Origin: Tausonia pullulans
Lineage: Eukaryota > Basidiomycota > Tremellomycetes > Cystofilobasidiales > Mrakiaceae
DNA: 64,000 nucleotides
Reading direction: 5' to 3'
Assembly (NCBI GenBank): GCA_951802195.1
Contig: OX637625.1
Coordinates: 1,054,001 to 1,118,000, forward strand
The notes below the pieces were generated by a model. The model saw only the letters and a list, made by a program, of their open reading frames with translations, made no database searches and was not told the origin of the DNA. Below, in pieces: positions 1-64,000 of the stretch. A program made the translations under genes and the position numbers. Every line of letters starts with the position of its first letter. Positions within the stretch are counted from its first letter, which is position 1.

Positions 1-1266
1 CGAGCTGCGCTTACGATCGGGCGCGGCCAGAATTTCTCCCAGCCGACAAAATCATGCACATCGACGTCGATGCCGACAATGACGCTCGGCTCGCCAACGA
101 CCGGGATACCAGGGTAGGTGTCTGGCGCGGTCTTGCCCCATTCATCGACGGGCTTCATGCACCTTGTGTCGACTGCTCGCTCAGCGCTGTAATCAGCATA
201 ATTCGCTCATCAAGAGAGAAAAAAGCCCTCTCACCATCCGAGTAGACGCCTCCATGGACTAGGACGAGGAGGTAGCGCACAAAGTCTGCCTTCTGCGATG
301 ATTCAAAGAGTTCTGGAGATTAGGGGCTGAGCCGGGACAAGGCAAGTTTGTGAACGCACGAGGACGCCGCGATTCATATACTGCAGACAAAGAAGGGTCG
401 TTGTCCTTTCAGCACACAGTGAGACCAGTCAAGCTGCGGGCACACGGAAGGTGACAGCAGACTTACACTCCAGGCCCAGCTGATAGCACTACGCGCAAAA
501 TACTTCTCTATGAAGGCGTCGTTGTCGGTATCCGAGTGGAAGTGATAGGCCCATTTAGGGTTCAACTCCTGCCACTATGAGACCGAGGCATTCGAAGAAG
601 GTCGTCGAAGTCAGCCTGGCTGCGTGTCACCCCCAAGGGAGAGTTCGAAAGAGGCTGGGGCCACCGCCGACCCTCATACTTCGTTCCCCACAGCCGCAAC
701 ACCTCTCCTCCACGTCTCGCCCCATTCAGGCTTAGACGGATCACATTTGACGTACCGAGCGGGTGTCTTCCGTCTCGTCGCTCCTCGTCTGGTCCGTCTG
801 CCAGACGTTCTTCGAGTCGACCATGGCGCCGAGCTGGGAGGAGGCCTCGACGCCTTGCCCAACTCTGCTGAGACTCGAAGCGCGTACAACAGCAAGGCTT
901 CGTTGGAAGGCTGGTCGGACGACGGATGGAAGGTCCGCGGCGAAGTCGTCGAGGCGGGACAGATAGTCCTCCCTCGTCAAAGACTCGTAGCCGATGCGGC
1001 GGTACGCCTCATTATTCTGAGAGTGGATGGGTCAGGTGTTGCTGGGTGTGAGAAGGGGATGGCGAGAGGAGGGAGTGACGCACAGCATGGGCGGCGGCAG
1101 ACAGGTCGTCGACGTCTGGGAATGGCGCGGCAGCGGCGGGCGATGCCAAGCCCCCGTAGAATCTGGCGCGGTCCGTCGCCTGGAGAAGAAGGATGGCCGC
1201 AAATAAGACAAGGGGGATCACGAGGAGGATGGAGCGAGGGAGGGGGCTGATGCCATGAAGAATCAT
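1..1266 (-). CDS. OCH1: Och1-like alpha-1,6-mannosyltransferase, partial
   Basis: Golgi type II membrane glycosyltransferase of the DXD sugar-binding family (PF04488). Such enzymes start or extend the outer chain of N-glycans. The chosen ATG (1264-1266) is followed within about ten residues by a hydrophobic signal anchor (SILLVIPLVLFAAILLLQ), as expected for this topology. Later exons give KNVWQTDQ, NPKWAYHFHSD and then KADFVRYLLVLVHGGVYSD, the family core. After a further intron the exon restarts with DTRCMKPVDEWGK, which completes the D-x-D nucleotide-sugar site. At least four short GT-AG introns are needed. The gene runs off the low-coordinate end after the segment ending FWPRPI, so the C-terminal third is missing. 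A GTG lies in frame at 1294-1296 but the ATG is preferred. The family assignment is firm; Och1 itself versus an Och1 paralogue (Hoc1-like) cannot be decided from this fragment. Confidence 0.82.
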
Positions 1267-1768
1267 GGCAAGGGTGGCTGTTGCGTGAGCAAACACTCAA
1301 TTGAAGCGGAGAACAAGGGACTCCCGCCCTTCTTCTGAGTCTTCCGGGATTGGCTGTAGACAATTGCGGGGCCGGCTTGTGACGTAACCTTAACTCTGGC
1401 CGTCTCACCTTTCTTGCCTTTCTCGCCTTTTTCACCTTTCTTACCTTTCTCAGTCTCCTGATGAGCCTTTCAAAGTGGCCTGTTCGCGATAGAGGCCAAT
1501 TTCTGGACGTTCTCGTCAATTGCAGGCATGCCTGCGCGCGCGAGCTGTAATGCCACCCGCCTGCCCCTTCGCTGCTGCGGAACCAAGAATCTGGAAGGTA
1601 AAAGCATATCATAAACCACCGCTGCCACCATCCATTCACTGCACCCCTTAGGCATCCCTCGCCACCATCACCGGAGGGGTTACGACGGTCGAATCGAGCA
1701 CTGCCTATGCCTTCTCGCGCCCCTCTCCACCTGCCTCCTCTCCTTCTTCTCTCTCTCCTTCTCCAACT
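1267..1768. other. Intergenic: OCH1-like promoter and 3' flank of the next gene
   Basis: About 500 bases without a convincing gene. They hold the upstream region of the Och1-like gene and the 3' flank of the minus-strand gene ending at 1769. A pyrimidine tract at about 1407-1454 is made of five imperfect copies of a 9-base unit of the CCTTTCTNN type. Minus-strand open frames crossing it look like chance frames. Confidence 0.5.
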
Positions 1769-4700
1769 CTAAGTGACCCTTGGGCTTGAGCGTGGGTTTA
1801 TTAGGCAAGGGCTGAGACGGCATCGACTTCTCGCTCTCGCCCTCAATCCAACGCTCGTCTGTTCCTCATTCTGCTCCTCATCCTGCTCCTCGTCCTGCTC
1901 CTCGTCCTGCTCCTCGTCTTCCTCGATCTCCAATTGTGGCTGTCGCACCCACCTCCGCTTGGTTTCAGAACTCCGCTCCTGCAAGTCCGCCTCCTGCTGT
2001 CGGTCCTCCCTCCTTTTCTGCTTCTCCTGCTCCGTCTTCTCCTCCTCGATCCTACTCGCGTTCACCTTTGACTTCCATCTCTTTACCGGGTGCTCCTTCG
2101 GCCGATGTCGCCTGAGCCAGGCCTGATGGCGTGGATCCGACGCGAGGAGGTACCTGTGGAGCGGCTCAGGAATGGGCAAGCCGTTGCGGGTGAGAAGCTT
2201 AATCTCGGCCTTTATCTTGCCGGCCATGTCCTCATTGTCCCTGGAGAGGCGAGGGGATGAATACGTTAGGGGATGGAGTAGTACAAAAAAAAGTCGTCTG
2301 GAGACACACCACTGGGCGAGGGGCCCGTCAGGAGGACCGTAGCGGCTGGACGGGAGGAAGAAGCAAAATCAGCGGCCATCGTCATCGAGTTGGTCCATTA
2401 TCACGGACTCACTCTCGCAGCCACTTGAAAGGCAGTCTCTCAGCAGGCGGGACCTGCCCCGCCGCCTCAAGGAGGAACTGGAGTTCTTTCATGGTCCAGT
2501 AGCGGAACTTGTCGGAATAGGTGTTGCGAGGTCGAGCAGCTGATGAGGAGGGCGGAGAAGACCGCAGCCGTTTCTGCGACTGTTTCGGCGACCGAGCCTG
2601 CGACGACAGACGGACGTTGTTGCCGAGTTCTCTCCGGCGCGATAGAGGCGATGTGGGACCTTGATTGTCAAAGCTGATCGGCGAGGAGGGCGCAGGAAGC
2701 CGGGCGTCATCCTCGTTCTCGTCTTCGTCGTGCGACATCTCCTTGGCGAAGGAGGTTGTTCGACGGTGTGAGGTAGAATTTTGAGACAAGCGTTGAGCTT
2801 TGGCGGAGGCGGACGGGAGCGGCGGTTGTGGAGGTGAAAGAGAAAGAGAAGAGCGGTTACGAAAGTCCGACGTTTGTGAATAGAGCTCTCGACCAGGCCA
2901 CGCTTTCCATCTCGAGCGGACCCCCTGCTCAGTCGCTCTCGAGACGGGGTCGCCGTCATCCCCACTGTCATCAATGTTAACGGGAGAAAACAGCTGACCG
3001 CGCTTCCGCTTGAGTGGACGTTGTGGCGCTGGCTCGGGGTTGCCTTCCCAACCATCATTCAGGTTGAGAGGGACGTCCTCGTAAGCCTGAGTCCCGTTAG
3101 GGCTCGCCTCAGGCTGGGCTGGGACCAATTGCTGAATCCCTGGAACGACGCTAGATGTAGAGGGACCAAGAGATCTCTGGATGGCTGAGGACTTCGACAT
3201 GACGGGACCGGGGATGGGCCAAGTCGACGAAGGGAATGAAGGCTCCGGCTGAGAAGGCACAGCAGGAGGTACATCGATGGCTCGACCGTTCTCCGTATCG
3301 CGCCGGGTAGGAGGTGATGATGGAGTAGGGGCGACTAGTAATGGCGGCTTGAGACTAGACAGCAGACACGAGTCATTACTTGGTGATCTGGACAGCAAGA
3401 GGACGAAGAAGGACTCACGCAAGCTCGGCACCAGATACCATCGCCATAAAATCGTCCTCGTCGACGTCGTCGAAGGCGCCCTCAAGGAGCATTTTTCTCA
3501 GCTGGACTCGAGTGAGTTTTGCGAGATCGATCGACGCAGCTCTGCGAGATGCAGGAGAGTCTCAGCCGGATCAATAAGCGTCTATCTCAAGGGAAAGAAC
3601 CCAACGGCAAGCGGACTCACGGCGTCTTGTTCTGCTCCTCTCGTTTTCCGGCCTCCTCGACAGCGGGCTCGGCAAGGTCGACGATCATGGCCCCTGCCGC
3701 TGGCGCAGGCACTTCTTCGGCCTTCATAACGACAGCCTCTGCAATCACCAACTCATCCACCACAACCATCTTCTGGACAGCCTCCGTCTGAACAACTTCA
3801 TCCTGAGCAGCTCCACCATCCTCGCCGGCAGACTCGACCCCAACCTCGAGAATCTCCTGCATGACCTCAAGCTCCTCCTTGTCGTCGTCCTGCGATCCAA
3901 CCGAAATCGAGCCGTCGTCAGCTCCGTCTTCATGGGCGGCCGTTGTTGCTGGATGATGCTGGCGGTCTTCATTTTGTAACGGAGCGACCTTGACGTCCGT
4001 TTCGACTACGCTGATCGCACTCTCCGCCAATTCCTCCGCCTCCTCTGGGTCCTGGTCATCGACTGCGACCGCATCAGCCTCCTCCTCCTGCGTCGAAGCA
4101 GCCTCTCCAAACATCTGTTCTTCGACCTCTTCATCTTCTTCCTCTTCCCCCTCCTCCTCTTCCCCCTCCTCCTCCTCCTCCTCCTCCTCCTCCTCTCCTG
4201 CCGACTGCGACTCCAGCGGTGGCGCCTCCATCAAGGCATCCTGTAGCGAGAGCCTCGGCTGGCCTGGGAGCTTCGACTGTCGCTGGGCCGCCGGCTGCAG
4301 AACAAACGGTTCAAGCGCCGCTGGACTGCGTTCAGGAGATTCAGAGGAGAAAGCCTCGTAGACAGTGTTCGTCGGGCGAGAGAGAGATGATGGTCGGTGG
4401 AGGACGAGCTCGCCGTCGCCTCCGGCTGAGCTGGAGGACCGAAGGGCAGCCGAGGGTGTCTCCACGACGAGAGCGGCCATACGTCGGCTTTGGATCGGTA
4501 GGGCAGCGGTGGAATGAGAGGGGTCGAAGGCGGGCGTGATTGGCTTTTGAAGCGCGACAGATGACCTGGCTGACGAGTGAGGCTGGGAGAATGCGATTCG
4601 AGAGAGGCTGGTGGGCCGAGACTGGCTAGAGGGCTGCCGGACGTAGAAGGGTGATCGAGGCACACTGAGACGGCGCTCCGCCTCGGGAGGGAGGAGGGCA

Positions 4701-6053
4701 AGCGCGTTCTCGAGAAAGGCCTTGCACAGGTTGACTATCTCGCGCTCGTATACAGCGGAGGGATACCGAGCCTCAAGCGACCGGGCGCTGAGGCGTGCGA
4801 GCTGTTAGCGAGATGTTGCGTGATCCATCTCGTCAGCTCAGAGTGGAGAGAGAGAGAGAGGGAGAAAAAGCGACTGCGTACCTCGCGGGCCCGCTTGGCT
4901 GCCTGGGTGCGCCAGGCAATCTGGAGGTAGTCGCTGGGCGGACTGCTAGATGTACGCTCTAAGAGTGACGCCGAGAAGTGCTCATCTATGAGATCGGCCT
5001 TCTTGCCTCCGGTGAGAAAGCGAAGCTTGTAGAGCTGTGTCAAAAAGGGCAAGAAGGAGAAGATGGCGAGATCAGCGAGAGTTGGCGCGAGATAGCGGGG
5101 AAGGCAACCCCGTCTCACGATTGTTGAGGTCCAGAGAAGCATTACGAGAAGGTCCTCGCTCATCTCGACGCCACTCTGCATCTCAAAGATCCGGAAGAAC
5201 TCGGCCCAGCCGGCCTTGAAGTCCTCGATGTGCGTTGAGGTCGCCGCTGACGGAGAAACTGATGTGACTGCCAGTGTCGCATGAAGAAAGGTCGCGTAGT
5301 TGGAGAGGAGAACCGAGACAGTCACCAACGGGGACAAATCATCGTTGGGAAGGTCAAGGAGAAAGACAGAATTGGACTTGGAAGGGAAGGCGAGACTCTT
5401 GTGGGCTGGGTGGAGGAGACGGACAGGGAAATCGTAAGCAACCTAAGCGCCCAATTTCCGCAGAGGCTTTCACTCACACTGTAAGATGTTCCAGTAATTG
5501 TTCTCAGTCGCTCTGTCCAGACTTTTCGTCGAAGAGGTGAAGTAGAAGTTGAGGAGGTTCTCGGCCGCCAACCGGAGCTCTCCGACCTTCGCTTCGTCCT
5601 CGAGCGACGCGTCGTCGTCGTCGTCCGAGTTGTCCATCGATGGAGCGTCCACCTCGTCCTCTCCCTCCTCTTCAACGCTCTCTTCCTCGGGAGCGGCATC
5701 GAGTCTCTGGCGGATGGATGATCGATTCGAAACGTCATCTTTGTCCCAGTCGTCCTCCTGGACAGCCGACACGCGTGTGTGGGATCCTTTTCGTCGCGGA
5801 CAAGACGGTCAGGGCCACGGGAAGCACCCATTCAGCAGCTCAATCAGAACATACGCAATCTTGTGGCTCTTGTCGAAGGAGCGGGGCCAGCGGCGGCAGC
5901 AGTCTCACGTCGCCGAGAGGAGGAGACAGAGGGGGTGGCCCGAGGAGTACGGAGGTCGGTGTTGGCCGCCTCTTGGTCGCCTTGACCGGCCGATCGGATA
6001 GCGGCGATCCCGAGAGCGGAGCGGGAGCGTGTCGCCCTGAGGGACATCGGCAT
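1769..6053 (-). CDS. Large acidic protein with TRFH-like and Myb-like segments (possible telomere-repeat-binding factor)
   Basis: One gene assembled from about seven exons whose frames join cleanly at GT-AG junctions near 5870/5785, 5480/5410, 4880/4805, 3620/3550, 3420/3350 and 2410/2250. The N-terminus is basic, then Asp/Glu-rich. Next comes an all-helical region of about 270 residues that begins LLNFYF and ends with a helix around LCKAFLENALALL. A long disordered middle follows, with a Glu run at 4130-4200. The C-terminal segment (about 2240-2500) reads RYWTMKELQFLLEAA, then FKWLRE and DMAGKIKAEIKLLTRNG, with tryptophans and a third helix spaced like a Myb/SANT fold. The tail carries DEEQ repeats. 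Helical domain, linker and C-terminal Myb match the order of TRF/Taz1 shelterin proteins, but the usual telobox signature is absent, so this is an inference. The start could also be the ATG at 6045-6047. No other family was recognised. Confidence 0.6.
1860..1925 (-). repeat. In-frame 12-base tandem repeat encoding DEEQ units
   Basis: On the plus strand the unit is a 12-mer of the type CTGCTCCTCGTC repeated about four to five times. On the coding strand it gives four to five Asp-Glu-Glu-Gln units near the C-terminus of the possible TRF-like protein. It should be length-variable between strains. Confidence 0.75.
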
Positions 6054-6357
6054 GGCGGGAAGTAGCCGCAACGATCGGGGAGGCTGAACAGACGGATGAA
6101 TAGTGGATGGAGGTTGGGGCAGAATCGTCCTCCCTTCTGACAAGGTCGGTCGCGCGTCTGATGTCGGCTCCGACGCGTCGTGGAGTTTGTTGCTATGCGG
6201 TGCTTCTATGTTTCTCTTTCTCTGTGCGATCTCTTTGCGATACGTACTAATGTTACATAATATACCTGAGGAAGGGGCGTCCTCCTAGACTTTGCAATTA
6301 ATTGACCTCGCCTGGCCACTGACCGCTCATCTTGTCGCCCTGTCTCCTTCACCCAGC
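6054..6357. other. Intergenic between two minus-strand genes
   Basis: About 300 bases holding the SFT2 3' untranslated region and the promoter of the downstream large acidic protein gene. The stretch around 6200-6290 is A/T-richer and could carry the polyadenylation signal for SFT2. No gene is seen. Confidence 0.45.
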
Positions 6358-7553
6358 TCAAAACGGCAGCACACTGCCCGCACCCCGGAGAGCCATTTGT
6401 CCACCGAACCTTTTGCAGCGACGAAGAGGGAAAGAGTCAGCCATAAGCGAGCGTCAGCAGGCGGCTTAAGATCACTTACCGCAGCGTTGTGATGCCACCC
6501 GGGAAGTAGGCCGCCAGATAGGACAACAGCGCAATGACCTGAACGATCGCCGAGATAAGGGTGCCGATGTAGGATTTGGCCTGTCATCATCGAGGTCAAA
6601 GCGAGTGGAAGTCAGAGAGGTATCGCGAGAGGGCTGGCTCGCTCTTCGCGGGTTGGTCAGGAGGACGCACCCCGACGGCGAAGTAGAGGGTGAGACCGAG
6701 GGAGCCGAAATAGGCGGCCGAAAAGGGGAGTCGCTCTGCAGAGATCAAGTGCTTGAAGTGCGCAACAGGGCCCATGAGGACGGAGAAGCTGGGAAGGCGA
6801 GGAAGAGGGAATGGCAGGCATGTGCAGGCCCAGCCGAAATCAGCGACGCGTCGACAGGATGCATCGAGCCTTTGAGAGCACAGGGTGAGGCTGGACTGAC
6901 CCCATCATGAAGAGGAAGGAGCCGAACCTGATGCGGACAAGTCGTGAAAGCGTCAGAGATATCAGTCGGCGAAGGACAGGAGAACCGAGCGAAAGAAGGA
7001 ACGGGGGCCTCACGTGAAGGCGACAGCGAACTTGCGCGGCTTGAGCGCGAGGAACGGTATGGTCAGGAAAGCGACAAAGAAGCAGACGAGACCTCCTACG
7101 ACGCAGGCGAGAAAGGCGATGAACCTGGCGTGCGAGGATCAAAGCGAAAATGAAACGTCAGCGCTCCATCTTCGTCGTCTTCGACTTCGCTTCGGGGTCA
7201 TCCGGCTCGCACCTCTCCCATCGCGAGAGCGCGAAGTAAGCCTCCTCCTCATTCGTCCGCTCGGCACTCCGGAGCGGGACGTAGCCCGAGATAGAGTTCT
7301 GGAGCGAGGAGAAGTACGACGTCGGGGGTGGTGGGCCCGTCGGGTGGGCCGGCACGTTGAGCGGCTGGGAGGAGCCCTGAGCCCAGCGGAAGTTGGAGAG
7401 CTGGGCGGCGAAGCCTTGCGGTGGGGGGTTCGACATATGGAAGAGCTCGTGAGGTGGGAGGGGTGGTGATGGAGTGAGGGCGACCCCTTCGTGGCCGTGG
7501 TTGGGTGCGGTGGACTTGCGGGTAGAGGAGGTGGAAGCCGCGGGCGTGGTCAT
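6358..7553 (-). CDS. SFT2: Sft2/Got1-type Golgi membrane traffic protein
   Basis: Small tetra-spanning membrane protein of the Sft2 family, which acts in vesicle fusion or retrograde traffic at the Golgi. The ATG at 7551-7553 opens a Pro/Ser-rich cytosolic N-terminus (about 100 residues), then the family signature [20 protein letters not shown]. Exon 2 gives the first membrane helix and [15 protein letters not shown]. Exons 3 and 4 give [20 protein letters not shown] and the third helix with [12 protein letters not shown]. Exon 5 gives the fourth helix ([20 protein letters not shown]). The last exon encodes the conserved tail [16 protein letters not shown] and a TGA at 6358-6360. Six exons and five introns are needed, all with standard signals. 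The N-terminal extension is longer than in ascomycete Sft2. The assignment is firm. Confidence 0.93.
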
Positions 7554-8968
7554 CAAGTCGAAAGACGTAACTTGGAGGAAGCGAGCGAACGCGAGATGAG
7601 GAACCGACCGCAGGTCGCCCGCAGCTTGATCGGCACAGCTGCAGAACTGAGCCCAGACATTTCGCGAGGCAGGGAGAATAATGGCAGAAATGATGCATAA
7701 AAGCAAGAAAGGCACCAGATGAAGGCCAAGATCACCAAGGATCGAGGCTGTCCGGAGACCTCTTGTCACCCATGACGTGATCAATACGACGAGAAAGGAG
7801 CTCGCCGTGGCGAGAGAACGAGTTGGCAGATTCATGCATTGAGGGAGGGCGAAGTGAAGGCAAGGATGGCGGGCAGTAGCCGCATTGGAGACGAGGACGG
7901 GATAGCTCATGATTCCACGCCCTTTGGGATATTTGGCAGAGCAATGTGCTAAAGCTGTCGCCTCGAGGTTCGTATATCAACAGAGGAAAGTGACTGAAGT
8001 TCAGGTGTTGTTGGCAGAGCTTCCGGAGGTGTAGCGAGAGCAGGACCAGTCAAGGCAAGGAAGGTAGGGCCTGGACAACGGATGGGGGCCTCGGCTTAGG
8101 CCAGCAAAAAAGACGAACCAATTGAGTGTGGGCTCCATTTCCTCGCATCATCCAGTCATGCAGTCTGCGTGTCTTCCACATCTGCGTCCTGCTCGATCCA
8201 AGCGTTTTCCTGGCGTGATCATCAGACTCCATCAGGCGGCGTCAGGTCACAGCCCACCAGGCAGTCGGTTCCACGTCAACGTAGCAGATGGACAAGCCAG
8301 CAAGCACCACTTCCACGTTGCCATTTGAGAGTTAAACTAGCAGAGACCATTTGAATCGACAGGACCACGAGCGAGGAATCATGAGATCCGTGTCCCTCTC
8401 TTGAGATGGGAGGTTCTCTGAGGTCATGCAATCTTCGTATTACTTCTCGCGCGTGCAATGAGTTTACAGACATGTTCAGAGCTGGCGATTCAGCTCTTGG
8501 AATCTAAATAAGAGATTAATTGATTAAAGCTCCGTTAAGGGTTACCTCCATCGCCGGAATGGGAATGATGAGCCTCAGGAACGTGAGTCTGCGGCTAGAT
8601 CCGAGGGCTCGCGCTGAAGCTGCCCTCTATGTTCGAACAGGGAACGCTTACGTCCCTATCGCCGGGGCGGGCATTCCTCCTCGTCAGCCTGCTCATGCGC
8701 GAGATTCCCATGCATACTCGCACGAGGTGACTCAGAACCAACTACGACTCAGGCCTCGAGCACCGCAAGGCCATGACCGCTGCCATGGAGATGAGGGAGG
8801 CGAGGCAAGAGTAGGAATGCCCCTCCCCCAACCCACCCATCAAAGACTCTGACTTTTGGTTTATTCACTCTCTCCGCGTCTTGTTGGATTTCTTCTTCTT
8901 CTCTCACTCTCACACAATTCATGTACCGTGTCATGTACCGTGTCTGTTTCCATTCGATCCGCGCACGC
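7554..8968. other. Long intergenic region, no gene recognised
   Basis: About 1.4 kb between SFT2 (starting at 7553, minus) and the 3' end of RRP4 (8969, minus). The open frames here have no family features and no consistent exon joins. Small structures seen: a 12-base tandem duplication (CATGTACCGTGT, twice) at about 8921-8944 and a few 5-6 bp inverted repeats. No tRNA or snRNA signature was found by eye. Confidence 0.45.
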
Positions 8969-10635
8969 TCAAACCATCCGCCCAGCTCTCAGCGCCATCA
9001 TCAGTCCCTCCCCAACCTCATCCCCTCCCACGCCACCACCAGGGACGAGCTTCCCCGCATCGAGGTCTGACTCGAGCGCAAGGTCGTACGCCTCGGCGAC
9101 AGTCGTCGGGTGGATTGGGACATTGTGTCTTGCGAGAAGGAGAATAATGGCGGAGACAAGAGCAATGGCGCGGATAGTCTCAGGGGGGATGACCTGCGGG
9201 AAAGGGGAGGGGACGTAGGTCAGCATGCGGGCAAGCTTGGGCAGAGAGTAAACCAAAGAAAGACGCACGTCGTTCTTCCCACTGTAAACAGCCTCGCCCT
9301 CGAGCCCCGTCGGTCCTGCCCCGCCCTCGGCGCCGTCACCTCCCGCATCTTCGTCTCCCGATTGCGGGACGTGCATCGAGACCCAGATAAAGCCATTGAG
9401 ACCGAGGATGAGGTCGACGCCGCAGGGGAGCGTTTGGAAGTGCGACTTGAGTCGCGGGAGGAGCGCGGGTGGGAGGGTGAGGAGGTGGCCGTTTCGAAGC
9501 TAAAAAGAAGCAGGACGTTCAGGAAATGGAAGAAACAAAAGGAAGCGAAGGAGAGGAAGGTGATTTACCTTGCCGTATCGGAGAGAACGGGTATGAAGCG
9601 ACATGGTGCCGTCGCCCATGAGAGACTGAACCTCGGCGACGAGAAGCTGCAAACATAGAAGTAATATCATTAGACGGGAGAAAAGGGAAGACGTTGACTG
9701 AAAGAGACGTACGTCGCCCTCTTCGAAGAACCTGGTAGCGAGGGGGATCAGAACCTGATACTGTCACGAACACGCAGAGACAGAGAAAAAGAATGAAATA
9801 CGTACAGCCGCATCTGAAGCTCATCCGACTCGAGCTTCCGTCGCTATCGAAGGGGGAAACAATCAGTCACAGTCTCGGAGCGACATCATGAGAGCAACGA
9901 ACCTGGACACCTCCGGGGAGGTTGACGGAGCTCAGCATGAGGATCGCGTCCTGCTTCGATCCCGCGTCGACCTTCCACCGCTTCGAGGCAACCTGGGGAC
10001 GCGTCGTTGAGTCAGTCCCATCCTTCTATCAAGATCGAAAGAAAGATGCTCACCTCTGTTATCCGCCCGACGACCAGGTCTCCAACCTCCGGCGTGAAAC
10101 GCGCCCGGAGCGGCCGAACGCTCACAAGCTTGTTGACCCGCTCGACGCGACCAGTGACACTCGAGATAACGTTCTCCCCTGCGACGTATGTTCCGTGACC
10201 TCTAGCGGTGACAATAGACAATCAGTTCCTTGTATTCCCGTCAACCCTCGACGCGGCGCCCGGCCTTCAACGTCGCTGCTGTCTTTGATCCTATTCCTCC
10301 TGCGTCCGCAATCCCAACGCGCCAGAGAAAAGGGAATGAGAGAGAGAGAGCACAAGAACCCACCGCATGAACGCCGCACTGCTCGTGATGACCGTCCCCG
10401 GGCTCGTAAAGTTGCTAGACCCCTCGCCGAGCGCGTCCGGGTCCTGCTCGACAGCCATGCGCGCAAGCTCGTTCTCAACGTCGAAGTCATCGGCATCCAT
10501 ATCGACGTCTTGGGAGGCGTAGTGCTGGGCGGCGCGAGCCCGCCTGGTCGCCTTGGAAGGGCCGGCGGACGAGGAGGTGGAGGGCTCCTCGAGAACGTCG
10601 AGGTGGGCGAGCAAGGGGGTGGTAATCTTGAACAT
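8969..10635 (-). CDS. RRP4: Exosome complex subunit Rrp4
   Basis: Cap subunit of the RNA exosome, with S1 and KH-type RNA-binding domains. It works in 3'-5' processing of rRNA, snoRNA and mRNA in nucleus and cytoplasm. The ATG at 10633-10635 begins an acidic N-terminus. Then come [14 protein letters not shown] and, across an intron, [17 protein letters not shown], the start of the N-terminal domain. The S1 region contains [18 protein letters not shown] and [11 protein letters not shown]. Further exons give [42 protein letters not shown] and [14 protein letters not shown], all diagnostic of Rrp4. The C-terminal exon encodes [20 protein letters not shown] and ends at TGA 8969-8971. A Gly/Glu-rich insert sits just after the GFIW motif. 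About seven to eight exons. Confidence 0.93.
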
Positions 10636-11268
10636 GGCGGGCGGGGCGCTCTGTTATGTGTTCTCCGGTCCTGTCCTGTCCTCGAAGAGAAGCCTCGTTT
10701 GGTTGATACGCGATAAAGTGTCGCGAGCGAGAAGTGGTGAGTGTCAGAGGAGCGCCTGTCTCTTGCGAAGGAGTTGGCGGAGGATGGTGCGTCGAGTTCC
10801 CTTGGCGACTGGCTCTCGCACTGGATTATTTGGAGGCTGCTTGTATTCTTTTCCATTGGACGAGATAGTAGCGATGAGGGAAACTTGAAATTTTGTGGAT
10901 GAAGAGCAAGGGCAAAAAGGGGTTGCGCCGATCATGGCCCGCGGAGCGGTGCTGTGCCTCACCCAGATCCGTCCTCATCATCGCATCCTTGAAGCCTGGA
11001 AGGCATATCCCTGGCTCTCTCTCCGCATTCCCTCTTCCCAAAGGACTCAACGAATCAGCACCGAGATGGATGAGGCTAGTGCGTTGGTGACGAAGGGCAC
11101 GTGCGCTTTCGCGTCTGCCCTCCCTTCTTCCCTCCTCGCTCGAAAATCAATGTTGACCTCCAACGAGATCGAGGGCAGGTTCGTCGCTCCCCTTCCGTCC
11201 CTTTTTCCAGTATCATCCTGTTTCCCAAGTTCCTGACCGCTTTCCCCCCCTGCTCTTCGTCTTACTTC
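10636..11268. other. Intergenic: RRP4 promoter and RNase P RNA upstream region
   Basis: About 630 bases between the RRP4 start (minus) and the 5' end of the RNase P RNA (plus). No protein gene is supported. GGTTCGTCGCTCC at 11178-11190 loosely resembles a pol III B box and lies in the leader region where yeast RPR1 keeps its A/B boxes; this is speculative. Confidence 0.4.
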
Positions 11269-11791
11269 AGCTCAAAGGCCGCAAAGCTCGCCACGCATCC
11301 CCAGGATCCTCGAAGCGGGCTTCCACCTGCGTATTTCGGCGGATCCTCCCTCGCGAGCGGGATAAGGTCTGAGAATTCCAGTGCCCCCCTTGGTTATTCC
11401 AAGGAATGACCCTAGCCGGGTCCGTCTCTCATACCCGGTCAACGACGGATGGCTCGTTCGTCTGTCGTTGACCCCGAGACGTCGCCGCGCACCAGACAAT
11501 CGCCCGCCAACTCCATCTCCTTTTCCTTCGGGCGAAGGGTTGCCCGAAGACTTCCCGCTCACTAGGGAACGAGGGCTTGTTCTCGGACAGTGGAGTAGGC
11601 ATCTGGGCTTGGAAGCGCTGCGGGGACTGTGTCGCGCCATGTAATCATACAGTCGTCCTCTGGGCGACTCGCTTCCCTACACCCAGGGAAGCACGGCCGG
11701 CACTTGAGTGCAATCTGCGGCTGGTGTATAGCTCCCGAGAGGCAACTCTCGTGAGATGCGCATCAAACTCAATTCAGACTACTCTTGGGCT
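11269..11791 (+). ncRNA. RPR1: RNase P RNA (RPR1/H1-type)
   Basis: Catalytic RNA of nuclear ribonuclease P, which trims tRNA 5' leaders. The 3' end carries CAATTCAGACTACTC (about 11770-11784), nearly identical to conserved region V of human H1 RNA. AAGGTCTGAGA at 11364-11374 matches conserved region I. The two pair as helix P4: GGTCTGA 11366-11372 with TCAGACT 11774-11780. The ends close as P1: AGCTCAA 11269-11275 with TTGGGCT 11785-11791. AAAGCTC at 11283-11289 resembles the H1 stretch just inside P1. AGGATCC 11303-11309 with GGATCCT 11341-11347 fits P3. ACGGCC followed by GAGTGCAAT (about 11693-11713) resembles the CR-IV area. Perfect hairpins fill the rest: a 10-bp stem at 11437-11473, 8-bp stems at 11526-11549 and 11671-11692, and a 6-bp stem with a GCAA tetraloop at 11736-11751. 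Exact ends are inferred from P1. RNase MRP fits less well. Confidence 0.85.
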
Positions 11792-12803
11792 ACCCTCTCT
11801 TCTCGTTCACCTCCTTCCTCTTCTTCCCTCCCGGCGAACGACGCCTCGAACCCGTGCCCGCTGGACGCGGCGAGGTGCGTTGTCGGGAACGTCTCCCTCT
11901 CCTCATCTCCTTTCCCCCTACCTTCACACGCACACACATGATTTTCTGTATTAAGCTTTGACGTACTCGCCAACGAGGGACCGAGAGAGCGGCGCATGAG
12001 AAGAGAGACCTAGGAACGAAAGAACGTCGCGGGCGCGACGGTGGCGTCCAAGCCCCTCGCCTGTTTCCTGGTTTTTGCTTTGGGAAAGAGAGGCCTTGCG
12101 ATCGCCACGGGACGGGCCAAGGAGGGCTTCGCGTCCTGTTGTTCCACGACGACGCCATCGTCGCGTCGGACGAGAGGGGGTCCGTCCTGGAAGCAAGTCG
12201 GAACGCTCGCCCAGGCCGTCGTCTCCTCTGCCGTTCTGCCTCGAATATGAGTGATGATCTTACTCCCCTCCTCCCCTCCCCCGTGACACCCTCTCTCACT
12301 CGTGCGCACAAGCGCTTGCTTACATCTGCCGTACCGGAGTAAGAGTATCAGCCGAAGATCAGCGAAGAAGAAACGGAAGTGGCCATACGCTTTTTCCGTC
12401 GTTTCATCAGGGGGAAAGGAAGACGCGCGCCCTGAAGGGAGATGCGGCATGCATGGACGCGCATCGCCAAGCAGGCGTCCTCCAGCCTTCCCTCTCGGTC
12501 AACACGCGAGCGTCGGACGGAGACGCCATCGCCGGCGGGTTCTTCTGCTGTTCTCAACAATGTTACCCGCTTGTTCGCTCGCACGCTCTCGCTCGCTCCG
12601 CTTTCGCCTGCCTGCTCGTGTTGAAAGAAAGAAGAAATTCGAATCCGATCTCCTGAGCCTTGCTCTGCCCAGCTCCCCACCCTCCTCCCCAACTTCTCCG
12701 CTCTCCATCCCCCTCACAATGTATCTTGCCCTCTCTCTCCCAGGCCGCTGTCCCCACACAACCCCTGTCCCGGAAACCTTCTCTCAACAAAGACAAACGG
12801 CCT
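11792..12803. other. Intergenic, one unresolved minus-strand open frame
   Basis: About 1 kb between the RNase P RNA and the CYT1 stop codon. A minus-strand frame at 12010-12450 reads plausibly in places (segment from ETTAWASVPTCF to KARTRKQ-like basic residues), and a neighbouring frame ends SLVGEYVKA. No clean exon chain or known family emerged. It may hold a small unrecognised gene or only the CYT1 3' flank. Confidence 0.3.
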
Positions 12804-15330
12804 CTAGTGGTCGTGCTTGGAGATGGCGGGAGGGTTGTAGACTGGTGAGGACAACGACGACGACGACGACAACGGAACGTCAGCGAGTGTCTTTCATTGG
12901 ACCGAGATAGAGAGAGAAAGAGAGGGAGGGCCGCCGGGACGCACCAATCTTTCTGCTCTTGATAGGCGCCCACTTGTAGCGCTTGACGTAAAGCGAGAGC
13001 GTCCAGAGCATCGCGAGGATACCCATCGACTGAAGCCCGATCTTGTGGCGCTGGTCGAGCTCGGGCTCGGCGGCCCAGTTGAGGAAGGTGACAACGTCCT
13101 TGGCCATCTGCGTCGTCGTCGCGGGCGTGCCGTCGTCGTACTCGACGAGACCGTCGAAGAGGACGCGACCCATGGCGATGGCACCTCCGGGGAAGTAGGG
13201 GTTGTAGTTGAGACCTGCGAAGCCGGTATGGCGAGGTCAGCAAGTGGGAGGGGGCACCGAGGCCGAGGCTGAGGAAGGGATCAAGACACGTACCCTCGCG
13301 GATCTCGACACCGGCGGGGGGGTCGACGTAACCAGTAAGGAGCGAGAAGAGGTAGTCCTTGAAGGAAGAAAACAGGCCAAGGTCAGAGGGCACCACCTCC
13401 TGACATCGAGTCGACGGCGATCACTCACGACGCCTCCGTGGCGGGCCTTGACAATGAGCGAAAGATCAGGGGGGAGGGCACCGGCGTTTCCGGCACGGGC
13501 AGCCTCCTCGTTGGGGTAGGGAGCCTGGAAGTAGTCGGCGATCTTTCCGGGGCGGTTGAACATCTCTCCCTCGTCGTTGGGGCCGTCCTCGTACTCGAAG
13601 TCCTCAGCCATGGTCTGGAGGAGAGGGGGGTGGAGGGGGGGGGAGGTCGAGCGATGAATTGAGTCAGCAGGGGGTGGGATGGTCACACAAGGGGACAAAG
13701 AGGCCTGCGAGAGAGACAGGAAGCGAGAGGAAGAGAGAGGAAGAGGGCAACACGCGACCAAGGGGAAGGGAAAGCAAGGGCCCGCCCGTCCCCTCTCTGG
13801 GCCAGTGAGAGTCGTGGCGTAGCTACATCACCCCCATCCGTCGAGTTCCTTCTCATGCCAACCGTCGCGAGAGAGAGTGAACAGGGCCACGCACCTTGAC
13901 TTCGTCCACAGTGTGCGAGACTCCAACCATGTTGCGCCAGGCGATCCGGTCGAGCGAGTGGCAGGCGGCGCAGACCTCGCGGTAGACCTGGTATCCACGG
14001 CGGATGCTGTAGGAAAGAGGCGAGTGAAAAGGAAGAGAGGGTCAGGACGAATCGATGACGGCGACAGGGGTGAGCGCAAGTGCGAGGAAGGAGGAGCAGA
14101 AGCAGGGAAGGGCGGCCAGGCGGGGAGAAGGGAGGAGCCGCCTGAGGGGCAGCGAGCTAGCCATCGAGCTCCTCGATCCCGTCCTCTCACACGTATGCTC
14201 TCTCTCTCCCTCTCCCTCTCCGCCCTGAGGGGCAGCTGTAGAGACTGAGGAGAGAGACGAGCGCACGGCAGACAGAGCGGCGGACTCGACGGGGACAAAA
14301 AGCCCAGGGGTCCCCCGCCCGCGCGCCGCTTCTCCCCCAGCCACTGCCGCGCGAGCGAGCGAGCCCTGCCCTCTCGCCTTTCTCCCTTTCGCCGCGCGGA
14401 CGGGGGGTCGACCGCTGGGCCGCCCATCCCCTTTCGACACAGACTGGTTCGAGCTTGGCAGCACGCTCCGCCGCAAGCGAGCGGGAAAGCGTCAAGAGAT
14501 AGAGAGAGAGAGAGCAGATGGAGCGGCGAGGCAGGGAGAGGGACAGACGGTGGGAGAGAGCGCGCGAGGGACCGCCCGCTCTCGAACGGGTCCCCCTCGA
14601 TTGGCTCTCGCCCGCCGCCGTCCCGCCCAGCCTGCCGCCGTCCCGTCCAGATCGAGCGTCACTCACGCAGCGTGGTCAAAGGTGGCCATCCAACCCTTCT
14701 GGTAGAAGGGCCACGCAGGCGCGTGGAGACCCTCCTCGCCGGCCGACATGGCGGACGCCTCGGGGGCGAACGCCGCGAGCGTCTCGGCGCCGTACTGGTG
14801 GGCGTAGACACCGGCAACACCGACGGTCGCGAGCGTGGCCGTGGCGAGGTGGAGGCGGGAAGGGACCCAGGGGCCCTAGGGTGTCGAACGGGGGGGGGTG
14901 GGAGAGTGAGGGGCGAGGGGGACGAGACACAGAGAGGGAGCGAGATGTCAGGACGGGCGCGCGGCGGCACGGAAGAAGGAGAGGGGGGAGCGAGCGAGCG
15001 AGAGAGCAGGCGAGCGCGGCAAGGCGACGCGGCTCCCACCCCTCCCGCGGTAGATCGGGAGATGAAGACTGACGGAGGCGGACGAGGTGGAGGCGAAGCG
15101 AGCCTAAGGGGATAGAGCCATCGAGGAAGGGCGAGAAGAGGAAGCATGTCAGGGAGGGCGAACAGTCGAGAAGCGCGCTTTTCACTTCGCCAGAGAGGGC
15201 AATGAGGCCTAGGTGTCGCTGGGACGGATGGGCATGGAGGAGGGGGGAGGGGGGGTGAAGGGAAGAATGTGCTGCTTACCCCCGACTTGGCAGGGGCCGC
15301 GAAGGCCTTCGAGGCGAACCGAGTGAACAT
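12804..15330 (-). CDS. CYT1: Cytochrome c1, mitochondrial complex III
   Basis: Haem-c subunit of ubiquinol-cytochrome c reductase in the inner mitochondrial membrane; it passes electrons from the Rieske protein to cytochrome c. Exon 1 (ATG 15328-15330) encodes a basic import signal ([17 protein letters not shown]). Exon 2 holds the second hydrophobic sorting segment. Exon 3 holds the haem site [19 protein letters not shown] (CXXCH). Exon 4 gives [19 protein letters not shown], the [19 protein letters not shown] loop and [12 protein letters not shown]. Exon 5 gives [16 protein letters not shown]. Exon 6 gives [15 protein letters not shown], whose Met is the second haem ligand, then the C-terminal membrane anchor [19 protein letters not shown]. 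The last small exon encodes [12 protein letters not shown] and TAG at 12804-12806. Seven exons; intron 1 is about 390 nt and the third (14009-14670) is longer still. The assignment is firm. Confidence 0.96.
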
Positions 15331-15915
15331 GGCGAGGAGGGGAAGGATGATGGTTCGAGGGAAGAGGAAACCTCGACGGTCGGGCGCGGTTGGACTGGCA
15401 GCGCCGCCGCTTCCAGCTCGTCGTCGCCCGATTGGCCGACGAGACGAGCTTGGTCGACGTGGCTTGACGTCGGTTGCGATTGAGCAGACCGAGGAGTCAG
15501 AGGGAGAAGAGGGAAGGAGAAGTCAGCAAAATCGATGGATATGTCTATTGAGCTGAGGTTGCCGCGATGAAGAGTTCGCGTGCCTGACACAACCGCAACC
15601 GCCCACATCACACATCGTGCGCGCGTCCGAGGCACCATCGAACAGTCCCCGAAGTTGAGCCAGAAGCATGAACCTCTTACTGCGAGTCAGAATGGATCGC
15701 CCATCACCTCTAAGCAAAGCTCGCTCGAGGATAGGTTGTATGCGCGCGCCTCCATCCGCCTGGCTTTCAAACGATCTCTGCGATTTAGTGTGAACCAAAA
15801 CATCATCATATGAAGTGAAGGAAGAGTTGCAGGAGAAAAAAATGTCTATGCAATGGAAGGAGACAGAGAAGAGATCATACCTGCTCAAAAGGAGCAGATC
15901 GAAAAGGAGCCGTGT
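15331..15915. other. Intergenic: CYT1 promoter and 3' flank of GDPD-A
   Basis: About 585 bases. The CYT1 promoter side (15340-15480) is GC-rich. The central part around 15780-15850 is A/T-richer and suits a 3' end for the upstream phosphodiesterase gene. No gene is seen on either strand. Confidence 0.45.
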
Positions 15916-17986
15916 TTAAGCTGGCACTGGTCTTACCCGCGCCGCCAGCTCGTTCTCGCCCACCAGGGGCACCATCACTTCTGGGATGAGCGAGGCGGCG
16001 TCCGTAGTGGGACTGGGTTTTGAAGGAGGGAGCGTGACGAGCATCGCGGCAAGCTCTTCGAGCGGCGGAAGGGGCGCGACGGCTTCGATCGGACCTGTCA
16101 AGGGGGTTTAGGAGGGTGAGCTCAGCTCGCGGGAAAGAGCAAAAGAAAAGCGACAGCGACCCACCTCCATCCCTAACAATCTCATCAACCTCCATCTGGA
16201 CCCTCGCCGCGACCGTTCCGTTCCAGTACTTCCGGTTCCATGGGAAGAGCCATGTCCGAAGTCCGATCTCGCGGTAGTACGCATCGCGGGCCTCGCGCGT
16301 CGAGGTACGCCGCTCGAGGTCGAGGGCGACGAGCGGGACATCGGTCAGAATGGCGTTGATGCCCCCTGAATGGACCAACGTAGAGAGTCAGGGCCTGCTT
16401 CCAGGGAAGACGAAGCCAAACGAGAGGAGGACGCACATTCCAACGCCATCGCCATCTCGCGCGGGTCGTTGACCGTCCTAAACAGAAGAGGGGCACTCAG
16501 CGCAAGGGGCGAGAAGCGATGGTCGTCCCACGGCTCACCAGACGCCGACCTCCTTGCCCGCCGCAAGGCACTCAGCCCGGAAGACGGCCCCGTTGGCCGA
16601 GACAAGGGCATCAAAGAGAAGGGAGAAGCCGTCAACGTAGTCGAAGAACCAGGACCGGGCGAGCTTGGTGCAAGCACCTGGAAGACGAAGCGGGAGTCAA
16701 GCGATGCGAGCAGACAAGAGGAGAGGCAGGGGAGACAGACCGATGTGAAACCGCCTGATCTCGCGGGGGAAATGGACGTAGGAAGGTAGGATGAAAGAGG
16801 GGTGCCACAGCCCGAGGATGACGCGCGGTTTGATTGAGGGGTGTTTCCTGTGGGAAGGGGTCAGCATAATATGGGAGGGTATACGACGGAGAGACGCACT
16901 CGATGAGCTCGGCGAGGACAGGGAAGATGGCCTCGGGTTGCGAGGTGACCTTGATATCGATCCAGCTGGGAAGGAGGGAAGGCGATTTAGCCAGGGAAGT
17001 CAAAAGGCCAAGCTGATAAGAGCCCGGCCGGCCCGCCGAGCCGACTCACAATGTCACCGCCTCGTTCCCAGGCCTCATGAGCAGGTCAAGGAGCTCGGAG
17101 AAGAGCTAGAGGGATGATGAAGGCTTAGAGGGAGCCAAAAAGGAGAGTGGATGCATGCGTGGCTCACAGGAATCGGCTGGAAAGGCGCCTTGGTCGTCCG
17201 GACATGTCTGAGCGATGGTGGCGTAAGACGACACAGAGAGACGAGACATATAAGAAAGGAACCAGAGTCAGGCAAGCTTGTCTCCCTGTCTCCGGCTCGC
17301 CCATCGAATGTATACGCACTGCATTCCGTAATCTCCGGCCCAATTCTGATCACTACGCAGGGGACGAAGAGCGTTTACGTCAGATAGGGAAGCGCGGACT
17401 TGTGGGGCAGCTGGTCTGCGCGCAAGCCTCACCGGATGAGCCCCGTGCCCGTCGTCCCGCGGTCGAGCGAGGCATCGTGGGTGCAGAGAATTCTGCCATC
17501 CTTTGATAGGTGAACGTCTGTGACATGAGGTAGAAGGGCTTGATCAGCAACAAGATAATGATCGTAGGGTTGACGCGGCCGAGCAAGACAGATAGACAGG
17601 TGCATCGCCCCCCCCCTGAGGAGTGACGGTGAAGGGCTCGCTCAGAACTGACCGCTTTCGATACCGGTGGCGCCCTCTCGGATGGCTGCCTCGAACGAGA
17701 TGAGGGTGTTCTCAGCTGTGAACAAGGTGAAGTGGGAGTGTGAAGGTGGACAGGGTCGCGTGAGAGAGCGGGCTCGGGTAGAGTCAGCGAGGAATCAAAC
17801 TCAACAAGCGCACCAGGACGCCAGCGAGACAGCTTGGGCTTGAACATCGTCGAGAAGCACTCACGATAATCCTTGCTCGCTCTATGGAAGGTCGAGAGGG
17901 ATGGATGAGGGGACCTTCAGAGGAAAGGACGTCGGTTGCCTTCGAAGGACAAGGACAGACCCTCGGTGACCGACGACCTGTAGCAT
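15916..17986 (-). CDS. PGC1: Glycerophosphodiester phosphodiesterase, Pgc1-like, copy A
   Basis: GDPD-domain enzyme of the short fungal type represented by yeast Pgc1, a phosphatidylglycerol phospholipase C. The ATG at 17984-17986 leads directly into VVGHRGASKDYPENTLISF, built from three tiny exons; His-Arg of GHR and Glu of PENT are catalytic or metal-site residues in the family. Next come EAAIREGATGIESDVHLSKD, HDASLDRGTTGTG (second catalytic His), WIDIK, VILGLWHPSF, YVDGFSLLFDALV, VWTVNDPREMAMAL and GINAILTDVP, so the TIM barrel is complete. The tail reads EIVRDGGPIEAVAPLPP and stops with TAA at 15916-15918. About eleven exons; the protein is about 360 residues. No signal peptide is seen. 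It is the downstream member of a tandem pair with copy B, same strand, about 510 bp apart. Confidence 0.88.
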
Positions 17987-18496
17987 TTTGCAGAGACAAT
18001 TGGTGAAGATTTGGAAATGGGAGATGAGAGAGTTGAGCCTCGTTGTGTGTCTGGGTGAGAAGGAGAACTCGTTGTCTAGGTGTACGGAAGCGAGAGGAGA
18101 AGCAGTAAGGGTATGGTGGTCAGAGTCAAGACAGGTAAGCCAGCCCCGGAGAGGCGAGTCCAGCGGGATAACGTGGCGGGGGGCCCAGGCCGAAGCCCCG
18201 CGTTTCACATGGGGCCGAAGGCCGAGAAAAGCCCCACGCTTCAGATCTTAAGTTCTCTTGCCGAAAGAAGAAGGACGAAAATAACGAAAGCGGTATCGAG
18301 ATGACGAGTTTCTTGCCGGGAGCATGCGAGAAGTATGAGGGTGAGCACGTGCAATCCCAGCACGCGGTCAAAATCGCATCACAAGAAAGTCCACGGTGGG
18401 CACCGGTAGGTAATGTACAACAGAGGAGACGTCTAGAGGGACGGAGAGAAGGAGGACTAGACAGAAGATGGACACGGAGGTACAGTATAATTCCGA
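17987..18496. other. Intergenic between the tandem phosphodiesterase genes
   Basis: About 510 bases holding the 3' flank of copy B and the promoter of copy A. Nothing gene-like is seen. The region shows no obvious remnant of a third GDPD copy. Confidence 0.45.
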
Positions 18497-20248
18497 TCAG
18501 GCACGGAGACGTAGAGCAGCCGGCACGTCGCCTAGGTCTTCCACCACCGTTGCAGGGATGAGCGAGAACTCCTTAGCCGCCGGGTGTTGAAGGAGTGTTT
18601 GCCTGATCTTGTCCATCGGAGGGAGGGGGAGGACGTCCTCGAGAGGCCCACCGTCGCGGACAATCTCATTGACGTCCTTTTGAACTTGGGCGGCCTGGGA
18701 GGGAGGGGCACGACTTGAGTCAGCATTTGATCCCCCACCAAGGCAGATGAAAGCTGCGCGGACTGACCACCGTCGATGTCCAGTATTTCGACTGCCATTG
18801 CCACCTCCAGGGGTTTAGCCCGAGCTCACGGTGGAGGTCCTCCTTAGAGGTGGCCGCGCTGCTTTGCTGGCGGAGGATCATGGCGGTGGTCGGGACATCA
18901 GTGAGGATGGCGCTAACTCCCCCTGCAAAATGAGATGGTCGTCGGTCAGGTGAGTCGATGAGAACAGGGAAGGCAGCGACGCACAGTCTAACGCCATGGC
19001 CATCTCCCGTCGGTCGTTGACGGTCCTGCGAAAGAAGACGAGTGAGTTAGTGAAGATCGGGTGACAAAGTAGGATAAGGCTCACCAGACACCGATCTCCT
19101 TGCCCTTCATCGCGCATTCGGCCCGGAAGAGCGCCCCGTCCGTCGTGACAAGCGCGCTGAACCACATCGAGACACCATCGATGTAGTCGAGCCATTCACG
19201 GGCGAGTCGGGTGCATGAACCGACGTGGAAGCGCCGGATGGGCGGGGGGAGGTGGGTGAAGGACGGGATAAGGAACGAAGGGTGCCAGAGACAGATGATA
19301 AGGCGTGGCTTAATCGAAGGATGCTGGCTGTAGGTCGATGTCGAGGTCAGACTGAATCATCCGAGCTTGAGGGAGGGGAGGAGACGAACTCAATAAGATG
19401 AGCGAGAATGGGGAATAGGCGATTGGGGTCAGAGGTGACTGCGAGCAAAGATGGATTGAGAGATCAGCGACTAGTATGACGGGCTTCATATCGGCTTCGC
19501 TCCCTCTCACCCTTGACATCGATCCAGCTGTAGCAGAAGAATATCGTCAATGGACATTCAGAATTCAGCTTGCGCTTCATGAAAGACTCACAACTGGACA
19601 TGGCGGTTCTGGGGGAGCATCAACAGATCGAGGAGCTCCTCAAAGAGCGGGATCGGTTGGACAGGGCTCTTGAGGGTGCGCACGTGTCTTCGAGAGAGGG
19701 GGATGAGCCTCTCTCCTGATGAGGCAGAGAGATGGACTCAATCCGAGCTCACTTCATCCCGAACTCGCCCTCCCAGTCCTTGTCCCGGAGAAGGCCGGTC
19801 CCGGTCGTTCCGCGGTCGAGTGTCGCATCATGGGTGCAAAGGATGCGGCCGTCTCGCGAGACTGGCGAAAATAGAGAGAGGACCAGTGCATGGCGAAATT
19901 AGCACTGAGAACGACAGAGGAGAACAGAAGCACTTAGGGGGGTGCACGCACGGTGGATGTCGCTCTCGATGCCGCAGGCGCCCTCGCGGATGGCGGCCTC
20001 AAACGAGGCGAGTGTGTTTTCGCTGATAATGGGTAGCATGCCAGTTGAAGAAAGAGAGGGAGATGTGAGAGGGACGATGAGAGAGAGACCCACGGGAACT
20101 CGGCGGACGCGCTTATGGGCCGGATGAGATCAACATAGTCAGCCCGCTGTCTGCGCCACAGCAGTGGGCTGGACAGGGCCAGGGCAAGTGCTCACCCGCG
20201 GTGTCCAACGATACGAGGACAGAGGGTGTCCTGAGGGCTCGACGACAT
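18497..20248 (-). CDS. PGC1: Glycerophosphodiester phosphodiesterase, Pgc1-like, copy B
   Basis: Tandem paralogue of copy A. The ATG at 20246-20248 opens MSSSPQDTLCPRIVGHRG. Two short exons then complete GASAEFPENTLASFEAAIR and EGACGIESDIH, matching copy A residue for residue at the catalytic positions. Later exons give TVNDRREMAMAL, GVSAILTDVP, SKYWTSTVAAQVQKDVNEI and RDGGPLEDVLPLPP. TGA is at 18497-18499. Introns inside the VW|TVND and AL|GV(I)NAILTD segments sit at the same codon and phase as in copy A. The intron near the C-terminus is placed differently: within TV|AAQ here, within RDGG|P in A. That pattern fits an old duplication. Both copies keep the active-site residues I can read, so neither looks like a pseudogene. 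Which lipid each cleaves cannot be told from sequence. Confidence 0.86.
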
Positions 20249-20949
20249 GATGGCTGCCTCAACTGTGATGGTGATAGTAGTTGTGGGAAAGGAGAGAGGG
20301 CAGGACGGGCGGGCTGATGAAAGCAGAAGATCTGAGTCGAGACACGTTCGCCGCGAGGGAACGTGCTTCAAACCCCGCCGAAGCTTCGGCGTTCTCCCGA
20401 CTCTACGTACCCCTGTCTCTCTTGCACTCCACTTCGCACGGCTCTTGCCACGAGATCCACGCGAGTGAAATCAGCCCTTGATCGGATCACGAGGCTCACT
20501 AGCTGTCGCATTCATAGACGTTGCACGTACGCCCGCTCGCGATCCAGACCGGCGTTGAAGACGGCCAAGAGCCTTGCGCGCGCGCCACTCTTACTCAACC
20601 GAGCAAGACGGGTGTCGCCATGAATTCAAGCCCAAAAAGGCGGAGACCAACCGTGAACAAGACGAGAGAGAAGGAGATAGAGTGCGCGAGAGGGGTATCG
20701 TAGTCAACAAGGTAGGGAAAGAGTTGAGAGGAACGACGACGTCCCTCGCTCGGGCAGAAAGGGCGAGCGAGGTCTGGTCGAGAGATAGAACTCGGAGAGA
20801 GCTGAGGGGGGCCCTTTGCTTGGACTCACACGACTCGCGACTTGGCTCCCTCCGACCACGACTTTCTTCGACGATACGAACACAACGGACGAACGACGAG
20901 ACGTCCGCTACCCCTATCCACCTCTTCTCTTTACGCTTCCCTCCATCCT
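20249..20949. other. Divergent promoter region, GDPD-B / DGK1
   Basis: About 700 bases between two divergently transcribed lipid-metabolism genes. No further gene is supported. The DGK1-proximal part (20880-20945) is C/T-rich, a common fungal promoter feature. Confidence 0.45.
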
Positions 20950-22789
20950 ATGTCGTCGTCAACAACCCTCCGCGCCCGAGCTCCACCGGCCAATGGCTCG
21001 ACCGCGCCGCCCTCCTCCATACCGAACGGCCAGCACGCAAACGGGCATGACGCTGTCAGCGAGAAGACCAAGTTGGCTAAGACGCTCTGGGAGAAGTATG
21101 AGGTCCCGAGAAAGCTTCTCCACTCATCCATAGGTTAGTCTTTCAGCGTGTCGGCTCGGGAGGGAAGCGCGCCGTACGCCGTGGTTTTGTAGTCGACGGG
21201 TTGTCTGCTCCGGACAACATCGACGACGGACCAAGCGGGCCCTATCTTGCTCGAGAGCCGGCCGGACGGCTCTTATGAGAGGCAACTTCGTGTCGTTCTG
21301 TGCACGTACGAAACCTTCCTCGCTCCGGCCGCAAGTCGTCCCCTCCACCGTCGCTCTACCCGGCCACCGTCCTTGTATCGTGTCGTCGGCGAGCGGTCCG
21401 AGCTCGCGCGCCTTTCACTCTCACGATGCTTATTCTCCCACACTACACAGGCCAAATAGCTAACAGCGTTCCTCCCTCTCTTGTCAGGTGTCGTCGTCCT
21501 CTTCCTTAACTGGGTCGACCCCCCAAGTGTCACGCCCATCATCCAGGTCCTCTGCGTTGGTCTCTTCTTCTGCGTGCTCGCGGATTACATTCGTTTCCAG
21601 TCGCCCAGTTTCGCGAAGTTCGTCCCTTCCTTCTTTTTTCCTGGGTCGCCTTGGTTCGATATTGGAGGGCAATGCACCAGGAACAGGCTGGGTCACGCCA
21701 GGCAGCGGGCGATGAGGCTTTGCAGGTGTCGTTCTTCACGTGCCTTCACGCTTCTCCTTGCTCCCTAAACTTCTTCAAGAAGTACCCGTTTTCTCCCCGG
21801 TCCAGCCTGAAGAGACATCCGGTCTCGCATATCCGGCTGGTCGGGGAGGGAAGCGACGAGAGTTGCGTGTCAGCCCTCTGACGCGACGACGACAGGACGA
21901 ATTGAGACTTTGACTTAGAGAGCATGGACGCCAGGCTGACTCTTCTCCTTTCGCTCGCTGCCACCCATAGGACCTACGAGCAGTACCTTGGCTTCCTCAT
22001 GCGTGACTCGGAGAAGGTGAGAACACTCGCTTTCTCTAGGACCTGTTACCTAGTTGCTGAAGCGCGTGATTGTGTCTGTTTCTGTGGTGCCCCTGTGTTC
22101 TCCAGACCAAGATCAATGGTGAGCTTTCCCCTCTTCCCCGCTCGCGGCTCTCCTCTGATTGGTGCCGATGCTTTCACTCTGATCCAGGCGTCATCTGGTA
22201 CCTCGTCGGCGTCATCTTCGTCCTTACCTTCTACCCCAGGGACGTCGCCGTTCTTGCGATCATGATGTGAGTCGTCTGCGCGCCCCTGCATCTCTCAGCC
22301 CGTTTCTGACCCCCTTTTCTCTTAGCCTTTCTTGGGCCGATACCGCCGCCTCGACGTGGGGACGCATGTTTTCGAGCTACCGGTATAATCTCCGGCTGCC
22401 CCCTTACATCGGCCCCCTGCCGCTCTCGTCATCCAAGAGCCTCGCCGGGTTCATCGCGGCCTGGATCACAGGCTTCGGCGTCGCTGTTGCCTACTACGGC
22501 GGTGGTGAGGGTGGCGGCGTCAGCCGGAACGGCGCTGTCGACTGGCGCGTCCTCGAATGGAAGCGCGGGGTAGCGACGACAGCGATGGTCGTCGGAGGTG
22601 TCGCTGCCGTCACGGAGGCGCTTGGTAAGTTCGCTGGTTGGAGGAAAACCCTTAAGCGCTTCGTTTTGAATACTGACAATTGCCTTCTGCGCGCCAGACG
22701 TCGGAGCGCTTGACGACAACGTCACGCTACCCATCGTTTCCGGCGGCCTCGTCTGGGCCTGGCTCAGCTTGAGCTCTCGCTTCCTTTGA
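20950..22789 (+). CDS. DGK1: CTP-dependent diacylglycerol kinase Dgk1
   Basis: ER and nuclear-envelope membrane enzyme that phosphorylates diacylglycerol with CTP to make phosphatidate, opposing Pah1/lipin. The ATG at 20950-20952 starts a polar N-terminus of about 50 residues, then the family entry motif KYEVPRKLLHSSIG. Following exons give VVVLFLNWVDPPSV, a membrane helix (LCVGLFFCVLADYIRF), YEQYLGFLMRDSEKTKING, VIWYLVGVIFVLTFYPRDVA and the catalytic segment SWADTAASTWGRMF. PLSSSKSLAGFIAAWITG completes the CTP-transferase-like signature, and two further helices follow. TGA is at 22787-22789. About seven exons. Introns 1 (21133-21487) and 2 (about 21620-21970) are each about 350 nt, long for this window. 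The length, about 300 residues, and the motif order match yeast Dgk1 rather than the larger dolichol kinase Sec59. Confidence 0.92.
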
Positions 22790-23427
22790 GCGGTCGCCCT
22801 ACAAGCCTCTTCAACGATGCATTCCCCTCTTCTTCCATCCTCGTCCCCATTTCTCCCACCCACCTTGCGCCGCCCTCTTGCATCGGTGCTATCGTCTCTT
22901 GAGGCAGTTTGAGCTGCACTCCGGCTTGACGACGGAGTCGCGGTTGCTTCAGCATCGGTGATCTAAGCGCTTTCCTCTCCTCGCTCCAGGCCACCTCTGT
23001 CTCCTCTCTCATCTCTCTATCATGTCTCATACGCCATGCCCGAAGCAGGGCCTTCTCTCTTCCACCTATTGGAGCTATCCCTCTCCCTTCCCCTCGCCTT
23101 TCTCTCTCTTCGCATACGTTCAACACGATCTTGTACGACCCTCTTCCTCTCGCCCTCTTCTCTTCATCCGTCCTCCAATACACCCTATCTTACGTTCGCA
23201 GCAGCCCGGCCTCACTTTGGATGTATCACCTCGCTTGCTCGTTCTGCCTCGTTATAGACATGCACCTATGATCGCGTCGTGGCCCGGATGATCAAATCCA
23301 CCCTGTGTCTACGTGTGCAGCTTGTCGTTGTCGAGGGCCCGCTCACCGTGCAGGTCCGTCCGGACGAGACCGGACTGCGAGGTCGTGCGCGCCTTCCTCG
23401 CTCTCAACCATCATCCTACCACCCACC
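22790..23427. other. Intergenic: DGK1 3' flank and RMD5 promoter
   Basis: About 640 bases, strongly pyrimidine-rich on the plus strand, especially 22980-23170. An open frame reads into RMD5 from 23305 but lacks family features before the ATG at 23428, so the later start was kept. Confidence 0.45.
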
Positions 23428-25345
23428 ATGGAACCCATCTTCAAAGAGCTCACGAGGCTCGAATCCCTCTCCGTCCCATCCTCGTCCTCGTCTTCTTCCT
23501 CGTCCACCGCACTCTCTTCTTCGTCGAAGAAAGCCAAGTCCTCCAGCAGCAGCGCCCTTCCTCCCGCCGCGCTCAGCACGACGCTCGACCGGCTCATCCG
23601 GGCGCTTGAGGGATACCGGAACGAGGCTGCCAGGGGAGAAGGAGGAGGAGAAACCCCAGAGGAGGAGGTATCAAGGCTAAAGGAGTTGCTGAAGAGGGCC
23701 GAGAAAGACATTGGGGAGTCGAAGGAGAGGGTCGATGAGGTACGTATGCACTCGCTCGTCTGCGCGTCTAGCGAGGGAAGCGACGGGACGGGTGCACTGA
23801 GCTATTTCCTTGATCATTTGCTCAGGCTATCAAGGGCTGGCACAAGGCCATCGGAAAGGTGGCCACGACCATCGACAAGGCGAGCTTCCTCCTCCCGAGC
23901 GTCTAGCGCTGCTAGCGTATCTCGGGCATTCATTTGCTAACCCGTTACTTCTTCGGCCGACCCTCGGAACTCGCTGCGGTCCCTCTAGGCCCTTCCGCCG
24001 TCAGTGCCCATCACGCCTACTCCGCATTTTGCGAACGACGCGTCGAAGATGGCTCTGGACCAGGCAATTCTCCTGGCCCTGACGAGGAGAGGGCAGAGCG
24101 ATGTCGTCGCGACGTTCCGCAAGGTGCGCGATGGTGTTATTTGTTGGTTAGGACAAGGGGGAATCCCAGGCTGATTCAGTTTCTGAAAATATCTGTAGGA
24201 AGCCTTCGGGGAGGATCTCGACTCGATGAGCGGCGTCGAGGCCTCGGACGTTGAGAGCGCGCGTCGACTCCGTGCGATCCTCAACTCGATCCGAGCGGGT
24301 GACTTGCAGCCTGCCATCGAGTGCGTGCACCTTTCTCATCCTCTGCGTACATGTGGAATGAGAAGCACTAAAGATCTCGTTCCCCACAGCTGGTGCGATG
24401 CGAACGTGGACTTCCTCACCGCCGACCCGCCCTCGCCGCTCGCTTTCTACCTCCATCGCGCCTATTACCTCTCCCTTCTGCTGTCCCCGCCGCTATCAAC
24501 CTCCATCGTCTCCCCTCGCGCCCAAGGATCCTCCTCCTCTGAGCCACCCTCCCGCCTCCCTCGCTCCCTCCTCTACGCCCAAACCCACTTTCCAGCGCAC
24601 TACGCCCTTCACGGTCCAGAGATCCGCCGTCTCCTCACCGCCCAGCTGTTCTCGCCCGCCGTGACGGCCATCCCGCTCTCACCTTACAAAGATCTCGTCG
24701 ATCCGGCTTTGAGGGCACCGCTTTTGGTCCCGCTATTTGAGGCGGAGTTCTGTCGCAAGGAAGGGTGGCCGGAGAGGGAGCCCGTTGGGCTGGCGGTTGA
24801 CTTGGGTGCGAGTGCGGCGGTGGCGAAGATCGAGAAGGGACGGAAAGTGATGAAGGAGCGTGTGGGGAAGGATTGGGAGATGGGCGAGGAACTCCCAGTG
24901 CGTCTCGAGCTGGCTTCGTCCCTTGAGACCTACACACAGCTGACATTGAGACGGCAGATGGAGATCCCGCTCCCCTCGAGCCTTCGGTTTCACTCAATCT
25001 TTGCGTGTCCGGTCTCCAAGACGCTCGCGACACCGCAGAATCCGCCGATGATGCTCGTCTGTGGGCACACGGTCGCCAGGGAGAGCTTCGGCAAGCTCGG
25101 CAAGGGCTCGTGAGCTGGCGTTCCCCCTCGTGAGGCAGACTTAAGACGACTGGCTGATAGGGGGATTCCTTTTTGAACGTACAGCGTCCACCGGCTTATC
25201 AGTAGGACGGTCAAGTGTGAGTGCAGCGGGCGCCAGTGTGTATTCTGGCGATGGATGAACTGATCCCTTCACTCCTTCTCTTTCACAAGGCCCCTACTGC
25301 CCTGTCGAAACACCGACCTCTTCCGCCCTCGAGCTCCACTTCTAG
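23428..25345 (+). CDS. RMD5: GID/CTLH E3 ubiquitin ligase subunit Rmd5 (Gid2)
   Basis: RING-type subunit of the GID/CTLH ubiquitin ligase, which in yeast degrades gluconeogenic enzymes. MEPIFKELTRLESL opens the protein, followed by a poly-Ser stretch and helices ending RAEKDIGESKERVDE. The next exon is AIKGWHKAIGKVATTIDK. The LisH/CTLH-type helical region follows (ALDQAILLALTRRGQSDVV, then RRLRAILNSIRAGDLQPAIE and WCDANVDFL). The C-terminal degenerate RING reads CPVSKTLATPQNPPMMLVCGHTVARESF, continues over an intron as HRLISRTVKC and, after a second intron, ends PYCPVETPTSSALELHF with TAG at 25343-25345. The missing first-loop cysteine is normal for Rmd5. One intron (23880-23988) appears to use a GC donor. 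It is convergent with the HIT gene, the stops being about 125 bp apart. Confidence 0.93.
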
Positions 25346-25469
25346 TTTACATATTCCCTCTTTCCTTCGTGATCCCCTGTCGTACTTTTTCTTTGCTTGT
25401 ACCACCACCACCCTCTCTCCCCTTATAAACCCTGAGCTTCCAAGGCCCGTTCATCCAGATTTTCCCCCC

Positions 25470-26363
25470 TCAAAGCCTCGCTCTAATAAGACTCGCAATC
25501 CTCTCCCCATCCTCATACTCCAACTGACCCTCGCGGAAGCTCATCTCCCCATGGAGCATCTCCATGTGACTCGGTGGCCGGTCCTTGAGCTCCTGGGCTG
25601 TGTAGGGCTTGGGGCTGACCCCCGGTATACCTCGAAGTGGGTTCTTGGATTCGTAGTTGGAAGAGGAGTGGGATCGAGGTGCGGGGATGAGGTGGAAGTG
25701 GGCATGAGGGACGGCTTGGGCGTAGCCTGATCAACCATGGGAAGGTGACGTTCAGGATCTCAACAGGACCAGGCAGGGGCAGGCACCAGTGTTCACCTTG
25801 GTTGAGTACGATGTTAAGATCTCGATTGTCCAGAGCTGCCCAGCCAGGACACGCGAATACGAACGCGCTCGACCGTCAGCACTCGAGGTCGGCGAGATCA
25901 ACGGTAAACGATGCGCACCCTTCGTGATGGCTGCGGTGACCTTGGGTAGAGCCATTCCCAGAGCGGCACCCTCTTCCGGGGGCAGATCCGAGATGCGAGG
26001 GCAGTGGATCTTGAGTCGGCCAGCCAACGTCAGAGCTGGCATGCAACGGGTAGACGGCCCGGAGCCGAAGGACGCGGGGCCTGCTCCCTCACCTTGGGAA
26101 TGAGCAGGGTATGGCCCTCCCTCATCGGAAGTCGATCTGACCGGATCGAGACTTAGCACAGACCAGATACACCATGATGATGGAGCAGGGGAAGACCTAC
26201 CGAGGAAGGCGATGCACAGGTCGTCCTCGTACACTACATGAGCCTTTGCGCCGATGCTCTTGTCGACGATCTTGCAAAAGGGACAGGTTTTCGATGGCTT
26301 ATGGATAGCATAGTCTGGGTGGATCTCCCTGCCGACGTGGGCTCCAAGGACGTAGGATGTCAT
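25470..26363 (-). CDS. HIT-family (HINT-type) nucleotide hydrolase
   Basis: Histidine-triad protein, likely a nucleoside phosphoramidase or adenosine-nucleotide hydrolase. The ATG at 26361-26363 leads to a 20-residue N-terminus and CPFCKIVDKSIGAK, with the paired cysteines of HINT-type members. VVYEDDLCIAFLDRLPM and REGHTLLIPKVH follow over two introns, then LNIVLNQG. The catalytic triad is AVPHAHFHLIPAP (H-x-H-x-H). The tail ends EYEDGERIASLIRARL with TGA at 25470-25472 and is longer than in minimal HINT1. About seven exons. It is divergent from the casein-kinase-like gene (701 bp between starts) and convergent with RMD5. The family is firm; orthology to Hnt1, Hnt2 or a separate fungal HIT group is not settled. 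Confidence 0.88.
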
Positions 26364-27064
26364 GGTGGTAGAGGGTGGTGGTTTGGGAGAGCGAGGGCAG
26401 GGGAGAGAGTGATGGTGCTTCAGCGAGCAGCGACGTGAGCCGGCGCACCGACCACGAGCCCGCTGCATCATCGTCAGGCGTCTTCATTTCACCGGCTGAT
26501 CTCGACGACCACCACCGCGAGACTGATCTTAAAGCTGACTGACTAGCGGTGGGATCCGCTGACCCATACTGGATTGTTAGCTTCAGAAACCGGTGACTGG
26601 CCATCTCACTGGCAACGCTCATGCTTCGCCACTCGCTCGACGTGGCGTCACGCGCCTATCTTTTCCTCGCTGCTCTGAACAGCCGGCACGAGACCTCAGG
26701 CGCCGCCGTGATCGGCAGGCGCACGCTCGAGCCCTCTGGCAGCTGCGCAACTCCGCCCTCGACCCCGAAGCTCCGACCCGTCATCGCAACTCTGATCGTC
26801 CCAGCTTCTCGAGCCAGCGTAAGCGGCTTCGGATCCTTCGTCTCTGTCGGGGTCGGACGGACCTCCTTAGTATTAGTCCGCTTTCCTTCCTCTTGACTTG
26901 CATCTGGGCCCGAGCCGAAAGTCGAAGCGAGCGAAAGAAGCGCCACGTTCACACGAGGTGCCCGCCACCTCGACTCGGCGACGTAACAGTCGTTGTCTGG
27001 CTCTGGACGCCCATACACCTTCCCCGATTCCTTCCTTCTTTCCAGGCATACCTTCCCTCCAGAT
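26364..27064. other. Divergent promoter region, HIT gene / CK1-like kinase
   Basis: About 700 bases. The in-frame ATG at 26993 is an alternative start for the kinase gene. No separate gene is supported; plus-strand frames at 26593-27366 run across the kinase exon in the wrong phase. Confidence 0.45.
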
Positions 27065-29120
27065 ATGCCCCTCTTCCGCACCCAGTCCTCGCCCAACATA
27101 CCTCGCTCTTCCCCCACGTTGGCAACTCCACCTCTTCCCTCACCCAGGCAGCGGCGACCTCCGTTCGTCCAGTCCCCAACGGGCAGCTACAGCAGCGGAC
27201 GAAGCACCTCGGGCAGCGGTGGCGGCCATCGTATCACCGTGAACAGCTCAACACCGAGGAGAAGCGAGCCCTCGACGCCCGTCGGGATGACGGCGCTGGG
27301 GTCTCCAGGAGGTGGACCTGTCCCGCCGGCCGTTCTGACAGTTCGGGTCGGGGCTTTCGAGTTTAGGACCGACGCGTGAGTGGTCACTGCCTCTTGTTGG
27401 GGTCACCCATTCACCTCTTATGAGTTTGATATGATGCAGGAAATTGGGCCAGGGAAGCTTCGGTGCCGTATACGCCGGCCAGGACTCGCTCTCAGGGCGG
27501 CAGGTCGCGATCAAGCTTGAGCCGTTCGTTTCTTCCCTCGACTAGTTCTATCTTGGTCGACGATTGATCTCCCTGATCAGGATTACTGGGGACTTGGACT
27601 GCTCTCTCCTTGTAAATGAGGCTCACGCGATCATCAACATGTGTGGTGGGGAGGGGATTCCACGGTGAGTTAAAGCAAATTAAACGGCACCACATCCGCC
27701 ATCCTTCGCTCAACCTTTGTTCTACCCTTGTCGATCAACCATCTCAGGTATTTAGGTGAGAGGCAGCCTGAATTTTTTTTCCAATTCCATTTACGAGACT
27801 AAACTCTCTTGTCACACAAGGTTGGTCGGTCGTCAGCCTTCCGATCCCCACAGGTCGTCGAGCTCGGTCCATGGACGATGCTTCCTTCCCCTGGGGAGTC
27901 TCACCCAAGCTGTGAGCGAAGCCCTCTTCTCAAGCATCTCTCGCATGTTAATCTAAATGATATATCCCTACTTGCGAAGCGCCGACTACCGCGTCATGAT
28001 CGTCGAGCGCCTCGGCCAGAACCTTGAAACCCTCCTCCATGCGACACCCGGTCGGCGCTTCTCGCTCGATACGGTCCTCGCGATCGCGGTTCAGATGCTG
28101 GACCGGTTGGAGTGGGTGCACACGAAGGGCTATTTACATCGCGATCTGAAGCCGTTAGTTTAGGAATATCCTGCTTCAATAGATCCCATCTGACCGACGG
28201 AGGCTGCACTTAGGGACAACATTGTCGTCGGCCTCAACACCAAAGATCTCGGTAAGTCTTTTAGCATAACGACAGAAGATTGGTTAAAATTGACATTCCA
28301 CGTTAACTTAGGCAAGGTCTTCTTGGTTGATTTCGGCTTCGCCACTCCCTTCAAGTCACCGACGGGAGTGCATGTCAGCCCTACGTCCGGAGGCGGCAAG
28401 CTCATTGGGACCCGTCAGGCCTCTCACCCAAGGTCTCTCTCACTTCCTCCTAAGGCTGATTGTTCACCCTTTCTCCAGATCTCTACATGTCGCGCTCTGC
28501 CTCCAAAGGCATCCAGTCCTCGCGGCGCGAGTTCGTCCCTCATTCTTCCAACCCTCGACCAAGACCGACGCTGACCTCCTCATCCGACATTAGCGACCTG
28601 GAATCCCTGGGCTATGTTCTGCTGTCCCTCTTTGTCCCTCAACTCCCCTGGGCCGCCCTCGCCCGACACATGGACGTCCTTTTTCTTCACCGCGGTCGGA
28701 CCCAGCAAGTTGCCGTTGAGGCGTCGGCGGGGCTGGCAGATATGGTGAAAAGAGTTCGGGAGGCAAAGGAGGGGGTGATGAGAGCTTGTCAAGCTGGGAG
28801 GCCGGCTATGGCTGTGGGTGGTGGTGGTGTGGAAGGGAGGGGGGTCATTGAGGCGGTGGGTGGAAGCTCTTCTACATATAGAGCGAGCGAGCGGAGCTGA
28901 CTGTCGGACTTCACTGATCGCGCAGCTCTCGGTTTACTTCCGCAACGTTGACGCCCTTCGCTTCGAGGAACGGCCAGACTATAAGTGAGCAACGAAATCA
29001 AACTCTCCTCTTTCTTGGCGATCTAGCTTATCTCGATCTGTCATCAGAGCCCTGCGCGCCATCTTTCTGCGTTGCGCGGCCAAAAATGGGTTCTCAAGGT
29101 CGTTGAGGATCCGCCTTTAG
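27065..29120 (+). CDS. Divergent casein kinase 1-family protein kinase
   Basis: CK1-related Ser/Thr kinase. MPLFRTQSSPNIP opens a Ser/Pro-rich tail, then VRVGAFEFRTDAKLGQGSFGAVYAG (Gly loop) and QVAIKLEP (VAIK lysine). After a region rich in short exons come DYRVMIVERLGQNLETLL, YLHRDLKP with DNIVVG (catalytic Asp and Asn), and VDFGFATPF (DFG). The CK1-specific block reads IGTR, then DLYMSRSASKGIQSSR and DLESLGYVLLSLF with LPW. The last exons give YFRNVDALRFEERPDYKALRAIF, the usual CK1 end. TAG is at 29118-29120. The catalytic residues I can read are intact. The stretch between the N-lobe and the hinge appears to contain extra residues and an 8-nt exon (27748-27755), which is my least certain join. 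An Arg/Gly-rich loop also lies at 28790-28880. Confidence 0.8.
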
Positions 29121-29355
29121 GTTCATAAGCGGGTGTCGAGATCAAGAAGTACTTCAGTCTCTATCGAGAGAAAGAAATGGTAACTTAAGCCCAGATTGTC
29201 GTGGCGACAGAGATCATGATGAAACCATTGTCGGAATAGCTAGTTAGTCTCGTTCCATTTCCCCGTCACGGCTTCCTCCTTGTAGCGTAGCAGCAAGTCT
29301 TTCACTTGCGATGCCCCTCTCTCTCACTCCTAGGTCAAGTCATGAGCATAACCCC

Positions 29356-30488
29356 TCAGCAATCGACGACCCTGAGCTCCAGCACCCTGACCCCATCCAC
29401 GTCCCTCTGCTCAGCGCCCGTCTTGGTCACCTTCCTCTTCTTTCTCCTCCTCCCGCGGGCGTCGTCGCCCTTCCCTGCGCTGGACCGGCCTGTGAGACCG
29501 CCGCGGATCTCGAGGCGGCAGATGGGGCAGGCGCCATCGATGTTCTGGAGAGGAGGGGGGGGATCAGGAATGAAGCCGTGGAAGAAGGGATCCAGGGAAG
29601 GGGAAAACGAACGAAGGGTTCTCCGACCGCTTGGAAAGCTGGAGGAGGGTTCCCGAGTCGGATCTGGGTCGAGAGAAGCGAGTCTCGAAGGCAAGTGTAG
29701 CAGACTGTGCATGAAATGGCGCGTTAGACAATTGCGGGCACGAAGAGGTGGTGGAACCTCGGGGGACGCACGGAGGTGGCCGCAGGAGATCACGCAGGGA
29801 TTGACCGGCGGAGAGTAACAGATCGGACAGGCTGATGGGTGCCGGATGGCAGAGCGACGGAGTTTGTCAGGAACGTCTCCGGGCACGTGCGCGCGATTTC
29901 CACTTTGCACTCACAGAACTCGGCGAGCCGCTCGTCCTCCCTCCCCAGCTCATCGTACTCGTCCTTGGGAGGCGTCGGTATCCGCCGTCGGATCTTGCCC
30001 GGTACAGATGTTTCCATGGCGTCATCGTCCACGACGACGGCTGCTGCCCGCCCCTTGCCCTTGTCCTTTGTGTCCGTCTTCGCTGCCGTCGTCGCTGGCG
30101 GAGCGACCCTCCGTTTCTTGAGACTGCGGGTCGAAGGCCCTGCTGCTGCAGAGGACGAGGGAGTTGCCGACCGTTCGCCTCCACTTCCTCCCCCCGTCGA
30201 CGGGGCTGCCGCTGCCGCCGCCGACGCGTCCCTCCTCCGCGTCCGATAGGAGAAGGCACTCTCGTAGGTCCCAGAGCCCGAGGCAGATGTCGGCATGAGC
30301 GGCGGTGCTTGGGCGGACGAGGAGGCGGGCGCGTTCGCTTGAGACTGGAATCGGGACGAGCGGATGACGCGCTTCTTGGTTGGTCGGGAAGTCACGTTGG
30401 TATGGGTCGTCGCGTCAGTGGAGGCCGTGGTGGGGGCGGAATAGGAAGAGGAGGAGGGTGGGAGTGGACGTGGAGGTTGGGAGGACAT
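29356..30488 (-). CDS. RING-finger protein, predicted E3 ubiquitin ligase
   Basis: The ATG at 30486-30488 starts a long low-complexity N-terminus (about 190 residues, Ser/Ala/Pro-rich with basic KKRRVAPP-like stretches that could serve nuclear import). After an intron the RING begins: SCPICYSPPVNPCVISCGHL, then LCYTCLR across a second intron. The last zinc ligands are in the final exon, NIDGACPICRLEIRGG. Spacing fits a C3HC4 RING with a long loop, although the exon between YTCLR and NIDGA is uncertain. The C-terminus is basic (GRRRKKRKVTK) and ends at TGA 29356-29358. It is convergent with the CK1-like gene about 235 bp away. The substrate and complex are unknown; no family beyond RING was recognised. 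Confidence 0.78.
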
Positions 30489-31163
30489 GACGACGGCTCG
30501 GAGGCTGCCGAACGAGGGTGGGTGGCTTGGGTTGAGCCGGCCTGTCGAGAAGTGCGTGGGATGGTGGGCGTCTCGCGGAGAGCAGCGCGCAAGGGGAGGA
30601 CGCGAGCAGAGGGCCGCCGCCCAAAGCCCTTCGCCCGCCCCATGAGAGGGCATCTCAACCTCTACAACCATCACATACTCCCTTGGCTTTCCTTCCACCC
30701 CATCCGAGGCGATGCGGACCCCTCTCCTTCCTCTGGATGCCACGCCGCATCGATCCTCACGGCGCCGCGCCTCGTCACCCAAGCCCCTCGATCCTCATTC
30801 ATTGCGTGCGCATCTGTCCCTTCACATCCGCAACCGTCCTTCACTCAGGGAAGCCGCAGCCCTGTTTTTTTTTTCCTCCTTCCAATATAGTTCAAAAACA
30901 TGAGCGTTGGTGCCAACAGGGAGGAGCGGACCGCTGTTTCATGCGCTGGCGGAGCGAGCTCCCACGAGTGATCTCTCTTGAGGAGGAGGACCTTCCACCT
31001 CCACCGAAGCAAGCACCCATCCGTCCATCTTCGTGGTCTGTCCTTAGCTTTCTCTCGATGCATGGGTTCGTCCTGTCGCTCTCGCATCTTCACCCTTCCT
31101 TTTATCCAAACCATTCCATTGAATTCAATTACGAGGAGTAGCCCCCACCCACTTCCCGGCCCC
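30489..31163. other. Intergenic: RING-gene promoter and ALG5 3' flank
   Basis: About 675 bases between two minus-strand genes. A T-run lies at 30865-30875, and A/T-richer sequence sits near 31100-31135. No gene is supported. Confidence 0.45.
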
Positions 31164-32926
31164 TCAGTCCATCGTCATTTTGATCTTCTTCTTCTTCTGC
31201 TTCTCGCCCTCCTTCCCCTCCTTCTCTTTCTTCTCGCCCTCCCCATCCGCCCCCTCCTCATCAGGCAGCGCCGGATCCGCGATCCTCACAAATGGCGCGT
31301 GCCACCTCCCGAGGCCCAAGCAAATCCTCAGCACGAGCAGGTCGCGGGCCATGCCGAGCGAGTCCGCGACGAGGGAGATCTTCGACCCGGGGACTTCGGT
31401 CCATTCGATGGGCGTCTCGGAGATGGGGATCGAGTGCGCGGCCCGGACGTTGGTCGGCGTGAGGGTCGAGCAGGATTCGGCGAGGAGGAGGAGCTCGACG
31501 TCGAAAGACCAGCGCTCGAGATGCATCGGCGGAAAGAGGAGGGCAGCCGCGGGGCGAGTGAAGAGCTGAGGAGAAACAGGAAGGTCAGCGATTTTATTTT
31601 ATTTTATATCCAGAGGTAAGAGAGAGAGAGAGAGAGAAAGAAAGAGAGGAAACTCTCTTACCTTGAAGCCGCACTGCGTATCGCGGATCTGGCGAACGCC
31701 GACGGTGCGAACGTACAAGTGGAAGCCGCGCATAAGAAAGTTGCGAAGGAACGAGCGCTGTGGAAGAGTTGCGGTCAGGATATAGGTCGTCTGAGCGCCG
31801 CGAGCCAACAACCGGTCTCACCTTGACAACTTGAGGCGTCGAGACGAGATGGGCTCGGCTCCCGATCGCGACTCCAAGCTTAGGCTTGCTACCACTCGCG
31901 CCACTCGACTTCTTCTTACTGCTCTTGGTGTCCCTCTCCCCACCGTTAGGCGAGTCCCTCCCACCCCTCTGCCTGAGCTGCCGAAGCCTCTCCGAAGGTT
32001 TCATCGTCGACATGGCGTCCGTGACGTTCTCGGCCTCCTCGTCCTCGGCGGACAGGCCCGTCGGGAGGTCGATCTCGATCTTGTCAAGGTCCCGCTGAAG
32101 GTCTTGGAGGGAGGAGAAGAGCGAGGCACCGTCGGCGTCGGCGAAGAGAATCCGGGCACCGCGGGAGTGGAGGACACCCTGGACGGAGGGTGGATGGGCG
32201 GGAGAAGGAGAATGGGCCATGCAGGGGTCAGACAGAACCCGGGACGCACGCTTCCATGCGCGCAAGGAGAGTGAGCGAACGCGTCACTCACATGCTTGAC
32301 AGCACCCCCCTTGCCCCGATTGTTCTCGAAACTGACAACTCTCAACTCTCCCCTCCCAATCTTCCCCCACCGCATCTCCTGCCACTCCCTGCCAACCTTC
32401 AGCGCGACCTCGGCGGTCCCATCCGAGCTCCCATCATCGACGACAATCACCTCCCACCCATCAAGCGACGCGCGAACGTTGCCGTACGCTTCCTTCCGGG
32501 TGCGGGCTTGGTCCGTCAGGTAGGTGTGCACCTCGCGGAGCATGGCGGGCAAGCGCGCGGACTCATTGTACGCGGGGACGACGATGGAGAGCGCGATGGT
32601 CGCCGGAGAGTTGGGGGAGGTGGGGGAGAGCGACGGGGGAAGCTGAGACTTGGTCCGGGTTGGGTCTGCGGACGAGATGTATTGGAGCTCGGAGGCGAGA
32701 GGCGGGGCGGCATCGGGGGTGAGGGCGAGGAGGATGCCGTAGAGCTGGAAGCGAGCACGCAGGCACGAAGGAGAGAGAGTCAACGCGCGCGCCCCGAACC
32801 AAGACTCTCGCGTCCCTTCGTGCCACTCACGCCGAGCACGACAGGCCCAATAAGGGAGATGATGAACCAGATCAGCTCGCTCCTAGTGGGCGCGCCCTGG
32901 GCGGCGATGGGGCCGGGGGAAGCCAT
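31164..32926 (-). CDS. ALG5: Dolichyl-phosphate beta-glucosyltransferase Alg5
   Basis: ER membrane enzyme that makes dolichyl-phosphate-glucose for N-glycan precursor assembly. The ATG at 32924-32926 gives a short N-terminus with a membrane helix (IWFIISLIGPVVLG). The family-2 glycosyltransferase core follows: LSIVVPAYNESARLPAML, GWEVIVVDDGSSDGTAEVA, VVSFENNRGKGGAVKHG and ILFADADGAS (D-x-D). Later exons contain RSFLRNFLMRGFHLYVRT, GVRQIRDTQCGFKLFTR and MHLERWSFDVELLLLAE, then IPIEWTEVPGSKISLV-type sequence and SLGMARDLLVLRICLGLGRW, all typical of Alg5. A Ser/Lys-rich insert (about 31900-31990) interrupts the catalytic domain. The C-terminus is a highly charged Lys/Glu tail and ends at TAG/TGA 31164-31166. 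About six to seven exons. Confidence 0.93.
31615..31645. repeat. GA-rich microsatellite in an ALG5 intron
   Basis: A run of about ten AG units, followed by a degenerate GAAAGA continuation, lies inside a short intron of ALG5 between the exons encoding CGFK and LFTR. It is a simple repeat. Confidence 0.8.
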
Positions 32927-33412
32927 TGAACGGGAAGCGGGACGGTCCGGTCCGCTGGAGAATAACGGGGATGCAAGGGAGAAGAGCGGTGGCGCGTCCC
33001 TCTTGTTCTTTTTCTCGCTGATGGAATGGGGAGAGGGAGTCAGCCGGAGGAACCGGAAGCCACACGTGCGTTCTCGAGAGGGGCAATCATGCGGACCGGA
33101 GAGCGGGTGGGTGTTGGGAGAACGACGATGCGACGAGATGCCAGCGAGGGATCCTCTTTCGGCCGGCCCGCGCCAGCACTGGCCCCTTTCCTGTCTAATA
33201 AGGCTCATGCACATCATCAAGGAAGGAGGGGGAAGGAGGGAGAAATAGCGCGTGCTACGCAGAAGGCGTCCGTGAGGGGGAAGAGGAAAGGAGAAGTTCG
33301 TGTGGACAGAAAAGAAAGGAAAAGAAAAAGGGGGGGCTTGGCTAGGATGCGCCTGCAGTGGGTGTGGAGGTGGAACGCGTCGTCCACCCCAGGGCCCCGC
33401 CGTCAGCCCTCC
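32927..33412. other. Intergenic: ALG5 promoter and 3' flank of the GPI-like gene
   Basis: About 485 bases between two minus-strand genes. It includes an A/G-rich stretch at 33220-33340 on the plus strand. No gene is supported. Confidence 0.45.
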
Positions 33413-34182
33413 TCAGAGAAGGCCAGCACCGAGGGCGACACCGAGCGCTCCCACAACACCCGCAACGAGCATGCCGCCCTCCGCCCGCTTGAGCGCTCCA
33501 GCGTGGTACGAGTCGTTCGGCCCGAGGTTGGCGCCCGACGCGCCGGGCTGGGGCGCCGTCACAGTCGCGGCGGACCCGGCGTCGACGGTGTCCGTCTTGG
33601 CGTAGGGGAGCGTCGTTGGTGTTGAGGACGCCGAAGATTGGGCGGCAGAGTTACCGGAGGCCTGCCAAGGAAGAGAATAGGAAACGGTCAAGGCGCGCCA
33701 CTGAAGGGAGGAGAGAGAGGCATCGACACATACGGTCGGCGCGACCGTCAGGGTGATGTTGATCGGGATGGAGGCCGTAGACGTGACACGAGCGGTGCCA
33801 TTGGTGACGAGCCCGACGGATTGCTAGAGGCGGAAAGGCGGACAAAGGTGGGCAGAAGGCGAGTGAGTGACCGGTCGGGGAGCAGGCGCAAGAAGCGAAG
33901 AGGGAAGGCAGACAAGGCCTCTCTCCTTCGACCGGTGAGCGCAAGCGAAGCCCTCGGCTGACTTCCCCTTGGCAGCGGCAGACCACGACTCACCGAGAAA
34001 CTCGTCGAGACCGTGGTCACCGACGCCTGGGATGACGCATTGGCATTGGCTGAGGCAGAGGCAGAGACAGAGGCAGAGGCGGAGGCGGAGGCGGAGCTCT
34101 GGGCGCGGCTCGCCGATGACTGGGCCAGTGCCGAGAGCGGGAGAAGGAGAAGAGCGAGGAGGCGCGAGGGCTTGGCGAGCAT
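33413..34182 (-). CDS. Secreted Ser/Ala-rich protein, probable GPI-anchored wall protein
   Basis: The ATG at 34180-34182 begins a clear signal peptide (MLAKPSRLLALLLLPLSALA, cleavage near AQS). The next part is almost purely Ser/Ala, with SASASASASVSASASANANAS encoded by a 6-base tandem repeat. Two introns follow. The middle exon is VGLVTNGTARVTSTASIPIN and ITLTVAPT, with two N-glycosylation sequons. The last exon has a Thr/Ser/Pro stretch and ends in a hydrophobic tail, GGMLVAGVVGALGVALGAGLL, with no charged residues after it. Signal peptide, Ser/Thr-rich body and hydrophobic C-terminus are the layout of GPI-anchored wall proteins. The length is about 175 residues. A dibasic LKR site lies just before the tail. 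No conserved domain is recognised. It is divergent from the Sds3-like gene. Confidence 0.78.
34050..34096 (-). repeat. 6-base coding tandem repeat (Ser-Ala)
   Basis: Plus-strand units of the GAGGCA / GAGGCG type repeat about eight times. Read on the minus strand they give alternating Ser and Ala codons in the signal-peptide-proximal part of the wall-protein-like gene. Confidence 0.8.
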
Positions 34183-34573
34183 CTCGACGGGCGGAAAGTC
34201 GGAGGGGTCTAAGGACGAAGCGAAGGTGGAGGTTGAGGGCGAAGTGAGGAGAGCTGAAGTGGACGAGGGGCCTGGGGCGGGGGACTCGTCGTTGCGATCG
34301 ATGACTCGCCGTCCACAAGGCAGCCTGGTATCGCTAAGGTAGAACCCATGTTCCGAGGTTCTTCTGACGTCTCAAAGTAGTCTACGATATGCCTCGGGTG
34401 GTAGGCTCGCCGTTGGCAAGGGAGCCGGGGGCGGACGCGGCCAGACCCGCCCGTGCCGATGATTCCCCTTCACCCCTCCTACCGAACGACCATATCGCTT
34501 CTCCCGCCTCCCATTACCCCCTCTCAACTCACCCCAGTTTCGAGGCAGTCCCTCCTCCCCACACAAGCCCACC
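34183..34573. other. Divergent promoter region, GPI-like gene / SDS3-like gene
   Basis: About 390 bases between divergent starts. C/T-rich just before the SDS3-like ATG (34470-34570). No further gene is seen. Confidence 0.45.
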
Positions 34574-36393
34574 ATGTCCTACCAACGGGCCAGCATCGAC
34601 CAGAGCGGCGAGAGCAAGCGCGACAAGAAGCGGCGCGAGTGGGTCGAGAAGGTTGAGCTCAAGCATCGCGAGCGAATGGACGAGCGGGACAAGTGAGTGC
34701 TGCTCTCTCCTTTCAATATCTGGGCCGGGGTCTAGGAGGATTGGCTGGAGCTGCACAGGCGGCTGGCTGGGGAAGGTAGACAGAAACCAGGGGGTTGTCG
34801 TAAGCCAGAAGCGCGCCTCAATGTTGGTTTCACCACGCTAGACATCACGCCCGGGACAATCCTCGATCGCCGCTGCTGGGTGGAATGGTCTCAAGGCTGA
34901 TTGACATTTGTCCCAACCTAGGATGTACATTGAGACGCACCAAGCTCTCTCCCAAGTCGCGTCCTCGCTCCTCCCTCTCCCACCAACTTCCCAATCGTAC
35001 CTTCTCTCGCTCTATACCCTTACCCTCGAGCGAGACGCTCTTCTCTCCCAGATCGAGCATCACCACGAGTACCGGCTCGAGTCGAGTCGGCGGCTTTACG
35101 AGACGGAGAAGGAGCGGCTCCAGGAGGACTACCGCAAGGCGAGGGACAACGTCAAGGGCACGCTGCTGGAGCGCGTCGAGGAGAGGCGCAAGCGGCTGAG
35201 GGAGGAGAAGGAGAGCGACAACATTTTCGGTGAGTCCTCGCTTTTAGCAACAAGTGGAATCGGATGTGGAGGACCCCTGGGGCCTGTCAAGGAGCCGGAC
35301 GACATCGGTCGGACGGGACCGCTCGTCTGTTGTCTACTGGTCGTTACGCTTCCGCGGTGTCCACTTGCCCGTATCATCCCGGAGTGTACAAAGCGGTCCT
35401 TGTACCACCAGAGAGCTTCTGTTCAATGTTCAGATATCTATCCCAGTCGAGGCTCTTTCTTGGAAGGCCCGCAGGGGCCTTAGGCGCGTTGGTCGAAGGA
35501 TGGGCCATGCGCTTGTTGTCTGCCTGACCGACCGCCTCGCGTGTCTGGGCAGACGATGTCCCGTATCCTCCCCCTGATGGCTTGGAATGGCAAGCATCAG
35601 CATGGTCGAGGTATGGCCTGCGCTGGCGAGTGCATCGCACAAGACGACGTGGCGCGAAGTGACGCGTTGCCTTCGCAAGCCTGTCTCGTCTTTCTCCGGA
35701 AGCTCATTGCCCCTTCCTTACCCCTTCCTTTCTTCCGGTATTGATCTTTCTACCCTCTCTCGCTATCTCCCAGCCGACAACCACGCGCTTCCGCCCCTAC
35801 CCTCGGCCAAGCCCTCCTCCGCCGCTTCCACCGCCCCAAACCGCAACCTTCGACCAACGCGACACCTTCCCCTCCGCGCTACCTCTCCCTCGCTCTCAGC
35901 AGCCGAAGGAGGACCCGCCAATGGGATTTCAGGGTTATCCGGTGGAGTGGGAGGAACCGCTGGCGGAGCCAATGGTGTCGGTGGCGGCAACAGCGGCCTC
36001 CTCGTCACAGACGACCTCCTCTCCACTTCCCCCTTCTCCCTCGCGATCTTCTCGCACCCTTCCCTCTCCCGATCAACCCAACTCAACTCGCCGTTCCTCA
36101 ATCCGTCCAAGAAATCCCGTGGAGGCGGAGGAGGCAACAACTCGTCCTCCCTCGGAGGCGGCAACCAGCCTGGCTCGAATGGCTCCGGGCTGCCGCCCCA
36201 GCCGGGAGGGGAGGAGCGGATCTTCACATACATCCCGGGGAAGAGTCTATTGGAGCTTGGAAAGATGGTCAAAGGTGGCGAGGGGGAGATCGACGGCGAC
36301 TTGGGGGAGATTCGGAGAGGTGGTAAGGGCAGAGGAAGGAGGGGTGCTGCGACAAAGGCGGAGACCCAGTTTGCGGCGGCCAACCGAGGATAG
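34574..36393 (+). CDS. SDS3: Sds3/BRMS1-family subunit of the Rpd3/Sin3 histone deacetylase complex
   Basis: Nuclear co-repressor subunit that helps assemble Sin3-Rpd3 complexes. The ATG at 34574-34576 starts a charged exon (KRDKKRREWVEKVELKHRER) ending in DK. The second exon carries the family helices: YIETHQALSQVASSLLPLP, LYTLTLERDALLSQIEHHHEY, then LYETEKERLQEDYRKARDN and LLERVEERRKRLREEKES, a long coiled coil as in Sds3/Dep1/BRMS1. Exon 3 (from 35774) has RNLRPTR, a Gly/Asn/Ser-rich region and a C-terminal ERIFTYIPGKSLLELGKMVK segment ending at TAG 36391-36393. The intron between exons 2 and 3 (35230-35773) is 544 nt, by far the longest in a gene this size here. Its retention would add about 80 residues before a stop. 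Family assignment rests on the coiled-coil pattern. Confidence 0.78.
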
Positions 36394-36694
36394 GAGTAGG
36401 AAGGCATCCTGGCGATTGTGGTGTAATGTGCTCTGTGGTGGTCGCTTCTTTATTATCCCGGTCTCTCCTTCGTTCTATGTGTGTTACCCTTCTTTGTTTC
36501 TTTCGGTTTCTCCTCCTTCCCTCTATAACCGTCGCCATGTCGTCTCTTCCAGATACCACCCCTCATCCTTTCTTGTTCCGAGATTCATTCATTCTTCCAT
36601 CGTTGCACCTCTGTAAACCGGCCTTAAGCGCTAGGGGCGCCCGCCGGACCCGAGCCTCGTCTCCGCGAGACGAATGTCTGATGTGGAACACCTG
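36394..36694. other. Convergent 3' region, SDS3-like / CBS-domain gene
   Basis: About 300 bases between two convergent stop codons, T/C-rich on the plus strand (36450-36600), suitable for 3' ends on both strands. No gene is seen. Confidence 0.5.
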
Positions 36695-37528
36695 TCAGTA
36701 TCCGTTCCCCGACGAGAGTCCCCGCTTGACCTGCCGACACACCTCGAGGTCATCCCGCGTCACAACACCGTACACAAGCTTGCGCTTCTCGTCCGTCACT
36801 GAAGAGAGAGAAGGAGAGCGACCGTGAGGCAGCTCCGTCAGCCTTTACGTGCAAACCCTAAGGAAGGAAATGACAGGCGACTCACCCAGAGCAAATCCGA
36901 CGTTCGGGAGCTGCGTGAAGAATGTCTCGAGCTCGGCGAGCGGCGTCAGAGGCGTGATGACCTCGAACGGCCGCTGGGAGTCGGTGGTGGAGGAAGACGA
37001 GGAAGCGCGACGCGTCGCAAAGCGGGTGATGTGGTTCGGCGCGATGGACTCGCCCTGGGTCGTGAGGGGGGCAAGAAGGATAGATCAGCGCTGGAGCGAA
37101 GGGCAGGCCTGATGCGAAACGGGGCTGAAGACAGGAAGAGAAGGCAGATGTCGAGGTCGAGGAGCGACGTAACGAGTCGACCCGCCCGCCCGGTCCTCTT
37201 CCTCCCCCCGCGCCCCCCTTCTTTGGCTGCCTTCCCAGCCCTCCCCGATCCTGCCCAAGCCAAAGAGCAGACGACCCACATCCTGGACCTTGCCAGCGGC
37301 GAAGGCAGCCTTGAGACGCTCGACGTCAACAAACCCAACGAGCCGACGCGGCTGGGGCGGGACTGGGTCCGCGAGGACGGGGAGCTGGGAGAACTCGCGC
37401 TCGTACGCGATCTGAAGGACCTCAAGGACAGGCGTCGACGGCGAGAGGCAGACGGCGGGCGGGAGCTGGAGGTCCTCGACGACGGCGCCGCGGTACTTGG
37501 CGGAGAGCTGGGTAGGTGTCGTCGACAT
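36695..37528 (-). CDS. CBS-domain protein
   Basis: The ATG at 37526-37528 starts MSTTPTQLSAKYRGAVVEDL. The next residues, PPAVCLSPSTPVLEVLQIAY, EREFSQLPVLA and RLVGFVDVERLKAA, form the first CBS repeat. A second exon gives SIAPNHITRFATRRA, PFEVITPLTPLAELETFFTQ and LPNVGFALVTD. The last exon is EKRKLVYGVVTRDDLEVCRQV and a short tail with TGA at 36695-36697, so the second CBS repeat is complete. The protein is about 190 residues and made only of a tandem CBS pair, the module that binds adenine nucleotides. Three exons. No fused catalytic domain is present, so it is probably a regulatory or sensor protein. The partner is unknown. Confidence 0.85.
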
Positions 37529-37840
37529 TGCGGGAAGAAGAAGTTGTAGTGGTTGGACTGGGGCCGGTTGACACGCGCGACTGGGAGTCACAGACCGACC
37601 GCGACGGTGACCGGGTGTGCCTTGCGTGTGCGCACCGTGCGCGGGGAGCCTTAAAAGACAATTATGGTGTTCAGGTGGCCTCCAGCTGCCGGCACGGGCC
37701 ATGGAGATGATAAGACACAGACAAAGACGAGATACAGAAACATGGCGCGAGGGAGAATAGGAAGAACATGCGAAAAATGGTACAGAAATAGGGAAGGGAG
37801 ACAGCGATATTAGATAAGAGAGATGAGTGAGAATGACGGG
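37529..37840. other. Intergenic: CBS gene promoter and histidine-kinase 3' flank
   Basis: About 310 bases. The 37710-37830 part is A-rich on the plus strand (T-rich on the transcribed strand) and fits a terminator region for the large kinase gene. No gene is seen. Confidence 0.45.
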
Positions 37841-40800
37841 CTACGGCGAAGCTTCGCGTTCAACCTTCAACTGGTATGAGTTCCTGAGGACCTCAGCGAG
37901 GGCGTCGAAATTCTGGAGGGAGATGAATGTAAGCATGAGAGCAAAGTCCTGCAGCCGGAGAAGGAAGAAGGATGGCGCACGATGGGTTTGGCTGTGGAAG
38001 AAGGCGCACGTGTCAGCTCTCTCACTTTCCCTTTCCAGGACCACAGGGGCTCACCTAAATAGGCAAAAAAATCGGCACACAAGTCTCGCGTGTCCTTGTC
38101 CGTGTTCGCTGTGAGTGCGACGATCCGGGGGGAGCCAGTGAGAGGCGATGCTTCAATCCGCTTGCGCGCCGCGATACCGTCCATGATGGGCATGGAGAGA
38201 TCCTGAATGGGAACGTTAATAGTGGCGACGAGTTCGACAACGAAGGACGAACGAACCATGAGAATGAGGTCGTAGCGCTGCCTCTCCGCAGCCTGCAAAG
38301 CCTGTTGACCGTCAAAGGCGACGTCGACCATGTCGTCCGTGTAGCCGAAGCGGCCTAGAATCTTGCGCCCAACGACAGTATTGACTGGGGATGAGAAGAA
38401 CAACAGTCGGTCGAAGCAACAATATCATCCGGGGGAGAGCAAAGGGACTTACCTTTGTTGTCGTCGACCAGCAGGATTCGGAGAGGGCACGACTGAGGCA
38501 GAGAAATGGATCATTAACGCCGGTTCACTAGGGAGACACTCACTCAGTCCAACGACTCACAAGAGACAAGTTCGGAAGCACCGCAGAGCCCTTCATCTTG
38601 GACCTGGTTTGGAGCGCTTCTGCAACCGCAGCCCGGTTGACTGGGTCTCTTATCTCGAGAGACTCCCGGATGGCAGCCGCCTTGAGAGGCCGGGGGATAA
38701 CCAAGGCGTGCGGAATGCGGAACGCATCAATTGTCTTGCTCTTGTCAACAATGCGGACGAGGTAGCGGAACTGTTCGGAAGAGCACGCGCTGTCAGATGT
38801 TTGAGGACGGTGGCTAACAGCAAGAGTATACGACGCACCTGAGCCTGCGGCTGGAGCCTTTGAATGGTTTGCAGCTGCTCGAACGAGTCTAAAAGCATAG
38901 TGTCGATAAAAACGTAGTCATACGTCTTGGCGGCGAGCCCGTGCCGATTCGACTCGTCGATGGTACGATCATAACTTTTCTCTTGCCACGTCGAGCAGCC
39001 AAAGGCTTCCAGGCTGGATGCAAGCAAGAATTCAGCGACACGCACACAAAGTTCGATCAGAGCGAGGGCTGACTTCTTGACGAGGGCGTACGTCCGCCAG
39101 TCAGGAGTGCTGATGTACTTGCCGAGGATAAAGGCGGTTCGAGGCGTGGGTAAAGGTGTGAAGATTGGCTCGACGGGAGTTCCGTCCTCGACAATGACGT
39201 TAAACGTAAAGGTCGACCCCTCCCCAAGCTTGGAGACAGCGGTGCAAGTCCCTCCGAGAAGCTGGGCTAGAGAAAGACTGGGAACGGCCGAGGTAAGCCT
39301 ATGCAACCTGGCGACTCATCGTGCGATACTCACGAGATGGCGAGTCCGAGGCCGGAACCGTCGTGTCTGCGCGTAATGCCCGATTCAATCTGGCTGAAAC
39401 TTTTGAAGAGTAGCGCCTGAAGAAAGAAAAGACCACGTCAATTCAATTATCTTGAACCTCTCAAGCCAGATCGTTCGCTCGAGAGCTAAGAATCACCATC
39501 TTCTCAGCAGGAATGCCCATGCCCTATCAGAAGCTCAAGATATCAGCCATCCTCTTCTCGTTCAAGTTTAGGCACTCTTGAGACGCACATGATCGCGGAC
39601 GTTGACGGTGATATTGCGCTTCGCCTCTGGGGTCATCTCGGACGCCCACGAGACCGCGACGACGCTATCTTCTTGAGAAAACTTCAGGCTGTTGCTCAAC
39701 TGAAGAGGGGCGAGGAGGTCAGCTTCAACTCAGGCTAGATATTTCGCCTTAAGGGCACGCACAAAATTGAGGAGGATCTGCCGAATCCGGAAAGGGTCCC
39801 CGATCGACAAAGGGACGTCCTCGCTGACCGGCGTCTCAATGACGAGGTCAATCTTCTTCTTCTGCGCGATGGACGCAAGGGCCTCCAGCGTGGATTCGGC
39901 AACATCTCGAAGACAGAAGGGAATAGCCTCGGGCGTTATGGCTCCGGACTCGAGACGGGAGAAGTCGAGGATGTCCGAGATGAGGCCCTGCAGATCTTCT
40001 CCACTCCGTCGGATGGTCGCAAGATGCTCCCTTTGGGAGGAATCCAGAGGGGAATCCTCGAGGACGGCGGCAAGGCCCAGCACGGCGAAGAGCGGGGTGC
40101 GCAGCTGTCGAAGGCAGAACGTGCACCGATCAGCTCTGGCAGACCACAAGAGAGCTTCAGGGTCGTACCTCGTGGGACATGTGTGACAAGAAGGTAGACC
40201 GAGCGGCCAGGGCATCTTGAAGAGCTTGTGTGCGGTGCTTCACTATCTCTTCCAGTGAATGAGTGGATCGGGCCGATTCAACGCTGAGACGGAGATACAG
40301 CGGTGATTCATCAGCGATTGTATGTGAGTCGCCTCATCTGCGAGCGCTGCAAACTCACGAGATGCACGCCAGCACAGCCAGGGACCGGACGACGTCAATC
40401 GCCGGCCCAGACTGGGATGCAGTAATGTCGTCTCGAGGGCTCGAAAGGTAGCTGCGAGTCACACACGTCGTCAGCAACGCTCAACTGTGGAGGGACGGCT
40501 TGCGATATTCACATAGCACCGGCGAAGGCGCCTTGGTTCATGATTGCTAGCGCGACGACCGATCGGGGCAGGGTGGTAATGAAGCTGTCGCGCGGGAGAA
40601 GGGCGGGGTCCGTGATGGCCTGGATCAATCACGGCTGTCAGCTTGCGTCCTCCAGCAAGTATGGTAGCTGCCAGTGCCTCTCACTGATTTGGTGGCCGAT
40701 AAGTATTGCAAGACCGAGGCTGGCGCAAGACCAGCGGCTTCAGCGAGTGGGAGATCGTAAGAGCGAAGGTCGGAGTGTGAACCCTAGAAGAGGAGAGGAG

Positions 40801-43800
40801 CTCGGGGTCAGCTCCATTCACAATGTGGTTTAAAGAAGAGGCAGGCGCGACGCGACCTACCGCAGCGCGCAGGTCGAGAACGGATGAACCCTGACGAGCG
40901 ATGGCGATCGCTCCAAAATCCGCGCGATAGAACCCCAACAGATTGTTCATCAACCTAAGATGGGGACGAAGAGAGGCGGCGTCAGGCGGCGCGCGGTCTA
41001 AAGCCGCTTAAGCACCCACTTGATAACCAGCACGTCAGTTTCCCGTTCCTGAGTAGAGTCAAAGGGAATTCTCAGCATTCCAGCTCATTCGGCCAAGGAG
41101 AAAGAGCGCCTACAGAAGCAATGGTAAGCATGCTTTTGAGAACAGCGTCGATGGTGAGCTGATTGTCGAGCGTGCCCATCGGGGCGATAGACGCGTCCGA
41201 TCGCGGGGACGAATGCGGCGTGGGCTCGCCACTGGTGGCGCTAGCGTTCTGGGTGACCCAAGGCTTGGGCATGGTCGAAATCTGCGGAGCCGGGAAAATC
41301 AAGTTGCCAAATCGGCGCCGAACTCTGCGAAGGGGACCGGCGAGGTTGACGCTAAAATTGAGCGAACAACGAAAATTTTCAGTAGTCACTCCTTTCGGCG
41401 AGTGACAGATTCGTAGGAGTCTTACATAGAGTAAGCCTGTCCGAAGTTGGTAGTTCGGAAAAGTCAAAACGGTCCGGTTCAAGGGAGGGTAGAAGGAGGT
41501 AACACAAACCTCGTAAGCCTCGATAGCGTACCCGCGCGTCAGGTGCCTATTATTGGTGAAAGCCATGACGTATTCGGCGACGAGCGTGTAAATATGACCT
41601 GTTGGATGACGAGTGACTTTCGTCAACGACTAGGTCAAAAGACAGACTGCAACGTGACACTTCTCACCAACGAGCGCCGGAAATCCCGCCTCTCGGCAGG
41701 TGATCACGGCTTCCTCAACCAAGCCATTCAGTAGAGGCATCCACGGGAGCTTGCACTTCGAACGCGCAACCTCGCGGAAGGCTTTCGAGACCTGGAGCAC
41801 AGACAAGCGGGCCTGGTAGTCGCTCGTTTTGAATCTGGCGAGCTCGGCCATATCCTGCTTGACGATGGCGTCGCGTTCCAGGTGTTCGCCGTTGCGATCC
41901 ATGGTAAGGAATGTGGCAGCCCTTAGATAGATGAACTCTGTGAGGAGAAAGGGGAGATCAGCTCTCTGCAGTGACAGGCAACGGATAAATACTCGTGTAC
42001 CGTTTCGGAAGATCTGCAGGCAGGTGAGCCATCTGTGAGTCGGGAAAGACGAGCGAAGACCTAGACAAGAAGAGAACGCACCAGACCGTTGGCGGCGTAC
42101 TCAAACTCTGAGCCGCGCATGACCAGCTCAAGCACCTCGCTTGGGGGTGCGTCCTGGATCAAGATCGAATAGCGCGCGAGTCAGTTCCGTGAGCGAGCAA
42201 TGACAGGCAAAGGGAAACAAGCGAACGCACGTGGACTACGCAGCACCAGATCTCGAGAATCGTCCATACCAACTTATGCAGGCTGAGGTTCTCGATCGTT
42301 GGCCAGTCGCGGTGGCGTTGCAGGTAGGTCCCATCAAAGCCTGGCACAGCACACTACATGTCAGTCAAGCGGTAGCAGAGGAGTATACATTTGAAACTGC
42401 TCACGATCGGGGTTCTGACTGAGGTCCCGCTGATCGTGGATGACCTCGATGGTCTGTCGGGCTATGTTGACGAAAACCTTTGGAGGGGGACGAGGTCAAT
42501 AACGAAGGCGTAGGCAACAAAACGAGCAAGCAGTTCTGACCTTTTCGGTCGCGGTCAGACTTGGGAAGATGTCATACCACCCGCCAGAGATGGGCAAGAG
42601 CTCCTTGGCGTATAGGGAGCCACTGAAAAGGGCTGTACACATCTAAGCATGCGAGTGGCGACAAGAGCGTTAGTCCGGCGAGGCTGAAACGCCCCTCTCT
42701 CTCTATGTCACATACGTGGATGCCGAGGGCGTCTTGTAGGAATATGGTGATCCGCCGTTATCAGCTTCTTATTCGTAAGCCTCTGGCTCAAGATCTCACA
42801 ACCTACAAGCCGCTGTGCTGAGGTCGCCCAGGGAGATACCCATTTCCCATGAGGCTTTCCACGAGATCTCCCGCAGAGGCTTTGTGTGATGGGCAATGGA
42901 GACTTGGCCGGCGATGGCCATGGAGTCGAACGACGACGGTGGCCCTTTCTCCATGATCGTCTTGGAGAGCTCGATGTACCGAGCGCAGATATCCGCCGTT
43001 CCAAATTCCCGGGAGAGATCAAGCGCGCGGAATGTAAGTAGGTAGCTTGAGGGCGTCACCAGGGCTAGTCAGTTCATCGCTTGCTCGCCGAACGTGAAGA
43101 ATAAGAAGTACCGACGAACCGAGTAGACTCGCCATGGAGGGCCTGTTGAGACTCTATGCAGAGGCGGAGACCGAGATTGACAAAAGGCCGGGAGTTATCG
43201 CCAAGGCTAGACAGGCAAACGGGGTCAGGATCTGAAGTCCATCGTTTTGTCTGACCTGCCATAATCCCGCTCACAGGATATAGGCCATCTGAAGCGAGTT
43301 TACAGGTAATAAGAAGCAAATCAATGTCCACACGCCGTTCTGGGGAGCCAGGTTAGATTACTTACACTTCCGATATGTGCTATGAGAGACAGGCGTCAGC
43401 TGAGTGGTCGGTCATCCCCGGAAGCAACCGGCGTCTCACCAATCATGATGCTTAACGACTCCTCCACCTGATCTTTCACACTCGGGGGCTTCGCTAACGG
43501 CTTCGTCGCGCGCTTCTCAAGATCATCAAAGTCTGCGGCTGTCACTGGCTCAGGGACCGTCCACTTCGGGGGGTCGTGGGGGTTGTAGCCGGCCTTCGTG
43601 GAGACCGTTGTGGCACGGCGGATGGCTTCCATCGGGTTCGCTGTGACGCAACTCAACATCAGCTCGGCTGGACTTTAGACTCGAGCTCGCACAGCGGACA
43701 CGCACTCGGAAGGATCAAGCGGACAATCAAAGTCTCAAGCTGGATCATCTCAAGCATCGAGATGTCATTGAAACTCAAAAACCCTTCGATCTGGAGTCAG

Positions 43801-46800
43801 GGGGCAGGAAGAGTGAGCATTAGGTATATCATAAGGTTAAGACAACAGCGCACCCTCTCAATAGCCTGAGGCCGCAGGTTATCGCCCGTCAAGCTCAGAA
43901 CGGCACACGCCTCAGCGTATAGCCTCGCAAAAAGCATGCTCGTCGAACGAGCCTCACGCCAGACGAGCTCGGGATCATCAAAGTGGACGAGGGCGTCTGC
44001 TGCAGACAGGTATTCAAGCACGGCAAGATAGCTGGCCGACCGACTCGCGCGCTGAGCTGCGGTGCACACTGACGGAGTCAAGGCGAAGGTCGTCAGCTGG
44101 CAACAGAGCTTGATGTCCTAGTGATAGACCTACGAAGAATGGTGATCTCCAGGGGGTCGCCGATGGGTTCGCCCATGCTCTGAGCAAAGAGATAGTTGTC
44201 GGCGACTGGAAGCAGAAGCGGGATGCGTCGGTATGAATTCAGTGTTCATTTTTGTGGGCGAAAGACCCAAGCCTAGACTTACTCGCAAAAGGCAGATCGT
44301 CTGCCCATGCTGATGTCCGGAGGTACCGGGCGATCGCAAGGTGGAGAGAGCCCCGCTCATTCTCTGGTGTCAACCGGTAGGCGACGGACCTGAATCGGTC
44401 ATGCGAAATGCAGACCCGGCCGTCAGGGCTGAAAGTGACAGCCCCAAGCTGGACGGCCGGCTGAAGAAGCGTCTTGAGGAAGGCGGGCGCTTGACCGATG
44501 AGGCCTGCAAAGGCGTCGACAGGGATCGGACGCAGGGGCAATGTGGCGAGAACCTTGGTTAAGAAGTGGGTCAGCCTTAGACCAAACGGCAGAAGTATGC
44601 AAAATATGGCCCACCCGAAGAGCGTACTGCACGTCGATAGAGAGGATATTGATAAAATGAAGCAAGAAGCTGTCCACCTCCCGGCCAGACATTTTCTCAA
44701 GCTTCCGGATCGAGAACATCCATCGGAGGGCGGAAAAGTCGAACTGGATGACCGCCTCCCTCACGAGACTCGACAGCAGACCCCGAAGGTAGAACGGGTT
44801 GCCGCATGTCTCGGCGATGAGGTATGACTCGAGCGAGACAGCATCAGGTTCAGGCATGGACGACCCGAACGACTCGGCGATGAGACGGTTGACGGCAGAG
44901 GCAATGGAGGAGACCTCTATGTTGAAGAGGGATGCCGAGAGGGAAAGAAGAAGGGACGACGACGGCGGGGTGTGAGACTCGACGCGGTAGAGCGAGATGA
45001 CGAGCGCATGTTGGAGGCGAAGCGGGCCCTGGAGAACTTCTTGCCAGAGTACACGCTCCTCTTGGTCCATCCATTGGACGTCGTCGAGGACGATGACGAG
45101 AGGCTGTTCCGAGGTCGCAAAGAGCTGAAGCAGGTGTCTCGCTGCAGCAGTAAATGCGGAGACTGAGTACGTCCATTCTGGCTCGGGTTCGTAGACTTCC
45201 TCGGACGAGTGTGGGTAGAGGAGGGCGCGCCACTCAGGGCCGATGAGAAGAGCAGAAAGTGAGCGCTTGCCCGCAACGGACTTGAGGATCTCTCGTCGCC
45301 AGGAGTCAACATCGTTGGCCGGGTCTGGCGAGGTACACTCCAGTCAGGATCAATGCTATAGGAAAGACAAGAAGGAGTCTCACTGGAAAATATCGCCTTG
45401 AACAGGTGATCAATTGTCTGCGTCAGACCCGAAACGGGCTGCTGGGTGTGCTCTGAGAGGATGGCCAGTGGAAGCGTCAGTTCACTGAGTTAGACGTACG
45501 ACAAATGAGAGATGGAGACAGAGACCAACGGTCAAACTTGGACCAAGAGACCAGGACGGGCCTTTCACTAGCCTCCAGCTGCCGCGTCCAGTCCTGCACG
45601 AGCCGCGTCTTGCCCGAACCGCTGATGCCCCAGACATTCGCGAGGGCCAGGATCCGACCCGTCCCGTCGTCGCCTGTGGCAACCTCCATGGCTCGGTCAA
45701 GCTGAGTAATCTGCTCGTCTCGTGCAAAAAGGGTCTGAGGAAGCTTGAAACGACTGGCTTGGTCGACCCTGGAAGTGAAAAGAATGAAACTCAGTCTCGA
45801 AAATGGGAGCGGCCTGTACCGAAAGAGACATGACGAACCGCCCTGGCCAGAACTTTCCTAGGTCGCCCCCAAGCTCGGCGATCTTCTGAAACGTTCGGAG
45901 GTCCCAGAGAAGGCTCTGTGTCGTGGGACAATGATGAATGATGATGAGCTGGGAAGTTGCCCAGCTTTATTTGTTACGCAGGACGGACCTTGGTTGAGGC
46001 ATATCTCTCGTCGAGGTCTTTTGAGAGACACCGGACAATGATCTCGGCAAGTTTTGGGGGTAATTCGGGATTTTTGGCAACGAGGTCCGAGACTGAGGGA
46101 GCGGGGGAGGTAATCTGCCAGTGAAGCATGTCAAGTCTACCAAGAGACTGAGGCGTCAGAGATCCCTAGACACCCAAGAGATCGGAAAGAACATACAGAT
46201 CTGCGGTATCGTCTGGCTGGGTGAAGAGCTTCTGGGCCTCAACGCCGGTGAGTCTGAGAGGGAGAAAAGTCAGGAAGAAGAAGGATCAAAACGCTAGAGG
46301 AGAACTATTCCCACAGTTCTGCAGCAAGGGCGCCGAAGGAGAAGATGCTGTAGTGTGAGTGGAGAGTCTGCCTGTCAGTCTCCGTTGAGATCGGGCAGAT
46401 GTCGAGCCCGCTTCGACTGACTCGACTTGCAGGCTCGACGCGCTCCGTGAGACGAGGACCTCCGGGGCCTGCGTCAAGGTGTCAGAGCAAGCATATGATT
46501 GCAGTAAGCGAAAGCCCACTCACAAAATAGCTGAGATTGGCTCGGATAAAGGCTTCCTCCCAGGTATCCTCGTCAAACGAGAGCCTCAGCCCATGTGCGC
46601 CGCCGCCCGTGATCTCGTCCGAGTACCTCCGACCAATGGAGATGTCCTTGAAGTGGTCAGACGAGAACGGCTCAGGTGGACGAGGAGCGATTGAGTCGTG
46701 GACATTGTCGATGGGCAGAGAAGACAATTGAGATGTCTCGGCTGTGTTCGAAAAGCTGGCAACCGTCTGGAGCCGGGCGACACACACTGTCCCTGTTTCG

Positions 46801-47656
46801 CCAGGCCTGTCGTGAGGGCTGGCTTCCCAGTTTTCAGGCTTGCAGAGAATCATGACGAGTCCGCGAGCATGCAGAAACTGGCGCCGGGAAAGGAATAGAG
46901 GTCAATCGCGTCTAGCAACAGCTTGCTTACACCTGTCTGCAACGAAGGACGACTCACGGCGAGATTATTGACAATTTGAATCAGATAGCCCACGGCCTTG
47001 CCGTAGCGTTCAAGCGATTGACTCTTAATTTCGTCATCCTTGTGTAGGATATCCTGGAAAGCGGTCTGCAGGCTCGTCGACGCAACATCGTACTCGAGGT
47101 CGCACACGGCGAGGATCCCGGCAGGTTGCTCGATGAAGTCGAGGACCTGCATAGGTGAGCGTCAGAGGTAGTGTCTTGGTCTTGAGGGGCTACTCGACCG
47201 CCTACTTTGTAGGCAAAATGCATCGGAAATCCCTGGCCGTTGCCGCCCGAATCCAATGAGGCGGCGCCGTCCGGGTTCTTGCCAAGGTGGAGAGTGTCAA
47301 TGTCGGTCGACGCCTGCGAAGTGATGTACTCCCATATCTTGCGACTCTTTCGGAAGTTTCGTACTGCACTCGGCTTGGAAGCAGAAGCCATACTGGGGAG
47401 AGAAGCAGAGAGTGAGTTAGCATGACGAGGCTCGAGGTCGTAGAGAGGGCGAGAACAGGACGACGCGACAGGCGTACCTGAACCGGACGCGCCTCGGCCA
47501 GAACCCCGGCAGCTCATGGTCGAGAGGAGGCATGTAGACGGCGGTACCCTCAATCCGGTGGGTCAAAATCGGTTCAAAGCCCTGGGACGCCTGGTCGACG
47601 AGCTGAACGTCCGAGAGGCCGAACGATGCAAAGTCAATCCTCGGCGGGTGCGTCAT
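37841..47656 (-). CDS. Group X hybrid histidine kinase (Ser/Thr kinase-like, AAA, HisKA, HATPase, receiver)
   Basis: Very large two-component sensor, probably over 2,000 residues in 25 or more exons. The ATG is at 47654-47656. Order: (1) protein-kinase-like domain with LHARGLVMILCKPENW in place of the catalytic loop, SYFAPE and IFSFGALAAELWE, and a C-lobe CLSKDLDERYAS; (2) AAA ATPase with GISGSGKTRL (Walker A, about 45600-45635) and VIVLDDVQWMD (Walker B); (3) a helical TPR-like region and a probable GAF region (about 40500-41600); (4) histidine phosphorylation site FLSHMSHELRTPLFAVLG (intron within the site); (5) HATPase with RIRQILLNF and HDGSGLGLAIS; (6) receiver with RILLVDDNK, LILMDLSMPIMDG (phospho-Asp) and AKPINFDALAEVL. 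TAG is at 37841-37843. This is the layout of S. pombe Mak2/Mak3 and C. albicans Chk1, stress sensors feeding the Sty1/Hog1 pathway. The kinase-like domain lacks the HRD aspartate; the histidine-kinase core looks intact. Confidence 0.9.
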
Positions 47657-48945
47657 CACGGGCGAGCGTTGGGTGGGGAGAAAGCGTTGAGCGCTCGGAA
47701 GCGCCGTGGTCGAATGGGGGTTGTGACTAGTTCTCAGTTGTTGATGGATGATGTTGGGAGGGGTCCAAAGGGCAAAGTTAGCGAGACAACCAGCCCATCG
47801 AAGGTCAAGTCACGATTGGCGGTAGAAGGCCGTCAAAGGAGGCAAAGCCCAGGCCTCGACTTCTCCCCTTATCAACAGGGACCGGCCGGCCTGGAGGTGG
47901 AGCCGCGGAACCAGGGAAGAGTCGATGTCGATCCTGGCCTCTGGCACTACATCGCAAGGATTGTTCGACAAACACGCCGAGCGTCACGCATTTGATAGTC
48001 AAGTCAATGTGCGCGCAGACAACTTCACCAAGCAGCAGCTCCTGCAGGTTCTGCTTTGACGCCAGAGGGGAAGTGTTAACAAAAGTCCGCTATATGTGAA
48101 TGAATGCGGTTGGACTTTTGTTTCCCTGCGATGCATCGCACATCCCGAGGGACGCTTGGACTCTTGCTTAAACTGGAGCTTCTTCCTTCGTGCCTCAGTG
48201 GCGGCTCGTCGAGCAATGGGTTGGGTAAGCGAAGGCGATCGGATGAGAACAAGCGTTCATCGCCTCACATGGACTTTGCAGCTGAACTACTCGTCGCCGC
48301 TTTCCATAGGCAAGATCTCCCCTTAGTCAACTGTTCTTCTCCTATTCAGCAGACACCTCCCAAAGTCGGTCCTTATTTTTTTTCTTCCCTCTAGAGTCTA
48401 GCTGTGGCCGTCCTCCATTTGTATATGGTTCTTCTGCCGAGTTGGCCCGGCTCTGCACTCCGCAGCGACCTTGCAATCGGGTGGACGAGGTGAACATGTT
48501 CTTCTCGGTATCATGGGACAATACAGATTGACCAGGCTGTTCTCTCACTTCTCTGGCGGGCGAGGTGAACACAAAGAAATCCCTAATTATCGATGCTCGT
48601 CGACGGCGTTGAGTCAAGCGCAGGGGGTCCAGGCGGCGGCCCTCACAGACCTTGCCGCGCCCAGAGGCTGGAGGACAATTTGCTCCAAAGGCTTTCTTGC
48701 GCGAGTCCTCTCCTCTTCCCCTCACCTACCGCAGACCTGTCAGTTCGACCTCCCCGCCTTGCACTCGTACGGGCGTGCTCCTCCTTCATGTTCTACTCTC
48801 TTGCTGGTCTGCTTGTATAAGCGATCGAGCGAGGTAGTGAGCAGGAGCGAGCACGCCCAGCAGCGAAAGCAAACTCCTCGCTGACCTTGTCCCTTCGGCT
48901 CTTCTCGCGCGCGTTCTTCCTTCAACCCCACCTCCAGTTCTCAAG
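47657..48945. other. Divergent promoter region, histidine kinase / RPL37
   Basis: About 1.3 kb without a supported gene. It contains an 11-bp perfect inverted repeat (48078-48088 with 48112-48122, extendable by one G-U pair) and, just beside it, a 14-base perfect palindrome TGCGATGCATCGCA at 48127-48140. CGAGGTGAACA occurs twice about 75 bases apart (near 48490 and 48565). An eight-T run lies at about 48377-48384. Confidence 0.5.
48078..48140. promoter_or_regulatory. Inverted repeat plus 14-bp palindrome upstream of RPL37
   Basis: AACAAAAGTCC and its exact reverse complement flank a 23-base spacer. Five bases later the palindrome TGCGATGCATCGCA begins. It lies in a 1.3-kb divergent promoter region. 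A protein-binding site or a transcript hairpin is possible; function is not shown by sequence. Confidence 0.4.
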
Positions 48946-49657
48946 ATGGTGAGCAGAACAGGCGCCTCATACTTGCACTTCACAAAGTTTCTGCCCACTG
49001 ACTGTCCTCTTTTTCCCTTCTTCAGACCAAGGTCCGTTAATCTAGCCCAACCGCCCAAACTGTCCAGTGCCCTCGTGGCCAGCAGACTTTGAAGACGGAA
49101 GGGGCTTGATCTCTAATCTTGCTTCCTGGTCAACCTTCACCGATCCATAGGGAACCTCCTCGTTGTGCGTAACCTTCTTCGACCTTGAGAGATGGAAGGA
49201 GAGCACAGGAAGGGAGAAAGAGCTGGAAGACTGACGCGCGTTCTCTCTGCCCTTGCCGCTCTTCTCCCCCCTTTCTCTGTCGAAATCCTCTTCCTATGCA
49301 TCCGCCCTTGCTCTCTTCAGCGGTAAGCGTCACACCAAGACCCACACCCTCTGCCGTCGTTGCGGAAACAGGTCTTTCCACCGTCAGCACAAGTGCGTTG
49401 TGACTTCGCTTGGCCTTAGTATTAGCCAAGCGTGAACGCCCCGGGCTCACCTTACCTCTGCCATCAGGACGTGCTCGCAGTGTGGTTACCCCGCCGCCAA
49501 GCTCCGCTCCTACAACTGGGGAGAGAAGGCTAAGCGCCGCAAGACGACCGGAACCGGTCGCATGGCCTACCTCAAGGACGTCTCGCGCCGCTTCAAGAAC
49601 GGCTTCCGCGAGGGCACCTCGGCCACCAAGAAGGTCAAGGCCGCCGCTTCCGCCTAA
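48946..49657 (+). CDS. RPL37: 60S ribosomal protein eL37
   Basis: Zinc-binding protein of the large ribosomal subunit. Exons: 48946-48948 (ATG only), 49026-49031 (ACCAAG, Thr-Lys), 49151-49164, 49321-49392 and 49468-49657, each bounded by GT-AG signals. The joined start reads [16 protein letters not shown], the eL37 N-terminus. The four zinc cysteines are in CRRCGN and CSQCGY. Downstream come [36 protein letters not shown] and [19 protein letters not shown] with TAA at 49655-49657. The length is 93 residues, normal for the family. The first two coding exons hold only one and two codons, so coding sequence before exon 3 is nine bases. The promoter side is C/T-rich. The stop faces the RecQ gene (convergent, about 240 bp). 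Confidence 0.97.
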
Positions 49658-49896
49658 GCAGTTCCCAAAGCTCGGGCAGGAGATGGAAGGAGGAGAGGTA
49701 CCTGGGAGCGTTCATGGACGTTTGGGCATATTATGCTTCTTCCAGGTTAATCTGTGCTTCGCTCTTCGAGAGATTGAAAGAAAGAGCCGTGTAGGTGTAG
49801 AAAGTCTGCCTCTAGAAAGTCTGCCTGTTTCCATGACCCGCTCGGTTCGTAGCCTCTGTATCGCATCATGAAAGACAGGGAGAAGATACCTGCTCG

Positions 49897-54284
<4,388 letters not shown>

Positions 54285-55157
54285 GGTCTAGCAGGGAAGC
54301 GTGGATGGGATGGGGGAACGGACGGAGCCGGACGGCAGGGTGGTGTCGCGAAAGGGAGGTGACGATGCCGACGAGTGTCTGTGCTACAATATAAAAAACC
54401 GACCGTCTATAGATAGTGGAGAATATCATCAGAGATGCTCTAGGATCTTCCAGACATTGAAGGGCCGCTCGTGCAGGGGTGTGTGTAGAAACCCGCTCAG
54501 CTCAGGAAGACGACGGGTGACTGGTGGAAGAATCCACAGTGTTACCCTTCCCTGGCAGATGGCAAGAAAGAGTGAGAGAAGGCAGAGTGGACAAGCGACA
54601 TTCTTTCTCGGCTCTCCAATGCTTTACTTTATGCAGCAGCGCGACGGCCAGACGGATGACCGGACGCGACGGACGAAGCGGTTGCACGACGCGTCGATCT
54701 TGAATTCCACCCACCCTCCGCCACTCGCTCATACACTCACAGGGAGACGCAGCGCTCCGCCAAAGAAGGGTATCGTTCGATTGGGTATTCGCGCTGAAGT
54801 TGGCTTGAATTCCACGAAGAGGCTCGCCGAGTGGCGGTGAAAGCGGGGTGACGCGAGACGAGGTGGTGGGTCGGTGGAGGTTAGGACGAACTCGGGGCGC
54901 CTCAGCCTAGACCAACTCGATTTCCCCGACGCGTCGTCGGCTGGGCTAGGATCGTTAACATTGCTTGCAACCTCTTGGGCAATGGAAACGTCGCGATGCG
55001 CGTACGTAGCCTGAGCCCCTTCTTGGCGTGAAGATTCGCTGGCTATGCCTGGACCAGTGGCGAGCCAGCGCGCTGCGTTGCAAAGCTCAATCCCCTTCAT
55101 GAAGGTCGTCCGCTCTCTTTCCACTCCAACCACACACATGCAAAATCTAACGTGTCC
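54285..55157. other. Intergenic: RecQ promoter and mS42 3' flank
   Basis: About 870 bases between two minus-strand genes. Open frames on both strands (for example 54301-54840 plus and 54729-55139 minus) show no family features. The A/T-rich stretch at 54385-54430 lies about 100-145 bases upstream of the RecQ ATG. Confidence 0.4.
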
Positions 55158-56565
55158 TCATGCCATCGAAGCCTCCTCCTGCTCCCGCTTCGCCGCAAGC
55201 TTCTGCTCCTTCGCGACAACGTCCTCCATCCAAAGGGGACGTCCACCCTTCCTCCTAACGACCTTGCTCCAGACCTTCTCCCAATCGACCATCATGAGCC
55301 ACCTCGCGGCATAGTCGGTCCGGCCGTGGAAGCCAAACGTATCGACGTAGCACCGTTCGTGCATTGAGAGACACGCCAAGGGGACGTAGATCGGCTCGGG
55401 CGAAGCCTGGGAGGGGATCCGATCGAGCCCCTCAAACCGCTCCGAGAAGGGCACCTTCTCCGGCTTGGTCGACGACGAAGGGGAGTGCTCCCACGTAGTG
55501 TTGGTGACAGGCTCCTCCTTCCCCTCGGCGGGCTTACGGCGACCTTCGTAACCCGCGGGCCGCTTGGTGGGGAGCAAAGGCAGGTTGGCGTCCTGGATGC
55601 CGTCCTTGTGGCCAAACTGCCTCCTGGCCGAGTGGAGCAGCGTACCAGCACCGTAGGTAACCTTCCACTCAAGTCGGTTAACGTCGACGAGAGGGTCGAC
55701 GTTGATCTTTTGAACAAGCCAGACGTAGCCGGACGACTCCATCCCGAGCACGGCGTCGTACAGGCCGTCCTGCATCGCTGCAACGGAGCCGAAGGACCGC
55801 TCGATGAAGGTCGTGAACTCGGATGAGAAGGCGTCCCTGGTCCCAGGGGCCTTCTGCGCTCCCGGGGAAAGCGTGGAGGGGAAGAGGCGTCAGGGCAGGG
55901 ACGGGATGGAATGTAGGCGCGCGGGGGGCAAGAGAGCGGACGCACGAGACCATCGACGAAGAACGAGTTGTTGAGCGCCAGCGAGGCGTACTGGAACGTG
56001 AGGGCCAGCGCCGGATCCCGTGCGGCCATGAGCATGGTGTCGACGACGCTCGAGTGCTCGAGGTTGGTCTCTGCGAAGGGGGAAGGAGGGCGTGTGAGAG
56101 AGCGGGCAAGTGAGCGGCCAAGGAAGGGAGGCACTCACGCTTAACCTGCTGGTTCAGCCGGTCAAGGAGACCCTGCTGGTAGTCGATCGTGACCCGCTGG
56201 AGAAGGACGAAGAACAGACGCGACGAGCCGAGAGAGACAGGCAAAGAGAGAGCGCGCGCGGCGACGGGTTAGAACGTCGGACGAGCTCGATAGTGTGCTC
56301 TCTTTCCTCTCTCTCTCCTCACCTTGACAGTACGAGCGGGCATGAAGACGCTCATGCGTACGAATTTGCCCGACCGAAGGGCATCGCCATTCGGGGCGAG
56401 GTCGTGGTGGAACTGCTCCTCCCAGTAGTCCTGGGAAGCGTCGAGTTTGGCGGGGAGGAGGCGATGGATTGCTCTCCGAGGGGAGATGGAGGAGCTGGAG
56501 CTGGTCGAGCACCGGGCGGCAGTGGCACGGGGGACCGAGGAGCGGAAGAGGGAAGAGGCGGCCAT
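55158..56565 (-). CDS. Mitochondrial small-subunit ribosomal protein with SOD fold (mS42/Rsm26-like)
   Basis: Mitoribosomal protein related to Fe/Mn superoxide dismutase. The ATG at 56563-56565 begins a Ser/Arg-rich import signal (MAASSLFRSSVPRATAARCS). The first helical part is LLPAKLDASQDYWEEQFHHD. Later exons give MLMAARDPALALTFQYASLA and LNNSFFVDGL, equivalent to the SOD second helix, then SEFTTFIERSFGSVAAMQDG and SGYVWLVQK, the SOD C-terminal hallmark. VPLACLSMHERCYVDTFGFH and DYAARWLMMVDWEKVWSKVV close the domain. TGA is at 55158-55160. Canonical SOD metal ligands are not conserved at the expected places (Cys-Leu-Ser-Met-His where SOD has Asp-x-x-x-His), which argues for the ribosomal paralogue rather than an enzyme. 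Yeast has two such proteins (Mrp1/mS43 and Rsm26/mS42); which one this is remains open. Confidence 0.83.
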
Positions 56566-56981
56566 GGTGAGAAAGGGAACGGGCGGGCGAGCGAGTCGAG
56601 ACAGACGGAGAAGGGAAAAGGTCGATAGGAGAGGGGGGCCAGCGACCGGGGGGGCGTGGGTCGTCTCGGATACGAGAAGGCAGGCAGAGAGATACGACGC
56701 CCTTTGGGGTGGCTAGGGAGGCGGCCGAAGAGGGAGGAAGCAGGCGTTGATGGTGGTCGAGTGTCTGCTGTCGAGAAAAGAGGCGAGGTCCCTCCGCGCC
56801 GCTGAGCCGACGGGGGCCAGACGCGCGTGGGCTCAGCGAGACGCGACCGACGCCGACTGGGTCTTCAACCATCCCCTCCCTCAATGCCGGCAGAGGCCCA
56901 TCGCAGCCCATGACCACCCCAGCTGCCACCCCATCACGGCCCTCAGCCCTAGCCACTGCCACCTCGGCCCGCTCAGCGGCC
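56566..56981. other. Divergent promoter region, mS42-like / ARP10
   Basis: About 415 bases between divergent starts. G-rich near the mS42 side and C-rich near the ARP10 side on the plus strand. No further gene. Confidence 0.5.
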
Positions 56982-59252
56982 ATGACCAGCAGCACCCCGG
57001 CCTACCAACGCCCCTCGGCGACGGCGACGTCCGCCCCCTCGCCGGCCTACATCACCCGCGACCACAGTGAGTGGGCGGTCTGTGTATAGTCTCCTATAGA
57101 GACGAGCTCATCTCCCTTTGGAATCCAGAGCGCCACTCGCTCTACGGCACTGAAGACCGCATCATCCTCGACCCCGGCGCGTCCCTCTGGAAGGTCGGCT
57201 TCTCCGGCGAGGCCCGCCCTCGCGCCGTTTTCCGGGCTGCACCCGGGGGTTCTCCGCCGGAGGAGGGTATCTGGGAAGAGGAGTTTGAACCCGTCGCGAG
57301 GCGCGACGGGTGGCACGAGGAGGACGAGGACGAAACGGAGGGGGGGATTGCCGAGCGAGAGTGGGGAGAGACGGTCGTTGATGGGCGGATCCGAGCACGG
57401 TGTAGGGAAGTATTTGGCCTGTGAGTTCAAGTGTTTCTTGACAAATTCGGCGATGCTACGTGTGCTTGGGTGGGGGAGGGGTAGGGCCGGTAGAGAGGAC
57501 TGACCCTGACGCGTCGGACACTCGGACCTCTCTCGTCAACGATTCCACAGCCACCTCATGACGGACCCCAAGAGCCGCAAGCTCATCGTGCTGGAAAACC
57601 CGCTCCTTCCGACCCGAATCAAGGAGATGATTGCTCGCTGCCTCTTTGAGGACCTCCAGGTCGGCATCTGGCTTGCTTTGGGACGCGTCACGGACAAGAG
57701 GCTGATGGTTTGGTCTCTCTCTTTCTCCAGGTCCCATCGATTTCATTCATCCCCCCTCAAGTCCTCTCGCTGCTTGCAATCGGTCGCACATCAGGTCTGG
57801 TCGTCGACATTGGTTTCCTCGAGACGGTCGTTCTGCCTGTGAGCCATCACTCCTCCGTCTGGGCCCTGTCACAAGAACCCACTGACACCCACCCGTCACC
57901 TCCAGATCAACCTCTCTCGCCCCCTCTACTCCCACCTCGCTTCGACTCCTCTCGCCGCCCGTTACCTCCACCGATCCCTCCGCCTCCTCCTCCTCCACTT
58001 CGCGACCTACATCCCGCCCATCGCAAGCCTCAGTGCCGCTGCATTGGGTGCCTCAGGCCGGCTCGTGCACGGCGAGCGACCGACGGAGGAGATTCTTGCA
58101 AGAAGAGGGGTTCTCGAGAGGGTCTTGACAAGCGGCTGCTTCGTTGGGTCAATGATGGACACCTCCGAGCTCATTCCAGACGAGCTCGATGACGATGACG
58201 ACGAATTTGGCGAAACGATGGACGTCGACGATGAGCCGCCTTCGTCCACAACGCCCACGACCCCCCGTTCTGCTCAACCATCTATCTCTCTCCCATCTCA
58301 GCTCAATCGTCTTCGCCGTCGCTTCGCCAGGCAATCCTCGACGCGGGAGCTCGCTGTCCCCGTCCCGAACCATCCGGGCGAGGGGCTCGGGTCAGGAACG
58401 CTCCTTGTGCCCGGGTGGGTCCGCGAGAGGATCGCCGAGGATCTGTTCGCATTTCGGAGGTCGAAGGATGCGGATCTGGAAAGGGAGGAGGAGAGTGTTG
58501 TGGGAGTTGTCTTGGGAGTGCTTGCAAAGGTGCGTTTTCTACAGGACGAGGGTGGAAGACCATTACCGACGATCACACTCACTCTTCTCTCTCCCCAGCT
58601 GCCCATTGATCTTCGGGCTCCCATGGCATCGAATATCCTCGTCACCGGCGGGACCAGCATGCTTCCAGGCTTCATCCCACGACTCCGGGCCTCCCTCCTC
58701 GCAGCATTGGACGTCGTCCCCTCCGACAACGCGTCCCGAGAGCCATCTTCCTCTTCTTCTTCCATTCCCTCTTCCCCCCCCGCAACCTTGTCTTCCCCCC
58801 GACGCCATTCTCCACAAACCTCCCGCTCAAAAAGCAAACATCCCTACTTCCTCCTCCTACCCCTCCGGTACTCCATCGCCCTCCTCAACGACCCGACCCC
58901 TCCCCGCTCCTTCTCCTCCGCCAAACCATTCCAGACGCAAGGGGGTACCGCCCCCGCCTTCGCTCCTTCCCTCCTCCCGTGGATTGGCGGCTCCCTCGCC
59001 GGCGCGCTCCGTAGTTCCGGTCGGGCGGAGGTCGCGAGGGATCAGTGGGATGAGGCGCGGGAAAGGAGGGTAGGGAGGGAGAGAAGGAGGGTGAAGGTCG
59101 AGCGGAGGAAAAAACGGGAGGGTGAAGGGAAGGGGGAAGAGGAAGAGGAGAAGGAGGACGATGAGGAGGACGATGAGGAGAGATGGGCGAGAGGTGGGGT
59201 GGAGGTGTTGGGGGACTGGACTAGGTGGGGGGTTTACGGGGTTGGGAGGTGA
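56982..59252 (+). CDS. ARP10: Actin-related protein Arp10 (dynactin pointed-end subunit)
   Basis: Actin-fold protein of dynactin, the cofactor of cytoplasmic dynein. The ATG at 56982-56984 gives a short Ser/Thr-rich start, then across an intron HSLYGTEDRIILDPGASLWKVG, the phosphate-1 region of the actin fold, and FSGEARPRAVF. Next exons contain LMTDPKSRKLIVLENPLLPT, RIKEMIARCLFEDLQVPSIS and IGRTSGLVVDIGFLETVVLP (phosphate-2 loop). INLSRPLYSHLASTPLAARY, a long acidic insert, and ASNILVTGGTSMLPGFIPRL (adenosine motif) follow. The C-terminal part has LLPWIGGSLAGALRSSG and a highly charged Glu/Lys/Arg-rich stretch. TGA is at 59250-59252. Strong divergence at nucleotide-binding sites is usual for Arp10/Arp11. 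About six exons. It is convergent with the Mor2-like gene (about 200 bp). Confidence 0.87.
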
Positions 59253-59449
59253 TTGATTGATGATGAGGGCGGTGTCTTTCTGAGAGAGAGAGGGTCCCAA
59301 GGCAAGAAAGGTGTACATGAATGTGTGGATGTGTGGATGGGTGGATGCAAGTGTGAGGGGTCGAGAGACAAGACTACTGCGTAAGACCATAGAAGGATCA
59401 AGAGACTAAATAAGAAGCGAAACAGAAAGAAAATGAGGGGACCTCTGCA

Positions 59450-62400
59450 CTACGCCGACGGCCTCGCCTTGAGGAGTAACCCTCGGAGGGCCCTCCGGCC
59501 ATCCTTCATCGACGAATCCATGCTCGCGCTCGCGGACATGCCAATGGGCGAGCTGACGTGCCCCGCAATCTTCTCCCACTCTTCGAGCCCGAAAGCCTGA
59601 GCAAGAAACAGTCAGCTTTGTCCACTCGCTGGATCGACGCACGCCCACACGCACCTGATCGAGGTCGTCCTCGCCGAACTCCGAGTCCTCGTCAAGGACG
59701 TCCCCGGACCTAGCCCGATTCTGATATGGCAGCGCCCGATCGTCGCTTCCCTGGCGCGAGGGAGGCGCCGATTGACTTCCTCTAACATTTTCAGCAATAC
59801 CGAGGCTAGGGGTAGCAGCGCCATGTTCGTCGTCCGATGACACGCCGGATGGCGAGTCGGACTGTGGTAGCGTCGTGTAGGGCGGACCGAAGGGAGGCGT
59901 CAAGTCGGACATAGAGAGGCGGGTGCGCTCGTAGTCCTGAACGGAGGAGATGCTTGGGGTGCGAGCCATGGAACGCTGGATGATGTGATAAGGACGGACG
60001 AGATGTCAAGGTCGTTTTAGAAGGTAGGAGAAGGAGACCCGCGAACTCACACGAAGGATGTTGGCGACGCGACGCTCGGACGCGCTGTCCGAGGTGACGC
60101 CCGTGTGGTTGGACGGGTGGCGCCGTGAAAAGTCGTAAGGAGAGGACTCATCCTCGTCCTCTTCATCCTCATCAAAGAACCTGGGATACAGAGAAGAGAA
60201 TTCAACGTTTTTTGCAGAGGCGCATGGAGCGGAGACTTTACTCACTGGTGCAAGCTGTGAAGGTCGCCGACGAGCTGGCCGAGCGAAATCTCCTCCGTCG
60301 AAACCGAGGGCGCAAACGACTCGAGCGACGCCTGGGAGTTGTTCCCTCTATAAGGGTATGTCTCGGCGCCGACAAACTGCATCGAAAAGTGCGCCATCGA
60401 TTGGACACGTGCTCCGACGGGGCACGTCTCGAAGACCGCGAGTGCGTTCTGCCTCGCCCTCGCCGACTGCTCCTCAAGCCTCGCGATACACCAGCCACTC
60501 TCCTCGGGAGTTCCGAAGACCTCACCAGCGTTCTCGCCGAAGCCTCGGAGGTGGGCGCCAATAGACATGCTCATGCGGAGGACCTGCGACGCCGCAGGTC
60601 CTCCAGCGATGGTGATGGGCTCGTTAAGGACGTCTAGCGCCTGTGGTGCAAGGGGTGTCCCGAGGAGGCGGAGGAGCGGCATGAGGAGTTCGGCGCCGTA
60701 AGTTGTAAGTGGTTCACGAGCCTCGTGCGACTGAAACACGAGCTTGAGGACCTGCATCGTCTTTTCCCGCATCCAGTCTCGGCTATTGAGCGTGAAGGCG
60801 AGAAGGTTGGTGATCACGTCAAAGGCGTGGCCGGCGAGGAAATGCTCGCGCAGACAGCCGACCGCTTGCCGGAGGAAGTCATCTTTGGTACGGAAGCGGC
60901 CCTTGGCGAAGGAAGTCATGATCCGCGCGATGCTCGGCTTGCCTTCGGCTTCGGCGATCCGGCCAATGTCAGTGGCGAGGGTGATGATGCTCTCACTGAG
61001 AGGGGTGGTGTCGTTGGCGTGGAGGAGCCAGGGAAGAGCGGCGGTGTAGAGGTGCAGAGTCCGCTCGACTGAAGAAGAGGAGCAAGGGTGATCAACCTTT
61101 CGCCCAAGACGGGGAACAACGACGAGGTTCACTCACTGCCGAAATCGATGAGTGCGGGCTGCTCCAAACGCGCAAGCCGAGCGAGCAGCTCGAACGTGGC
61201 CTGGTCCGTATCGGCAGAACGTAGGCCTGGGAGGATGAGGACCTGGAGCCGGAGATCGTCGCCACACCAGTACGGCGGTTGCGAGTCGAGAAGCGCATTG
61301 ACAACATCCTCGTCTTGGAGGTCAAGCCGGTCGAGGATGGTGTTGAGGAGCTCAAGAACAACAAGGAACTCTTTCTCCACCGTCGTCGAGAGGCACGCGG
61401 CCGCGCACCAGAAGAGCTGAGGGTGCTGGAGAAGAAAGTCGGTGTCGACCGAGCGGACGATGCCGCAGAAGCTGAAGAGGATCTCGATACAAAACGCATT
61501 GTTGTCCGGGAGAGGGTCTGCAATCGTATTAGAAAGACGGCCGAGCATGTCGGCGAGCATCTTGGGCGCAATCGTCGGCCGGAGGACGCGAAAGAGCTGG
61601 AAGGACCGGCAAGCGAGCGTCCGGTTTGGACACGACGTCGCCCAGTCGACGGCAAGCGCACCCCAGACGTCTCGAACTTCCGGATAAAACGGCTCAAGAA
61701 TGGCGAGGACGCGATCCACAAGCTGCTGGATCTTCTTGGGGGCACCTGACTCGTCCGGAATCACCGGCTCAGGCCCATCCTGGGGCCAGAAGAGCGTGGC
61801 GCGGTCATCCCAGAGATCATTGATCTGCTTTCGAAGGGACGTGACCTCCTCAAGGTCGTCCGGATCCGGCGCGTCAGAGGTCCACGCCCAGAGGATCCGA
61901 AAGAGGAGCATCTGCGCCTGTTGGCGGACGAGCGTCGTCGGGTGGTCGACTTGAAGGAGTGTCGCGTGGAGGAGCGTCGCGAGTCGAGGGTCAAGCTTCT
62001 CGTCATTGGCTCTATCAAGCATCATCTCGCCGACAAAGAGGAGCGCCAGTTGGCCTGTCGAGAGCGAACCCGACTTGGCGCCAGGAGGGAAGACGGTGTC
62101 GAGATCTGGGAGTATGTAAAGGGCGTCGACGGCGCTTGCTCGACGATCATCCTCGACCTCAGGGCTTTGGACCATGGCGCCGGGCTCGATGAAGCCGCAG
62201 AGATCGTCAAAAATCGTCAACCCGACGGACGACTCGGCGAGTGAGGCGAGGACCTGCTTCGCGTGCGTGACGAACTCGGCGCTACTTCGCCGACTCGATT
62301 GCTGAATGAGGAACTTGACGAGCGCGTTGCAGTTCTGAGGAAACGGTCCGCAGGCAAGACTGTTCCAGATTGCCTGCATGGCCGAGAAGTGGCCCTCGCC

Positions 62401-64000
62401 GAAGCGGACGGCAATGAAAAGAAGATTGGAAAGTATGAGATGAGAAGGAATCACCGAGGCGTCGCCGGCCGCGGAGCCAGGGCGAGTGAGGTCGATCCGT
62501 GTCAGGAAGGCCGGACAAATGGAAAGGATGACGGGCCTCCGGGCGGCCTCGACCTGTGTAATCCGGAGGGTACACTCGAGAAGGGCGGACCCGGCTTCGC
62601 TCGCATGCTCGGCCGCCCAGATCTCGGCTAGCTTCCTCTGGGCCTCGAGATAGACGTTGGGCGCGGAGCTGCCCACCGCCGGTTGGAGCCGAGCCAGCTG
62701 GCCCGACGTGTCGCGCTGGAGGAACTCGAAGAGGTTGAAGGCGTGTCGCCGAATGGCGATGTCTGGATGGCCAAGTTTGATAAGCGCGAGACACGCCTTC
62801 TGACTCTCAGAGAGCGCTGGGGGTTTGGGGCCGACGATAGCGTCGGCCACGTAGGCGAAGAAACAGCGGCGGAGGCCAAACTGATCGCCCTCGGCGCACG
62901 CTTGGTGAATGACCTCGTCAAGCAACGGAGCCCACTCCGAGTTGAATGTGAGGAGTGACGAGAGAGCTTTCCTGTGAGTCATAAGGGTCAGTTGGTCCCG
63001 CAATGGCAGGGGCTGGGAAGCCAGCGCACCTTCCAATCTCATGAGAGAAGGCGACACTCGACGAAAAGAGCGTCCGAATCCACTGAAGGACTGCAGATAA
63101 ATCGACACCGCGGTGGATGAGGCTGATGTTGCTCTCCCCGATCGACCGAGTGTTGAGAGCGCCGGCCGTCGAGTCCCTGCTCTGGAACTCGCTGAAAAAG
63201 ACGGTCCCTTGCTGTTCGAAGGTGAAGAACGCAAGTAAAGGTCAGTGATAGAGTAAGACCAGCAAGTATCGAGCGGTACCCACGCAAAGGGCGGCCATCG
63301 CGCTAGCCGCGTTTGAGGATAGCATCCTGAGTTCCGTCGCTACCGCGCTGAGCATTGCACCCCGATCACGCGAGTCCCGGTACGACTCGTTCGCAGCCAA
63401 GAGCGTCCTCGACTCCCGGGCCTGAGCAATGTCCGATCTTCGGCCGAGGCTGCACCAGTCGTCGCAACTTCGAAAGATGGCGCACCGGAGCTCGGACGAG
63501 AAAAACCGGTCCGGCCGTTCGACCGTTGCGAGACCGTCGGCGATATTTTGGACGATGACGCAAAAGTAGCGGCGGAGGCGATGGAGTTCAAAGTTATCCT
63601 TGACTTCTGGGCCGAGGAGGAAGTGATGCGTTTCGCGGACGAAGCGGAGCATAAGTTGGACAGTCTCGACGTCGTTGAGCGATCGTGGGTCTCGGATGAG
63701 CGGCGAAATCCGACTGTAGACGTGGGCGACGGCGATGAAGAGCCGGGTCTGAGGTGTCGTTTGGGCAATCGGCTTACTCCGAGCGAAGTCGTTCTGCAGG
63801 TGGCCCAGGATACCTGAGAGAGTCTTGAGTAGGCCTGGTAGGATCGGCTGCGTGATGTAGCCGAGACCCATAACGACTGCTTCTCGGAAGCGGACGTTCT
63901 CCGAACTAAGCAGGGGGATGAGATGTGGAAGGAGCACGGACGACATCGCGAGACGTTCGGCTTCCGGGTCCCGATTGGCAGAGGCACTGCTCCCCACCGG
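59450..64000 (-). CDS. TAO3: Mor2/Tao3/Furry cell morphogenesis protein, C-terminal part
   Basis: Very large HEAT/armadillo scaffold of the morphogenesis (RAM/MOR) network, which supports the NDR kinase (Cbk1/Orb6) in polarised growth. The visible part starts upstream of 64000 and reads VLLPHLIPLLSSENVRFREA, VVMGLGYITQPILPGLLKTL and ETHHFLLGPEVKDN. A long exon (about 61130-62980) is full of helical repeats, for example RKALSSLLTFNSEW, FAYVADAIVG, GLTIFDDLCGFIEPGAM and VWGALAVDWATSCPNRTLAC. The next exons carry LLMPLLRLLGTPLAPQALDVL (the MOR2-PAG1 C-terminal domain), an acidic stretch and a Ser-rich tail with a final KARPSA and TAG at 59450-59452. At least six introns are seen. Missing is the N-terminal half, beyond the window. 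Confidence 0.9.

Follow-up and report, generated by a model that had tools for sequence, protein, structure and literature searches.

A nuclear RNase P RNA gene in Tausonia pullulans without a recognised RNA polymerase III terminator, and its possible transcription by RNA polymerase II

RNase P is the enzyme that trims transfer RNAs. In the 64,000-nucleotide stretch of Tausonia pullulans DNA analysed here (the window), sequence evidence makes it nearly certain that the interval 11269-11791 on the plus strand encodes the catalytic RNA of nuclear RNase P, as a single gene in the assembly. This gene adds a member to a well-known family and is ordinary in kind. Because it carries no recognised RNA polymerase III (Pol III) stop at its end, the balance tips slightly toward transcription by RNA polymerase II (Pol II), in which case a longer precursor would be made and then trimmed to the size of the RNA. 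The gene and its neighbours are as follows.

11269 to 11791, plus strand: predicted nuclear RNase P RNA (RPR1-like) gene, about 523 nt; matched by RF00009, with ends set by helix P1
8969 to 10635, minus strand: RRP4 (exosome subunit), divergent neighbour; spliced model with 8 exons
12804 to 14164, minus strand: cytochrome c1 gene (CYT1), convergent neighbour; PF02167 found in two pieces

The locus is matched by the Rfam model RNaseP_nuc (RF00009) at 11278-11793 on the plus strand over the full length of the model (positions 1-301), with 46.9 bits and an E-value of 1.6e-10, the cut-off being 28. No other Rfam match reaches its cut-off anywhere in the 64 kb window and, under a lax threshold applied to 11001-12100, the locus is joined only by NEAT1_1 at 19.4 bits, below that family's cut-off of 50. 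A search of the whole 23.9 Mb assembly with RF00009 reported this locus and no other, at E <= 0.001 as at E <= 10 (15 of 1303 first-look candidates scored); a higher-scoring RNase P RNA elsewhere was looked for and none was reported at the laxer threshold. The initial annotation, made from the letters, had already called this interval an RNase P RNA gene lying next to RRP4, and both parts of that call hold. It had also presumed that so divergent a gene is usually missed, which does not apply here because Rfam recovers the locus at default cut-offs. The two sources differ slightly on the ends, with 11278-11793 from Rfam and 11269-11791 from P1, the latter being the better-paired reading.

The predicted fold of 11269-11800 reaches -232.1 kcal/mol, compared with -194.5 +/- 6.8 kcal/mol for 100 dinucleotide shuffles, none of which is as good (z -5.5). 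The interval had been described as free of protein genes and, in agreement, none of the four open frames crossing the RNA with a length of at least 80 aa has a Pfam match at E <= 1. Among the protein partners of RNase P, Pop1_N has matches above cut-off in the genome and the Rpr2 domain has two, at E 6.5e-5 and 2.9e-4, both below cut-off; a search of the genome for PRORP gave no match, the control being equally silent. From the sequence, we infer that the RNA is expressed, assembled and catalytic. Two contigs of a viral collection that bear the CR-V pattern were set aside as chance occurrences, with no Rfam family match at E <= 0.01.

The helices P1, P2, P3, P4, P7-P12 and P19 can all be drawn from a constrained fold together with the model alignment, using helix names that we take to apply, assigned according to position and the Rfam alignment. 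In this constrained fold, P4, whose pairs are beyond what the folding program counts, was left unpaired, and P1, P2 and P7 were forced. It has an energy of -216.3 kcal/mol versus -231.4 kcal/mol for the free minimum, a cost of 15 kcal/mol before counting P4 and proteins, and also forcing P8, the base of P9 and the P3 stem costs nothing more. The resulting anatomy, all on the plus strand, is the following.

11269 to 11275: P1 5' strand AGCTCAA; partner TTGGGCT at 11785-11791, 7 of 7 pairs with one G-U
11285 to 11291: P2 5' strand AGC-U-CGC; partner GCGGCT at 11717-11722, 6 pairs and a bulged U
11303 to 11347: P3 domain with internal loop; 11303-11309 with 11341-11347, distal 11315-11319 with 11326-11330 (constrained fold)
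11364 to 11374: CR-I AAGGTCTGAGA (RF00009 alignment), holding the P4 5' strand at 11366-11372
11376 to 11379: P7 5' strand TTCC; partner GGGA at 11623-11626, 4 of 4 pairs with one G-U, the same columns pairing in the Rfam alignment
11388 to 11404: extra 6-bp hairpin between P7 and P8 (constrained fold)
11408 to 11422: P8 hairpin, 5 of 5 pairs
11423 to 11481: P9, with a 6-bp base and a 16-bp extension (11437-11452 with 11458-11473)
11483 to 11622: P10/11 and branched P12 (constrained fold), including the 10-bp hairpin at 11526-11549
11521 to 11524: internal TTTT, a potential Pol III stop within the RNA
11629 to 11703: extra branched arm between P7 and CR-IV (constrained fold)
11707 to 11714: CR-IV AGTGCAAT (RF00009 alignment)
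11723 to 11764: P19 stem-loop of 16 pairs (constrained fold), capped by a GCAA tetraloop
11770 to 11784: CR-V CAATTCAGACTACTC, holding the P4 3' strand at 11774-11780

The structural elements proposed initially are found in this anatomy. The two conserved blocks, CAATTCAGACTACTC and AAGGTCTGAGA, are at the positions given for them, and they form the P4 pseudoknot, with the 7 bp and one G-U that had been described (GGTCTGA at 11366-11372 with TCAGACT at 11774-11780, 7 of 7 pairs). The 7-bp closing helix P1 pairs throughout, likewise with one G-U. Perfect hairpins had been noted in the interior, among them one with a GCAA tetraloop, which corresponds to the GCAA-capped hairpin at 11737-11750, one of 10 bp, located at 11526-11535/11540-11549, and others of 8 bp, located at 11651-11658/11662-11669 and 11671-11678/11685-11692. 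A first-guess hairpin at 11624-11630/11648-11654 was abandoned, as only 2 of its 7 pairs form and the constrained fold puts other hairpins there.

The pairs of P2 are not encoded in the structure line of the Rfam model, and this helix therefore lends modest independent support. Compared with the Rfam consensus letters (AGC-U-Cau/AUGgcu), pairing is kept while two pairs differ on both sides, a comparison weakened by a 3' strand shifted by a few nucleotides and by a consensus pairing that is our own reading. The region of P10/11 and P12 contains the ACCAGA and CUUGGAA blocks in the RF00009 alignment, and the arm at 11629-11703 is, by its position, presumably P15-like.

When set against RF00009 and yeast RPR1, the RNA shares the full-length match, CR-I, CR-IV, CR-V, P1, P2, P3, P4, P7-P12 and P19. 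It differs in its length, about 523 nt versus 301 model positions, and in the hairpin between P7 and P8, the long P9, the branched P12 and the extra arm before CR-IV. The extra hairpins had been interpreted as a lineage-specific expansion, which holds only in part, since some of this is of a known sort: according to the Bcheck paper (PMC2996960), fungal type B RNAs have an additional P8' stem, and most RNase P RNAs measure 250-550 nt. The T. pullulans RNA resembles this type (Bcheck fugB) in having an additional stem by P8 and a length within that range, and the hairpin at 11388-11404 is probably the P8' stem.

A related RNA, that of RNase MRP, which belongs to the same Rfam clan (CL00002), has to be distinguished from this one, and the kinship is what speaks for taking the locus as an RNase MRP RNA gene. 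On this point, cmscan keeps only the best member of a clan, and the window scans are silent on RF00030 at the RNase P locus. However, a genome search with RF00030 at E <= 0.001 (25 of 191 first-look candidates scored) did not report the RNase P locus and reported only a locus on another contig, C10, with 28.3 bits, below the cut-off of 50.

G000:C10:442478-443272, minus strand: RNase MRP RNA candidate (L039), about 795 nt versus 80 bases aligned by Rfam

The candidate on C10 carries a CR-I, GGGAAAGTCCCC, which we presume to be MRP-like, and a 3' block, AATGGGGCTCA. Its ends are closed by an 11-bp helix (CCATCGAGCAA/TTGCTCGATGG) that spans 795 nt end to end, with a T6 run starting 8 nt after it. 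If this reading is right, the MRP RNA would be about 795 nt long, which seems long. The RNase P locus bears RNase P blocks, while the C10 locus bears MRP-like ones, and the chance that the locus described here is instead the RNase MRP RNA gene is negligible.

The neighbouring genes frame the RNA on both sides. For RRP4, two pieces of the spliced model were scanned, and KH_6 was found in the C-terminal one and not in the N-terminal one; its best database relatives, from Mrakia frigida (77% over 90%) and Phaffia rhodozyma (73% over 80%), put this yeast close to Mrakia. For CYT1, the first exon, the start and the stop were read by eye. A host gene around the RNA was looked for among ten chosen frames around or across it, without any Pfam match at E <= 1. 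A frame upstream of the RNA, opening with an ATG at 11066, was rejected as a conserved protein: only one of 8 candidate homologues reaches E <= 1, a frame of 100 aa with 98% identity, and a sole homologue that is near-identical says little on coding. The codon use of its first-exon part lies at the 75th percentile of open windows. This 98% identical frame (P0121) indicates that a second near-identical genome probably exists.

The case for Pol II comes from the 3' flank. After the end of P1, no run of four or more T occurs for 150 nt, the next ones being a T4 at 11942 and a T5 at 12072. Such runs start within 20 nt of a site by chance at 2.4% (plus strand) and 3.7% (minus strand) of window sites, so that their absence at the RNase P RNA gene is as expected where no Pol III stop exists. 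The same genome provides controls. Among the 63 tRNA matches listed, 50 were examined (13 were left out) and one, on C21, was dropped; in the 49 nuclear loci that remained, which represent few isoacceptors, a run of at least four T starts within 30 nt of the tRNA end in every case. These loci have 37 distinct tails, 22 of which begin with exactly T4, and 13 of those 22 have no other run in 120 nt. The contig C21, of 18.8 kb, has closely spaced tRNAs with no T runs in their vicinity, and is probably mitochondrial DNA. Both U6 genes above cut-off have a T6 at +13 and a TATA at -31. A third U6-like locus (L008, G000:C5:145573-145677) is AT-rich, divergent and below cut-off with 39.6 bits, its first T4 being at +31. 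SRP RNA, sought as a further Pol III control, had no match in this genome or in the control genomes.

Genes which we take, from general knowledge, to be transcribed by Pol II (U2, U4 and U5) were considered as well. Nine matches were reported for U2 (L064-L071 and G000:C2:594234-594428), distributed over contigs C1, C2, C3, C4 and C11; eight score 117-125 bits, and the remaining one 63 bits. In the eight of these nine that were examined, all have internal T runs, seven have no run of four or more T within 30 nt and one has a T4 at +25, a pattern resembling that of the RNase P RNA gene. One U4 and two U5 genes carry T runs at +5 and +4, which may be Sm sites; with these genes assumed to be Pol II genes, T runs do not split the polymerase classes cleanly. 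As for promoters, the 70 nt that precede 11269 contain no TATA, and the RNase P RNA gene has no strong B box, the best B-box-like score nearby being 7.3 versus at least 14.7 for tRNAs, with a matrix based on only 5 of 14 distinct tRNAs. Since the MRP RNA candidate also lacks a strong B box and a TATA in its 70 upstream nucleotides, missing promoter signs at the RNase P RNA gene are weak evidence. A yeast-style leader promoter was considered and rejected: strong B boxes are absent nearby, and any box farther upstream would be separated from the RNA by a T5 at 11202-11206.

Immediately upstream, one more feature touches the 5' end of the RNA.

11179 to 11270, plus strand: intron-like stretch, AG/GTTCGT ... 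CTGAC ... CTTCAG, 92 nt

This stretch is the only candidate on the plus strand of 10801-12900 when GTNNGT, CTRAY and YAG are sought at the usual distances from one another, and its last base, 11270, is the second of the P1 strand. The introns of RRP4 measure 59-162 nt, and one of them also begins with GTTCGT. Counting both strands of the window and including true introns, the scan finds 0.68 candidates per kb, and one candidate in 2.1 kb is thus unremarkable. When AG is also required ahead of the donor, the rate is 0.07 per kb in the window versus 0.017 per kb in Markov sequence modelled on the local composition, although this stricter form was picked after the sequence had been seen. A more elaborate version of Pol II transcription can be built on this stretch: the RNase P RNA gene would have left Pol III, with a Pol II start in the divergent RRP4 promoter region, a leader removed by splicing and a trimming step, while MRP RNA and U6 would have stayed with Pol III. 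The 3' splice site of the leader would then coincide with the 5' end of the mature RNA. Such a change would be a fungal counterpart, of independent origin, to the switch of insects and crustaceans. This version is tentative and, taken as a whole, rather unlikely.

The main competitor, with somewhat less than an even chance, is that the gene is transcribed by Pol III as usual, the polymerase reading through the internal T4 and stopping at an unusual or distant terminator, for example the T4 found at 11942 or the T5 found at 12072, or some non-canonical stretch of pyrimidines. The strength of a T4 terminator depends on its context, and the 3' flank of the gene is pyrimidine-rich. In addition, the RNase P RNAs analysed in PMC4287351, from yeast to human, are stated there to be Pol III transcripts. 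Against this stand the regular terminators of the tRNA loci, so many of whose distinct tails begin with exactly T4 and have no backup, and the T6 runs of the two U6 genes and of the MRP RNA candidate. Furthermore, the internal run of the RNase P RNA lies in CTTTTCCTT, a sequence shared with the tail of a tRNA locus (L010), where it is the only run of four or more T in the 126 nt after the tRNA. The absence of a recognised Pol III terminator, TATA or strong B box could also mark a decayed pseudogene. However, the conserved blocks and the tested helices are intact and the assembly search reported no further copy, while fungi, according to the Discussion of PMC9849065, use an RNP-type RNase P; a pseudogene is very improbable.

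Transcription by Pol II, the slightly favoured reading, has a precedent. As described in PMC4287351, with PMC6797745 cited beside it as precedent, insect and crustacean RNase P RNA genes are embedded in Pol II genes and transcribed by Pol II. The locus of T. pullulans is similar to those genes in that the RNase P RNA lacks a recognised Pol III terminator and TATA while the MRP RNA candidate has a T6. It differs in that no same-strand host protein gene was recognised in the scanned frames and in that the intron-like stretch lies upstream of the RNA instead of enclosing it. In basidiomycetes, an unusual setting has been described in PMC9849065 for the RNase P RNA genes of Auricularia and Inocybe, which lie in the rDNA spacer; the present gene, also in an unusual setting, is located between RRP4 and CYT1. 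A literature search found no paper combining RNase P RNA and Mrakia, and titles and abstract openings, with most subscription papers outside their coverage, contained no Pol II-made RNase P RNA in fungi.

If Pol II transcription is true, these yeasts would be a further lineage, within fungi, in which an essential ribozyme changed polymerase, and yeasts lend themselves to testing. Pol II transcription would also support the warning given in PMC4287351 that candidate RNase P RNA genes should not be excluded for missing Pol III signals.
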